From positions 434,001 to 498,000 of the forward strand of contig JABYQQ010000014.1 of the NCBI GenBank assembly GCA_022605405.1: 64,000 nt of DNA, read 5' to 3'. Origin of the DNA: Earliella scabrosa. Its lineage: Eukaryota > Basidiomycota > Agaricomycetes > Polyporales > Polyporaceae. The notes beneath the pieces were generated by a model. The model was given only the letters and a program-made list of their open reading frames with translations. It was not told the origin of the DNA and searched no databases. Numbering within the stretch: the first letter of the stretch is position 1; each line of letters starts with the position of its first letter. Shown here in pieces: positions 1 through 64,000 of the stretch. Made by a program: the position numbers and the translations under genes.

Positions 1-1098
1 CACGCTGCGCATGTCCGTGACAACTTTCCAGCCATCGCCCAGCATCGCCCTTCGACTCGGACTCTCTGGTGAGTGCTCTCCTCCAGCACTGCCAGAGCAT
101 TGCGATTCATTATTCCATGGCCCAGCTTTACGTTGACATCTAAACGTCATGGAGATCGTGAATGATGCCGAGGTACGTACTTCGCAATCATGCCAGTGTC
201 TGTGCTGGACAAACCAGCCTGAGAAGAACCCGTCTAACGATGCGTGCGTGCCGGAATTATCTCCAGAGAGCGAATCTGGACGGGCTAGCAAGGCATGTGA
301 TTAAGGTCAATCTGCGTTTGATGCCTCCGAGGTCAAATCTATTCTCTGCCAATCATCGTGGTACGTTTCATCTCAGCTCGGTTGTGTATCATACCAGCGA
401 GCTGCCTGGAGCGGAAGGCTCATAGCTTGAGAGTTATTCAAGTTGCTATCTGACTCAGCGCGGGCTGAAGACAAGAACTCTCAGTTCGCAGCGGAGACAA
501 CGCACCAGTACGACGTCATCGTGCACCGGCGCGCTCCTCATCCCCACCACTTTCTTGCTCTTCACCCTCGCTCCTCTATCTCGCATTCCTCTCCCTCCGA
601 GTCTACATTCCCCTCAGACAACGCATCCGAGCCAACTCATTGACTAGGGTCGTATGAGGACATTGTACGGCTGCAGACCCTGAGTGGTCCGAAAGGTGAA
701 TGGGAGGAGGGAACGAATCGAGGGGAGTCCGCGAGGATCGAGTCCTCCGGGAGCAGATTGTGTACGTTGACGATGATGGACGACCGAAGTTCAACATGAG
801 CTTGAACTAATGTTGATGATTCATCACCCGGCAACCCCACCAAAGTAGTGTTATTGCATATCTCATCATGGGCGGTGTCGTTGGAAGATAGAAGGGACCT
901 TGCTCTCTTCTGAGAGATGTATGGAACCGGATGCAAGATGAATGCGTTTGTTCGTGGCGGCGGCGAGAGACACTGCCTCAAGCATCGCCCATGAGAAGAA
1001 CTATTTGATCACCTACTTAAGCGTTCATTGTACTCATTCCGAGCCTACACACATAAGAGCCGCCTCCACCTCAAATAACACGTTTCCTCGTACACCCC
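1..1098. other. Leader of unit 1, no gene recognised
   Basis: No convincing coding exon is visible. The first 130 bases resemble the stretch beginning near 5670: both share GTCTCCGTGACAACT-like and TTCCAGCCATCGC words and a later GCCCAGCT(C/T)TAC. This makes it the start of the same duplicated unit rather than unique sequence. The last 60 bases hold the A1 promoter. Confidence 0.4.
1051..1067 (+). promoter_or_regulatory. Core promoter of A1
   Basis: The sequence CATAAGAGCCGCCTCCA stands 32 bases before the A1 start codon. The paralogue A2 has TATAAGAGTCGCCTCCA at 7481-7497, 53 bases before its start. The A/T-rich half looks like a TATA box, and the CGCCTCCA part may be close to the transcription start. 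The function is inferred from position and conservation. Confidence 0.45.
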
Positions 1099-2516
1099 AT
1101 GCCTTCTGTGACTATACGCCATGCCTCTGGGTCTTTACATGCTGTCAGACCCCAGTATGGTATTGTGAGACTCGAACTTGACACGGCCGACTCTCACGCT
1201 GATACTACTCCTCCGGCGGTCACTGGTCAGTCCCCATTGATATCTCGTCAGACACTCCCTTGGTGGGCATTGCCGCCCCTCGGCACAGTGGTGGAATCTG
1301 AGTCAGTCTCCGAGGCGCCAGAATCGGAATCGGTAACGGCATCGGTATCCATAGTTGCAGCCCCAACACACACCGTGACAAGTTTCATGAGCACCAATCC
1401 TCCGCCCAATTCTCCGACAGGCCCGCTCAGCTCCACCGAGACCCCGCATACATCCCTGGACTCTACTCCTTCCCACCCCGTCAGCTTCTTCGGTACAACT
1501 GCATACTATTCGGAGGTAATTGCGCTTTCTCCAGTGCATACTACCATGATAAATAGCCTCAATATGAACGTTACCTAGACTTCCATGGTGTCACACTCCT
1601 CATCCAGTAGCTCGACTTCCATGGTACCACACTCTTCATCCAGTAACTCAACGTCCATAGTATCACACTCCTCATCCAGTAGCTCGACTTCCACGGCACC
1701 ACACTCCTCATCCAGTAACTCGACTTCCGGTCCTCACTCGCTGAGCGATGGAGCCGTGGCTGGGATTGCAGCTAGTGTGGGGAGCATGGCCCTCCTCATC
1801 GTGGGCTCAACCCTGTTGTATATTTCGCGGCGAAAGTATCGCAAGCTATTAGCCCTCATCCGCGAAGCAAGCCAACCCCGGAGCAACAGTATGTATTACC
1901 TCCAGAGTCCTCGTCGATGTTCTCTTACAGAGCATACTGCTACAGACGATGCACATCCGGAAATGGAACAGGAACTTCAGCCTGCCAGTGAGCGTGTTGT
2001 AGCCCTTATGACGGTCTCAGAACAAGAAGGTAAAGCCCGGTCTTATCATACTCATGGTGTCAATACTGACGGTTGTAAACGCGACTAGGATCGCTTGTGC
2101 CTCAACGCTCCAGCTTCGGCGGCAACACGGCCCTATCCTTCGTATACATGCCTGGACAGCAGGAGGATACCAGCGTTGCGTACGGGGACAACTTCGACAG
2201 ACTAAACGCGAGCGCCGGAGGTCTCCTAGAGAAATACTCAGCGGCAGGCAGACAAACACCAAGTCGCAATCCTTCAATTGGAGTTCAAGATCCGGAAGCT
2301 ACGAACCCCATACGCCACGGGTCGCGGCAAGACGATCTCCATGTTGCCGTAGATGTGAGACCTCGAGTCCCTCGTCATGCCACCGATGGAGGCGTGTGTC
2401 TCGCAGGCGGCAATCCTCTCCGCTCTCCCTCAGGGGTTCCTGAGTTGGTCGACGGCCAACGTAGCGACTCTGAGTCGGATGTCTCAACGCTTCCTCCTCC
2501 CTACTTTTCGTATTAA
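1099..2516 (+). CDS. Ser/Thr-rich one-pass membrane protein A1 with PPPY tail
   Basis: Exons 1099-1515, 1579-1888, 1946-2029 and 2089-2516 give about 412 residues. The N-terminal half is rich in Ser, Thr and Pro and includes four copies of a 12-residue TSMVSHSSSSSS-type repeat (36 bp each, from 1579). One transmembrane helix follows at about residues 199-220 (GIAASVGSMALLIVG), then SRRKYRK as a positive-inside stop. The cytoplasmic tail has RVPRHATDGG and LAGG and ends TLPPPYFSY. The TAG at 1576-1578 is the acceptor of the first intron, not a nonsense codon. The layout resembles Skg6/Axl2-type fungal surface proteins, but I do not recognise a specific family. No clear signal peptide is seen at this start, so the 5' end is less sure than the rest. 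Paralogues are at 7550 and 19147. Confidence 0.72.
1579..1722 (+). repeat. Four tandem 36-bp Ser repeats in A1
   Basis: Four imperfect 36-bp units, each starting ACTTCCATGGT or a close variant and followed by CACTCCTCATCCAGTA, encode the serine-rich stalk of A1. The units differ at a few positions, mainly in the third to fifth residues (MVS, MVP, IVS, TAP). Such arrays vary in copy number by slippage. Confidence 0.85.
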
Positions 2517-3079
2517 TTCTGATGGGTTTGAACCGGGGACGATATATACCACAGTAAATCTACTCCCAAGTGTTTCTAGATTGATCTTGAAGTTCAAGTC
2601 TGTATCTTTGCTAGTCAAGCAGGAGCGTAGGCATTCTATACCCAGCATTATTCCTACCATTAAGTATTGGACGCTTCAATCGCAATGTATTTCGAACCGG
2701 GACTGACTACCCCATCTCTCTCGACGCTTGGGATACTTCAATGACTCGAATTACCGCTCCTAGCTCTCGGAGTCTTTCGTTGTGTGAAGGCCGTTGAACG
2801 AAGTCCAGCTTCCGAAACGCTGGATCTGAACCTGATCTGACCTGCAGGCGATCGGAGTCACCGACAGGCTGAGGCGCCGACGCTCGACGAACGAAGTTGT
2901 CCATTACCCGCACTTTCACCACGGCTCTCTCTGCGCCCGCAACCATCCGTTCTCATGACGAATGATAGAGGCTGCGCGCTCATTACTATGTGGATGACTC
3001 GAACCTCCTCACCGTCAGATAGATCTGTTCTCCTCAGTTCCTCCGGCCCGGGCGTACTGTCCTCTGACAGACTGATCTA
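2517..3079. other. Gap between A1 and B1
   Basis: No gene is seen here. The region holds the A1 3' end and the B1 promoter. It is similar to 8763-9250, the gap between A2 and B2, most strongly at 2902-2960. Confidence 0.5.
2902..2960 (+). promoter_or_regulatory. Conserved block upstream of B1
   Basis: About 59 bases starting CATTACCCGCACTTTCACCA and ending CCGTTCTCATGACG are almost unchanged at 9103-9161 upstream of B2, while flanking sequence has diverged. It lies about 120 bases before the B1 start codon. A promoter or 5' leader role is inferred from position and conservation only. Confidence 0.4.
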
Positions 3080-3905
3080 ATGCCCGTCATCTGTGAACAG
3101 TGCATCATTAATGGGCACTCGACAACTGGGTTCTTCATCACGGTCTCTGATAGGCACACAAACCCTATCTCCCCTACTTCCCCTTCCGTCACCACAGCTT
3201 CGCGTGGTGTCGTTCATGAGGTTGATAGATCCCGAGTACAGGCTGCTAGCCCTGGATACACATTGACAGTTCCCCTCCCTCCGGATGTCCAAGGCCCAAA
3301 CGCCCGCGTGTCAGAATCATCTGTGCTTAACGCGGCTTCGACGTCTACAATACTACCACAACCCGGCATCGTGTCTACTCCGACTGCACCAGCGACTGCT
3401 TCTTTGACCGGTGCACCAAGTACGGCGGTCCTCACAAATGTGGCAATGGCAGGCATAGGCGTTGGGTCCGCTGTTGGGGCCGTTATTTTGTGTACAATGG
3501 CCGTAGGATGCGTTGTTCAGCGGAAACGAAAGGGAGCTAACCCTAAACAAGGTATGAATCTGTTAGCTATGCGAAGGAACGGTGTCGTAGGTTCCCTGCC
3601 TCGCTGACGCGCTCCATCCCCTCTCATATAGAGTCAACTGTATCCCCGCCGTCTCAGCCAAGGGGTGTCTTAGCGTCTACACCCTTCGGACCGGCGGATA
3701 TAGTCTACAGGTCCGAACACTCGGACTCAATATGGACGGTAAGTGCTTCAACATTGCGCAGGTCACCGACTGAACAACTGTGATATAGGGCTTCGTGTCT
3801 GGAGTCACCAAGGCTGCCACGATGCAGGCTCAGCCTGAGGTATCAATGCGTAACGGGGCACCGGAAGGGTGGGACGGACATCTACGAGGTTTTACGAGGT
3901 TTTAA
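3080..3905 (+). CDS. Small one-pass membrane protein B1
   Basis: Exons 3080-3551, 3632-3738 and 3789-3905 give about 231 residues. It begins MPVICEQCIINGHSTTGFF, a cysteine-containing N-terminus shared with B2, then has a Thr/Ser/Pro-rich stretch with PGYTLTVP and VQGPNARVS. One transmembrane helix lies at about residues 121-146 (GIGVGSAVGAVILCTMAVG), followed by QRKRK. The short tail contains SDSIWT at the second splice junction, like SESTEWT in B2. No known family is recognised. It sits 560 bases behind A1 in the same direction. The third exon is the least certain part, because B1 and B2 diverge after ATMQAQ/VTMQAS. Confidence 0.65.
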
Positions 3906-4471
3906 CGAGCCAGAGGATAGGCTGTCCGGGGGTTTTACACCCACCATGATTTGGAACGAATCCGGTAGGTTGCGAGGTTGTTACAGTAATATGATATTCT
4001 CACTGCATCGTTGACTGTAGACTCCGGCCCGATGAGCATCGGGAGGCCTCTTTCTTGCATCGCTGAAGACCAAGAACCCGACACCATGTCACTCACGTTG
4101 TCGCGACGCTGTGAGTCATTCCCGAGTACGTTGTCTGACACGCCTAACATCCTATTATCACGCTGAGCGAAGCGCGCACTTCCGTATTGAAGCTTTGAAG
4201 GTCGAGCACGCTTCCAGCGACGGCTTGCTTAGAGGGCTTCGCGCTAGATATATTCCGTCTTCCCTCCCGGCGAGAAAACGGGCCGGGAGTACCATGCTGG
4301 ACCATCACGAGCCCTCTCACCTTCGTTCAAGTTAATGTTCACGACCTATCTTTACGCCTACCACATCCTGAGCTGTATTTCATTCATGTTGGACCTCGAC
4401 TATTCTCACTACTACCAGACAAGTGACCTACAGTACAACGCGCAAGCGTATCCGATAGCACTTTACAGCCT
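3906..4471. other. Gap between B1 and CHAT remnant 1
   Basis: No gene is seen. The words GCTGAAGACCA(A/G)GAACCCGA near 4060 match the bases just left of the copia insertion at 10300-10324. This confirms that the region is the unit-1 counterpart of the insertion site in unit 2. Confidence 0.5.
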
Positions 4472-5600
4472 CACATGTATGGACGGCACCCAAAACACCG
4501 TCGGCCGGCCCGCATCCTTCAATGCACCCACAGCAGCATGCGAGAAGTGCAGCCAGGTGTGCAGGCGGCCCGAATGGTTGTGAGCTCCTTGTGCACGACG
4601 GGGAGAGAGGTGAGGTTGGGAGTCTCGGGCATGCCGACCGCGAGCATGGAGAAGGGCGGTGATGTGGACGATTCGTGCGCGCGCAGCAGAGACTGGAGCG
4701 TCGACGTGTATGAGGATATGACGAGGTCAGGGACTCCGGGGGCGTCCCCGTCGTACGGACCAGCAGCATGGATGGGGAGGAACGCGAGAGGGCCCGTTGG
4801 ACACCACCAGATCCGTGCTGGGGTGGACGATGCGTCGATCGATAGATGGGTAAGAACGGGTGACACGACGCCGTGCCAGAGTTGCTGGAGGATTGGGATG
4901 AGTATGATGTCCTCGAACTCGCGCACACCCATCGCGCCCTCCTCGAGGTCGCACATTCCTGTCTGGATCGACTCTGCCCAGGATAGCGCCTCACCGGCAG
5001 ATATCCCTGGAAGAGGGACGTGCGTGATCTCGACGCTTCCGCTCTCCGTGCGGCGAAGGATGAGCGCGTCCGCTTTGACACTCGCGTTCAGGAAGACGAC
5101 ATGGCCCCTCGAGAGGAGGTTGGCTAGACGAGGGTCCACCCTTACATCGCGCGGAGAGAGAGTGCTGTACTGATCAGACGTTAGCGGCGGGGGGTCCGAG
5201 GTGTGACAGGCCCGGTAGGGGTCGGCGGGGCGGCGGAGCCGCCAGTGACTGTGACAGTCCCTATACGGAGCGGCGCCGTAAGGCGCCGCGCCGCCCAGGC
5301 GATTTTAGCGCCCTGGACGCGCCGAATTGCGCCGTTGGTCACACCCGGCGGGCGGCGCTGTGACCCGTGACAGACGGCGGATAACGGGGCGGCCGAGGGC
5401 CTTGTGACGTGTGACGCGCCGCTAACGTCTGATCAGTACAGTGTACGGTGTGTGCCGCCTCCTCGTCTTCCAGCAGCTCCACCGCCTCACGTAGCGTATT
5501 CCAGCGCTTCACAGCCCCGTGCAAGGACGCGTCTTCGTTACGCGTAGATGCCCGTGAACATAGACTTGAACGCGTCGATCTAGTCGAAGTCGCCAGGGCA
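4472..5600 (-). pseudogene. CHAT remnant 1 (unit 1)
   Basis: This minus-strand piece is nearly identical to the CHAT part of the long gene at 27595-31219 (for example GHVVFLNASVKADALI and ARIWWCPTGPLAFLPIHAAG). It is broken in several ways. A 277-bp inverted-repeat element sits at 5165-5441. About 370 bp are missing near 4535, where the sequence jumps from the C-terminal piece (like 21060) to the piece equivalent to 27720, removing the catalytic Cys segment. An 8-bp insertion lies near 5540, and the N-terminal TPR part is absent. The 206-codon open stretch at 4519-5139 is a surviving part, not a gene. The high similarity suggests a recent duplication. Confidence 0.85.
5165..5441. mobile_element. 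277-bp MITE-like element with 25-bp perfect inverted repeats
   Basis: The left end 5165-5189 (CTGTACTGATCAGACGTTAG, then CGGCG) is the exact reverse complement of 5417-5441. The interior is very GC-rich, has further short inverted repeats (GCGGCGCC...GGCGCCGC) and several GTGAC words, and has no coding capacity. It interrupts CHAT remnant 1. A target-site duplication could not be fixed by eye. This is the layout of a non-autonomous DNA transposon, and its family is unknown to me. Confidence 0.75.
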
Positions 5601-5887
5601 GAGAGCAGTCCTGGTTCCGGCTCGCCCCGAGACGCCCAGACGCGCTGTGATGCGTGCCTGTGACATACGCGTCTCCGTGACAACTGACAATGTTCCAGCC
5701 ATCGCGCTTCGACCTTGACCCTGTCTTTACCTTGAAGCTCGAAAGCTCTCTACGTCTGAACTTGATGCTTGAAGCCTCAGTACAGCCCTGCTCTTCTTTG
5801 TAATCTCAAGCACTGCTATGCGCTCACTATCACGAAGCGGCCATAACATCGACGTCAACTCATCATAGGCTGAAAGTTGTCACAGTG
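5601..5887. other. Junction of unit 1 and unit 2
   Basis: No gene. CHAT remnant 1 ends near 5600, and the sequence from about 5670 repeats the beginning of the window, so a duplication boundary lies between 5600 and 5670. Confidence 0.45.
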
Positions 5888-6890
5888 GCCCAGCTCTACC
5901 TCGAGTCGACATTCGATCGAGACTTCATGACATGCGAAAGTCACATTCCGGCGGGAGACACGGAAGAATGGAATGAAGGACAAGAGGTATGCCGTCATTA
6001 TCGCTTCGTACTGAAGCAAGAGACTCGGAACCCAGCAGTACCGTCCAACGATGCGTCTGCGCAGGAGAGCGGAGTCAGAGTTTGCGACCCGTTTATCTCC
6101 CATCACAGCCTCCGTTGTGAATTCTTCCAGCCAGCTCTCCAAACGTGCCGTGCACCCTGATTGTATGGCGAGCTGACAGCCCGCAGGCGAGTTCGATTCG
6201 ACTCGACTATTCCTCTTGAAGCCTTCCTGTCGACTCTGTACTTATGTGCGCTCCTGAGATTGCGCTGTCCCTCCTCGACGTGGTGCCTGTTCCAGAGGGG
6301 CACTCTGAGTTCGCAGTCGAGACGGAGCGCACAGTGTACCAGTACGAGACCGAGGACGAGGAGGACCACCACTCGGTAGGAACCGAAACAATGCTCGCGC
6401 CTACATGGAGTCCGCGTCCCGCACGGCGGCATGGCCGCTGTCCACCACGACTTCCGCTTAGGAAGATCAGTCCGGTATTCTGCTGAACGGGCCAGCCTGA
6501 GCTCTTCATTTTCCAACCAGAGGTCTATAAACGCGGGATGACTGAGCCGACGACAGATGTCTCCATTCTGCTGTCAAACTGCAGCGACGCATCATCTATG
6601 AAGCGAGTACGAAGCTCTTGCAGGCGGCCATCGCTGCACTCGATAACGACGTGCACGGTTTCTACTGGCGCCATCAGCGGTTGCGTGGCATCCTCGCTTC
6701 CATCCCTGTGCCCATGGACATCCCTTTTGGCGCTATGCCGAATGAAGCCGGTGCGGTCGCCGTGCCAGACCAGCTCGAGGCATCCGCCGAACTCGTCGGG
6801 CAGGCTCCCGCTGCTGGCCACTCGTTTCCCCAAGTCGCCCGTGCCATTCGCGCTATGCACATCGAGGCCGTACCTGAAGGTGCCGTATAA
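5888..6890 (+). CDS. Unrecognised possible gene upstream of A2
   Basis: Three open stretches look coding but I cannot join them with confidence. They are 5888-6160 (begins in AQLYLESTFDRDF), 6244-6486 (MCAPEIALSLLDVVPVPEG, acidic middle), and an exon at about 6582-6890 that follows a CTGCAG acceptor (RRIIYEASTKLLQAAIAALD ... VARAIRAMHIEAVPEGAV, then stop). They could be parts of one intron-containing gene or debris of an old one. The first stretch has a weak counterpart near 120-300 in unit 1, where it is not open. No family is recognised. Confidence 0.25.
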
Positions 6891-7549
6891 GCCCCACCGT
6901 GACGCCCTAGTTCGGCTGCTGTAGTATCTCGGATCAACGGTTCGTTCATAGAGTATCTTAGGCGGGCAGTCTTACTCGTGTCGAAGGAGCGTCAGGTGTG
7001 TAGGTTCTGCCGTGGCACACCTCTCCGTGACGGCGAGGATTGTTCATAAATGCGCCGCTTCTCCCCCCAACTTTCTTCCCGTTCCTCTCTATCTCGCCTT
7101 CCTCTTCATCTGCACCCCCCTCCCATGCCAGAGATCTACGTTGGAATGGTACGGCTGAAGTTTTACTCTAAGATGGGCCTGTGGGAGGGGAGAACGGCGG
7201 GAGGACCATCTTGACGATCGGGGGGGGGGGGGGGTTTCGGACGGACATTGTCTGGGGGTTTCTGCGAAGCGTTGTCGCGCCCTTCTTCCGGATGGGCTGT
7301 GTCCTAGAAAAATCGAAGGCGAGTGTGACATTGTGCCCTTGCAACCGAGACATGTATGACATTAGATGTGAGATGCATCGGTCGACACACACTACCGTCG
7401 ACACACACTGCCTTCGACACACTCAAAGCTATCTCCATCACCCTAGGACCCGCTGGAGCTCTCATTCGTGGTCCTACATATATAAGAGTCGCCTCCAGGA
7501 TACACCGAGCCTACTCAATTTACCTAGATCTGATGGTGGTAGCTCCACA
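6891..7549. other. Gap upstream of A2 with a 15-G run
   Basis: No gene is supported. A run of 15 G is at 7220-7234, and a short imperfect TCGACACACA(C) repeat is near 7380-7420. A continuous frame from 7181 into A2 is fortuitous upstream of the promoter at 7481. Confidence 0.45.
7481..7497 (+). promoter_or_regulatory. Core promoter of A2
   Basis: TATAAGAGTCGCCTCCA matches the A1 element at 1051-1067 except at two positions and carries a better TATA box (CATATATAAGAG). It lies 53 bases before the chosen A2 start. Confidence 0.55.
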
Positions 7550-8762
7550 ATGGTACACTGCACCAAATTCTTCAGGGGTATCATTTGCAGTGACTCACAT
7601 AAAACCGTCACATTCACAACTTCAGTAGCCCACCGACGGCCAGGATCCTTCACGCCGCCAGTATCCTGCCCACAGCCAGTATCCTCCACGCCGCCAGCAT
7701 TCTCCACACATCCTGTATCCTCCACACAGCCAGTATCCTCAGCCACAACGGAAGCATTCCGGTCCGCCTCACAAGCAATCTCCTCCACACCTACCGTCAC
7801 AATTCCTACGATTACAGAAGGCGTGACCCCCACGAGCATCGTCTCCACCTCCGTCAATTCGTCTGCTCCGGCGTCCTCATCAATATCGACCTCCATGTCA
7901 CCCTATCCCTCTCCGTTTTCCAATCCCTCTATCAGTCGCGCTGTGCCATCGCATTCAAACAATGGAGTCGCGGCTGGAATTGCCGCAAGTATGGGGATTA
8001 CTGCGCTCTGCGTTGTTGCGTCAGTCATCTGGTATATTTCGCGGCAAAAGAAACGCAAGCTGTTAGCTGTCATCGATGACCTTGAAGCCCAGGTTGGAGG
8101 CAACCGTATGTAAAATTCTCCGTTCCGCGTCGATTTTGCCTGAGAAACTCACTACTTACAGGATATATGGCGACTCCGCCAGGAATTTTAACCCCAAGTG
8201 ATGAGCACCCGCACACGACCTCGGAACAGGAACATGGACGTATACTTTGGGTTAGGGCAGTGTCAGAGCAAGACGGTGGGACCCCTCTCCCAACTTTTAT
8301 GGCGCATACTATGGCCACCAATGCTGACAATTGTCAACACGACCAGGATCTCTTGTCCCTCAACGCTCGAGCTTCGACCCCAGCACAGCCCCGAACTTCA
8401 TACCTAGGCGGCGGGACGGTGTCATCGTGTCCGATGAAAACGATGTTGACGCATTCACCGTGTCCTATCCGGGTCTCCTGATGGAAAATCCCTCGAGTAC
8501 ACAAGCACTAGGTGATCCAAGACGTGAAGTCCCTGACGCGGCGGCGAGTCGTTCGCGTCACGAGCGGAAGCAGAATAATCCCCACGATGCCGTAGACGTG
8601 CGAACTCGGATCCCTCGTCACGCCAGTGATGGAGGCGTGCGTCTCGCAGGCGGTATTGCACCCCCTGCTCCTTCTGGTGTCCCAGCTGCATTGGACGAAG
8701 GCCAACGTAGCGACGCGGACGGCGGTTCGATGCTTCCTCCACCATACTTCGCATATGACTGA
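7550..8762 (+). CDS. Ser/Thr-rich one-pass membrane protein A2 with PPPY tail
   Basis: Exons 7550-8105, 8162-8275 and 8347-8762 give about 361 residues. The N-terminal part is Ser/Thr/Pro-rich with repeated PPVSS/QPVSS words. The membrane helix is at about residues 142-163 (AAGIAASMGITALCVVASVI), followed by SRQKKRK. The tail contains GSLVPQRSSF, RIPRHASDGG and VRLAGG and ends MLPPPYFAYD. The last two introns sit at the same places and phases as in A1 and A3. The start follows the TATA box. A different ATG at 7533 is in another frame, so the first 25 residues are uncertain. It has the same predicted topology as A1; its function is unknown. Confidence 0.7.
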
Positions 8763-9250
8763 ACAACCGGTGAACGAGATGTTCAAGACAAGTAGGTCGA
8801 CTCTCCAGTGACTCGAGATTAAAGCTTGAACTATTGTTAGCCATACAGGAGCCTATGCATTCTATACTCATAACGTCGACTCACAGATGACAACTCGGAG
8901 GTTTTGATCACATTTGCCATCTCGGACAGGGAATACCCCATATTTCATGATGCTGTCCATAGTCCTACCATCGAAATACTCGTATCGAGGCTCTTGGTTG
9001 TGTGATTGTGTGAGGCTGTTGAACGGGGGAGTCCAAGCTTCCATAACGATGTCAATATGTTTACATAAACGAAGGCGCTGACGCTCGACGGACAAAGTTT
9101 CTCATTACCCGCACTTTCACCACAGCTCTCTCCGCGCCCGCAACTATCCGTTCTCATGACGATAGAGACTGCGCGCCTGGTATAATGGCATCGGGTCGGG
9201 CTTCCTCTTTACGTAGATCTATTCTCCTTGGTTCCCCCATTCCTGACCTA
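8763..9250. other. Gap between A2 and B2
   Basis: No gene. It includes the block 9103-9161 conserved with 2902-2960. Confidence 0.5.
9103..9161 (+). promoter_or_regulatory. Conserved block upstream of B2
   Basis: This is the second copy of the 59-base block described at 2902-2960, ending about 90 bases before the B2 start. It has only a few substitutions over the block. Confidence 0.4.
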
Positions 9251-10306
9251 ATGCCCATGATCTGTGAACAGTGCATCATCAATGGAAACTCGACAGCCGG
9301 GTTCCTCATTACGAACTCCGAGAACTTGGCCACAACGTTCATCTCCCCGATGTCATCTCCTACTACCACACCTTTGCATGACGTCGTTCATGAGGCTGAC
9401 AGATCCCGGATTTCTCCTCGCCCTGGATACACATTGACCGTTCCCTTCCCTTCGAACGTCCAAGGCCCCAACGCACGCGTATCGGGCTCCTCTGTCTTGA
9501 ACACGGCTTCGATAACGTCTACAATAGTGATACGACCTGGCATAGCAACTACTTCAACTACACCATCCATTAACGCAGGAAGCTCGGCGGACCTCACCAA
9601 TCTGATGATCGCAGGCATAGGCGTAGGGTCGGCTTTCGGGGCTGTTATTGTGTTCACAATGGCTGTTGGGTATGCCATTCGGCGGAAGCGCACGACGATG
9701 AACACTAGAGAACGTGTGACCCACTCGTCTGGTACGTGGAAGGGAACTTAGTATTGCAGTGTAGCTGATGCACTCGAATCTCCCTCATATAGAATCAAAT
9801 ATTTTCGTGAAGTCAAGTCCCACGAGCGTTCCAGTACCTACAGCGCTCGGACTAGCAAACATAGCCCACAAGTCCGAATCCACAGAGTGGACGGTAATTG
9901 ATTCCGGTTCCATCTGTCATGGAACTCGGAGACTGAACCGATACCGTAGAGCGAACTGTGGTCTCTCACTGACACGGTCACAATGCAGGCTTCCCACGCT
10001 CAAGCCACTTCCCGTTTCTCTGCACGAAGCGAGTCAAAGAGACCCTCCGCAGCTTTGCAGACACCAATGCGTCATGATGCGCCCCAAGACTCGGGTAGCC
10101 AACATCATCATCTACAAGGCTCTACCTTCCGGACAACGGGTCCATGCGGTTTCACACCTACGACGGGAAGGGAGGAATCTGGTACGGCTGTGCGCTATCT
10201 GCCAGTCGTCTCAGTAATCTCACTGTGGATTAGATCGCGAAGTCACGACCCTTCAGCAACGGTACAGTCCAACCAGCACCGGAAGGCCTCTGTCATGTAT
10301 CGCTGA
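9251..10306 (+). CDS. Small one-pass membrane protein B2
   Basis: Exons 9251-9731, 9793-9893 and 9950-10306 give about 312 residues. It starts MPMICEQCIINGNSTAGFL like B1, has a Thr/Ser-rich stretch and a helix at about residues 118-143 (AGIGVGSAFGAVIVFTMAVG), then RRKRT. The first two introns match B1 in place and phase. The third exon is longer than in B1 and reads to a stop at 10304-10306, so this tail may be altered rather than original. A copia element is inserted 18 bases after the stop and has probably replaced the normal 3' untranslated region. The frame is also open upstream to 9185, but the start at 9251 is the one shared with B1. Confidence 0.6.
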
Positions 10307-10324
10307 AGACCAGGAACCCGATAT

Positions 10325-10904
10325 TGATGAACTTCAGACCTGGAAGGCTGGGAGCCGACTGTAAGTCGAACAGAGAGAGATCTTCAGTCAGTGAGCGAAC
10401 GACTCTATTGCATAGATAAGTACCTGTAAGTCGAACAGAGAGAGACTACAAGTACTTAGTCAGTAAGTAAGTAGAAAGCATATGTATGTATGAGACTTAC
10501 TCTTCAGTCAGTGAGCGAACGACTGAAGAGCAGAGGCGAAATGTGAGCTGCTTATATAGACGTAGGGAAGGTAGCTGAGTAAGCGTAGAAAGCAGTCACA
10601 TGTTAGCCACAAGACGATGAGTAAGAGGCATACGAGGCTATGGTGCGAGGATGAGTCAGTATGACGCAAGGATGAGCACCAAGTCTGAGTCAGACATAAG
10701 GTCTGGAACTATCCGGAACATCGTAGAACGCACTGGTACGTAGAGGTAAAGTCCGGAAAGAAAGAACTATCGTACAGATGCAGAGTTATCTATATATAGT
10801 AACGAAGAAGCATAGCCCATGCTGTGCGTCATGTGAACGCATAGCCACAAGTCCATATGGAGACATATCGGTCCGGACAGTGCCGGATAACCCTAAGTTC
10901 AACA
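10325..10904 (-). repeat. 3' LTR of the copia element
   Basis: This 580-bp LTR has short internal direct repeats: a GTAAGTCGAACAGAGAGAGA word twice, and a TCTTCAGTCAGTGAGCGAAC word twice. The purine-rich GAGTGGGAG (minus strand, 10905-10913) directly precedes it in element sense and is the likely plus-strand primer. A TATATATAG string at 10792-10800 is a possible promoter element. Confidence 0.95.
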
Positions 10905-10915
10905 CTCCCACTCGT

Positions 10916-13900
10916 TCAAGATGTGACATAAGCAAGACCAATCTCTTGGACAAACTTCGACTGAATTGCCAAAGGCACATTCTTAGTCAGAGCGTCGGCG
11001 AGTTGATCCGCAGTCGCTACATAGAAGATCTCGGTCGATCCCAACTCCACCTGCTCTCGGATGAAGTGGTATCTAACCTCGATGTGCTTGGTCCGGCGGT
11101 CGATCACGGGATTGACAGACAGGAAGATAGACCCCTGATTGTCAAGACACATGGGAGTTGGTCGAGACATGTCATCGCCGAGTTCTTCACCGAACGTCCT
11201 CAGCCACACCAATTGACGACAAGTGTCAGAGGCCGCTTTATACTCCGCTTCGGTCGAGGAAAGCGAAATGGTAGGCTGACGCCTCGATGCCCACGATATA
11301 GCAGCACCTGCCATCAGAAAGATGAAGCCAGAGGTAGAATGCCGATCATCACGGTCTTCGGCCCAGTCCGAATCGGAGTACGAAATCAGACCGTCATTAG
11401 ACGCTCCCTGGTAGCGCAGCCGGTACGCCTTAGTACCCTGAAGATACCGGAGGACATACTTGGCATAGTGAAGATGCGCGTCTGAGGGATTGGCATTGAA
11501 CTTCGAAAGCCGCGTGACAGCAAAGGCTATGTCGGGCCGCGTACCGAGCATGGCGTACAGAAGACTGCCAATCAAGCTCTGATAGCGCTGACGCGACGCA
11601 TCGGTGGCGGTGTGCTCAGATGACTCTAGAACAGCACCAGCAGGGAGAGGGGTACGCGACGGCTTACAGTCGGCCATGTGAAAGCGCTCGAGAACAGACT
11701 GGATGTACTCTTCCTGGTCAATCTCGATGATCCGCGAAGCACGGTCACGAGTGATGCGAAGACCAAGGAATCGCTGAACTGGTCCCAAGTCCGTCATTTT
11801 GTACTGCTTAGAAAGCGAACGCTTCACGTGCTGTATGTGGCCAGGCTGATCGCCGAGGAGAAGTAGATCGTCGACATAAAGAACGACGATAGTGACGTGA
11901 TCCCCCCCTTGTCGCCGATATACGTAGATCCCGGCATCGGAATAGGTCCGTTTGAATCCCAGGCTAATAAGCGACTGATGGATTTTCACGTTCCACTGAC
12001 GGGATGCCTGCTTAAGACCGTAGATTGCCTTTTTCAGCAGACACACGTGATCCTCCTTGCCAGGAACGATCCAACCTTCCGGCTGTTCCATGTAGATCTC
12101 CTCATCCAGATCGCCATTGAGGAACGCGGTCTTGACATCCATTGACTCGATGTCCCAGTCCTCAAGCGCTGCATGCGCGAGGAGGTACCGGATAGACTCG
12201 AACCGCGCCACAGGGGAGAAGGTCTCGTGATAGTCCTCGCCCCACACCTGAGTGAAACCCTTAGCGACTAGACGAGCTTTGTACCGCCCATCGTGCTTGA
12301 TGTCATAGACCCAGCGGTTAGAGACCACATGCCGATCTTTCGGACGAGGGACAAGAACCCAAGTCTTATTCTCGAGCAACGAGTCATACTCCGCTTTCTC
12401 CGCATCACGCCATTTCTCAGCTTCAGGCGACTTCATGGCTTCCTTGTGGGAGTTTGGAATGCCAGTTTTGTACTGAGACGCCATGAGAAACATGAGAAGC
12501 GCTTGGTCCTCTCGCTGCGTGCCATCCGGATCAGTCCGGGCATCGACCTTAGCCGGTGGCTCGTCGCCATACACGTTATCACGAGTCTTCGACTTGGACC
12601 GTTTACCCGCGTTCTCACGCCGTGGTCTGTCACGCGCAAGGCTGGGAGGCTGTTCTCCCACTGGAGGGTGACGTCCTCGCTTGTGAGCAGGCTTAGGCGG
12701 AGGTACAGCAGGCGGTTGAGGCGGTTGTGGCGGCGGAGGAGCAGGGGCGTCAGCTGGAGGAGGCGCTTCAGCTGGAGGAGGCTGAGCATCCGCTGGAGGG
12801 TCAGGTGGTAGATCTGGGAGTTCAGGAACAATCTCGGGATGGAGGTCGTCCTCATGACCGTCGACATCGGCTTCGGAAGCCTTATCAGACTGATCATCTG
12901 GGAACGGATGGTCATCCGGGGTAACAGGATGATTGCCGGGGAGTTTACGAGCAGGGAAAGACTCTTCATCAAATGTCACATCGCGAGACACTACGATAGA
13001 GCGGTTGGCTGGATTCCAAAACTTATACCCCTTGGAACCAGACTCATACCCCACGAAGATCATCTCGACAGCCTTCTTGTCGAGTTTCCCTTCGCGCTTT
13101 GCCTTCTGCACGTGTACAAAGGCTTTGCACCCAAACACTCGGAAGTAGAAGACGTCCGGAACGGTTCCGTCCCACTTGGTGATGGGGCATTGCCATTTGT
13201 GTCGACGCATCGGTTGACGATTGTAGATATGAACGGCTGCATCAACGGCGAGTTGCCAGAAACCGTGACTAAGACCTGCCTGATGGAGCATGGCCATGGC
13301 TTTTTCGACGATAGTACGGTTCCAGCGCTCAGCGCGTCCATTCTGCTGCGGAGAGCCAGGCATAGTCTTCTGGTGCTCGATCCCGTGCGAACGAAGAAGC
13401 TCAGAGAACTCGGTAGAAGTGTATTCTCCCCCTCGGTCCGAGCGGACCTTCTTGATCTTTCGACCGGTCTGGGTCTCAGCCCACGCCTTGTAGTCGAGGA
13501 ACGCTTGGAACGCATCCGACTTCGACTTAAGGTAGTAAGCACGGGCGAGTCCGGAGTAGTCATCAATGAAACCGGCAAAATACTTGTAACCTCCGATAGC
13601 TTGTGTGCGCATCGGGCCATCAAGATCGGTGTGAACGAGCTCGAGTGGTTCCGTAGCACGCTTATCAGAAGGCGGGAAGGGGAGTCGAGTGGATTTGCCC
13701 CAGGCACATCCCTCACACGGTTCATCTTCGTCTTCAGGGGAATCAACAGAATCAACCCCTCGGACGTTCTTCGGGAGATGGCGCAGCGCGTCCTTGCCGA
13801 GATGACCAAAGCGGCGATGCAAGGTACGAAAACGGCTGACATTAAGATGAACACGCTGGCCATTGTGAAGTTCGAGCTTCGCCCAGTAGATATTGCTCAG

Positions 13901-15220
13901 GACATTGTACTCCGCCTCAAGGATCTTGCGACCCTTGATCCGAATCGTCGAACCAAATTTGACAGCGCCTTCTGGCAGCTTGTCAAAGATGCACATCTTC
14001 CCATCTCCTTGGACAAGGGAGTACCCGTTGCGCTCAATGGTGCCTGTCGAGAAGATACGACCTCTCAACTTCGGGATGTAGTACACATGGGTGAGTGTGA
14101 TCGGAACTTTGTCACCATCAACCCAAGTGTTACCACGGACCGTGCCCTTCCCGAGAGCAAGGATCATGTTGCTCGCATCAGCAGTATTGAAGCTGATGGG
14201 CGTATCAAATGGCTGATACTCGGAGAAGTCACTTAGGTCGCCCGTGATGTGTTGAGAGGCACCTGAGTCCATCAGCCATGCAGTCCAGTTCTCACTAGAG
14301 GCAACGAGGGCCTCGGGGTAGAAAGAACCAACAATGTTAGACGACGCGACTACATTTACAGACTGAGACTCGACGACGGTATGCGCATGGGGCTGATTGT
14401 CCTTGTTATTCCCTTTGTCCTTGTCCTTATCCTTGTCCTTCGCCTTTCCCTTTCCCTTGCCTTTGCCCTTGGGCTTCTTCTCAGGATGCTTGTCCCAGCA
14501 GTTAGACTCATGATGATTAGAGCCACCGCAGTGAGAGCAAGGACCCTTAGGCTTAGGCTTGGTCTGCGAGACCCGGTTCGCGGATTGTCCGGCCTTGCGA
14601 AGCGACTCCTCGGCCAAGGTCTTGGACATGATGTCCTCGACAGTGACCTTGTCGACATCGATGGTCGCCATGAGCGCAGAGATCATAGACCGATAGGACT
14701 CCAGAATCTTCGACAGAAGAAGGAGGGCCTTCATCTGGGCAGAGAGCGTCACCTTGTTCTTGGTGATGTCATCCATGCGGTTGACAATACGCATCATCTG
14801 ATCCTGGAGGGGCTTCTGCTCGTTCATCCGAGGTTCAGCCACAAGGGTCTCGAACTGTCCCCAGACGTGAGCGCTGTTCGGCGTGCCAAACTTGTCCTTC
14901 AGGGACTTCCACATGTCCGCTGCGGTCTGTTCCCGAGATGTAGTGGTAGAGGACCCACTGGTTGTAACGGTGTCGAGAATTTCCGCATCGAGGATGTAAT
15001 GGAAGCTCTGAGCGACCCGCATGTACATCATGCCGCGAGCCTGCCCGTCGAGCTTGTCCCAGGACTCCTGCTTGTCAGCAGCAGTCGGACGTTTGGTCTT
15101 GCCGTTGACGACGTCCCAACAGCCCATGAAGATGAAATAGCCCTTCATCTTGGCAGACCAGTCGGTGTACTGGTTCGCCGACGAAAGGGAAGGGATAGAG
15201 TCGAGCTTGACGTCTCCCAT
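10916..15220 (-). CDS. Copia Gag-Pol polyprotein
   Basis: From the first ATG (15220) the frame gives 1434 residues with no internal stop. In order it has a UBN2-type Gag (ANQYTDWSAKMKGYFIFMG), a zinc knuckle CSHCGGSNHHESNC, an aspartic protease (WLMDSGASQHITGD), the integrase HHCC zinc region (HRRFGHLG...CEGCAWGKS) and catalytic core (HTDLDGP, RSDRGGEYTS, PQQNGRAERWNRT), a reverse transcriptase (WVYDIKHDG, FLNGDLDEEIYMEQPEGW, VLYVDDLLLLGD) and RNase H (STEAEYKAASDT). The integrase-before-RT order defines Ty1/copia. The same frame is open another 176 codons upstream to 15748, with acidic and proline-rich sequence but no ATG. The stop is 11 bases before the 3' LTR. Confidence 0.96.
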   Translation of the reverse strand: MGDVKLDSIPSLSSANQYTDWSAKMKGYFIFMGCWDVVNGKTKRPTAADKQESWDKLDGQARGMMYMRVAQSFHYILDAEILDTVTTSGSSTTTSREQTAADMWKSLKDKFGTPNSAHVWGQFETLVAEPRMNEQKPLQDQMMRIVNRMDDITKNKVTLSAQMKALLLLSKILESYRSMISALMATIDVDKVTVEDIMSKTLAEESLRKAGQSANRVSQTKPKPKGPCSHCGGSNHHESNCWDKHPEKKPKGKGKGKGKAKDKDKDKDKGNNKDNQPHAHTVVESQSVNVVASSNIVGSFYPEALVASSENWTAWLMDSGASQHITGDLSDFSEYQPFDTPISFNTADASNMILALGKGTVRGNTWVDGDKVPITLTHVYYIPKLRGRIFSTGTIERNGYSLVQGDGKMCIFDKLPEGAVKFGSTIRIKGRKILEAEYNVLSNIYWAKLELHNGQRVHLNVSRFRTLHRRFGHLGKDALRHLPKNVRGVDSVDSPEDEDEPCEGCAWGKSTRLPFPPSDKRATEPLELVHTDLDGPMRTQAIGGYKYFAGFIDDYSGLARAYYLKSKSDAFQAFLDYKAWAETQTGRKIKKVRSDRGGEYTSTEFSELLRSHGIEHQKTMPGSPQQNGRAERWNRTIVEKAMAMLHQAGLSHGFWQLAVDAAVHIYNRQPMRRHKWQCPITKWDGTVPDVFYFRVFGCKAFVHVQKAKREGKLDKKAVEMIFVGYESGSKGYKFWNPANRSIVVSRDVTFDEESFPARKLPGNHPVTPDDHPFPDDQSDKASEADVDGHEDDLHPEIVPELPDLPPDPPADAQPPPAEAPPPADAPAPPPPQPPQPPAVPPPKPAHKRGRHPPVGEQPPSLARDRPRRENAGKRSKSKTRDNVYGDEPPAKVDARTDPDGTQREDQALLMFLMASQYKTGIPNSHKEAMKSPEAEKWRDAEKAEYDSLLENKTWVLVPRPKDRHVVSNRWVYDIKHDGRYKARLVAKGFTQVWGEDYHETFSPVARFESIRYLLAHAALEDWDIESMDVKTAFLNGDLDEEIYMEQPEGWIVPGKEDHVCLLKKAIYGLKQASRQWNVKIHQSLISLGFKRTYSDAGIYVYRRQGGDHVTIVVLYVDDLLLLGDQPGHIQHVKRSLSKQYKMTDLGPVQRFLGLRITRDRASRIIEIDQEEYIQSVLERFHMADCKPSRTPLPAGAVLESSEHTATDASRQRYQSLIGSLLYAMLGTRPDIAFAVTRLSKFNANPSDAHLHYAKYVLRYLQGTKAYRLRYQGASNDGLISYSDSDWAEDRDDRHSTSGFIFLMAGAAISWASRRQPTISLSSTEAEYKAASDTCRQLVWLRTFGEELGDDMSRPTPMCLDNQGSIFLSVNPVIDRRTKHIEVRYHFIREQVELGSTEIFYVATADQLADALTKNVPLAIQSKFVQEIGLAYVTS

Positions 15221-16250
15221 GATTGATAAGAGAAAGTGCGATGAGTCGAGATAGTCCTCCGAGAAGTCTACGGATGTTGTTACCGGTGTGACCGGTGAAA
15301 GCGGTGTTGCGATAGGAGGAGGTAACTCGACAAGAGGAGGAGGGAGAGTCTCGATTGGCTCAGGGATAACCTCCGGAGTAGGAGGGATTAGGACGATGAA
15401 AGGGAGAGGAGTGGTATAGGGTGTGTCTGATGCGACTGGAAGGGCAGTGTTGACTCCAGCAAGGAAATCCTCCTGATCGGGTGATGGTAGAGCCCACTTG
15501 AATGTGCCAGGATATTTTTCGGGTCGGACTCCGTTGTACCGATGAGGACAAAGTTCTCGGTTACAGTTGTACCAGAAGCCGTCCGAATGGAGATGAGAGT
15601 CCGAAGGGAACTCCTCGTCTAGGATGTGAGGACGATCCCGGCAAGAATCGGCAGTGGGTACGTAGTCAGAGGAATCAGATGACGACTGGGAGTCAATCAG
15701 ATCCTCGACTTCCGCCTCAGAGGGAGGAGATGCTGGTGTCGGCTCCAAAACTGTGGTCTAGAAGGGTGCGATGATTGACGATGCCACGTGCGAAACGGTA
15801 GATGGGGAACACCTATTGAGGCGAGCCAAGAAAGTCAGGAAGCTGGAGATCCCGACAATCTGGATAGAAGTTGCCAACTGTGCCCAGAAAGACTATAGTA
15901 GCTATACGAGAGCAAAGGGTACGGTAAGGAGGGTCCACACGGTTGTCCTCCGTCTCCAAAGGTGATAAGCACCCCGGATACAACTGCTGGCGGGCGCAAG
16001 TGCGTGGCCTGGCAGAGGGATACCTGAAAGCCCAAATGCCTCGAGAGCACAACAGGCTGTACAACAGTACTAGCTACGCGACAACTATACAAAAGCGCTC
16101 AGGGCTGCGTCACGAGCGCAGGAATGTCCCCCTGGCAGCAGTGTCGGCGGGCACAGTCAAGAGGTGAGGAAAGATGGAGGGAGCACGGGCAGAGAGTCGA
16201 CGAAGAGAGAGGTGTGCGCACGAAGATGTCAACGAAGTAGCAACCGGTCA

Positions 16251-16269
16251 GAGCGCAGGGCTCATAACC
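16251..16269 (-). other. Primer-binding site, half-tRNA type
   Basis: Next to the 5' LTR the plus strand reads GAGCGCAGGGCTCATAACC. This is the anticodon arm of fungal initiator tRNA-Met (CAT inside the loop CTCATAA), so the element RNA is complementary to the middle of that tRNA and not to its 3' CCA end. Drosophila copia is known to prime with a 5' half of initiator tRNA-Met. The same mode is inferred here. Confidence 0.8.
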
Positions 16270-16849
16270 TGATGAACTTCAGACCTGGAAGGCTGGGAGC
16301 CGACTGTAAGTCGAACAGAGAGAGATCTTCAGTCAGTGAGCGAACGACTCTATTGCATAGATAAGTACCTGTAAGTCGAACAGAGAGAGACTACAAGTAC
16401 TTAGTCAGTAAGTAAGTAGAAAGCATATGTATGTATGAGACTTACTCTTCAGTCAGTGAGCGAACGACTGAAGAGCAGAGGCGAAATGTGAGCTGCTTAT
16501 ATAGACGTAGGGAAGGTAGCTGAGTAAGCGTAGAAAGCAGTCACATGTTAGCCACAAGACGATGAGTAAGAGGCATACGAGGCTATGGTGCGAGGATGAG
16601 TCAGTATGACGCGAGAATGAGCACCAAGTCTGAGTCAGACATAAGGTCTGGAACTATCCGGAACATCGTAGAACGCACTGGTACGTAGAGGTAAAGTCCG
16701 GAAAGAAAGAACTATCGTACAGATGCAGAGTTATCTATATATAGTAACGAAGAAGCATAGCCCATGCTGTGCGTCATGTGAACGCATAGCCACAAGTCCA
16801 TATGGAGACATATCGGTCCGGACAGTGCCGGATAACCCTAAGTTCAACA
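16270..16849 (-). repeat. 5' LTR of the copia element
   Basis: This LTR is identical to 10325-10904 except for two A/G differences by eye near 16613-16616. Transcription in element sense should start inside it. Confidence 0.95.
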
Positions 16850-16854
16850 GATAT

Positions 16855-17099
16855 ACCTCACCGTCCCTGACTTCTCATCGCCGAGGGAGCGGATCGCGTA
16901 GTACGTAACCCTCGCCATGATTCACAGCTGGTTCATCTGACATTTCAAACAACCGATCACCGCAAAGAAGTTAGAAGAAGTTGATTTTTTCCGCGTGAAG
17001 CTTTGAATGTCTCACAAGCATAGGCCACTTCCTTGGAGATCTTCATGCGGGCTCCATTCCGTCTCCTCTTAACGCCCTGATCACGTACAGGCTTACAGT
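16855..17099. other. Unit-2 sequence right of the copia element
   Basis: This is the continuation of the B2 downstream region, for example GAAGCTTTGAA near 17000, as at 4190. No gene. Confidence 0.4.
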
Positions 17100-17900
17100 T
17101 ATCCACCTTGACGACCTTACGTCTATCACGCCCTGTGCCCTATTCCATCATTGCAGTTAGACCAGTAAGCTTTTGCACACAAACACGCGGATATTGCCCT
17201 ACAGCCCCACATGAAAGAACGGCCCTCAGAACACTATCTGCCGTCCGGCATGTCTCAACGCACGCACCACGGTCCACTGCATACAACGTATCCGCTCCCT
17301 GGGCCTCACACGGGTTCAGATCGCCTCCCCGGCCTTCATCAGCCTCCCGTACACCCTATTCGCCACAAACGCCGCCGCACGATCGTCCACCGTCCAGAGC
17401 GTACTCGTACTCCCAGCCTCTGTAAACTTCTTCCCGCCGCGAGATGAATGCACTCGTCCGGAAGACGCAGGTCGCCGGCGGAGGTCAGCTGGAGAGGAAC
17501 GCACCTTACTGCTGGCGTCGAACTAGCGCGCGAGGCTCAGCGTGCCGCTGTGGAGGCACAACATTGTATACGCTGTAGAACCTGGAACGCATAGCGCACG
17601 ACCTGGTATGCCCAGCACGAGAAGTGCAGTTAGGTGTTCTGCGCGAGATGGCGAATAGAGCCGCTGCGGGGCCGACTATGCACGGTGGCGTGTGCGATAG
17701 CGGCGCGCATGTGCCTCTCGGATTGTTGCGAGTTCCTTGTGGTCGGAGGGAAGAGAGGAGCGTTTGGCGTGTGGGCGTATCAGGTATGTCAACAGCAAGC
17801 ATGGTGCAGGATAATCCCGACAATATAGCGCGCGCAGGAGAGACTGGATCGTCGACATGGGCGAACACTGGCGCGCGCGGTGAAGCCGGTATCCCCACAG
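17100..17900 (-). pseudogene. CHAT remnant 2 (unit 2)
   Basis: Minus-strand pieces such as TLWTVDDRAAAFVANRVYGRLM (split by other words) and HKELATIREA match the CHAT gene, but the frame changes several times. At the catalytic Cys position the conserved FLSAC reads FLSS followed by a stop, because about four bases are missing near 17490. The piece covers roughly the last third of the CHAT domain and fades out towards 17900. It is clearly decayed, and older than or under less constraint than remnant 1. Confidence 0.75.
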
Positions 17901-19146
17901 GATTTGCTCTGCCGGCTCCGGTGTCTGCTGAGGCCGGAAGTGAGCAAATGCGCCCTCAACGTACTGGCAACAAGAGAAGGAGAGGACGAGGACGAGGATA
18001 GCTAGAGGAAGATGGAACCCCTTCAGTTGGGATCAGGCTAAGGCTGAGTGAGCAGCGCGCAGGATATAGCATGAGCACTCTGTGTATGCTACACTACGTC
18101 CACGTCCCTCCATGAGCGACGCGTCACTGTCGAATTAGTATGCACCCGGCCCCGTCGATAATTGTCGAAGTCATCGCCGCCCTTTGCACTGATGTCGCCG
18201 CTTGATGTTTGTCGTTCACCGATTATGCCAATCCGGCCATCATAACTCACATAGCTTGTGGAGATAGATAATCGATGCGAGTGCGAGGAAGGCAAAGTCA
18301 CGGTGCAGCGACGACCATCCGACCTTCAGATGGGCTGTGACGGTACATGTGACATATGTGCGTCAGAAGCGGTGTGTGTGGGTGGGCTGTTCCGAGTAGA
18401 ACTCTCATCCATCACCTCGAACACATCCCAGGTACGCCTTCGCATGCCCTCATTCAGCCTCATTGACATTCATTATGATTATCTCAGGAAGATTTTCTTG
18501 ACGGGTTCTCCAACGTTGCCGTACACTGCTGCCAGAACAAAGGCTGAACATCTTCACACACCGCGCGACGCGCAAATACCCGGGCCGTGCCACTCAGAAC
18601 TCACAACACGCATGCTTTGTGTCATCTGTGGACGCGATACTGACGGAGACCACATGTAGCCGAGGGTTCTATTCTTTGTGCGCGCCTGCAACGCCGAGAA
18701 AGGTGTTTGTCCTAATGTCTTCCCTGCTTCTCTCTTGCCGCCCACTGTTTCGCTTCCCCTTACCGCCTTCGGACCGTGCTCCTGCTTGCCTATCTTGTCT
18801 TGAAGCGCGTTTCTCACCTTCCAAGCCAGACATATGACAGTGTGTTTAGGCGATAATTCTCAGTGAGAGTAGCATGAGGGAGCGAAGCCTGAAGGAAGGT
18901 ATGTCATGTTCATTGGATCGGGACTGGTCGGGGCTGGCGGCAAATGGCCGATGTTCTCGAAGGTTGGGTACAGATATGAACAGAAATCATCTGCGACCAA
19001 GAGATGCTCACCCCTCAAAACGTTCTTGTCATATCTGGGAACACTTCTCGCGATGAGTGGTTCTGGCAGAACGTGATGGTAAGCCTGCATATAACCTCTC
19101 GCTCTTCATCCGCGGGTAACCATTCTTCCACCGACTCACCCAAGCC
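17901..19146. other. Gap upstream of A3
   Basis: No gene is supported. A 133-codon frame at 18258-18659 has no family resemblance and poor coding character. A CATATAA box at 19087-19093 is a possible A3 promoter, 54 bases before its start. Confidence 0.4.
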
Positions 19147-20489
19147 ATGGACCTGAGATTTGACCCGGAAAACTGCTTCAAGTTTATTCCTTTTAGATTT
19201 TCATCATGCGACGCCGGCCCCGACTCTCAAACTACCAGTGCTTCTACCCGCCGTGTAGTCCCCCAATCGTTCAAAGCATCTGTGGACTCGACAACCACAC
19301 GGACTTCCAGTTCTCCATCCTTGTCTACCAATTCCTCAATACCGAGTCTTGCCCATCTTCCTCCCTCAACACGCTCGATCTCCGATGCATCCTCTTTTGC
19401 TCCAGCATCTACCTCTGCATCCATGGTTATCCCTACTGTCCAGCCTGAGGACGAGAGCGGCGGGTCAACCCACAGCATCAGTTCATACCATAGCGACATC
19501 TCGTCCTACAACGGCGTCTCATCTCATAATAGCGCCTCACCTCACAATGAGACCACCCAGGGAATGGCGCGGTATTCTGCTCACAATAGCGCCTCACCTC
19601 ACAATAGCGTCTCATACAATGGCGCCTCATCTCACAACAGCGCCTCATCGTATCCCTACTCCAAGACGTCTTCCGAGGTCGCTAGCATTCGTACTTCATC
19701 CCAGCTTCCCCCCAATACTTCGTCCTCGGGCTCTGGCAGGGGACCGACGCGTCCACATATGAGGAATGAAGCGGTGGCAGGGATCGCAGCGGGTGCTGGG
19801 TTGACGTCTCTCCTCATCGTGGCGTCAGCCATCTGGTACATCCTTCGGCGGAGATATCGCAATGATCTAGAAATCATTCGTGGCAACCTGGCCCAACATA
19901 AATTACATGGTATGTCGTGCGTCTGACTATCCCCGGTAGGTGCTAATCTGTATGAAACGACAGCAGATATAGAAATGGCGCCCGGTGCTCTGGCCGTCCA
20001 GGCAGGGCACGGACCTGGACAGGTTCTATTCATTACCACAGTCTCAGAGGAAGAGGGTGGGTTCCAAATTATTCAATAGTGTAGCTCGGACTGACGATCA
20101 TATTATGACCAGGATCCCTTGTGCCCCAGCGGTCCAGCTTCAGTGGCAACAGCGAAGTAGACATCATGATTGGACGGTCGGAAAAGATTGACAATGATGC
20201 TCACACACCCCGGCCCTATTCCTCATTCGACGACATACGAGTCCTGCCAACCCGTGACAATCCACGGCCCAATCATACAAGCACCACGATTGAACTGCAC
20301 CGACTACCAGAGGACATCGCGGTCGACGGCGTCGTGGAGACGAGGCCTAGGCTTCCTCGTTATGCCATCGATGTCGGCATACCTCTTGCTGGAGGTGATC
20401 TCTCCTCAAGCATCCCCCCCGTGGACGATGACCGGTGGAGAGATACGGTCGTCTCAACGCTGCCTCCCCCGTATTCTCAGTACGAATAG
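19147..20489 (+). CDS. Ser/Thr-rich one-pass membrane protein A3 with PPPY tail
   Basis: Exons 19147-19909, 19964-20056 and 20113-20489 give about 410 residues. The long Ser/Thr/Asn-rich first part has repeated SSHNSASPHN-type words. The helix at about residues 211-232 (AGIAAGAGLTSLLIVASAI) is followed by LRRRYR. The tail has GSLVPQRSSF, RLPRYAIDVG and PLAGG and ends TLPPPYSQYE. Intron places and phases match A2. It is the third member of the A family and stands in front of the only long CHAT gene, facing it. No B copy follows. Function unknown. Confidence 0.72.
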
Positions 20490-20988
20490 GGATTAGCTTT
20501 CCGAGGGTGCGTCCGAACGAGAATGTGACTCAGGTTTCCCATTGGAGTTGAACCATTCACCGATACGAGCCTCCGATCCTCAGATGACATTGAATTTATT
20601 GTAATGTATGTATAGCACAGGTACGAGTCAAACCCAGTATGTATTATTTTTCCTCGATCCCGCGCCGGCTCTGCGCACGAGTACTCGCATGGCTCCTGGA
20701 AGGCCCTACCCAGTGCAGGCTCGGCACACTCAGTCGTTGGTCACCACCGATACTTGAATGAACTAGGTAGGTTCTCACTAGTACGGTTGTTGCACCGCAT
20801 TTCATGTTCTGCCGGTTGATTTCGCCGACGTCATCTCACAAATGAGAATCAATAACCTGCTTGAGGTTCTCAGCACTGACTACAGTCCGCTCTCCCGCAT
20901 AAGAGTCTAGAGAGTGGACATCATCAGTATGCTGGACTACTCAACAACGACCTCACATTCCTCGACTTACAACTACAAGCGAATCGGC
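20490..20988. other. Gap between A3 and the CHAT C-terminus
   Basis: No gene. The words GAATGAACTAGGTAGGTT near 20755 recall GAACGAATCCGGTAGGTT near 3957, so this is the unit-3 counterpart of the region behind B1. Gene B is missing here, presumably deleted. Confidence 0.4.
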
Positions 20989-21360
20989 CTAGAGTCCTAC
21001 ATGTATGAATGGTACCCAAAACACCATCGGGCGCCCCGCATCCTTCAAGGAACGCACAGCAGCATGCAACGCCTCCGCCGCCCCGCGCGGGTTCGGCTCC
21101 CCTGCCCCCTCCCTCATCAGCCTCCCATACACCCTGTTGGCCACAAACGCCGCGGCGCGATCGTCCACCGTCCACAGCGTCGCGACCGTGCTCCTGACCC
21201 CAGCGAACTGCATCCCCGCCGCAAGATGGATGCACTCGTCCGGGAGACGCGCGTCGCCCGCGGACGTCAGGCAAGCAGAGAGGAACGCGAACTGCACGCG
21301 CGCGAGGTCGAGCTTCATGAGCGCGCCCAGGCTGAGCGTGCCGTTGTGCAGGCAGAAGGC
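20989..21360 (-). pseudogene. Detached C-terminal end of the TPR-CHAT gene
   Basis: The frame reads AFCLHNGTLSLGALMKLDLA, then the CHAT catalytic-Cys motif FLSAC (Cys codon 21271-21273), DECIHLAAGMQFAGV and TLWTVDD, and ends VPFIHVGL-stop at 20989. These are the last 123 codons or so of a CHAT domain on the same strand as the gene body at 27689-31219. The 6.3-kb element at 21361-27679 lies between the two halves. Joining the halves across a 2-base overlap restores YAPSAFCLHNG in frame. The piece is not expected to be made as part of the protein now. Confidence 0.9.
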
Positions 21361-21375
21361 TAGTCTCGGCTCCCA

Positions 21376-21472
21376 ACGTTCTACAGGGCCTCCAGAACGG
21401 CTTCGCTAAAGCTCAGCAGGCATTCTCACGGGGGAACAAGGAGGCGCGCGTTCAGGAGACCCTGTAGAACGT
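21376..21472 (+). repeat. Left subterminal hairpin
   Basis: A 13-bp perfect inverted repeat, ACGTTCTACAGGG (21376-21388) and CCCTGTAGAACGT (21460-21472), lies 15 bases inside the left end. The right end has the same architecture with a changed stem sequence (27623-27663). Confidence 0.85.
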
Positions 21473-21503
21473 CTGGTGTGTTTCGGGCTCGGGATGTCGA
21501 TCC

Positions 21504-21571
21504 GTGACCCCGAGGTCACCCCGAAGCAGTCACCAGTGACTTCGGAGATCATTACCGTGACTCCGAGTCAC
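21504..21571 (+). repeat. GTGAC palindromes in the left end
   Basis: Two near-identical palindromes, GTGACCCCGAGGTCAC (21504-21519) and GTGACTCCGAGTCAC (21557-21571), occur in the left subterminal region. The right end has GTGACAGTGTCAC (27579-27591). They may be binding sites for an element-encoded protein. Confidence 0.6.
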
Positions 21572-21665
21572 GCTGGAGTATCGGACTCCGCCGCTTCACG
21601 TCTTCCTTCCTGTACCTACTCGCTGTATACTATATAACATCTTGGCCTACCTAGTGCACACGTCT

Positions 21666-24382
21666 ATGGACGCCGAGTATTGGGCGGCCTTTGGCGACGA
21701 CTTCCGCGAGGATGAAGACGACACTGTCATCATGCGGGAGAGCTCCGACTCCGAGAACTTGTCTACAGGTCCGCGTTCCATCCCCCCGCCCGGACCCTCC
21801 TCCGCTATCCCGCCATCTCAGCCACCACCTGCCCCACCCCAGCGAGCGTTTCGTCAGTCTGAGATGTTACGCGCGCAGATACCAGACAGCGAAATGGAAG
21901 GGAAGGTCACCGCCGTGTTAGCATTCATGAAGACCCAAGGTCTCAACCTCGAGATCTTTCTCGATGCGGTCTTCTGGGGACATCCCGCATGCACCGCCAA
22001 TCGTGCTGTTATCTATGAGCGCACGAACTTCCTTGATGGGCCGACGCTCGACGTGGTTCTACGGCGTCTTTGGAAGCCACCAACCCGGGCGAGGAGTCAT
22101 GAAGCCACCATGCGAGACTTCGTAACGGACGCCGTCAACGAGATCTTCGAGCAGGAGATGAAGGACATCGCCGCTATACTCACGCCGCCAAAGGATGCCC
22201 TCAGTGAAGAACACCTCACAAGCATCGACTTCCATGCACTCGGGCGAGCCCTGCAGTCTGTAGCTCGCGCCCTGTGGGCGCTGTTCGAGCGCCTTGCAAG
22301 TACAGCTCGCCAGCGCAAGGAGAATGTTATGAAGGAACCGTTCCTGGTATGTACACGTCGCTACTCCTAGCTCATCATGATGGAACACTAACACCCAAAC
22401 AGATCATACTCATGACCCTCGCAATGCTGGCGTATTCCCGGTCACACCATGTCTGTCTCGTACCAGCAGCATGGTCGATCTACCTCAAGTCCTGTGGCCT
22501 CTCCGCTCGGGCTTTCGATGCCCTGCATGCAATGGGTGTCACCATGAGCCACAAATGGACGGCAGATGCATACACCACCATCTCGAAAACAGCAAAGCGC
22601 GCTACCCAACTGGCAATCTGCGAGTATCCCCACTTCGGGTCCCACGACAATCTCAACATCCCCATGCGCGTTTTCTCCCAGCGTCTTTTCAACAAAAACC
22701 ACTTCATCAACGCAAGTGCGGCGACGATCTGGGTTCTCCCCAAAGAAGCATTTGCATTCCTCCCTAAGAACATCCGTGACCTCGTGCATTCACAGCGCCG
22801 CGCAGCTTCGAAGCAGCAGTTCTCTGTGGAGGAGCTGTATGAACCTCCTCCGGAGGTCAACACTCGGGTCCGTGCATTTGCAAAGCATCGCATTCTGCGG
22901 TTCCTCCTCGAGTCACCCGAGTTCACTCAGTATGCCCATCGCTCAGACCCTGTTCTCGCTGCCCCACCTCCAACCGACCTCCTGCCATGCGGACCGAGTT
23001 GCGTGGTGAAACAACACATTCTCGAGACCGTGGAAGTCGACGAGTCCAGCTACGAGGGAACCGATCAGCTCTGTAACGTCATCTGGCCCCAACAAATGGG
23101 CTACGGTTCCGAGGAGGAGCGCCGGAAGACGGGAAATGAGCGCATTCTGGTCTGGGTTGGAGATCAGCTCACGGTGGAGCGCATGCGTGGATTGGCTCGC
23201 TACCGGTACGACGATGCGAACTCATACGAGCGTATGGACTGGTTGGAGCCGCACTTCGGATGGTTTCATGCCCTCATGGCGCTCGCGAACTCTCTGCACT
23301 CACAGTACCTTGGAACCTCTGCGGGAATCGGGTTACGCAAAGCGTTCGAGGTGCTTGGGAGGAAGGGGTTGATGAAGCAGGAGACCAAAGGACCGTTCTG
23401 GCACGACCTCGACGAGGCACTGTGGCATATAGGCGAGGCGAACTTCCGGGCGCTGTGGTGCGAAGTGGCGAAGGTCGAGTGCATTGACGACTTGACAGTG
23501 CTGTCCCCCTCGCAGATCGCACATCTGGCTGAGGAGATCTACAGCAATCACGCATCGCGGGCAGCTCTCACACGCATGCAGACCATGCCTGACGACCAGC
23601 GCGACACAGTCAAGGAGCAGATGGTCATGTTCAGTACGGATCTTCTCCCGTACTTCAACTTACGGGAGGCAATTCGTATCGGGGATGTGGGTCGAATGGA
23701 GGACCTGTTGCCCACCCTCTTGTTCCGCTTTGCTGGGGGCGGAAATCATAAGTACGCATTGGAGATTCTCGAGCTCATTCAGAAGCTGCGTCATGAATGG
23801 CCGGAGACATTCCGGTATGTCTTAGTCTCCGGGCCTAAGTTGAAGTGAAGAGTACATACACTGATATCTACTTGAACTACTTATAGCACATACATCCGCC
23901 GCTACTGCTGGCTGCTCAACCGTACTGGCAAGCGCGACGGGTTCTTCCCGGTGGATCTTGGACAGGAGCACAATATACGCGACATCAAGGTTACATGGCG
24001 CTCGTTTGGCCCTGGCGCAACGTTCGGCTACATTCAGAAGATATCGCCCGCCATAACCATCTTCCGGGCTGTCCGCGAAGGGATTCGTTCACAATTCCCG
24101 TCGCTTCTTGGTCGCGGGAAACGCCATGGATCTCCAGCCAAAGACGCCGATGTTGCACGCCTGACTGCAATGTACATGAACTCAAAGGTTCACCACCACA
24201 TTCCCAATCGCACCATGAAGACGTCAGGCATGGATATTGCCCGTGATGTTGTGTCTATTGGCGCAGACCGTCTAGTTGCTGAGGGCACAATTGAGAAGTG
24301 GTGGAGTGAGCGGTCATTTGAGCGGTCAACGGAGGAGATATACGCCGTGCATGAACATGAGAGGATGCAGATTGATTCCTAA
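21666..24382 (+). CDS. DUF6589 protein, candidate transposase of the 6.3-kb element
   Basis: Exons 21666-22346, 22403-23814 and 23887-24382 give about 862 residues. The N-terminus is acidic and proline-rich. The C-terminal half carries the DUF6589 signature as I know it from basidiomycete genomes: VWVGDQLTVERMRGL (Asp about residue 481), then ERMDWLEPHFGWFHALMA, GPFWHDLDEAL, and near the end IARDVVSIGADRLV with IEKWWSERSFERSTEE. DUF6589 has no proven function. The conserved acidic residues and the repeat context suggest a transposase-like nuclease, which is inference. The first ATG after an in-frame CTTGGCC was used as start. The gene shares its element with the helicase at 24435-27533. Confidence 0.82.
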
Positions 24383-24434
24383 TGTACGGTGACTAGTGGT
24401 GTACTGTGATAAGTAGTCAAGTTGGAGTTATTGA

Positions 24435-27400
24435 TTATCCAATGTTATGGGCGGAAGTTGCAAGAGTATAATCGTCAGTAGTATCATAATAGAGTGCATT
24501 ACTAGTACCGTTGCATGGCGCTGAACCCACGGAAACCAGCGGAGATGCCTGAGCTGAAGTGCGTGCAAGATCAAACAGAGATAGAGACCTAGGTGTAGAT
24601 GGGGTAGGATATGCATACGAAGTCGAAACGAAACAATGAGATGGAGTAGTGGGAGTATCGGAGATCAGCGATGCTGTAGTAGATGCGCATGCAGCCGAGG
24701 GAGTGTGATCGGACGGACCAGCGGTCGAGTCCGCGGGGAATGAATGACTCTCTAACCTTGTCCTCTGGATTGGGCGTGGTTTAGGCTGCGGTCGTTTCAG
24801 AGTGAGGGGCGTAGGAGGCAAGGTCATAGCAGGAGAGTTGCAAGTTGCACGAGCACGCTTCGAAGCGCCGCTGCCCATGGGCGCCTCGTTCTCCTTCTCC
24901 GCATTACGTCCACGTTTGGCAGTGTGCGGATGCCTGACGTGGCCTTCCTGTTCCCCCAGGTCCTCCTCCCCGTCCTGTTGTTTTGCATGTTCTTCACGCT
25001 GACAAGCTTTTGCCTCTTTCATTGCCTGCTTGCGCGCCGCCGTCTCCGCTTTCTTTCGTGCCTTTTCTAATGCCTTGCGCACATCGTCTTCTGCCTTCAG
25101 CCGCGCCTTCTCCGCTTTCTTATGAGCACTGGCCTCAGCCTTCAGACGGGCTCGCTCATCCTTCTCCGCCTGCTTTCGTGCGTCGTTTTCAGCTTTCTTT
25201 TGCGCCTTCTCAGCCTTCTTGCGTGCATCATCTTCTGCTTTCTGTCGTGCCTTCTCCGCCTGCTGTGCCTTCTTCCTTTCAGCCACGATCATTCTTTCGA
25301 ACGCTTTCATCTCGTCATCCTGCTTTTTTCTCAGATTCTTCTCCGCCTGCTTACGCCGTTTGGCCTCGTCCTCCGCGGCCTGCTTCTCTGATTCAGCAGC
25401 AAGTATGTCAAGTGCACGCTTTCGATCGATCGCGTGAAGACCTTCGAGGACCTCGGAGCCGTACCGCCGGACATGGAGCCAGTGGAGGCCTTGGAGATCG
25501 TCCACCGTCAGGTATGTTGTCCACAATGCAAGAGTCTTCAATGTGGCATCTGGGAGGACCCCTCGAGGGCCATAGGGTTGTGAGCTGAACCGAAGAGACC
25601 ATGTCTTCACGCGCCAGTCCTTGAGCCACTTCTCCGCCGCATCAAAGTACGCGTCTGTGCGCTTGGCTGGTACGCTTGATCGCCATGCCGGAATGCGAGG
25701 GATGGAGGGCTGTGAGATCTCGCTGGACGGATTCTGAGCAGCGTTGATGCCTGCATCAGGAAGAGAGACGGATGAAGCCGAGGACACGTCTGCCGTTGGG
25801 ATCGCAGTTGCAGCCTGTCCTGCAGGAGCGGCCGCCGGTTCGGAACATGCTGGAGGGGGAGTGACAGCACCTGCCTGGGTAGACAAAGAGCGTTGATTGG
25901 CACGCTCCGTGCAGATATCGCAACAGGGCCCAGCTGGGACTATGAATTCCGCATCAGTACCAGCCTCGTTACCAGCTAGATGTCATACTGACCAGTAATC
26001 CGCCTAGGACTATCAAAATACTCGTCCGCAATGTCGCGTCGACATCGTGTTGGGGGAGCCTCAATCCATAAACGTAAGCCCGGTTCGAGCTGCTTGACAT
26101 ACTGCACAGGTTCGCCCGGTTGACGCTTTGCCTTTCCCTTTTCATGAAAGACGGTTGGCTGGACGAGGAGAATGGCACGGGCTCGGATATCTGCCCGCCG
26201 ACCAGCCCGCCCCGCCCGCTGGAACCAGGTCGACAGCGAGCTTGGTGCCATGAATTGCACGACAAGTTCTATATCGGGTATGTCACAACCCTGCTAATGC
26301 GTTAGCCATGACACAACCGCTGATGCATGCTAAGGGCATACCATTCCCGCAGCCTCTGTGGTGAACAGCACGTCAATCTGGCCACGCCGAAAGAGCTCCC
26401 ATGTGAGTTCCTTCCCTACACTCCCCTGCCGTGAGTGATATCCCTTGACACGTCCCTTTAGGTGGCCCGGAAGACGCTCGAGAAGCCAGCGACGGGCGCG
26501 CATCGACACCATGATGTCATCGAAGAAGACGAGAGCCCGGGGCAAGGTAGTGCGCTCCTCTGCGCCGTCGGGCAGCAGGCACTTCAGAGACTCTAGGTCA
26601 GATTTTCCTGCGGTCATTCGGTGAACCTCCCAGCTGATATTTGGCCGATCGTTTCCCAGGTTGAGGTGGAACGAATCTTCAGCGTGAATGTGCAACGTTC
26701 TTCGTGCTTGTGCAAGCGCGTTTGGAGGCATCGTAGCCGAAGTGAGATGTACCGCGACATGGATTCCAATGAAAGCACGGAATGTGTCCAGTTGGGCGTA
26801 CTCCGGGCGAAACCCGCATCCCCACTGTGTGATACAGTGGGCCTCGTCGATGATGACTGCGAGAATCTTGTTCGCAAACGATGGCGTGCTGAGGACAGGA
26901 CGGAAACGGCTCTCGGGGTCCACACACAGCTTCGGACCCACGATGATCATATTGTATGCGCCCTTCTCGATACCCTGTGGCCCCACCGGTTACTGACAAC
27001 CAGTTCCAGTCTCCAGATACATGTGGGCAGCATACCTCCTGAATCTCTCTCGAGTACGTCGTCCCATTGAGTGCCACCGCCTTTAGACCCCACTCCCGGA
27101 ACCGTTCCGCCTGCGACCAACGTGAGTTCCTATATATCCACAGCCTCAAGTTCCGAATACTCACCTGACTAGTCTCCAGCACGTTGAGCGGCGAGACAAC
27201 CACCATCACCTTATCTCCCTTGACAAACAGAGGCAATGCAAATGCCAATGTCTTCCCCCACCCCGTCCCCGCAATACATGTCGAGTCAAGGCCTAGTAGC
27301 ATGCACTCCGCGAAGTCGAGCTGTTCCTTGCGGGGAGTCAGTCCGGTTCTTCTCTGACACTCATCGGACATCTTCTGACGCGTTTCGGCAGATCGGTAGT

Positions 27401-27533
27401 TTGATTCTTCTCGCGCCCGGACACGAGCATCATCGAGAAGCGTGTATGAGTGAGCGTGTCGCTTCTCATGCGAGGCCAGGCGGGGGTCGTCGCCCATACA
27501 GGGGAAGGGAGTTACGATACTGGTGGCTGACAA
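24435..27533 (-). CDS. RecQ-type helicase with long coiled-coil tail
   Basis: Exons 27533-27165, 27110-27036, 26974-26342, 26290-25993 and 25939-24435 give about 959 residues. It has Walker A AGTGWGKT (88-95), DEAHC (191-195), LTSAT, and a helicase C domain with FTTEAAGMGCDIPD and motif VI QRAGRAGR (383-390). These are superfamily 2 RecQ motifs. The RecQ zinc domain is not obvious; a short Cys cluster CCDIC follows at about 464-468. The tail has a long Lys/Ala/Glu coiled coil (repeated KKAEKA and ARKQAEK words) and then a Ser/Thr/Pro-rich end with KRGRNAEKEN. The 483-codon frame at 24435-25886 is the last exon of this gene, not a separate one. It probably unwinds DNA for the element. Confidence 0.85.
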
Positions 27534-27578
27534 TTACTGTACATAGTAGTGTAACATGCTGACAAATATTCACGTGCT

Positions 27579-27663
27579 GTGACAGTGTCACGGATCAACA
27601 GAATGGGCCCGAAACGCACCAGACGTTCTGGAGGAGAGCGCTTGCCGTTTTCCTCCAGAGCGT
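27579..27663 (-). repeat. Right subterminal hairpin and palindrome
   Basis: On the minus strand, ACGCTCTGGAGGA (27663-27651) pairs with TCCTCCAGAACGT (27635-27623), with 12 of 13 positions paired. It occupies the same distance from the end as the left hairpin. GTGACAGTGTCAC is at 27579-27591. Confidence 0.8.
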
Positions 27664-30600
27664 CGTGGGAACGAGACTAGCAGAAGGCGCGTACTGCGCG
27701 TCCTGATACGCGTGGCACGAGAAGTGCAGCCAGGTGTGCTGCGCGAGCGCGCGCGAGACCGCGAACTGGGTTGCTGCGGGGCCGACCATGCACGTTGGCG
27801 TGTGCGAGAGGCGCGCGCAGGCGGCCCGAATGGTTGTGAGCTCCTTGTGGACGGCGGAGAGAGAGGAGAGGTTGGGTGTCTCGGGCATGCCGACCGCGAG
27901 CATGGAGAAGGGTGGTGATGTGGACGATTCGTGCGCGCGCAGGAGAGACTGGAGCGTCGACGTATATGAGGATATGACGAGGTCAGGGGCCCCGGGGGCG
28001 TCCCCGTCGTACGGACCAGCAGCATGGATGGGGAGGAACGCGAGAGGGCCCGTTGGACACCACCAGATCCGTGCTGGGGTGGACGATGGGTCGATCGACA
28101 GATGGGTAAGAACGGGTGACACGACGCCGTTCCAGAGTTGCTGGAGTATCGGAGTGAGTATGATGTCCTCGAACTCGCGCACGCCCATCGCACCGTCCTC
28201 GAGGTCGCACATTCCTGTCTGGATCGACTCTGCCCAGGATAGCGCCTCACCGGCAGATATCCCTGGAAGAGGGACGTGCGTGATCTCGACGCTTCCGCTC
28301 TCCGTGCGGCGAAGGATGAGCGCGTCCGCTTTGACACTCGCGTTCAGGAAGACGACATGGCCCCTTAAGAGGAGGTCGGCTAGACGAGGGTCCGCCCTCA
28401 CATCGCGAGGAAGTCCCGCTTGGTCGTCTTCCAGGAGCTCCACCGCCTCACGCAGCGTATTCCAGCGCTTCGCAGCCGCGTGCAAAGAGGCGTCTTCGTA
28501 GATGCCCGTGAACATAGACTTGAACGCGTCGATGCGGTCGAAGTCGCCGGGGCGGTGAGCGGGATGCTCCTTCGCCTTCTGCATTAGGTCATTTCCTATG
28601 GACTTGAGGCTTTCAATTAGGCTGTAGAGCTGCGGGTTCGTCCGCGCAAGCTCCGCCCTGTGCTCATCGGTGATCCTAGGGAGACCATGTGTGGTGGTGG
28701 AGAGGTACGACGAGAGCGAGTCAAGCTCTGTGGGGCCTGCCTCGCCCACGGAGGTAGAACCAACACCAGAATGCTCTCCGGCAGAGCGATGCCTACGTGC
28801 GCCAGGCTGCAGCTTGAGCGACTGGGCCCAGAGGACGTTGCGCCCGCGCTCGAGGTACGACACGGCATCGTCAAGGTGACCACATGCGATTGCGTACGCA
28901 GCCGCACGAGGACCGACGTCGACAGCAGCCGAAACGAGCGCTCTGTATTGCACGACCATGCGGTTTCCCGACCACGCGAGCAGCGGGAAGATGTCAAGCG
29001 CGACCTTGAGGGCCTCGAGGGATGCTTCAGGACCCTTCTCCGATACGAGCTGTTCCCAGCTCAGCGCGGCTTGCAAGCGCACGGACGGTGCGCCGCTTCC
29101 TTGCGCGACGTTGCGGAGGATCTCAGTGGCTCGTCCCATGTCCGCCTCGGCGCGCGCGAGGGCGAAGCGCGTCGCGAGCATATCACCGAGTTGGAGCGCG
29201 AGCGAGTCGCGACCGCGGTCGTCTTCAGGAGAGCGATCCAGCGCGGACGAAGCGTATCGGATGGCCTCGTCTAGGTCTTCTCGCTCTTGCGTCCTTTGAT
29301 AGCGGATGAGGAGTGCGCTCGCGAGGTCGCGCTCCAAGCGAGCCTCCAGGTGTATGCCACCGGAGAAAGCCTTCCGCGCGACCGTGAGGTGATGTATGCC
29401 CTCGTCGATCTCGGCCGGGTTCGTCGTCTGCTCACCATGGCGGGCCAGTGCGAGGCCTAGTACCGCCTTCGGAGGGTAGTGGACGTATGTCCCGGGAAGC
29501 GGGAGGTCCTGCGCGTGTTTGAGCTTCTCAATGGCCTCTTCGAGATCACCCATGTTATGGTCCGCGACGTGGCGCTCGTACAGCAGGGTGGCGAGGTCGG
29601 TGAGGTAGACGGCGTACAGAGGACGGTCTACCGGGCAGATTCTGACTACGCTTCGTCCGTAGGTGACGGCCTTGTCAAAGTCGTCGATGTCTGACACGAC
29701 TGAGAACCGCTGTGCCCAAGCCATAGAAACGAGATGGAGGCCCCGAGGAACGTTCGGGTGCGTTTCCTGCAGGGGAGATGAGGAGATGGTGTCTGATGAG
29801 TTTTCGTGAAGGTCGTGGAGATGGACGGTGTAGTAGAGCGCCTTGTCGATGTCATCCAGCTTTCCGAGGCGGAGAAAGCGCTCCAGAGAAAGCTCTGCAA
29901 GCACACACTTAGCGTGAGTCTCTTCGAGCTCTTCGTCCTTGTGGGTGGAGAGAACTTGATCTCGGGCGTCATCGAGGTCCTCCGTCTGTCCGAGTGCACG
30001 ATACCGGTCTAGCAGACACTCGGCCAGCTCCATGGACAGCATACGAGGTCCAGGATGATCGTCCGGGTAGACTGAGACAGCGACGTTGAGGACCGTCTTC
30101 GCAACGGCGATCGCGCGCTGCAGGGGATCTGTAGCCTGATCTCTTCGGGCAAGCAGCCTCTGTCCGTACACGAAGTTGCTGCATAGGAATGTGGGAAAAG
30201 GCGGTACGGCTTCGTCTGGCATTCTGATGGCTAGAGTGGTCGCCTCGACTCCGGCGACCAGCTGGCTGGGATCACAGGTGAGTTCGTACAAGCGTAGGAG
30301 GGTGAGACCAAAGGTGGATTGTTTGACGCGGTAGTCATCGTCCGACGATTTCGGACCTTGGAGCTCCTGTGCGAGCTTGCTCGCAATCGCGCGCAGATAG
30401 ACCGGATTCCCTTGTACCATCATTGCCATCTCCTTCGAGAACAAGTTGCCCCCGAAGCTCTCTGACATCTTCTCCATGACAGATCCCGTGTTGGACAGTC
30501 CCTGCACGACCACAGATGACAACGACGGAGGGGCGGTACGTGAAGATTCAGCCTGGGATGGCGCCGGCGGAGTGACAACTTGGGGATTCTGTAGATGCTG

Positions 30601-31219
30601 CTGCGCAACGTCCAGAGCACGGAATGCTCGCGAGACAAAGTCGGCGATGCCCTGGAAGCCCTGGGTTGCCATTTGCCTGGCATCGGATAGCCCTTCGGGA
30701 GCCCTACCATGCTGATCCCAACCTTCTGGCACAGCTGCGTTCGGGAGCTGGTGATGGGGCGTTGAGGGAATAAGCTCCTGCAAGCCGGTCAGAGAAAAAC
30801 GCAAGAGACATGACTGGATGAGACGCACCATCATCTTGCCCATCAGAGCTACAAGAGGTTGTATGGCCTGTGCCGGGTCTCCAGCGCTGATTGTCGTCCT
30901 GAGAGTCGCAAGAATGTCGTTCACGTCCTCCTGAGTACTCGAGCTACTTGGGCCACTCGAGCCGCGCTCGCTTGCGTCTCCAGTTGAGTCAATGGAGGAT
31001 CTGTGGGAGAGGCACACTGTTATCGAAAGGAGTCGTCGCGAGGGTCCTATCTTACGTGACATGTTTCCCTTCCAATTCTACGTTCGAGTCAGCGTTCACA
31101 GCGGGAGTGTCGGCATCCGCTAGGCTGGATTCAGCGTTGCGCGGGGTCTGCTCTGTGAGCATATTAGTGAAGGCATCGTCAAGGTGCTTCGCCAGTTCCT
31201 CTTCGAGACCGCGGGACAT
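27595..31219 (-). CDS. TPR-CHAT protein, cut before the catalytic Cys
   Basis: Exons 31219-31056, 31000-30829 and 30777-27595 give 1172 residues as the sequence stands. The first exon (MSRGLEEELAKHLDDAF) is required because the ATG at 31062 lies in intron sequence. Residues about 240-800 hold helical TPR-like repeats (DLEEAIEKLKHA, DLDEAIRYASSAL). The CHAT caspase-like domain follows (ARIWWCPTGPLAFLPIHAAG, LHFSCHAYQ with the catalytic His). The inserted 6.3-kb element replaces the rest: the frame runs 30 codons into the element (ASLVPTTLWRKTASALLQ) and stops at 27595. The FLSAC half lies at 20989-21360. CHAT proteins are proteases related to caspases and separase. This copy should be inactive as a protease. 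It faces A3. Confidence 0.9.
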
Positions 31220-31736
31220 CTATCCATCGTATGAGCAAACTACTTATGAGACATACTCCGACGCACCTGGAAAGCCCTTGAAATTGGGAATGGGTGGTGG
31301 TTGGTGTTGTACGGTGCGACGGCGGCGAGCGGTCGGAGCAACTAGACAATGCTGCAGTAATTATAGGCGAAGCTTAAAGCGTTCAGGTTCGAGTCAAGAT
31401 CCATTACTGCGGAGCTGTCAGTGTAGAGCCCATTGTTGCGGTGTCATCCCGTTACAGGGGCTATACCGTCGTAGGGTAAATGAAGTCCAGATGTTGCTGG
31501 CACACGACAGTAGTAGTCTGAGAAGTTCGAACTCGAGGGACCATTGGGCGCATCTGCCAAAGACCCAGCTGCCTCACCGCCCCCGGCAAAACCCGACAAC
31601 TATGAAGCGCTAGCCCATACGGCCGTGTGTGTTTGCAGAACACTAGGGACCACTTCGTCAGAGATGAGGCTGAGGACAAGAGAACGATAAAAGATCACGG
31701 ACATGTTAGAAGCAGGCGGTACTACGTATACTGGGA
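31220..31736. other. Gap between the TPR-CHAT gene and the transporter
   Basis: It holds the TPR-CHAT promoter side and the transporter 3' end. No gene or clear element is seen. Confidence 0.5.
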
Positions 31737-33746
31737 CTACAGCACACGCCCCTTGGTCTGCTTCCTCTCTCCCAAGTTGACGTCGCGCCAGATGACGACA
31801 AAGATCGTGCTCACAGCGACGATGCACGTCGCCGCGATCGTCTGCACCTTCTGCACGCCCTGGTACGCGCGCACAATCGCCTCGCGCTCCGGCGAGCCCA
31901 CCGCATACGCAAGCTGCTCCTTCAAACTCGCAAAGATCTCCCTCGCCTGGCCCTTGGTCGCCTCGGGCAGGTTCTCCGCGAGGTACCGGCTCCCGAGGTT
32001 CGTCCACACCGCGCCCGAGATCGCGGAGCCGACCGCGCCGCCGAGGTACGCAAAGAACGCCTTGAACGCGAGCACGACCGCGATATGCTGGTGGTCCGTC
32101 GCGGCCATAATCGCGATCTCCTCCGTGTTCGTGAGCGTGCCGCCCCCGAGCGCGAGCAGCACCTGGCACGCCGCGACCGCGGCGAGCGGCGAGTCCGTCG
32201 AGCGGTAGTGAATCATGAGTCCCGCGCCGAGGAGGTGGATGGGGATCGCGGCGAGCGCGATGCGCTTCGGGTAGGGGTAACGTGCGATGAGAAGCCCGAG
32301 GAGCGGAGCCCAGCCGCAGGTGACGTAGGAGTAGATGTTGGAGACGTAGCCGGCCTTTTGGATGGGAAGGCCGTACACCACTTGCAGGTAGCTGGAGAAG
32401 TAGTTCGCCCACATGCTGTAGACTGTCAGCACGCGTCGAAGAGCAGGGTGGAATCGGACACACTCACTAGAAAGCAACACGACTCCAGGCGCCCATGAGG
32501 CAGACACCGAGCACGGTACGATCATGCAGAAGGTGGAAAGGAACCATAGGTCTCGGGCTGTAGAACTTCTCCCATACGAGGAAGCCGACTATGCAGATTG
32601 GGCCGACGACAAGCATCGCGATGATGTGGTCTGAGCGCCAGGTCGCACCATTGTACTTGGCAAGCGTGACAGCGAGCAGAAGGAGCACGAAGCCCGCCGA
32701 CACGAGAATGATGCCGATTACTACCCCACCCAAGTCAGCGCGCACACATATCAATCGCAAATGCTGCTCACAATCGAACTCCCAGAACCAGTAGATGGCC
32801 TGCTTCTTGAAGCCCCGTGGAACCGGAGAGTTTGCGCGCTCCTGCGCACGCTTTGCTTCATCCTGCGTGCGGAACAGGTAGTAGAGCAGTATAGCTGAGA
32901 CAAACGGAGTCGTGATGGCGAAGATGCCGTAACCCCACCGCCACGTAGAGGTCTCCAGGAGACGTTCAGCAATCGCGGGACCCGCGAACCCAGTGGCGAG
33001 GTACGGAAGCGCGGTGAGGCCGAGGTAGAACGCTCGATTGATGAGCTTGGTCATGTCGGAGATGATGACTGTCGCGACATAGTCGGTACCGGTGTTGCCG
33101 ATAGTTTTGAAGACCTACAACCACATGATCAGGAAACGAAACGCGACTGTACCGCAAAACGCGCACCCTCGCTCCGAAGTACGTGTCGATGTTCTTGGAC
33201 GATGCGGTCAGGATGGAGCCTGAGGCGTGCGTCAGTTAAAGACGAGGAGACTAGTCTACGGAGAACATACCTAGTGTGCTGCACAAGGCGACGACAGCGA
33301 AGCCCTCAGCACGACCGAAGTTGTCGATGAGCTTCGCGACGGGGAAGGCGATGGTCGCGGACACCATGCTGGCGATGATGGTGAGGATCGGGAGGAGCGA
33401 GTGCGACCTGAAGGCCGAAGTCGCATAGGCAGCGACTTCGATCGTGGTGCTACTGTCCAACGACTTGTTGAAGAAGACGATCCACAAGCTGTCTTCAGGT
33501 TCGTAAGTGTGTCAACCGAAGGAGACATAGAACGTACACGACATAGGTGACGATGAGAGTCTTGGTCGACCAACTGGAGGTCACCGCCTCTATTTTCTTC
33601 ACGCCTTCCTGCGCGTCCACGCTTGTCTCACTCCAGGAATCGTGCTTGGTATCCGATCCCTTGTACGGAGTCGAGTCGATGCTAGCCTTCTCGACATCCC
33701 TCGACTCGGAAGAACGACTAGTCGGTGATGCGGAGTCTAGAGCCAT
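31737..33746 (-). CDS. Siderophore-iron transporter, major facilitator superfamily
   Basis: Exons 33746-33538, 33488-33271, 33219-33167, 33114-32772, 32720-32468 and 32415-31737 give about 584 residues, the usual size for this family. The hydrophilic N-terminus (SRDVEKASIDS) precedes about 14 membrane helices. Family-typical words are FPVAKLIDNFGRAEG, FKTIGNTGTDYV, FWEFDLIGIILVSAGFVLLL and NYFSSYLQVVYGL, and the C-terminal part has RYLAENLPE and AYQGVQKVQTIAA. These match the SIT group (MirB, Sit1, Str types), which import iron-loaded siderophores at the plasma membrane by proton symport. The substrate cannot be told from sequence. No siderophore synthetase is in the window. Its upstream region carries an iron-type GATA site (34076-34084). 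Confidence 0.93.
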
Positions 33747-34075
33747 GATGATCTGCGCGTAGCATCGTGACGCATGAGACTTCCGAGCTCTACGCGACGG
33801 AGGGTGCAAGTGGTATGGACTCACCAGCAAAAGGACGATCTGCGGGCGGGGAGCGGGCGACCAGAGGTCCACGCCCCCGCACCTCAGTGCATTTATGAGA
33901 GTTCGGACCTCCGCCGCGCCCGAAGCGTACCAAAGTATCGTTCACGCATCCTGAGGCGAGGCAGGGCGAGGCACAACCGTTCTTTTCAGTTCGGAGCTCC
34001 CAATTGGCGCAAACTCGCGTCGAATGCGTACATACGGGGATATGTACGCGCGCGATCGTGATGCGGTCTCAGTTT

Positions 34076-34084
34076 ATCTGATAA
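34076..34084 (+). promoter_or_regulatory. Iron-type GATA site ATCTGATAA
   Basis: The sequence is an exact match to the ATCWGATAA consensus bound by fungal iron-regulatory GATA factors (Urbs1, SreA, Sre1 types), within the palindrome TTATCTGATAAG. It is about 330 bases upstream of the siderophore transporter start. A second GATAAG is at 34124-34129. Repression under high iron is inferred. Confidence 0.6.
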
Positions 34085-34710
34085 GACAACTGTGCGGGCC
34101 TGATGACCTCCGGTGCAAGTGCTGATAAGCCATTCTCTTGCTTGAGTGCTGTTCGAGTGCCGCCTTCCAACCGTCTTCTAGCTATAACCAGAGTTGTGGA
34201 ATCAGTTACCAAAGGGGCCGCGGACGATCGCAAATGCTCACCGTTGTCATTTTCGCCGACCATTGCGTCCTTGGCACACGTAGACTCAGTAAGTCATGTA
34301 GTTTCACGCTCAAGAGGTGTGAGGTGTGAGGTGAGATCTTCGAGTTCAACGTTGCAACATTCAAGTGGCGTCGGAGTGACGAGTAAACAAACTTGGTACT
34401 GAGCCGAGCCACGTGGCTATTGCCATCTTGGGTCAGCCTTCCACGCCGTACTATACCGGTCCGGTACGCCGAACACTCCACTGCTCTCGGGTACTACGAC
34501 CTTCAGCGACTCTCCAAAATACCTCAACAAGTGCTCACCTAGACCTTAGGTCAAGCCCGCACGAACCCCCCACATTCCACAAAAAACAAAATGTCCGAAT
34601 CCGAGACCGGGTGCATTACTGTCCGTCTAAAGGGCCATACATGTTGTGTGTTCATACAGGTCGAGATCGAGATCGAGGCGCAAGTCGCTCAGCAGCAAGG
34701 ACGGAGAGAC

Positions 34711-34778
34711 GGGGGACGGGGAGACGGAGGGGGACGGGGGAGACGGGGGAACAAGGGAGGAGGGAGGAAGGAGCAGGG
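34711..34778 (+). repeat. Purine/G-rich tract
   Basis: A run of GGGGGACGGGGAGACGG type with at least five G-runs of four or more continues into AGGGAGGAGGGAGG. It could form a G-quadruplex on the plus strand. It lies 60 bases downstream of the hexokinase stop on the opposite strand. Confidence 0.7.
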
Positions 34779-34836
34779 ATACGGATACATCTCTTGTTAA
34801 ATCTTAAAAACGTGCGGCTCTTCCGGACTCCACCGT

Positions 34837-37141
34837 TTAGTAGTTCGGGTAGATGTTCGCGTCCTTGCGGTCCTTGGTCATCGCGGCGACGATCGCGCTC
34901 CCGATGCCGCTTCCGTCCTCGGCGTGGTACGTGACGATGTTCCTATTGTGTAGCAGCGTCAGCCCCGTCCCTCCCAGCCACGAGCATGAGCACAGCGGGT
35001 GGGTACTCACTTGCCCTTCTCCCCGAAGATGTCGTGCAAGCCCTCGTGTATCCGCTCCGCAAACTTGGGATATTTCTGCAGCCACTCCAATGTCAGCATT
35101 CCAAAGACGAAAGACACATCGGCCAACGCACATTATAGAGCGAGCCGTCCGCGCCGACCGAGCAGCCCTCGTCCAAGTACCCCATCTTGCTCACGATCGC
35201 CGCAATCCCGCACGCGCTCAACCGGGCCGCACGCCGCCCGACAAGGCGCGCAAGGGCGCGGAAGAACTGGCGCTCGGCGAGGGTCGTCTCGAGCGCGAAG
35301 AAGTGGTTGAAGATGCCGATGATCATGAGCAGCTCGTCCGTCGGGTCCATCTCCATCAGGGAGAGGAACGCGGTGTCGAACGAGTACGGGATCTCGATCT
35401 TGTACGTGTTCTGCCCCAGGAAGAGCACGCCCTCGTCGATGAGCTCGCAGATGATGAGCCGCAGGATCTCGCCGAGGTACCGCCCGGAGATGAGCTTCTC
35501 GAACGCTTGCTCGCCCGGCTTGTTCGAGGTCTCGTCGATGATCTGGTCGTATTTTGTTCGCGGCAGGTTCTCGTGCTCGAAGGAGTCGAACGCGCCCTAG
35601 TAGATTGATTTGCATACTAGGTCAGCAGCTGCCGTACCGTGGGCTGGGATCACACGCACCCACTCGCAGTTGATGGCCATCTCCATGTTCGGATCGATCC
35701 CAAGTTCGGCGATCTTGGGGATGTCGCTGACCCGCTCCATGTACGCGGCGTTGCAGCCGGTACCGAAGATGCAGGCGATTCGCGTCTTGGGGTTCACGTA
35801 GTGCGAGGCAATGAGCGTCCCCGTCGTGTCGCACGTAAGGGCGACAACTTCCGCGGGTACCGCCTGTGTCCATGTGCATGATCAGTGTATTTACCGACTT
35901 GCGAGAAGCCTAAATGACGTACGTGCTTCGCAAGAGACTCGCGGAACATTGCGACGACGTCATGACCTTCAGTGTTGGGAGCGCCGAAGCCCTTCGTCCA
36001 TCGGATGAGCACACCGTGGTCGATTCGCTCTTGCCTGCCCAACGTCAGCCAAGTTCGCTATCCACCTGGACAGCCACTTACGAGCAGGGGTAAGAGAACT
36101 GACGCCACAGGTCAGCAGGGGAGAACGTGATGTCGAGAGACGACGCACCGTGAATCCGAGCGGCAAGACCTGACCCTTAGGAATGAGACCCTCCTCCTGG
36201 TGTGATTCCACGAACGCCTTCAAGCATTGCGCACAGAAGTCGAAGAGCTTCTGGCCATCCTCCTGCTTCTGCTCCTCCGATAGCCGATATTTCGCTTGGG
36301 TGATTTCGAACTTGCCCCCGCCTTCTAGGGTCACAAGACAGACACGCAGGTTGGTACCACCTGTATACCGATTTGTCAGTAGGGGTGATCACACGCATTA
36401 CGCGTGACAGGACGGAAGCACAGCGCGAATCAAACGTCGCCAGCACGAGTGCCAAGATTCGCGCACGAAGCTCCGCGGTTCACCAAAGTGACATGGTGGT
36501 ATCGACTCATGACGCTTGGTGCAGTCGCGCGCTAGAAATGGAAGACGGGTGGGAATGGTCGTCCACCGTCGCGGCATGGTTCGATATGTGCGCGCTGGGG
36601 ACATCCCTAGCGTATGACGTGTGATGGGGTAAGACGCAGACAGCAAAACTCACCTAGATCGACGGCGAGGTAGTTGCCAGTCTCCTTGCCTGTTGGCCAC
36701 CCGAACACATAGGTCGGGATCATGGGCTACCGTTCGGAGGAGCAGTCGCACCGTCACTCGACTCGGACCAGAGCTAAATCGTGACTTACCACAACCTGGC
36801 CGTGTTTCGAAAGTCCGAGCTCGAGCGACTCCTTGAATGCCTCAACGATCATGCGCATCCGCTGGGGCGTCAGGTTGAACCTACACGGACCTCGTGCGTG
36901 AAGCTTCCGGGCATCATTCGGAGCGGAGTGAACTCACAGAGCCTCGTATTTGCGGAGGTGGTCCGCCATGGTCCTGTGATTGAGCGCGATCGCATGCGAG
37001 TCGACGGTGGGGAGTCTCGGAGTGAACGTACTTCTTGGTTGCGTGCGGGAGACCTTCATCGTCCTCGCTGTGCTTGGTGAAGGTCATCATCGTCTGCCCC
37101 GTCGGCAGATGCACCGTCGAGCTTCCACGTCGGCTCGCCAT
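34837..37141 (-). CDS. Hexokinase
   Basis: Eleven exons: 37141-37032, 36973-36938, 36880-36790, 36726-36654, 36360-36149, 36098-36082, 36034-35923, 35863-35660, 35596-35132, 35075-35011 and 34942-34837. They give about 496 residues, the normal length of a fungal hexokinase. Conserved motifs are YLAVDLGGTNLRVCLV (ATP phosphate loop), GFTFSYPCSQ (sugar-binding LGFTFSFP motif), NDTxG-like CDTTGTLIASHY, IFGTGCNAAYME and INCEWGAFD, and near the end ERIHEGLHDIFGE and DGSGIGSAIVAA. It phosphorylates glucose at the entry of glycolysis in the cytosol. Exon 6 is only 17 nt and intron 4 is unusually long (293 bp). It is divergent from the uL14m gene. Confidence 0.96.
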
Positions 37142-37413
37142 TTTGTGTGTCGGACTGGGAGGAGGGCGGGGTCGAGCGAGCTATCGGCCAGACCGAGCAG
37201 TCTGAGTGCAAGAGGCTTCAGTGCGGGGAAGCGCCCCGAGGCCTGACTTTCCGCCCGTCGCTGCCGCTTTTGGACTTGTACGTCATCGGTAACCCCTTAG
37301 CAGCCGCTTAGCGTGTCAAATGACCATTTGCGAATTTCCTGTGGATTTCCTCGCTGCGTCTGCCAGCGTGCTCGCCGTCCTCCTCCCGCCAGTTCCCCAT
37401 CCATAGACGAGGC
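37142..37413. promoter_or_regulatory. Divergent promoter of hexokinase and uL14m
   Basis: The 272 bases between the two start codons must hold both promoters. No clear TATA box or named site is seen. Confidence 0.5.
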
Positions 37414-37919
37414 ATGATTGGCCTCAAGGGTACCCTCAATGTGCGCACTCTGCCTCTGCTCTCCCTGCTCTTCCCCGCCTGACCTCGCGCGCCCTCAGGT
37501 CATAGACAACTCAGGGGCACTCCTCATCGAGTGCGTCAACGTCCTCAAGCAAAAGGTCAACAACGGCTGGGGCAGCGTCGGCGACGAGATCGTCTGCGTC
37601 GTCAAGCGTGCACGCCCCATCTCTGGCCAGGCCTCCGCTTCAGCACCCAAGGTCCGCCAGGGAGACGTCCGCCGCGCCGTCATCGTACGCACCAGGAAGG
37701 CCGTCCGCCGGCCAGACGGCCGCTTCATCCGCTTCGACGACAACGCCGCCGTGCTTCTGAACAACAAGCGCGAGATGCTGGGGACGCGTATTGGCGGGGT
37801 CGTCAGCGCGGACCTGCGCATGAAGGGCTGGGGAAAGATCGTCAGTTTGGCTCCCAAGGTGAGTGTCGGCCTTCGTGGTGCATGGACATCGCCTCAACCA
37901 ACCCCAACAGGTTGTATGA
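37414..37919 (+). CDS. Mitochondrial large-subunit ribosomal protein uL14m
   Basis: Exons 37414-37440, 37499-37858 and 37911-37919 give 131 residues. The first exon codes MIGLKGTLN, and the last codes only VV and the stop. The body reads [61 protein letters not shown] and [10 protein letters not shown]. This is the complete bacterial-type L14 fold (conserved DNSGA and RG(D)V..AVIVRT). The bacterial-like form and small size mark it as the mitochondrial protein (MRPL38 in yeast). The long open frame to 38239 reads through the second intron and is not real. Confidence 0.92.
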
Positions 37920-38490
37920 TACACCGCGCTATAATGTCACTACTCTCATCTCTGCTATCGATGCTCTCTTGCTGCCAGCTCGTATGTATGCCATTCGCTC
38001 CGCTGAGCAGAAGGTACGTCCCACATCTGTGCTCCTTCCTGTCAGCTTTCGGAGATCGCAGGGGAGTTACAAGACATGCTCTGGATCTCTCGCGGGTGTC
38101 TCTACGAAGCCCACGAACGCTTCAGCAAGTGAAACCTACCCTCGTACTGTCACATGCGACCTCCACAGCCTTTGCCGTATGTGACCGCTGGCATGCATCG
38201 TCTATGCTTGGCTCGAGTGCGGTTCATACATGGGCTTGATGACCGTGTTTGACATTGCCTTCCATCACCGGATTACTCCGGGATATCCCGGATGGTGTCG
38301 GAACTGTCAACGTACAAATATCGCGAACGATCTTCGCGAGTCGACTCTTCAGCAGTTCATCTTGTTCTTCTCCACTCGTGTTTCTTCTCCCTCAAGTGGC
38401 CCACATATATCACTGTATGTATGCATGTCCTCCAGACAATCAGCCTGTCTAACGCTTGTCTAACGCGCTTCCCACTACGCTAGGTTAGTT
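37920..38490. other. Gap between uL14m and the methyltransferase gene
   Basis: Pyrimidine-rich sequence without a supported gene. An upstream non-coding exon of the next gene is possible. Confidence 0.4.
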
Positions 38491-39322
38491 ATGTGGACCG
38501 ATCCACTTGACGTGCCTGTCTGGGCCAAGATCCCCGTGTTAGTCGCGTTCATGTTAGTCGAGTACCTCGCGATCGTCCCGCCAACCAAGGCTCCCAACCG
38601 CGAAGACCGCTCGAAGTTCGGCAAAGACGACGTTCTCTCCACGTCCGCCGACTGGCTCCCTTACCTCGGCGTTGTGAGTCCCCGTATCGCCCCAGAGGTG
38701 GCACCAAGTGCCACCGTATCACCTTCCAAACACACGCTGACGACGGTTTCTCAAACAGGGATCATTCTGGGTCCTCCATCTCCTCGAGATCGCCTCCATC
38801 ATCCACCTTTCCTCCCCCTCCGCCCGCTCCTCCCCGCTCATCGCCCTCCTCCCTCTCAGTACCACTATCACCCGCGCCGCGCCCCCGCACATCCACACAA
38901 CCCCACTCTTCCTCGTCGGCGCCTTCCTCCTCCTCGCGGGCGGCACACTCCGCAAAGCGTGCTTCGTCCACCTCGGGCGCATGTTCACCTTCCAGCTCGC
39001 GCTCGTCAAGGAGCACAAGCTCGTCACCTCCGGGCCGTACGCCGTCGTCCGCCACCCGTCCTACACGGGCTTCATCATGCTCGTCGACGGTCTCGCGCTC
39101 GTCCACCTCGCCCCCGGGTCGTACCTTGCGGAGTGTGGCCTGCTGGACGCGTGGTGGGGGAGGGCGGCGGTGGGTGGGGCGTGTGCGGCGGCGGCGGGGT
39201 TGCAGGCTGTTGTTGTGGGACGGACGAGGAGGGAGGATGAGGTGCTGAGGAGGGAGTTTGGGAGCACTTGGGAGGAGTGGGCGAGGAGGACGCGGTATCG
39301 GCTTGTGCCGTACGTGTACTGA
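38491..39322 (+). CDS. Isoprenylcysteine carboxyl methyltransferase family protein
   Basis: Exons 38491-38673 and 38759-39322 give about 248 residues. Several hydrophobic segments (AKIPVLVAFMLVEYLAIV, HTTPLFLVGAFLLLAGGTLR) are followed by the ICMT signature GPYAVVRHPSYTGFIM, and at the end RREDEVLRREFGSTWEEWAR..RYRLVPYVY, where the RExxL..F...W..Y pattern binds AdoMet. The family includes Ste14, which methylates prenylated CaaX proteins at the ER membrane. Basidiomycetes have several paralogues, so the exact substrate is open. The start is the first ATG of the open frame. Confidence 0.88.
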
Positions 39323-39734
39323 GTGCCCGGGATGATGGTGAGCACGGGGTACGCCTCAATGATGCTTATCATTACTGAGATCTGATTGGCACGACAGGTT
39401 TTGACCACAATACAATACGTATGAGTCTGTTCGTCGGTGTCTCCCTTGTACACACAAGGTACGCTGCCCTCGTGAGTGGTCAGCCAGCGGCTCTTGCGAC
39501 ATGAGCAGGCAGCGAGCTCTCCGCTTCGCCCGTCGCCCGTACCGCGTCACCACAGACAAAATGCTCGAGATCTCCAAAGCGCACAAGATATATATGTAGG
39601 TACATACGGAGTCCAAGGTCAGCACAACAATCGACGCACAACCGAGGCCTACACACGATACAAAGACTGACTCTTCACTTTTCCGCACTGACGTCGACGG
39701 ACCGCAGAACACCTCCTACCGCGACTTGCGCCAT
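39323..39734. other. Convergent 3' gap
   Basis: This lies between the ends of the methyltransferase gene and the DUF6534 gene. Nothing notable is seen. Confidence 0.5.
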
Positions 39735-42045
39735 CTACACCGGCAGATCTCCCACCTTCCCCGCCAAGGGCTGGTCACTCGTCCCATCCACCCCGTGCTC
39801 CTGCGCCCCTCCGAGTCCCGCCCCGTCCCTGTTGAGCACGCTCTCGGACTCGAACTCGACCGACCGGAGCTCGATCGCGATCGAGCCCACCGCGTGCGCG
39901 TCGTCGACGGGGATGCGGGGCTTGCGGAACGTGCTCCCAGTCTCTCGCATGTGCGTGTGTGTGTGCGTGTCGCCGCTGTGCGAGAGTGTGGAGCGGGCGG
40001 CGTTACCGGTGGAGGAGTCGACGCGCCAGCCGCCGATGCTGGTGAGCTGGAAGGACTGCTCGCGCTTGATGTCGTCGGGCGTCAGGAGCGAGCGTCGGGC
40101 GTTGAGTCTGGTGTGCGCCATACGGGCGGTGATCGTTCAGCATCCAGCGAGCATGAGCGAGGCGAGCTGCTCACCCGACGAGGAACGTCACTGCGTAGAC
40201 TTGGAGGAGAGTGAGATGGGCGGTGCGGCTGCGACCAGAGGGCGGGACGCGTACCTTTGGTCATGACGATGCCGATTGCTCCGGGAATGAGGTTCTCCAA
40301 GTAGATGCGCGTCTGAGAGGGGGACGCATGTCAACTGACAGCTTTTGTGGCAGGGAACGAGCTCGATGTGGTCGACTCACGGTGATGACGAACACCAGAT
40401 TGCAGACGCTGTAATTGAACGGTCCGTTAGAGACGGACTGAGGGCTGCGAGGTCGAGTGACTCGGGACGCACAAGACGAGTAATCCTGCCCAGCACATCG
40501 GGAATGGTGAGTGTCACTGGTATCACCGGATGGGTACATGAGCGGTGCGCTTACCAGTTCCCACGGCGTATTTGATCAGAGCGTCCACGATCGAGCTCGT
40601 TCTGGAGAGATAGGTCAACGGTGCGGCAACGTTGTGTTCGCTACTATGAAGCATACTCTTGAATGCCCGTCCGACTCTTGTTGAGTATGTAGATCAGCGT
40701 AGTCGTCAGCAAAAGGTCTGAGGCGAGATCCATGACTATGGAGCTTGTCGCGATGTTCTGTAGTGGGAAGCCCGATTCAGAGTGTGCATTACTGTCGAGG
40801 CCATTGGGATACTGACGGTATTCATGAGGTTAGAGACCGCGGTACGGCGGACTCTGAGAGCAAAGTGTGAGCTTCTTATGTAAGTTAGGGGACTTGGGCC
40901 ACACTTACTCGAAAATGAACGAGACTAGGGAAAGATGCAGTTGAGCTCCGTCATAGTCACTTTACAAACTAGATGCGCACCTATCCCGCAGGCTGACGAT
41001 CGGTGCGAGCATGTCAGTTAGACGTTGTAGGATCCGAAGCGCAGCACGTACCGAACGCCACAATGTCCAAGACGATCTGTACACCATTGTATGACGATGA
41101 GATGTGCGTGTCTCGATTTTGAAGCCATCGTTACGCACCACGGCAACGGCTATGAACCTCTGCTTAGGTCCGACTGGGTTGGGAGAAGACATTGCTCAGA
41201 CATATACTTTTGCTTGCTTCTCCTGGTAGTACCCACCAATCCACAGACGACGAGCAAAGAAACTGTGCGTAGAGCTCAGAAGTGAGGCTGTACTCGGTAT
41301 GAGATATGCTCACAGCTCGACGCTCAGCATTGCTAGCGGCTAGAGGTCCAGTAGTGTGAGCCCCTGACCAGTCGTTGCATCCGATTTGGGGTACTTACGC
41401 TCAGCAGTGCGGTTGACTACGAAGAGACCATGCAGCCAACCTGAGATGAATGTCTCTGTATGTTATAGCAACGTACCTCAAGGGTCCTGCGTATACATGC
41501 AAGTCCGTGAGATCGCGAGAGAACACGGTCAAATAGGAACATACGCACCAGACAGGAGGTGCGGCCAGGATCGTTGGGTCGAAGTAGTGCGTGACCATGT
41601 AGTAGTAGCTGCAATTTGCGCCCTGAAGTATGCATCAGGAAAGACGAGAGGGAGAATACACACCTTCCATGCATGGTGCACACGGTGCTGAGCAGCTCCA
41701 GGGTTCTAATAAAAGGTCGGAAGGATGAGCGTCGAGCAACCTAGATCATAGATGTGTCGCATGCGAGTGAAGCTTACGTGACCACCAGGACCCATATCTT
41801 CAGGAACCATCGGTCCGTCGAGTATTCCCTGAAGTACTGGTATGTTTGGTGGAGCGTCCAGCCTTGTAGCCTGTCGTAGGATGGTCAGATATGAATGAGG
41901 ATGGTCGATGGTCGTGTGCACTGGTGACTGACAGCACCGTGAAGAAGGTCGCTACCAGGATTGCTCCAAGTGTGTCGTCGAGAGGCGGTAACTTGGGCAG
42001 GATAGGTCCAAGACCTGGAGGAGGCGGCATCTGCGGGGTTTCCAT
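39735..42045 (-). CDS. DUF6534-like multi-pass membrane protein, frame damaged
   Basis: Minus-strand exons: 42045-41933 (METPQMPPPPGL..LPPLDDTLGAILVATFF), 41870-41778 (LQGWTLHQTYQYFREYSTDR), 41705-41664, 41608-41549 (YYYMVTHYFDPTILAAPPVW), then about 41486-41400 (ETFISGWLHGLFVVNR), a piece near 41245 (FFARRLWI), further short exons, and a last exon 40121-39735 with LNARRSL. This order is typical of basidiomycete DUF6534 seven-helix proteins of unknown function. After PPVW no splice choice keeps the frame. Two extra bases near 41450-41455 would explain it, so the gene may be a young pseudogene or carry a sequence error. Exons between 41400 and 40121 were not fixed. Confidence 0.6.
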
Positions 42046-43720
42046 GACGGGAGGGCTGGGCAGAATGGCCGCTGTCACCTAGCGATAAGTGTGGTACTTA
42101 TATTCTTGCTGCTCATCAGCGGCGATGAATCAAAGTGGGACATGCACCTCGACGTTTGCCAGCGTTGTTGATGGTGATCGGAGTCACAAGTAGGAGCGAC
42201 AAGAACAGGGCAACCGGGATTCTTGCTCGAATCACCTGGATCACCTTCTCAAAGCTCCACATGAATACCGCGGGCGGTGCTCCTTGATAATGCCGTCAGC
42301 TTCTCAACATTGTCCATGAAGTCCGAGCTCCTTAATATCACTTTTGCATCACGTTTGAGAGTAGATTCGGGATGTCAAGGGCCGAGGGATCGCCGCGTCG
42401 AGATAGTGCTATCACAGCGTCTCGACTTTCCGGAGTTGGGAAGAACCTCACTGGAATATGAGAGTGGTAGTGCATCATTAGCAATAGACGGAGGCTCCAG
42501 TGGTCTACTTCACATACGTGCCATCGTGAGGTTAACTGATTGGGTTGATATATTACTTAGGACGTGCTGCTACTGTGCAACCAACTAGAAAGCTGTGACA
42601 CCAAAGATGAGCGGCGGCGAGCATCGGAGCTCACTCGAAGAGGTCAAACTCACTTAAACTGGATTCATGGCAGTTGGTTTTCTGGTCCTCTGTAGGAGAA
42701 GCACAGCCTCGCGAGGAGTAGCCACGCATGCCGGCGGGATCTCGTAAGTGCCGCCCTTCTCTCTCGCCAGTGTTCCTTGAGCACTCGGTGAAACTCCACA
42801 AATAGATCCCAGTACGGTCTCATGCGGCGGTGTCAGATAGATGCCGTCTAGTGGCCACTGGAGCACATCAAGGCATCGAATATGAGATAATTAGCAATGT
42901 GCTCATCCATACCCGTGAGTCTCTGCCAGTGTACCACTCCGAAATGTTGCCTAAGCTGCAAGCACTACTTATCAGTGGTGATGAGACACGATGTTGCGCA
43001 CACAGACCATCGAAATGAAACCACCTGTTCAACTCCGTTATGGGGCGTACCGGTTCCTGCCGTATACTTGATGAGCACAATTTGAGCACGATCATACTGA
43101 GCGGTCATATTGTCATGTTGCCCGAAGCTCGACGAGCAGTACTAGTGATGGTGATATACTTGGGGCGTGGGAAGTCGGACACGTGGACACAGCCACGTCA
43201 CAACTCCCTCTGAGCTGCGCTCAAGCACATCCCTGATATGATCACACTGGTGTCTCTAGAAAATACGGGGTGAGTGGATCATGACATGGAATAGAAGAAG
43301 TAGACATGCGCTTGACATATTGTAAGATGCCAGTGCTCGAAGTTGGATCGACAACTTGACTAACTTTAGTAGTATCGGAGCCCGCTGAATGTTATGCGAG
43401 GGTGTTGCACTCCAGATAGCGCGTGTCGTTACGCAGGGTCTCCTCAGTACCCCATGGCAGCGGGCCCTCCATACTTACACAGAACTCTCTAGATGAATCA
43501 GCTGGACATGCCGCGATGCATTGCACAAGCACAAAAGTTACATACTGCGGTACGCTCTCACGAGGTGGTGTTCATGGGACCTGTCTCTGGTGCCTGCTTC
43601 TTGAAGCATCACGAAGGGCGCCAACGGAGTTCTTAGGTATAGTGCACGACGGTCCAAGGGTCCTCGACTCACTGACCATCTCCCCCAGGTCGTTGCTGCG
43701 CAGACACCTCCAATCTTGCG
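42046..43720. other. Region upstream of the DUF6534 gene, unresolved
   Basis: Minus-strand pieces look partly coding: about 42265-42150 (MWSFEKVIQVIRARIPVALF, one membrane helix), about 42452-42350 (RFFPTPESRDAVIALSRRGD) and about 42800-42720 (MRPYWDLFVEFHRVLKEHWR). I could not join them in frame or name a family. They may be remains of an old gene or a short-exon gene I failed to assemble. The last 600 bases include the promoter of the first oxygenase gene. Confidence 0.25.
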
Positions 43721-45303
43721 ATGCCTGGCACGACAATTCCCTTTGCTCCGCACTACGTTCCAGCGGCCCCGACAAAAGAGGATCGTAAGTAGAGTCTAGC
43801 TCGATAGTTACTGCTTTGAGGCTGATGTGCCCATACAGTCGAATGGGCGGACCTCCCTGTTATCGATTTCTCCAAGGCTCGTACTCCCGAAGGGCGCGCT
43901 GAGTTGATGCCACAAGTCCGCGATGCATTCCGCACCTTCGGCTTCATTTGCGTCATCAACCATGGAATGACGCAGACGCAGGCTCGTCGGTCGATCTCCC
44001 CGTAACTCTCATGACTGACGGCGTCTCGTAGACTGAACGCATCTTTGATATTGGGAACGTGCTGTTCACACAGGTTCCTGAAGAGGAGAGAATGCAGCAC
44101 GCTGCAAAGCTTGCTGAGGAAGGCTCGAAGATAGGCTACAAGCCTCGCCAGCTCTGGGTACGTTCGCACACCCTCCACTCACTCGGTATCAAGTAACCTA
44201 TGAGGTAGACCATCGACAACGGAGTTCGTGACCAGCACGAGCAATACGCGTGTAAGTAGTTTGAAGCCCTGCCCCCAAGTCTGAGTCTGATACTGAACGA
44301 ACTACTCAGTGCATCGCTCCATCTTCGGCCAACAGCAGCACCCAAAGGTGTTACATCCTTTCCTACCGGAGCTCCGTGTCTTCTCAGAACACAATCACTA
44401 CAACGTTCTGCATCCCGTGTTACAGTGCGTGTCCATCTGACCACCAATTACATTGACTCAGCGATAGAGGATCAAACGTGTAGGATGCTTGCCCTTGGGA
44501 TGGAGCTTCCCGAAAACTCGTTCGTTGATCTTCACAACTTCGATGCAGTCGGAGAGACACATGGTACGTCTCACTTTGCCGTCTCCTCCTCCGATGCTGA
44601 TGAGCCTTCAAGCGCGCTTCATCAAATAGTGAGACCTCTATCGGACGACACGAGACCATTGGAATCCTTATACTCCTACAGCCATCCGCGAACCGACGAG
44701 GACGAGCTGAAGACTAAGAATGTATGGCTCAAGGGCCACACCGGTGCGTCTGCACTCGCCCCACCATCGCTCACCGCTAACGTCATATCGTCAGACACGG
44801 GAACTATTACTATCCTATGGAGCCAGCCTGTATCTGCGCTCCAGATCATGTCTCCTGACAAGAAGTGGCGGTGGGTCCGGCACATTGACAACGCGCTGGT
44901 GAGTGTCCCTATTATTGGCTACTCATCTCCATGGGACGTTAACTACATATTTGGACCACAGGTGATCAATACTGGTGACACCCTGGAAATGCTTTCCGGC
45001 GGATTCTACAAAGGCACCATCCATCGTGTCGTCCAGCCTCCCGCGGACCAGCGCGGCGTCCCGCGTCTAGGCGCGTACTACTTCGCGATGACGGACGACG
45101 ACGTCAGGATCCTGCCTTTTGCGGAGAGCCCCGTGCTCAAGCGCGTGGGGATCGAGCGCAAGATCGAAGACAAGGATGCGCCGACAATGGGAGAATGGCG
45201 TAAGGGCCGCTACATGACCTACGGCTTGACGAAGACGACGCGTAAGGATAACGGGATGGAGGAGCACATGGTCAACGGTATCGCAGTGAAGCACTACAAC
45301 TAG
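43721..45303 (+). CDS. 2-oxoglutarate/Fe(II) oxygenase 1
   Basis: Ten exons: 43721-43784, 43839-43981, 44032-44157, 44209-44251, 44310-44424, 44484-44563, 44613-44628, 44682-44743, 44795-44898 and 44962-45303, giving 364 residues. The N-terminal DIOX_N part reads WADLPVIDFSKARTPEG and GFICVINHGM. The jelly-roll core has the iron ligands H215 and D217 (KGHTD) and H272 (TIHRV), and the co-substrate Arg at about 286 (PRLGAYYF, with Gly where plant enzymes have Ser). This is the isopenicillin-N-synthase-like, non-haem iron group. The substrate is unknown. Intron 2 starts with GC instead of GT. It is closest to oxygenase 5 (MSPDKKWRWVRHIDNAL). Confidence 0.88.
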
Positions 45304-45907
45304 GTTTCCGCGCGGTCAGATGTTACAGTGTACGATAGTCAGGCGATGTATGCTCAGGAATTGGCCCTGGTGTGTACCTGAGTAACTGCCGCAGTGTATT
45401 TCGGTTGTCGGTATGTTCAAATTCAGATGTTCGTGGAGTCCAAATGCTTCTATTCACACTGGGCATAACTATTACAGTCCAGTTCTCCTGTGTCAATTTA
45501 GCTCGACACCGTCACCTCCAGAACAAAGTCGACAGGTGAGTCGTTCGTTCAGGTCCGTCGATGTGCAGTGGACTCACATCTTACTTTAGCATGGAAAGCA
45601 TACATCGAGAGAGTTCAGATCGGAATGCCGCTCTCCGCCTCACGAAGAAAGGCGCCCTGTCGAAGTATGCATCGGGGGAACGGGGTAGAGTGGACCAAGT
45701 AAGTTACTCCGCCTGGGAGAGTCCCATTTAGCTCGCTGCTATCTGCTTCTAGTCGTATTCCTGGACTTTTGCGCCGTCTCCATATAGGGCTAATGTATGA
45801 TAGGTGGTCAGACTCAGCGAGCTGAACTCTCAACGTCGAAGCTTGAGGTAGAGTTATTTCAGTGCGACAGTCCGCCGTGAGTGCGCACTGCGCTATCCGC
45901 ACTCAGC
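45304..45907. other. Gap between oxygenases 1 and 2
   Basis: No gene. It serves as 3' and promoter sequence. Confidence 0.5.
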
Positions 45908-47500
45908 ATGCCGGGCACTACTATCCCTCCTGTTCCTCACTATGAGCCCGCTCCAACGACACATGAGGAGGGTGAGTCTCGCATTCTACCTGACCGGTGA
46001 CACTATGATGACGAAGTGCTCTAGTGGACTGGGCCGACTTTCCTGTGATCGACATCTCCAAGGCGGAGACTCCCGAAGGTCGTGCGGAGCTCGCCGCTAT
46101 TGTGCGGGATGCCATGCGCACCTATGGCTTCCTGTACATAGTCAACCATGGTCTGACCCAAGGCGAGGTACTGTTCACTTGAGCTGCTCTTTGTGGATCA
46201 GATGACGAACACCGAACTCGTGGCAGAACGAACGCATGGTAGACATTGCAAATGTCCCATTCGCTCAAGTCCCGGAAGAGGAACAGCGACAGTTCACATC
46301 CAAGATCAAGGAGGTTGGATCCTTCAGAGGGTACAAGCATCGTCAGTTCTGGGCTATTATTCTCTCACATCCATCACTCAGCTCCGTGTGTCAACTGAGC
46401 TGTCACTCTAGACAATCGACAACGGAGTTAGAGACCAGATTGAGCACTACAACAGTATGCGCGTACCATGTTGGCTTTGCGAACGTGTATAACCCGTCGG
46501 CACAGTTCATAGGCCGGTCTTCCAGCAGGAGCATCCGAAGGCTTTACAGCCACTCCTTCCAGAGATCCGCTCGTTTGTGGGCCACAATCACTACAATGTC
46601 CTCCACCCGGTGCTTAGGTACTGTGATGGCTGTTTCTGTTTTGCCTTATGCACGCTCATAATGCTCCCAGAATACTTGCTCTCGGTCTCGAGTTGCCTGA
46701 AGATACGTTCGTCAACATGCACAACTTCGATGCGCCCGGAGAGACCTATGGTGGGTACTTCCTGTGCCGTGGTGTTGTGAGGGCTTGCTCACTCTTATCC
46801 TTGTCTAGTCCGTTTCATGAAATAGTAGGCTCCTTATGCTCCACGTCTATCACGAAGCACTAAAACACCTGTCAGCTACCCGCGCACCGAAGACGACGAG
46901 ATCAAAACCAAAAATGTTTGGATGAAGGGCCATACGGGTACGTACCTCCAGCTCGCAGCGAATGCTGAGCGACATGGTGATCATGAGCTCTCAGATATCG
47001 GAACTCTCTCTATTCTCTGGAGTCAGCCCGTGACTGCCCTGCAAATCCTCTGTCCCGACGGCAATTGGCGCTACGTTAAGCATATTCCGAACGGCATTGT
47101 GAGTTATCGTCAACTTACATCACAACGTCTTTGTCCCTCACCGTACTCACGTATTCAGATCGTCAACGCGGGCGACTCCATGGAGATGCTCTCTGGTGGT
47201 TTCTACAAAGCAACAATCCACCGCGTTTTTCAACCGCCCACTGACCAGCGTGGCTACACAAGGCTTGGCCTCTTCTACTTCGGGTACGCAGATGACGACG
47301 TCCGCCTTGTTCCGCTCGTCCAGAGTCCGGTACTGCAACGTGTCGGAATCACACGCAAGTGCCCCGATGAGGACGCGCCGACAATGGGAGAATGGCGCGT
47401 GGCCCGTACGAAGGTGTACGGGGTCTCGGAGCTCAAGCGAAAGGATGACGTCGTGGAGGAGCAAGTCGTGAATGGACTCGTCGTCAAGCATTACAACTGA
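45908..47500 (+). CDS. 2-oxoglutarate/Fe(II) oxygenase 2
   Basis: Ten exons: 45908-45971, 46025-46167, 46227-46352, 46412-46454, 46506-46617, 46671-46750, 46809-46824, 46876-46937, 46995-47098 and 47159-47500, giving 363 residues. Iron ligands are H214, D216 and H271, with Arg285 (TRLGLFYFG). The third intron begins GCTATT after TTCTGG where paralogues have GTACGC or GTATGG. No GT donor nearby keeps the frame. If that intron is not removed the protein is truncated, so this copy may be weakly expressed or dead. Otherwise the frame is intact. It is closest to oxygenases 3 and 4 (NWRYVKHIPNG). Confidence 0.85.
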
Positions 47501-48014
47501 TCTTGCCTCCGCCATGCGTTGCATGGTATTCTTATCGCTCGTTATGCTCGCGGAATCCCCGTCTCTGACGTACGATCATGTGTAGCTATGTAGGTGTACT
47601 GTCGTTTCTTGCTATGCGCATCGCTCGAGTCGTCTAAGCCATCCTGCCATGCGCAGCGGCGCTCGGTGTTCTTGAGCATAGATTGACAAAGGGCCATTGA
47701 CACGATCGGGCCGTCCTGAAGGAACCGGAAGCTTGCAGTCCCCTCAGCTAGAAGTAACTCAACCTCAGTCTACTTTTGACGTTGAACTGTTGGAATGGAA
47801 GCATTCTTCCTATCTCCTGAAGGTCACAAGGTCCTCGCAGATAGCATGCTGTCTCAGGTGCTGTGGGTACATCCCCATGTCTGTCGGTCCGTTCTGTGAC
47901 TGGTGTATTTCTGCCCGAATCTTGAGCCTCGTTCTCACTGTATTTTAACCAGCGACTTGATGCTGCTCGCATAGGACGTTTCTCAAACGCGGCTCTGGCT
48001 CCATACTCTTCACA
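47501..48014. other. Gap between oxygenases 2 and 3
   Basis: No gene is recognised. Confidence 0.5.
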
Positions 48015-49633
48015 ATGCCGGGCACGACGATCCCTCCCGTCCCTCACTATGAACCTCCTCCTACAACCAAGGAGAACCGTAAGCTCGAGACCATTGAATG
48101 CCAGAACGAGTACTGACACCCTTACTATTCAGTGGACTGGGCGGATTTCCCGATCATCGACCTCTCCAAAGCGAGAACTCCCGAAGGTCGCGCCGAGCTT
48201 GCACCTATAGTGCGCGACGCTATGCGCACATATGGCTTTCTGTCTATCATCAATCACGGCCTCACCGAAGCAGAGGTACGCTGCACTAGGCTGGCTTCTG
48301 ATTCGATAGTGACGGTGTGCTAGAATGAACGAATGGTCGACATTGCGGACGTTCCGTTTACTCAAGTCCCGGATGAAGAACTGAAGCAGTTCACCTCGAA
48401 GATCAAAGAAGTCGGGTCCTACAGAGGTTACAAGCCGCGCGAGTTCTGGGTACGCCGCTTCTCGTGTCATTCAGTGTTGCAGCTGATCCATCTCCTCAGA
48501 CTATTGATAATGGCGTGCGCGATCAGATCGAGCAGTACAACAGTAAATTCGTGTTTCCTTTAACTATGGGCGATTTACCAATAGTGAATGGCAGTACATC
48601 GCCAAGTCTTTCAGCAACAGCACCCGAAGGCGTTGCAGCCGTTCCTTCCTGAAGTTCGCTCATTCGTTGAGCACAATCACTTCAACATCCTCCATCCCAT
48701 ATTGCAGTACGTTGTGTGGTGCTAACGCTCACTCGTGACCGTACGCGCGCTCTTATAACGGGATCTTAGGATGCTCGCCATTGGTATGGAGTTACCCGAG
48801 GAGACGTTTGTCAACATGCACGACTTCGAGGCTCCCGGAGAGACCTACTGTAAGCATTTCATCGTGTCCGCATGTACTGCTCATTGACAATTCCTGCTTA
48901 ATACTACACAGTACGAGTCATCAAATAGTAAGCACAATTGCGCATTGTTGAACGCTGGAATGTTGCATCTCTGTGCTTATTCTCTACTCACATAGTCACC
49001 CACGCACCGAGGAAGATGAAGTCAAGGCCAAGAACGTCTGGCTGAAGGGACACACCGGTGGGCTATGCCTCATGCCCGCACCTTATCACTAGCTCACGGG
49101 ACCCTACCTGACATAGACATTGGCACCATCACCATTCTCTGGAGTCAGCCCGTCAGTGGGCTCCAAGTCATGTCTCCGGACGGCAACTGGCGCTACGTCA
49201 AACATATTCCCAACGGCGTGGTACGTTAGCTTGAGTCATGGTCGTCAGGGCTCCTTTGGAGTTTTGCTCACTACTGTCACATAACCCACAGATCGTCAAC
49301 GCCGGAGACTGCATGGAGATGCTCTCTGGTGGCTTCTATAAAGCGACGATTCACCGTGTCATCCAGCCTCCTGCGGACCAACGCGGCTGCACTCGGCTCG
49401 GGCTCTTCTACTTCGGCCTTGCAAATGACGATGTGCGTCTCCTCCCGGTTGCGCAGAGCCCGGTCTTGCAGCGCGTTGGAATTTCGCGCAAGATTGCAGA
49501 CGAAGATGCACCCACGCAGGAGGAGTACCGCATCGCGCGCACGAAGGCGTACGGACTGTCAGAGCTGAAGCGTAAGGATGCAGTCGTCGAGGAGCAGGTT
49601 CTTGTAGGGGTCGTGGTCAAGCACTACAACTGA
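48015..49633 (+). CDS. 2-oxoglutarate/Fe(II) oxygenase 3
   Basis: Ten exons: 48015-48078, 48133-48275, 48324-48449, 48500-48542, 48595-48706, 48770-48849, 48912-48927, 48996-49057, 49117-49220 and 49292-49633, giving 363 residues. All splice sites are GT-AG. N-terminal part: LDWADFPIIDLSKARTPEGR and INHGL. Iron ligands are H214, D216 (KGHTD) and H271 (TIHRV), with Arg285 (TRLGLFYFG). It ends VVVKHYN like all five copies. The enzyme class oxidises small molecules with O2 and 2-oxoglutarate in the cytosol. The substrate cannot be read from sequence. Confidence 0.92.
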
Positions 49634-49964
49634 GATGGCAGTGCTCGTCGGTACACCATGTCCAGTCCCTATGAAGATTAACATAGTCGGTTCGAGTTGG
49701 AGGATGTCCATCCAACTTCACCTTTGTTATCTGCTCAGTACAAAGCCGCACTTCCACTGAGAATGGACTACTATCCATGGAGAAGCTTTACTCACGAATT
49801 GAAACTCAGTACGCACTCACGTTTGTTCGGCCCGTGCTTCGACTGACGTGCGGCCCCCGCTTCGACCAGAACCTTGAGTCTCTGTACTCTCATATATCAA
49901 GCACGGGCTTACCAGCTATCTCACAGCTCCCTCTTATCGACAGCTCCGGTCCCATTTCTGCGCT
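49634..49964. other. Gap between oxygenases 3 and 4
   Basis: No gene; promoter of the next copy. Confidence 0.5.
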
Positions 49965-51613
49965 ATGCCTGGCACGACGATCCCTCCGGTCCCCCATTAT
50001 GAGCCTCCGCCTGTCACTCAGACGAAACGTTGGTTCAGGCCTACTCGAGAATATTGCATATACTCTACTAAAACATGATATGATTTTTACAGTTGACTGG
50101 GCGGACTTCCCAATCATAGACCTCTCCAAAGCGAAGACTCCGGAAGGCTGCGCCGAGCTCGCACCTGTCGTGCGCGACGCGATGCGCACCTACGGCTTCT
50201 TATACATTATCAACCACGGTCTGAGCCAGACACAGGTACATCCTCTATGCAATGGGTTATACTTGAGAAGTTTCAGACTGACATTCAGAACGACCTCTAG
50301 GCAGAACGGATGGTCGACATCGCGAATCTATTCTTTACCCAAGTTTCAGATGATGAGCTCAAGCGTTTCGCCTCAAAAATCAAAGAAGTTGGGTCTTACA
50401 GAGGCTACAAGCCTCGTGAGTTCTGGGTATGGCACTCTTTTCATCACGCAGCGAATGTGGCCAATTGCTGAGATGTGGATCCATTTAGACGATCGACAAT
50501 GGTGTGCGCGACCAGATCGAGCACTACAACAGTATGCTGTCTATCTACGTTACTATAACCTTGCTTCACACTATTTGCGCGCAGTGCATCACCCGATCTT
50601 CTACCAGCAGCATCCTCAGGTGCTGCAGCCCTTCCTCCCCGAGATCCGCGCATTCGCAGAGCATAACCACTACAACATCCTCCACCCAATCCTCAGGTAC
50701 GCCGTGCGCGACAACAGATCAACGGTCAACTGACTTGACTTCAGGCTGCTCGCAACGGGACTTGAGCTACCGGAAGAGACGTTCGTGAAGCAACACGACT
50801 TTGACGCTGCCGGAGAGACGTTCCGTGCGTAGGCCTCCCTCTCGACATCTCTCAGTGCGCTCGTTCGGTCCCGCCTCTAACCGCACACTCGTTTCCCAGT
50901 TCGTTTCATGAAGTAGTAAGCGAGCCCTCTTCTCTTCTTGGGACGCGTCCAAGTGATTCCTATGGACCTCTCATCGTCGCCCTAGCCATCCGCGGACGGA
51001 AGACGATGAGGCGAAGACAAAGAACGTCTGGATGAAAGGTCACACAGGTATGCCCACACCGTACATGTACTTTGCGAGCTCACCGCACACGCATCCCGCG
51101 TCCAGACATCGGCACAATCTCATTGCTATGGAGCCAGCCCGTGACTGCCCTCCAGATTATGTCCCCCGACGGCCAATGGCGCTACGTCAAGCACATCCCC
51201 AACGGCGTGGTAAGCTCGCGCCCGACTCGCGACCGCACAACCCCTACGCGTGCGCTCACCTGTCCCCCCAGATCATCAACGCAGGCGACTCGATGGAGAT
51301 GCTCTCCGGTGGCTTCTACAAAGCGACCATCCACCGCGTCTTCCAGCCCCCGGCCGACCAGCGCGGCTGCACCCGCCTCGGGCTCTTCTACTTCTGCCTC
51401 GCCAACGACGACGTCCGGCTCGTCCCGCGCGTGGAGAGCCCCGTCCTGCAGCGCGTCGGGATCGGGCGCAAGGTTCCAGACGAGGACGCGCCGACGCAGG
51501 AGGAGTACCGCGTTGCGCGCACGCGGGCGTATGGGCTGTCGCAGCTGCAGCGCAAGGACGCGGTCGTCGAGGAGCAGGTCCTAGCCGGGGTGGTGGTGAA
51601 GCACTACAACTGA
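49965..51613 (+). CDS. 2-oxoglutarate/Fe(II) oxygenase 4
   Basis: Ten exons: 49965-50028, 50093-50235, 50301-50426, 50489-50531, 50585-50696, 50745-50824, 50900-50915, 50986-51047, 51106-51209 and 51272-51613, giving 363 residues. Iron ligands are H214, D216 and H271, with Arg285. All introns are GT-AG, with a weak first donor (GTTGGT). The last exon is more GC-rich than in copies 2 and 3 but its protein is very similar (SGGFYKATIHRVFQPPADQR). It ends about 195 bases from the convergent permease 1 gene. Confidence 0.91.
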
Positions 51614-51808
51614 GATGACTGAGATAGTGTTTGTAGGATACACGAGGGCGGTAGGTAGATGATTACAGAGGAGGTGTGTGGGGTATGTCCGAGCGGGCTG
51701 CTACACAGTGGTATTAGTACATGTAAGATGCGTCGTCATGAGGGATGGAATGAAACGTGCAGTCTACGTGTATCCAGCGAAGTGTAACGGGATTGGAGAT
51801 GTCCGGAT

Positions 51809-53903
51809 TCAGTACGTAGTTTTCACGGGACCTCTAAAGTTGCGACGGCCCCATAATGTCCAGCACGCGCCGACGAAGAGACCGACGCCACCGATGGCGA
51901 CCACGGAGTAGTTCATGTTCTCTGCGTTGGTCGGGTGCGAGGTAGGAAGGAGGAATAAAATGCAGACAAAGATCGTGAACTGCAAGCAAGCATGTGAGCG
52001 ACGAACACCAGAGGTACAACACTACGTCCCGTACCAAAAAGCCACCAAGGTTGATCGACCATGACCACCCCCCCAGAGAGAATGGGCCACGCTCTGGAAG
52101 ACTATGGGAGCTCGGGTCAGCACTGCAGTAGGCTAGAAGGGATAATCGCTTGCGATGTGTCTGGCCAGAACACACGAATGATGATCGGCTGCAGGTATCC
52201 AAGCATGACCGCTATCGCCGCCGACGACAGGATGGCGTTGAACTATGAACATAAACGTGAGTCACTGGAGCAAACAGTCCACATTGAACACCCCGTCATA
52301 CTCACAGCTACGGAAGACCCAATATACGCGCAAGAGATCACGCACCCGATCACCACAGACGTCCACACGCCAAAGTACGGCGCCTGGAAGCGGTTCAGCG
52401 CGATATAGCGCCACTTCATCGGGAACGCATCGTCCCGCGCGAGCGCATAGAACAGGCGCGAGCTCGCCGTGAACGCCGTCACGGCCGCCATGAACTGCGC
52501 GAGCGCGATGACCGTGAGACACATGATCGTGAGGCGGGGGCCGACCGCGTCGTAATACAGCTGGGCGATGGGGATCGCAAAGGACGTGCTTTGGACCGAG
52601 GCTACGCTTTGGACGGCGAAGAGAAGCGCGAGCATGTACGCGAGCCCGATGAGCCAGGAGCCGACGACGCTCCCGACGACGGCGAGCGGGACGAGGAACT
52701 CAGCGCGCTTGGCCTCTTCGGCGACCTGCGCTGCGGCCTCGCATCCCTCCAGTGTATATACGGCTTGTAAGAAGCCCAGCAGGACAACGAACCCGCGGTT
52801 TCCCCATCCTGTGAAGCTGTGCGGGGGTCAGGATCAGCGCGTTCCCTGCTTCTTGGAGCTAGGCACGCACTTCTCGTAGTCTGTAAAGACAAACTCGGCG
52901 TTGTTCTGCAAGTGCAGTCAGAAGCGAAGGCCATGACGAGGGTGAACACAGATGGCATACTTTTACGGGCGCCTTGACAAGCAGGGTAATGACAAGGACA
53001 AACGTCCCGCCGAGCGTCCACCAGAGGTTGAACGCGCTCATGTGTCCGATCGCCTTCGTGCCGATCGTGTTAATGATCCCGGATGCGATGTTCACGCCCC
53101 ACGCGATCGCAACGACTTCGATTCTGGCGAGCGTCCGGCCCTGTCCAACCTCAGCAAGTGAGGCCAGGTAAAGCGCGACGCTGAGGTTGCCCGATGTGCC
53201 GGTGAAGACCATCGCGATGGTGTATATCCAGCCCGTCTGTGAGCCGGATGAGACGCGAGGCCCGTGAGCATTGAGCAGAGAGAGGAACGTACGCAGACTG
53301 CCTGTGTGTATCAGCACGCCGCGCACGGACGAATGTATCTGATACTCACACCCCAGCAAAGGAACATCAGGCTTCATCTTGCACACCCAGAAGTACAGGC
53401 CGCCCATCGTAGGACTACGAAGTCAGTATCCTGGTCAGTACAGTTCCCCCAAGGACCGCATGCTGGAGTCGTACTCACTATGCACTGCATATCTCCGCGA
53501 GGGACAGCGCGATGAGCAGCATGAACACACTGCAGATCTAAACAACAACATAAATTTAATCACCTCCCGCTTCTTCCTGCCGATAGCAACCCCGCGTCCG
53601 CATTTTCACAGCACACAAAGGCAAACTCACATTCCAGCCCCAAAACAGCCCCAGCGGGCCTCCCGAGAACAGCGCAGTCTGAAACGCGCTGCTCATGCCC
53701 GTCAAGATCCCGACCGCGCAAAACGACAGCCCGAGCACGCCCAGCACCGACATGTCCCGCCTAAAGTCGTTCCGGTACCCGAGCTCGCGCAGGCGCTGGT
53801 CCGACCGCTCGCCCTCGACGCGCACCTCCTCGACGATCGACGACACCCAGTCGAGCCGCCGCCGGCTGTTCGCCGAGTCTACGTCCGACCTCGCCACGGC
53901 CAT
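51809..53903 (-). CDS. Amino-acid/GABA-type permease 1 (APC superfamily)
   Basis: Ten exons: 53903-53631, 53537-53479, 53414-53350, 53297-53293, 53236-52961, 52905-52871, 52816-52306, 52242-52154, 52101-52035 and 51979-51809, giving 516 residues. The cytoplasmic N-terminus (SDQRLRELGYRNDFRRDMSV) leads into about 12 helices. Family words are GLSFCAVGILTGMSSAF, YPTMGGLYFW, FTGWGNRGFVVLLGFLQAVYTLEGCE, EEAKRAEFLVPLAVVGS and FTASSRLFYALARDDAFP. These fit the Uga4/Bio5/Hnm1 branch, which takes up amino acids, GABA or choline. Exon 4 is 5 nt long and the eighth intron is GC-AG (GCAAGC). It is a tandem paralogue of permease 2. Confidence 0.93.
53293..53297 (-). other. 5-nt micro-exon of permease 1
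   Basis: TCTGC lies between a 52-base intron (ending GGCAG) and a 56-base intron (starting GTACGT, ending CACAG). It joins ..GGGT and ACGGGC to read GFCTGWIYTIA. Without it, the phase-1 donor upstream and the phase-0 acceptor downstream are incompatible. Permease 2 has the same arrangement. Confidence 0.8.
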
Positions 53904-54944
53904 AAGCGTGTTCCTGGTTCGAGTTCTGGCGCTGGGGTCGCGATGTCGAGAGGCGCACGGGGCGACGCCGCGAAGACAACAAGTGAGTAGTAGTGGGTAG
54001 GGAGGAAGAGCAAGTGCGAGGATGCGTAAGGGCCCGCTGCGCCCATCCGTGCTGTACTGTATATCCCTCTGGAGGACTGACTCCGCGGTGACTCATCTGG
54101 TATAGTGCGGGAGTTATGCACACAGAAGACCCTCGGGATTCGTCGAAGACACGTCAAGCCCCAGTCCGTCGCCGCTCAGAGACCGGGCATCCGAACCGCG
54201 CGGACTCTCGCCTCGAGTCTCGATGCTCCGTTCCATTACGCCTCGGTGCAATGCAGTGCCGGCCTGGGGGTTGGTCACGTTGGGGCCTCGTACTCAAGTT
54301 GGAGATCGAGAGCCACTGGAGGTCAATCAAATCACCCCACTTGAAGCAGATCCAGAGGGCGTCGTACGAGCGGACGCCGGATGGTCGTCCACTCCTGAGC
54401 GTCTGTTTGTGGTTTGCGCGCCAGGCTATTCGCGTCGAGCTGCGGCGTAGGGTCGTGAGACCGGTCGGTCCACGCTGCACGGGCGACCGGAGATGAGGAC
54501 GCCACGGTGTCGTCGCGACGTTCGGGATAACGTACGTGGCGTGTAAGGCCGGAAGAGCGTACAATGCATCGAGGATGATGGTGTTGTATGGAGGATCGTA
54601 TGCAGGACGCCTCATCACGAATTCGAAGGTTGATAGTCGTGAGCGACAAGAGCTTCGCGGGCGGGGCACCCAGGGGTCGATGGCTGATTATCGAGGCTTG
54701 AAGGAGGACTGCGTCAGCGCGCTACACAGGAGACGATAGGCCGCCCATTCCGATTGGGTAGCTATTGCATCCATGGGAGAGCCAACGCGCTCTTTGCAGC
54801 GATGATCGCTCTCACCGTGCAGGAACTCCACCTTCGAGCCTACAAGCCACAAGCCACAGCTCCCCCCTGTCTCTAGATCTCCTCTGGTTGTACACAACAT
54901 CTCCTCGAAATCAGGGCATCACCGGCGTTCAAGCGTTCAAGAGT
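53904..54944. other. Gap between the two permease genes
   Basis: About 1 kb holding the promoter of permease 1. Open frames at 54116-54669 on both strands have no family match and are taken as chance. Confidence 0.5.
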
Positions 54945-57031
54945 TCAGGAGCTCTCGAGCTTCTCTCCACCGCGCTCATCGCCGGCCGTCTTCACCGGTC
55001 CACTGAAGTGGAACCGGCCCCAGCACGCCCAGCACGCGCCGACGAGAACGAACACGCCGCCGATCGCGACGATCGCGTAGTTCATGTTCAGCGCCGTCGT
55101 GGGCCGCGCGGTCGGAAGGATGAACAGCACGCAGATGAAGACCGTGAACTGCCAGCGTCCAAATTTGAGGAGAAGAGTGGAGGGGTGGGGGGAAGAGACA
55201 CTCACAAGGAAGCTCGCGACGTTCACGGCCCACGACCATCGCCCGAGCGAGAACGGGCCGCGCTCGAGCAGGCTGTGCGACGTTCTGAATGTGAACGTCC
55301 TGTACGCGATTGATCAGTAGAAGCAGAGACTCACGTGGTGCTCGGCCAGAAGACGCGGATGATGATCGGCTGCAGGTAGCTCAGCATGACGGCGATAGCC
55401 GCCGAGGACAGGATCGCATTGAACTGCCGTCACACATCCGTCAGCCCAACGACACCATTCCTGCTTCAAAGTGCGACGTACCGCGACCGCAGACCCGATA
55501 TATGCGCATGAAATGATGCACCCGACGAGCACCGACGTCCACACGCCGACATACGGGGCCTGGAACCGGTTCAGGGCCATGTAGTGTCTCTTCATGGGGA
55601 ACGCGTTGTCCCGCGCGAGCGCATAGAACAAGCGCGAGCTCGCCGTGAACGCCGTCACAGCGGCCATGAACTGCGCGAGCGCGACAACCGTCAGGCACAT
55701 GAGCGTGAGGCGTGGGCCGACCGCGTCATAATAGAGCTGCGCGATGGGGATCGCGAACGCGGTGCCCTGGACGGACGCGATGCTCTGGACCGAGAAGAGG
55801 AGGGCGAGCATGTACGCGAGCCCGATGAGCCAGGAGCCGACGATGCTGCCGACGACGGCGAGCGGGGCGAGGAACTCGGCGCGCTTGGCTTCTTCGGCGA
55901 CTTGGGCGGCGGTCTCGCACCCTTCGAGCGTGTAGACGGCTTGTAGGAATCCGAGGAGGACGACGAAGCCGCGGTTGCCCCACCCTGTGAAGCTGGACGG
56001 GAGAGGGATGAGCATATGCATTCTGTGGACTTGTGGGGGGCACGTACTCTTCGTAATCCGTGAAGACAAACAACGCGCTGTTCTGGTGAGATGGTATGCA
56101 TGATTAGTTGGGGAGAAGGATGCATGCGGGTCGGTCACGTACCTTCACTGGTGCCTTGACCAGGAGCGCGATGACGAGCACAAAGGTGCCTCCCAGAGTC
56201 CACCACAAGTTGAACGAGCTCATATGCCCGATCGCTTTCGTCCCAATGGTGTTGATGATGCCAGAAGCAATGTTCACGCCCCAAGCGATTGCGGCTATCT
56301 CGACTCTCGTGAGAGTACGGCCTTGTCCGACCTCGGCCAGCGACGCGAGGTAGAGGGCGACGCTCAGGTTCCCCGACGTCCCGGTGAACGTCATGGCGAT
56401 GCTGTATATCCAACCCGTCTTTGAGGCGGTTCAGACGCGTGGAAATGCGCATATAGTGAGGGACGCACACAAACTGCGGGAAGGTCAGGGCAGCTCGTTG
56501 CACCAAGGAACGCGGAACTTACAGCCAAGCATCGAAATCTCGGGCTTCATTTTGCAGACCCAGAAGTACAGCCCGCCCATGGTGGGACTTGGGGGCATAC
56601 GTTCTCAGATGTGGGGTAGGAGGGGTGGATGATGGTTCGGACTCACTATGCGCTACATATCTCCGCCAGCGACAGTGCGATCAGGAGCATGAACAGACTG
56701 CATATCTGCCAGCGTGCGCACCGTGTCAGTGCGCGAAACGTATGAGTGAAAGGAACATACGCACATTCCATCCCCAAAACAGCCCCAGCGGCCCACCCGA
56801 GAACAAGCCCGTCTGGAACGCGCTGCTCATGCCCGTCAAGATACCGATGGCGCAGAACGAGATGCCCAGGACGCCAAAGAGCGACATGTCGCGCCTGAAC
56901 TCGCTCTTGTACCCCAGCTCGCGCAGCCGTTGGTCCGACCTCGCAGCTGCTGCATCTCCGGACGGCTTGAAGGTGCCGGTGGCCCTGTCGACGCTCTGAG
57001 TCTCGATGTCGGGAGACGCGGTCTTCTCCAT
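54945..57031 (-). CDS. Amino-acid/GABA-type permease 2 (APC superfamily)
   Basis: Ten exons: 57031-56765, 56705-56647, 56587-56523, 56473-56469, 56418-56143, 56082-56048, 55992-55482, 55423-55335, 55272-55206 and 55148-54945, giving 525 residues. Exon lengths equal those of permease 1 except for the first and last. It has the same family words (GISFCAIGILTGMSSAF, YPTMGGLYFWVCKMKPE, FTGWGNRGFVVLLGFLQAVYTLEGCE) with a longer hydrophilic end (KTAGDERGGEKLESS). Start: first ATG of the frame (MEKTASPDIETQS). It is probably plasma-membrane uptake of an amino acid or amine. All donors are GT. Confidence 0.93.
56469..56473 (-). other. 5-nt micro-exon of permease 2
   Basis: TTTGT lies between introns of 49 (CTGAC branch, CCGCAG end) and 50 bases (GTGCGT start, CTGAAC branch). 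It gives GFCTGWIYSIA, the same Phe-Cys as in permease 1 although the five bases differ at two positions. Confidence 0.8.
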
Positions 57032-57775
57032 CGCGGCGGACGTTGACGGGATGGGGGTCGAGCGCAAGTCCGGCTCCTTGACTCGAGCACTTACTCATAA
57101 AGCTCGCGAGAACTTGCATGGAATCTCCACGGCAGAGCATGAGACCGCATGGGTGTGATTGACGACCAGAGAAGACGCAGGTTGATCAATTTTCCAGGCC
57201 ATGTCAAGGTGAATGATGGACGGCGTCGAGTACAGCATGTATGGAGCACCACGTATCATCGGTCGGTGCAGAGTCCGTTAACTAGATGGGTTGTGAGATG
57301 TCCGCAGAGGTTGATAGCGTTCAGGCTGTGGATATCGGCGCTCGAAGTGCCAACTCGGAAGGTCGGTCCTTTCATCCGCAGACGATAATACCTTCAGGAC
57401 GGAGGCCGTAAACCGACAGCTATAAGTACCGAGGCTTTGGAAGGCGAGAGAGAGTTACGAGAGCTTCCAGTAAGTAGCAAGAACCGTGAGGAGTAGCTGG
57501 TAGTAGCCAAGGTACTTGGGATTAGGGATTCGTAACCGTGGGAAAAGATCAATGTCTATGGCAGCCAAACCCTAAGTACTTACTTGGCACTTAAGTCTTA
57601 CGCCGACTCTGCAGTCTGCACTCATTCTAGATAGAGCTCCCTGGTGAGCACTGAGCACAGCTAGATCCTTCTTCTGTTCCATCTCTGCAGCCAGTCCGAG
57701 GACACTAGAAGCAGACTTGCGCAAGAAATCCCTGTGCACACGGAACACACGTCTACGGGCTGCTGAACTAGACGC
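57032..57775. promoter_or_regulatory. Divergent promoter region of permease 2 and the GH5 gene
   Basis: No gene. GCTATAAGTAC at about 57419 is a possible TATA box. Two repeats of AAGTACTT/AGTAC words are near 57500-57600. Confidence 0.35.
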
Positions 57776-60700
57776 ATGACTCTCTCTCGCACTGCATCCG
57801 ATGCTTCCTTCATCCTCGTTGGATCAGAGAACACCCAGGACAAGCCTAGTTCCGACAAGCCCAGTGCTCCGGAGTCGTACGCGCATGACTGGTCGTCTGC
57901 TGGAACCGGGGGCAAGATCTATCTCCACGGGAGACACTTTGTGGATGGATACGGACGGGTGTGCCAGCTCCGCGGGGTGAACTTGTCAGGGAACTGCAAG
58001 ACGTGCGTAACATCCTCTTCGTCTCGCCACTCCTCTTTCTGCCCCTCTCCGGCTCACTGAGACGCATCCAAGTCCAGTGAACCATGACCATGACTCCTTC
58101 CCAGCCAACCACGCGGACGTCACGTTCGTCGGACGACCATTCCCCATTGAAGACGCTCCGGACCATTTCGCACGTCTACGCAGATGGGGCTTGACTTTCG
58201 GTGAGTATCATAGAACGCATATTACTCCGTTCATGTCTCATTCATCACTCAGTCCGTTTCCTCATTACGTGGGAGGCGGTCGAACACACTGCCCCGTGAG
58301 TGCCGTTTACCTCGTTTGCCAGCTATCACCTTACCCGTCCCCGAAGCGGTGTGTACGACACCGACTACCTCCAATATGTGCGCAAGCTTCTATCTATGAT
58401 GCCCCAGTACGGCCTCATCGCCTTCGTCGCGCTCCACCAAGACGTATGGTCGAGGTACTCGGGAGGTTCGGGGGCGCCAGCGTGGACACTCGAAGCGGTC
58501 GGGTTCGACCTGCACGGGCTCGAGGAGCCTGGCGCAGCTTGGTTGAAGGGCGTCAGAGGCGGAGGTCATACAGAGGACGAGAGGGGCCTGTGGCCTTGCG
58601 GGTACCAGAAGCTCGCGGCAGCAACCATGGCGTACGTGGCACGAAACCTGAGACTCCCATGTTCCCGCTGAACGCGATTTAGGACGTGTTTCTGGGCGGG
58701 CGACATGTTCGCGCCGAAGCTGAAGGTCAAGACGCAGGACAGTCGCGATGTCACGATCCAGCAGTTCCTGCAGGATTCTTTCCTGAACATGTGGGAGCTC
58801 ATCGCGAGGACGTTGGGCGACCTAGAAGCGGTCATCGGGTTTGAGGTGAGTTTCAGACTGCGTAGGGACCCCTGGTATGAGCTGACGGGTCGGTAGATGA
58901 TGAACGAGCCTCATAGAGGCTACATAGAACTGCAGTCAATGCACGCATTCGACTACAACACCGACCTCCATCTCGGTCACGTCCGTACGGTGTCACTTCC
59001 CAGCTCCTACCCCACGTCTGATCCTGACGCATACATGCGCATACAGCCACCGCGTTCCAGTCGTTCATGCTCGGCGCCGGGCATCCGACCGCAGTCGGGC
59101 ACTGGACGCGCTCCTTCCCTATGCCCACGCGCCTCACGTCTCAGCGCGTCATCAACACGGCCGGCCAGAAGGCATGGCTCAGCGACGGACCGACGCAGGG
59201 CAAGTGTCTTTGGGAGATGCACGGGGTCTGGGGCTGGGACCAGAAGAAGAACGAGGGCGTCGTGCTGCGCGAGAGCTACTTCAAGCAGGATCCAGCGACG
59301 GGAAAGGAGGTGGGTGGCGATCGCTGTACGCGTGTTGCTGGCGGAGGCGTAACTGACGAGCTGCAGATTGACTGGTACACGGACTTCTACTACCCGCTAG
59401 TGAAGAAGTGGGCGGAGCGAGTTCGAAGCGTCTCCTCCCCAGACAAGATCGTTCTGTGCGAGCCTATCCCGAACGAGGTTTGACCTTCCTCGCCTGTCCT
59501 TGGCCTTGCATTGATCTTTTCGCTTCCTTTCGCTTGCAACAGTTTTGCCCCAAGTCTTGGACGCCGGAGCGCCGCCCCTCCAACATGGTGTTCGCGCCGC
59601 ATTGGTGGGTATTCGCGCGGACATGTCTGCGCCCTCGCTCATGTACGGCCCGACAGGTACGACCTCAAGTCCCTGTTCCTGAAAGCGTTCAGCAACTTCA
59701 CGGTGAACGTCCAGGGTCTGTCCAGGGTGCGTTCGGCTGGCATGGAACCCGAAGGCCTCCACGACGGTCGCTGACACCCTCGCCCTCTCTCTTTCGCAGG
59801 GCATGTTCCCACTGAAGGCGTTCTATTGGGGTCAGAAGGGCGCGAGGGACAACTTCTCGCTGCAGATTCGTAACATTGTCGAGCACGGGTACAAGGCTCT
59901 AGGGGAGACGCCGGTTATTATTGGCGAATGCGGTATCCCGATGGACATGAAGTGAGCTCCTCCGGAAGCGTTCACAATCTGTGTAGTACTAACTCGAGTC
60001 TAACTGCAGCAAGGGTGAGGCGTTCGAGACGGACAGATGGGACTGGCAGATGAAGATGATGGACGCCATGCTCACCGCGCTTGAAGGCTCCCTAGTCGGC
60101 TTCACGTGAGTCGCCACCGTCCTTGATCCCACCACTCTCCTCCGCCCTTCCAGATTGTCATGTTGTTCTCACACCGGGTTCTTATCACGCGCAGGCTGTG
60201 GAACTACAACCCAGATAACGACGACAGGACGGGCGACGACTGGAACGGGGAGAACTTCTCGTGGTTCAGCCAGAAGCGCGCGCTGCCCACCTCGTGGCTC
60301 GACTACAGCCAGACGTCGCCCACGCTCGACAACGGCGCGCGCATCCTCCGCGCGGTCGTGCGCCCGTACCCCGCAAAGACGGCAGGCGTGCCTCTCCGCT
60401 TCCAGTACGAAATCAACTCGAGCGAGTTCACGTTCGAGTGGGTCGTTCCAGAAGGCAGCGTTTCTGCTTCTGCGACATCCCCACCCCCGGCGACAGAGCC
60501 TAGCGTCAACAGCCCCCCTCGGACCGGCATGCCGCCGCTCACGACGAACCGGACGGAGATCTTCCTACCCTGGCAGCTCACGCACGACCGCACGGTCGTC
60601 GTCCAGGGGCTGGCGAAGGAGGACCGATGGGCGTACGACGAGGCGCGGCAGACGCTCACCATCGTCGCGCACAACAACGCCCCCGGTACGGTGCACCGCG

Positions 60701-60840
60701 TGAAGGTCGGGGTGCGGCCGCTCCCGAAGCCGGTGTTCGTGCTGACCGACTTCTGGAGCGACTTTGGCGACCAGGTCCTGTTTGGCGGATTTGTGCTGCT
60801 CAGCGTGCTCGTCTTTGTGCTTTCGCGCTGGTTGGCGTGA
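57776..60840 (+). CDS. GH5_12 glycosidase, sterylglucosidase/glucosylceramidase type
   Basis: Thirteen exons: 57776-58002, 58073-58200, 58253-58295, 58347-58631, 58683-58845, 58897-58984, 59047-59309, 59367-59477, 59543-59604, 59657-59726, 59800-59951, 60010-60105 and 60195-60840, giving about 777 residues. The GH5 barrel shows GRVCQLRGVNLSGN, FLITWEAVEHTAPG, the acid/base Glu286 in FEMMNEPHRGY and the nucleophile Glu523 in PVIIGECGIP. Layout and length match fungal EGCrP2-like enzymes that remove glucose from ergosterol glucoside and glucosylceramide. A beta-rich C-terminal domain precedes a final hydrophobic helix (LFGGFVLLSVLVFVLSRWLA) with no signal peptide, suggesting a tail anchor. The second exon junction (CCAAG acceptor) is the weakest. 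Confidence 0.88.
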
Positions 60841-61970
60841 GTGGGAGCGCGGAAGCCGAGAACTCGTGGATGGTAGATGTGAGGGTAGGCTTTGGGCGCG
60901 CTGGTCGCGCAGGACCGGGACTTGTTCGTCGGACCGACTCGGACGTATTCTGTTGCGTTGGCTTCTTGGTTGAGCGTTGTTCCTAGACCTGTCATGGCTC
61001 GTGGGATCTCTGCTATCTATGCTATCTGCGGACGCTGCTTATCCCGCCGATATTTCCCATGGGGGTCTGGGTCGGAGATGGAGATAGGTCGACGGTACGC
61101 TTGCATAGTCGATGTCGGTGTCGCTGATCGCAGTGCGCGTTGAGTTGTTGGCCCGATATTGATGTATCGGTCGGCGGGCATGTTGGTCAAGTAAGTGCGG
61201 TCCTTTCCTGATCAAGACTCGTCGCTGGTTCTGGGATTGACGTCTCTTCAGGTCTTGGGACGAGATCACACACGCAATGGCCGTGCGAGGCGGCGGCCTG
61301 ATCGCATCCAGTGCGCCCACGAGAAGGGAGTGTCTGACAGCGGTCCGCAGTTACGCGACTACTGCGTCCTCTGCCGGCCTTTACCGGTGCTGAGGATGGG
61401 TGGGTGTCTCGCTCGTATCTCACGAACGTGCTTGTTGCCTCTTGCCCGCCGTCACTTGAAGGGCCACTCGTCGAGAGTCGCTCTAGTATGGAAGTTGAGA
61501 CGTAGGTGCCATCTAGCGCTGCGCACGTACTCATGTTGTGGTTCCCTGCCAGAACACTTGCGTAGACGTCACGCTCATGGGATCGAATCAACATTCCATG
61601 AGAGACACGCTATCGACGCATGGACCAGGTATGTCTCCCGCCTCTGCTCTGATGCAAGACTCTATTCACCTAAACGAAGAGTCACGCATCTTCAGCACTG
61701 GTGTCGCGGATGCAATGGTTGCTAGCCGCATGATCTTGATCAGTGAGTGGACCACCGCAACCGACCCATTCCATTCTACGTGAATCTAACTCGCACTTCT
61801 CCAGATTTGCAAGCCCGACGCAGCGCCCTAGCCTCAGGCTCTCAGACACACCGAATGCCACCGACACCATACGATACCCGAGAGAACACAAGGGCGCGCC
61901 TCGTTCTCATGCGCGTATAAAAGGTACTCCTGAGAGTCAGCTACGGACACCAACGCTTCTAGTTGCAACT
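60841..61970. other. Gap between the GH5 gene and oxygenase 5
   Basis: No gene is seen in 1.1 kb. Open frames at 61195-61725 and on the other strand have no family match. It includes the oxygenase 5 promoter, with GCGTATAAAAGG at 61912-61923 as a good TATA box 48 bases before the start. Confidence 0.55.
61912..61923 (+). promoter_or_regulatory. TATA box of oxygenase 5
   Basis: The sequence GCGTATAAAAGG is a canonical TATA element about 50 bases upstream of the start codon at 61971. Confidence 0.55.
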
Positions 61971-63573
61971 ATGCCCGCGACGACGCTCCCGCCTGTTCCT
62001 CACCGTGTCCCACCGCCGACGACCGCTGAGCAGCGTAGGTTGGATCGCGTGCACCCCGAGATACTATGTGCTCACATATCTCTTGCTTTCCGCGCGATAG
62101 TGGAATGGGCAGATCTGCCCATCATCGACTTCTCCAACGCGACGACACCGGAGGGCCGCGCCAAGCTCGCGCCCCAGATGCACGACGCCATGCGCACGCA
62201 TGGCTTCATGTACATCGTCAACCATGGCTTGACCCAAGCGCAGGTGCGTCGACCGTAGTGGGAGAGCCTGTTGGTGGATGCGCTGCTCACACCCTCACGG
62301 ATCGTAGAACGACAGGATGTTCGACATCGCCGACGTGCCCTTCTCCCAGGTGCCGCTCGACGAGAAGCTCAAATACACGAGTGAGATCAAGGAGTCGGGC
62401 TCGTATAGAGGATACAAGCTCCCACGGCTCTGGGTACGCGGACTGCACTGATCCCGGACGAGTGATACCGTCTCACGGGCTGCACACAGGAAATCGAGAA
62501 GGGGGTACATGATCAGATCGAGCACTACCAATGTACGCATGCGTGGTTGGCCACACCAGAGATAGTTCCCGCTCATCGCGATGTCGCCTTATAGTCTTTG
62601 AGCAGGAGAAGCACCCTGAGGCGCTGGATCCGTACCTCCCGGAGATTGGCGCATTCGCGGCGCACAACCACTACAACGTCCTCGTGCCGATTCTCAAGTT
62701 CGTCGTGTCCTGTGTTTTCGTGTCATGCATTTCATGTGCACACGCAGGATGCTCGCGATCGGCATGGAACTGCCGGAAGACTCGTTCCTGAAGGTGCACG
62801 GAGACTTCGAGCTGAATGGCTTTGGTACGTGTCCATGCCTCATGCTTTCATGTTCACCATTCATGATATCCCTGTCGCAGTGCGTTTCATGAAGTAGTAA
62901 GCGGTTGCCACTTTCGTGCACTCCTCTGTCACAGGACCTCTATTAGCTGGCCTCGCTCTCAGGAGGAAGAGCTTAAAACGAAGAACGTGTGGCTGAAGGG
63001 ACACACAGGTGTGTAAGCTGAGCTGTCAGCGTCGTAGGGTCCGAGACTCACAGTTGCCCTATAGACATCGGAACGATCACGATCCTTTGGAGCCAGCCTA
63101 TATCCGCTCTCCAAGTGATGTCTCCTGACGGAAAATGGCGCTGGGTGCGGCACATCGACAACGCACTGGTCTGTACCTCTTCCTCCTCGTTCCTCGATGA
63201 ATTGAAGGAATAACTCACGCTGCGCATATAGGTCATCAACATCGGCGACTCGATGGAGATGCTCTCCGGCGGCTACTACAAGGCGACGATCCACCGCGTC
63301 ATCCAGCCGCCGGTGGACCAGCGCAACCTTGCGCGCGTCGGGATCTTCTACTTCACGATGGCACGAAACGACGCGAAGCTCGTCCCGTTCGACGACAGCC
63401 CTGCGCTGAAGAGGGAGGGCGTGAAGCGCAGGATTGACGACGAGCACGCGCCGACGATGCTCGAGTGGCGGCAGGGCATCATCAAGTCGTACGGCATGAC
63501 GCAACTCAAGAGGAGGAATGAGGTGATCGAGGAGGAGGTTGTGAACGGTATCGTCGTGAAGCACTACAACTAG
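61971..63573 (+). CDS. 2-oxoglutarate/Fe(II) oxygenase 5
   Basis: Ten exons: 61971-62034, 62101-62243, 62308-62433, 62490-62532, 62595-62697, 62748-62824, 62881-62896, 62947-63008, 63065-63168 and 63232-63573, giving 359 residues. Iron ligands are H210, D212 (KGHTD) and H267 (TIHRV), with Arg281 (ARVGIFYF). The layout is the same as the four copies at 43.7-51.6 kb. Exons 5 and 6 are shorter by three and one codons than in oxygenases 2-4. MSPDGKWRWVRHIDNAL groups it with oxygenase 1. It is separated from the other four by two permeases and the GH5 gene. Confidence 0.91.
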
Positions 63574-64000
63574 ACCGCTCTAGCCTGTCACGATTGCCCC
63601 ACGCGATTATGCGGCTTACTTTCAAGATTTGCCCGACTGTTCAAGCGACGTCGCATGATCTCCACAGGTCGGAGCTGTCGTTATCCTACAATTGATCTAA
63701 CGCCGTAACATGTTGCAGTCGCGAGAAGTGTATGTATGCGTGGCACGTTCAGGATCGCTCTATCCGTCGCACATGTGTGTGCAGTGCCTGTCGTACTACG
63801 AGCGTTCGGCATGGGTGTAGTTAATCATGGGACAGACGAGTGATGTGAACCTGAGGTGCGGACATGTAACGCCTCAGGCCTCAAGCCTGAGAGTCAGCGC
63901 ATTCCCTAATCAATGGCGACCACGCAATCGACCCGTCGCCAACCCCTCCGCCAACTCTATGCCAAGGTCGGTGTGTCTGTCAGAATGTGGACCACCGCGG
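63574..64000. other. Right end of the window
   Basis: No complete gene. An ATG at 63913 opens a frame (MATTQSTRRQPLRQLYAK) followed by a possible donor (AAG-GTCGGT). It could be the first exon of a gene beyond the window, but nothing confirms it. Confidence 0.3.

Follow-up and report, generated by a model that had tools for sequence, protein, structure and literature searches.

A DNA transposon of Earliella scabrosa, probably of the AcademH type, encodes a DUF6589 protein and a RecQ-type helicase

Structure of the element

Positions 21361-27679 of a 64,000-nucleotide stretch from the wood-rotting fungus Earliella scabrosa, contig C14 (1,462,703 bp), here called the window, were found to be a 6319-bp DNA transposon with exact TAGTCTCG ends. 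Very probably this is an AcademH-type element, likely autonomous, in which a DUF6589 protein is the transposase and a RecQ helicase a second required product. The annotated protein P0001 (C8Q76DRAFT_814709) lies on the same contig.

The original prediction had described a unit ended by inverted repeats. The termini TAGTCTCG and CGAGACTA indeed correspond exactly, further arms of 48 nt are present, and the element is flanked on both sides by a perfect 9-bp repeat, GCAGAAGGC, which the prediction had not mentioned (Table 1). The motif CGTTCTRSAGG was found five times in the element with at most one mismatch (shuffle mean 0.38), three times in the leftmost 111 bp, twice in the rightmost 56 bp and nowhere internally; the count is descriptive, since this same element supplied the motif. 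A tRNA scan of the window found none.

Table 1. Positions of features of the element and its flanks in the window
Feature	Position	Strand	Remarks
Downstream part of host CHAT domain	20989..21351	-	PF12770, E 1.2e-19
Left TSD copy, 9 bp, GCAGAAGGC	21352..21360	.	direct repeat at both flanks
Left TIR core TAGTCTCG	21361..21368	+	exact
Subterminal motif CGTTCTACAGG	21377..21387	+	begins at element base 17
Subterminal motif CGTTCTGGAGG	21389..21399	-	motif scan
Subterminal motif CGTTCTACAGG	21461..21471	-	motif scan
Longer imperfect inverted-repeat arm, left	21461..21508	+	48 nt, 81% complementary to 27587-27634
DUF6589 exon 1	21666..22346	+	P0001 database model (786 aa) begins at 21894
DUF6589 exon 2	22403..23814	+	predicted catalytic D233, D405 (P0001 numbering), GWFH motif
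DUF6589 exon 3	23887..24382	+	predicted catalytic E649
RecQ helicase exon 5	24435..25939	-	zinc motif end (CCDIC), long charged Ala/Lys/Glu-rich tail
RecQ helicase exon 4	25993..26291	-	first base 26291 (used) or 26294; C-terminal helicase motifs, start of RecQ zinc motif
RecQ helicase exon 3	26342..26974	-	exon model of this analysis
RecQ helicase exon 2	27036..27110	-	exon model of this analysis
RecQ helicase exon 1	27165..27497	-	exon model of this analysis
Longer imperfect inverted-repeat arm, right	27587..27634	-	partner of 21461-21508
Subterminal motif CGTTCTGGAGG	27624..27634	+	motif scan
Subterminal motif CGCTCTGGAGG	27652..27662	-	17 bases from right end
Right TIR core, CGAGACTA on +	27672..27679	-	exact
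Right TSD copy, 9 bp, GCAGAAGGC	27680..27688	.	direct repeat at both flanks
Upstream part of host CHAT gene	27689..31077	-	TPR match sub-threshold

The interrupted CHAT gene

The element was predicted to interrupt a TPR-CHAT gene, and two halves of a CHAT gene do lie on the minus strand at either side of it. Former contiguity of the halves, on which the original prediction had staked its case beforehand, is seen in all eight relatives compared (P0241-P0248, the best 8 among at least 120 matches listed): in each, a single protein covers both halves, and the two alignments are separated by 3 to 7 residues. The CHAT part of the gene's label holds by its Pfam match; the TPR part is backed by no more than a sub-threshold TPR_2 match (E 0.098). 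The downstream half keeps an open frame as far as its stop codon and has 86% identity to P0241, and therefore the insertion is probably not old.

When the element and one 9-bp copy were removed in silico, the halves were out of frame, 7 nt short; a tandem CTTCTGC would bring the joined halves into one frame. Either the host gene was frameshifted already before the insertion, or a 7-bp repeat, CTTCTGC, has been deleted, earlier or later than the insertion, or this copy really has a duplication of just 2 bp, adjoining a tandem repeat that was already there. The window copy alone is ambiguous in this respect, and the usual duplication length is settled at 9-10 bp because other copies show it. Breakage of the CHAT gene may predate the insertion, or the gene may have changed afterwards; either way, the reading as an insertion is unaffected.

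More CHAT copies or fragments were found on the same strand, at about 4469-5539 and 17202-17868 (minus) and, just outside the window, at C14:431698-432365. The one at about 17202-17868 is a paralog that spans the insertion site without the insertion and contains stop codons; one local copy has 91% identity to part of the query. The CHAT copies at this locus are a local cluster of decaying paralogs. Also on the minus strand, positions 10916-15757 hold a single open frame of 1613 codons resembling a Ty1/copia polyprotein, in which gag zinc knuckle, protease, integrase and reverse transcriptase motifs were recognised by eye.

The DUF6589 protein is a predicted DDE transposase

P0001 is 100% identical to the DUF6589 query over 87% of the query, and PF20231 (DUF6589, E 2.4e-121) is the only Pfam domain in it at E <= 0.01. 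One search found 176 relatives at E 0.001; of the 120 listed, those with names belong, as far as we recognised them, to the Agaricomycetes. Pfam annotates PF20231 as a family of unknown function.

In the AlphaFold model of the DUF6589 protein (pLDDT 91.8), a helical insertion precedes the last catalytic residue of the predicted RNase H core. A comparison with RNase H-fold transposases had been suggested, and the fold proved alike: the 18 best matches among the structures compared were all DDE enzymes, the best being Hermes (hAT), the P element and RAG1. D233, D405 and E649 are conserved, with a predicted catalytic role. A reading in which the Trp of the GWFH motif replaces the second catalytic Asp was rejected, as the strand order of the model places that Asp at D405. 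In Hermes, RAG1 and the P element, with the catalytic residues at the numbers that we take them to have, the last acidic residue is similarly distant from the ends of the aligned ranges, the ranges being what was compared. The model points to DUF6589 as a DDE (RNase H-fold) transposase, and recognition of it as such would correct those annotations and make AcademH-like elements findable by profile.

Hermes, the P element and RAG1 are cut-and-paste systems, and they score higher Z with the DUF6589 model, which speaks against a replicative mode like that of the IS256 family (copy-out, paste-in), here with the helicase as driver; we consider that mode unlikely and keep to cut-and-paste.

The RecQ-type helicase

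The helicase gene was modelled as five exons on the minus strand, encoding 947 aa and converging on the three-exon DUF6589 gene on the plus strand. On this model Pfam matched DEAD (8e-18) and Helicase_C (3.1e-14), and the best PDB sequence matches were RecQ (4tmu, E 4.3e-30), then WRN, RECQ1, BLM, RECQ5 and RECQ4, the best alignment covering the CRR..CDIC zinc motif. Thus a DUF6589 gene and a convergent RecQ gene do share one unit, as had been proposed. The helicase core motifs are intact and the tail is coiled-coil-like, both as judged by eye; the predicted polarity is 3'-to-5'.

The likeness to RecQ, WRN, BLM and RECQ1 lies in the helicase core and the CRR..CDIC zinc motif, whereas the window helicase differs in being transposon-encoded and in its long charged tail. 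RecQ genes of other fungi are described as subtelomeric and telomere-associated in passages of PMC4522978. The window gene was not assigned to that type; instead, nine of the ten helicase loci in the genome adjoin DUF6589, four of them (the window, L019, L020 and the C5 element) inside duplicated ends.

Other copies in the genome

The genome was searched for copies using the left 240 bp, the DUF6589 exons and the helicase exons as queries; copy counts are lower bounds, because only the best candidates were scored. Three full-length copies with TAGTCTCG ends and both genes were found. The original prediction had called for a search for further copies with both genes inside the same ends, and two turned up besides the window element: L019 (C1:450k; 5942 bp, 10-bp duplication) and L020 (C1:1.64M; 6400 bp, 9-bp duplication). 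L018 on C6, 91% identical to L019 over 5.5 kb, has TAGTCTCG at its left end only, its right end being truncated. The similarity of L018 to L019 stops at 8187; from about 8188, GATGATTCAC-like repeats abound, and this sequence is probably another insertion.

Six non-autonomous copies of 0.9 kb (L023-L028; 900-933 bp; on C18, C6, C1, C32, C21 and C1) all have TAGTCTCG at both ends and 9-bp duplications, and their longest stop-to-stop frames are 98-136 codons. CGTTCTRSAGG occurs in four of the six from base 17, again near the opposite end, and once more about 160 bp from that end; in L026 and L028 it lies near a single end, and it was not found at the ends of L019 or L020. The repeats are putative transposase binding sites, and the 0.9-kb copies were presumably mobilised by enzymes of the window type. 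The 0.9-kb family falls into two groups, L023-L025 (94-98% identical) and L026-L027 (87%), with L028 diverged; further partial matches to it are on C26, C4, C37, C22, C2 and C20, among others.

Duplications were found at all nine copies with TAGTCTCG at both ends, of 9 bp in eight and 10 bp in one. Together with the shared ends and the split CHAT gene, they uphold the claim that the element is mobile.

Other DUF6589-RecQ loci are more diverse. The C5 element (C5:2958195-2965185; 6991 bp) has ends GTGAGAATACGG and divergent, not convergent, genes; its duplication is 10 bp as drawn, and shorter if the ends are drawn further out, because the junction sequence is itself an inverted repeat. The C30 element (L021 2429-9157), also with both genes, carries inverted repeats, about 322 nt long and matching at all but one position, and no target-site duplication was found in its flanks. 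At the pairs at C4:1406823, C8:925319 and C1:4045254, no recognisable ends were found in the 6.5-7 kb read; these are possibly old copies, or retained host loci. Such end-less loci are what would be expected if host DUF6589 and RecQ genes had merely come together by chance amid spurious repeats, but that explanation is refuted, practically beyond doubt, by nine copies that share their ends and have exact duplications of 9 or 10 bp, by the split host gene, and by a shuffled control in which none of 60 block-shuffled versions of one 9.5-kb locus gave an 8/8 end match with a 9-10-bp duplication.

Classification

AcademH was reportedly described by Kojima 2020 (Mob DNA 11:15). According to passages of PMC10045372 citing Kojima 2020, AcademH has duplications of 9 or 10 bp and AcademX of 3 or 4 bp, the length being tied to the helicase of the former and the nuclease of the latter. 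PMC10799480 gives low copy numbers for AcademH in Basidiomycota, Ascomycota and Mucoromycota, and names DEAD and Helicase_C as its domains. Academ is counted among the DDD/E superfamilies in sections of the literature, and in Marasmius oreades, insertions of MULE and Academ elements, putatively non-autonomous, are reported to be widespread (PMC8290104).

The window element shares with AcademH, as characterised in these passages, a fungal host, an element-encoded superfamily II helicase with DEAD and Helicase_C domains, and 9- or 10-bp duplications (nine of nine TAGTCTCG copies, the window copy being subject to the CHAT-frame caveat). A DDD/E transposase is likewise suggested by the predicted fold and the conserved D233, D405 and E649. 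No difference appeared on the points compared, the comparison being one by description. Therefore we file the element, which fits the description on each of these points, as AcademH-type. The original prediction had proposed a candidate new DNA transposon family; this was not supported, as the combination of a helicase with 9- or 10-bp duplications is already described, in animals and in fungi, as AcademH (PMC10045372, PMC10799480, in the parts cited). AcademX, placed in the same superfamily as AcademH by PMC10045372 in those passages, differs in its 3- or 4-bp duplications and its nuclease in place of a helicase, and membership in it was ruled out by the 9- or 10-bp duplications.

Other superfamilies were considered and ruled out. 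The DUF6589 model shares an RNase H core and a helical insertion with hAT (Hermes), the P element and RAG1, but there is no Pfam-level relation, and the window element differs in its 9/10-bp duplications and its added RecQ. Duplications of hAT and the P element are 8 bp, which ruled out hAT membership; the structural likeness to hAT bears on the working mode, not on membership. MuDR/MULE elements share duplications of the 9-bp class, but the MULE domain is absent from the window protein, in which Pfam finds only DUF6589, and a helicase is present. On the same Pfam result (only PF20231 in P0001 at E <= 0.01), MuDR/MULE membership was ruled out, as was Zisupton/KDZ; Pfam includes a KDZ transposase model. 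Kolobok elements, including KolobokH, duplicate TTAA, and none of the nine duplications is TTAA.

No Academ model was among the Pfam results, and the term DUF6589 is absent from the literature searched, although a link to transposition may still be published. That absence, with the naming of helicase Pfams but no DUF6589 for AcademH in the relevant part of the fungal TE-domain paper PMC10799480, would suit a separate undescribed superfamily of DUF6589 transposases with RecQ, like AcademH in no more than its duplication length and its helicase. This is quite unlikely, as the AcademH description in the passages cited joins a helicase to 9/10-bp duplications and includes fungi among the hosts, and two helicase-bearing superfamilies with the same duplication length would be a coincidence. 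A wider proposal, that DUF6589 is the DDE transposase of a widespread RecQ-carrying fungal class with RecQ as obligate partner in repair after excision, possibly distinct enough from Academ to form a superfamily of its own, is doubtful. We therefore retain the AcademH-type assignment; that DUF6589, judged from its modelled fold, is the transposase of such an element is possibly new.

Linkage of the two genes and proposed mechanism

The PF20231 model matched 20 stretches in the Earliella genome and none in 14 control genomes. The stretches were grouped as nine substantial loci and three fragments (C2, C10 and C11, the last below the cut-off). A helicase exon matched ten places, of which nine lie about 1.6-2.5 kb from DUF6589, one at each of the nine substantial loci (eight convergent, C5 divergent); the tenth (C2) stands without a DUF6589 neighbour, and no helicase match was found near the three fragments. 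This linkage and the same ends in other copies bear out the view that both genes are parts of one unit.

In other species, two genes were judged to be on the same contig by equal contig size in bp, as a proxy. Of the 120 RecQ relatives listed, 17 pair by contig with one of 119 DUF6589 relatives (of 120 listed; P0013, which has no contig, was left out), and 12 of these 17 are in the top 20; the number is a lower bound, because those listed were drawn from 176 DUF6589 and 290 RecQ matches. Species names agree in all 17 pairs, by eye, and in a control that offset the contig sizes by 1-50 bases, 0.04 pairs were found on average (maximum 1). Two paired contigs are just 5,312 and 6,315 bp long, and on the latter the gene numbers are consecutive (g10340, g10341); the largest reach 4.4 Mb and are weak evidence taken singly. 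Distances among DUF6589 and among RecQ proteins of 18 pairs, including Earliella, correlate with r = 0.79 (0 of 5000 permutations as high), which is in part due to shared species history.

When the C6 and C1:450k copies are compared with each other, DUF6589 exon 2 (470 codons) and the helicase exon (208 codons) both have a dN/dS of 0.049; therefore the helicase is conserved as strictly as the transposase. Stop codons were skipped in the calculation: each DUF6589 piece has one close to its 3' end, and one helicase piece has one as its first codon. They were taken as intron sequence included at the edges of the matches. RecQ would be a passenger or captured host gene if it had no part in transposition, and the six short copies did move without RecQ in cis, though it could act in trans. 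Its presence at nine of nine substantial loci, its co-inheritance with DUF6589 across species and a purifying selection equal to that on the transposase make such a passenger very unlikely. Linkage, co-inheritance and selection indirectly support participation of the helicase in transposition, and the equal selection makes the role of an element-encoded RecQ directly testable.

In the mechanism that we propose, DUF6589 would recognise the subterminal CGTTCTRSAGG repeats, cleave at the TAGTCTCG ends and insert the element with 9- or 10-bp staggered cuts, giving duplications of those lengths. The helicase would be the second product that the element requires. The step that we prefer for it is DNA processing after excision, with unwinding at the donor break; if the gap were then filled with the sister as template, the element would be restored and its copy number would rise. 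The Drosophila BLM helicase, a host RecQ, acts after P-element excision and may serve as a model for this step.

The same two copies used for dN/dS, L018 (C6) and L019 (C1:450k), have a dS of 0.19 in the DUF6589 exon and 0.49 in the helicase exon, and this difference suggests either gene conversion or a mosaic origin.
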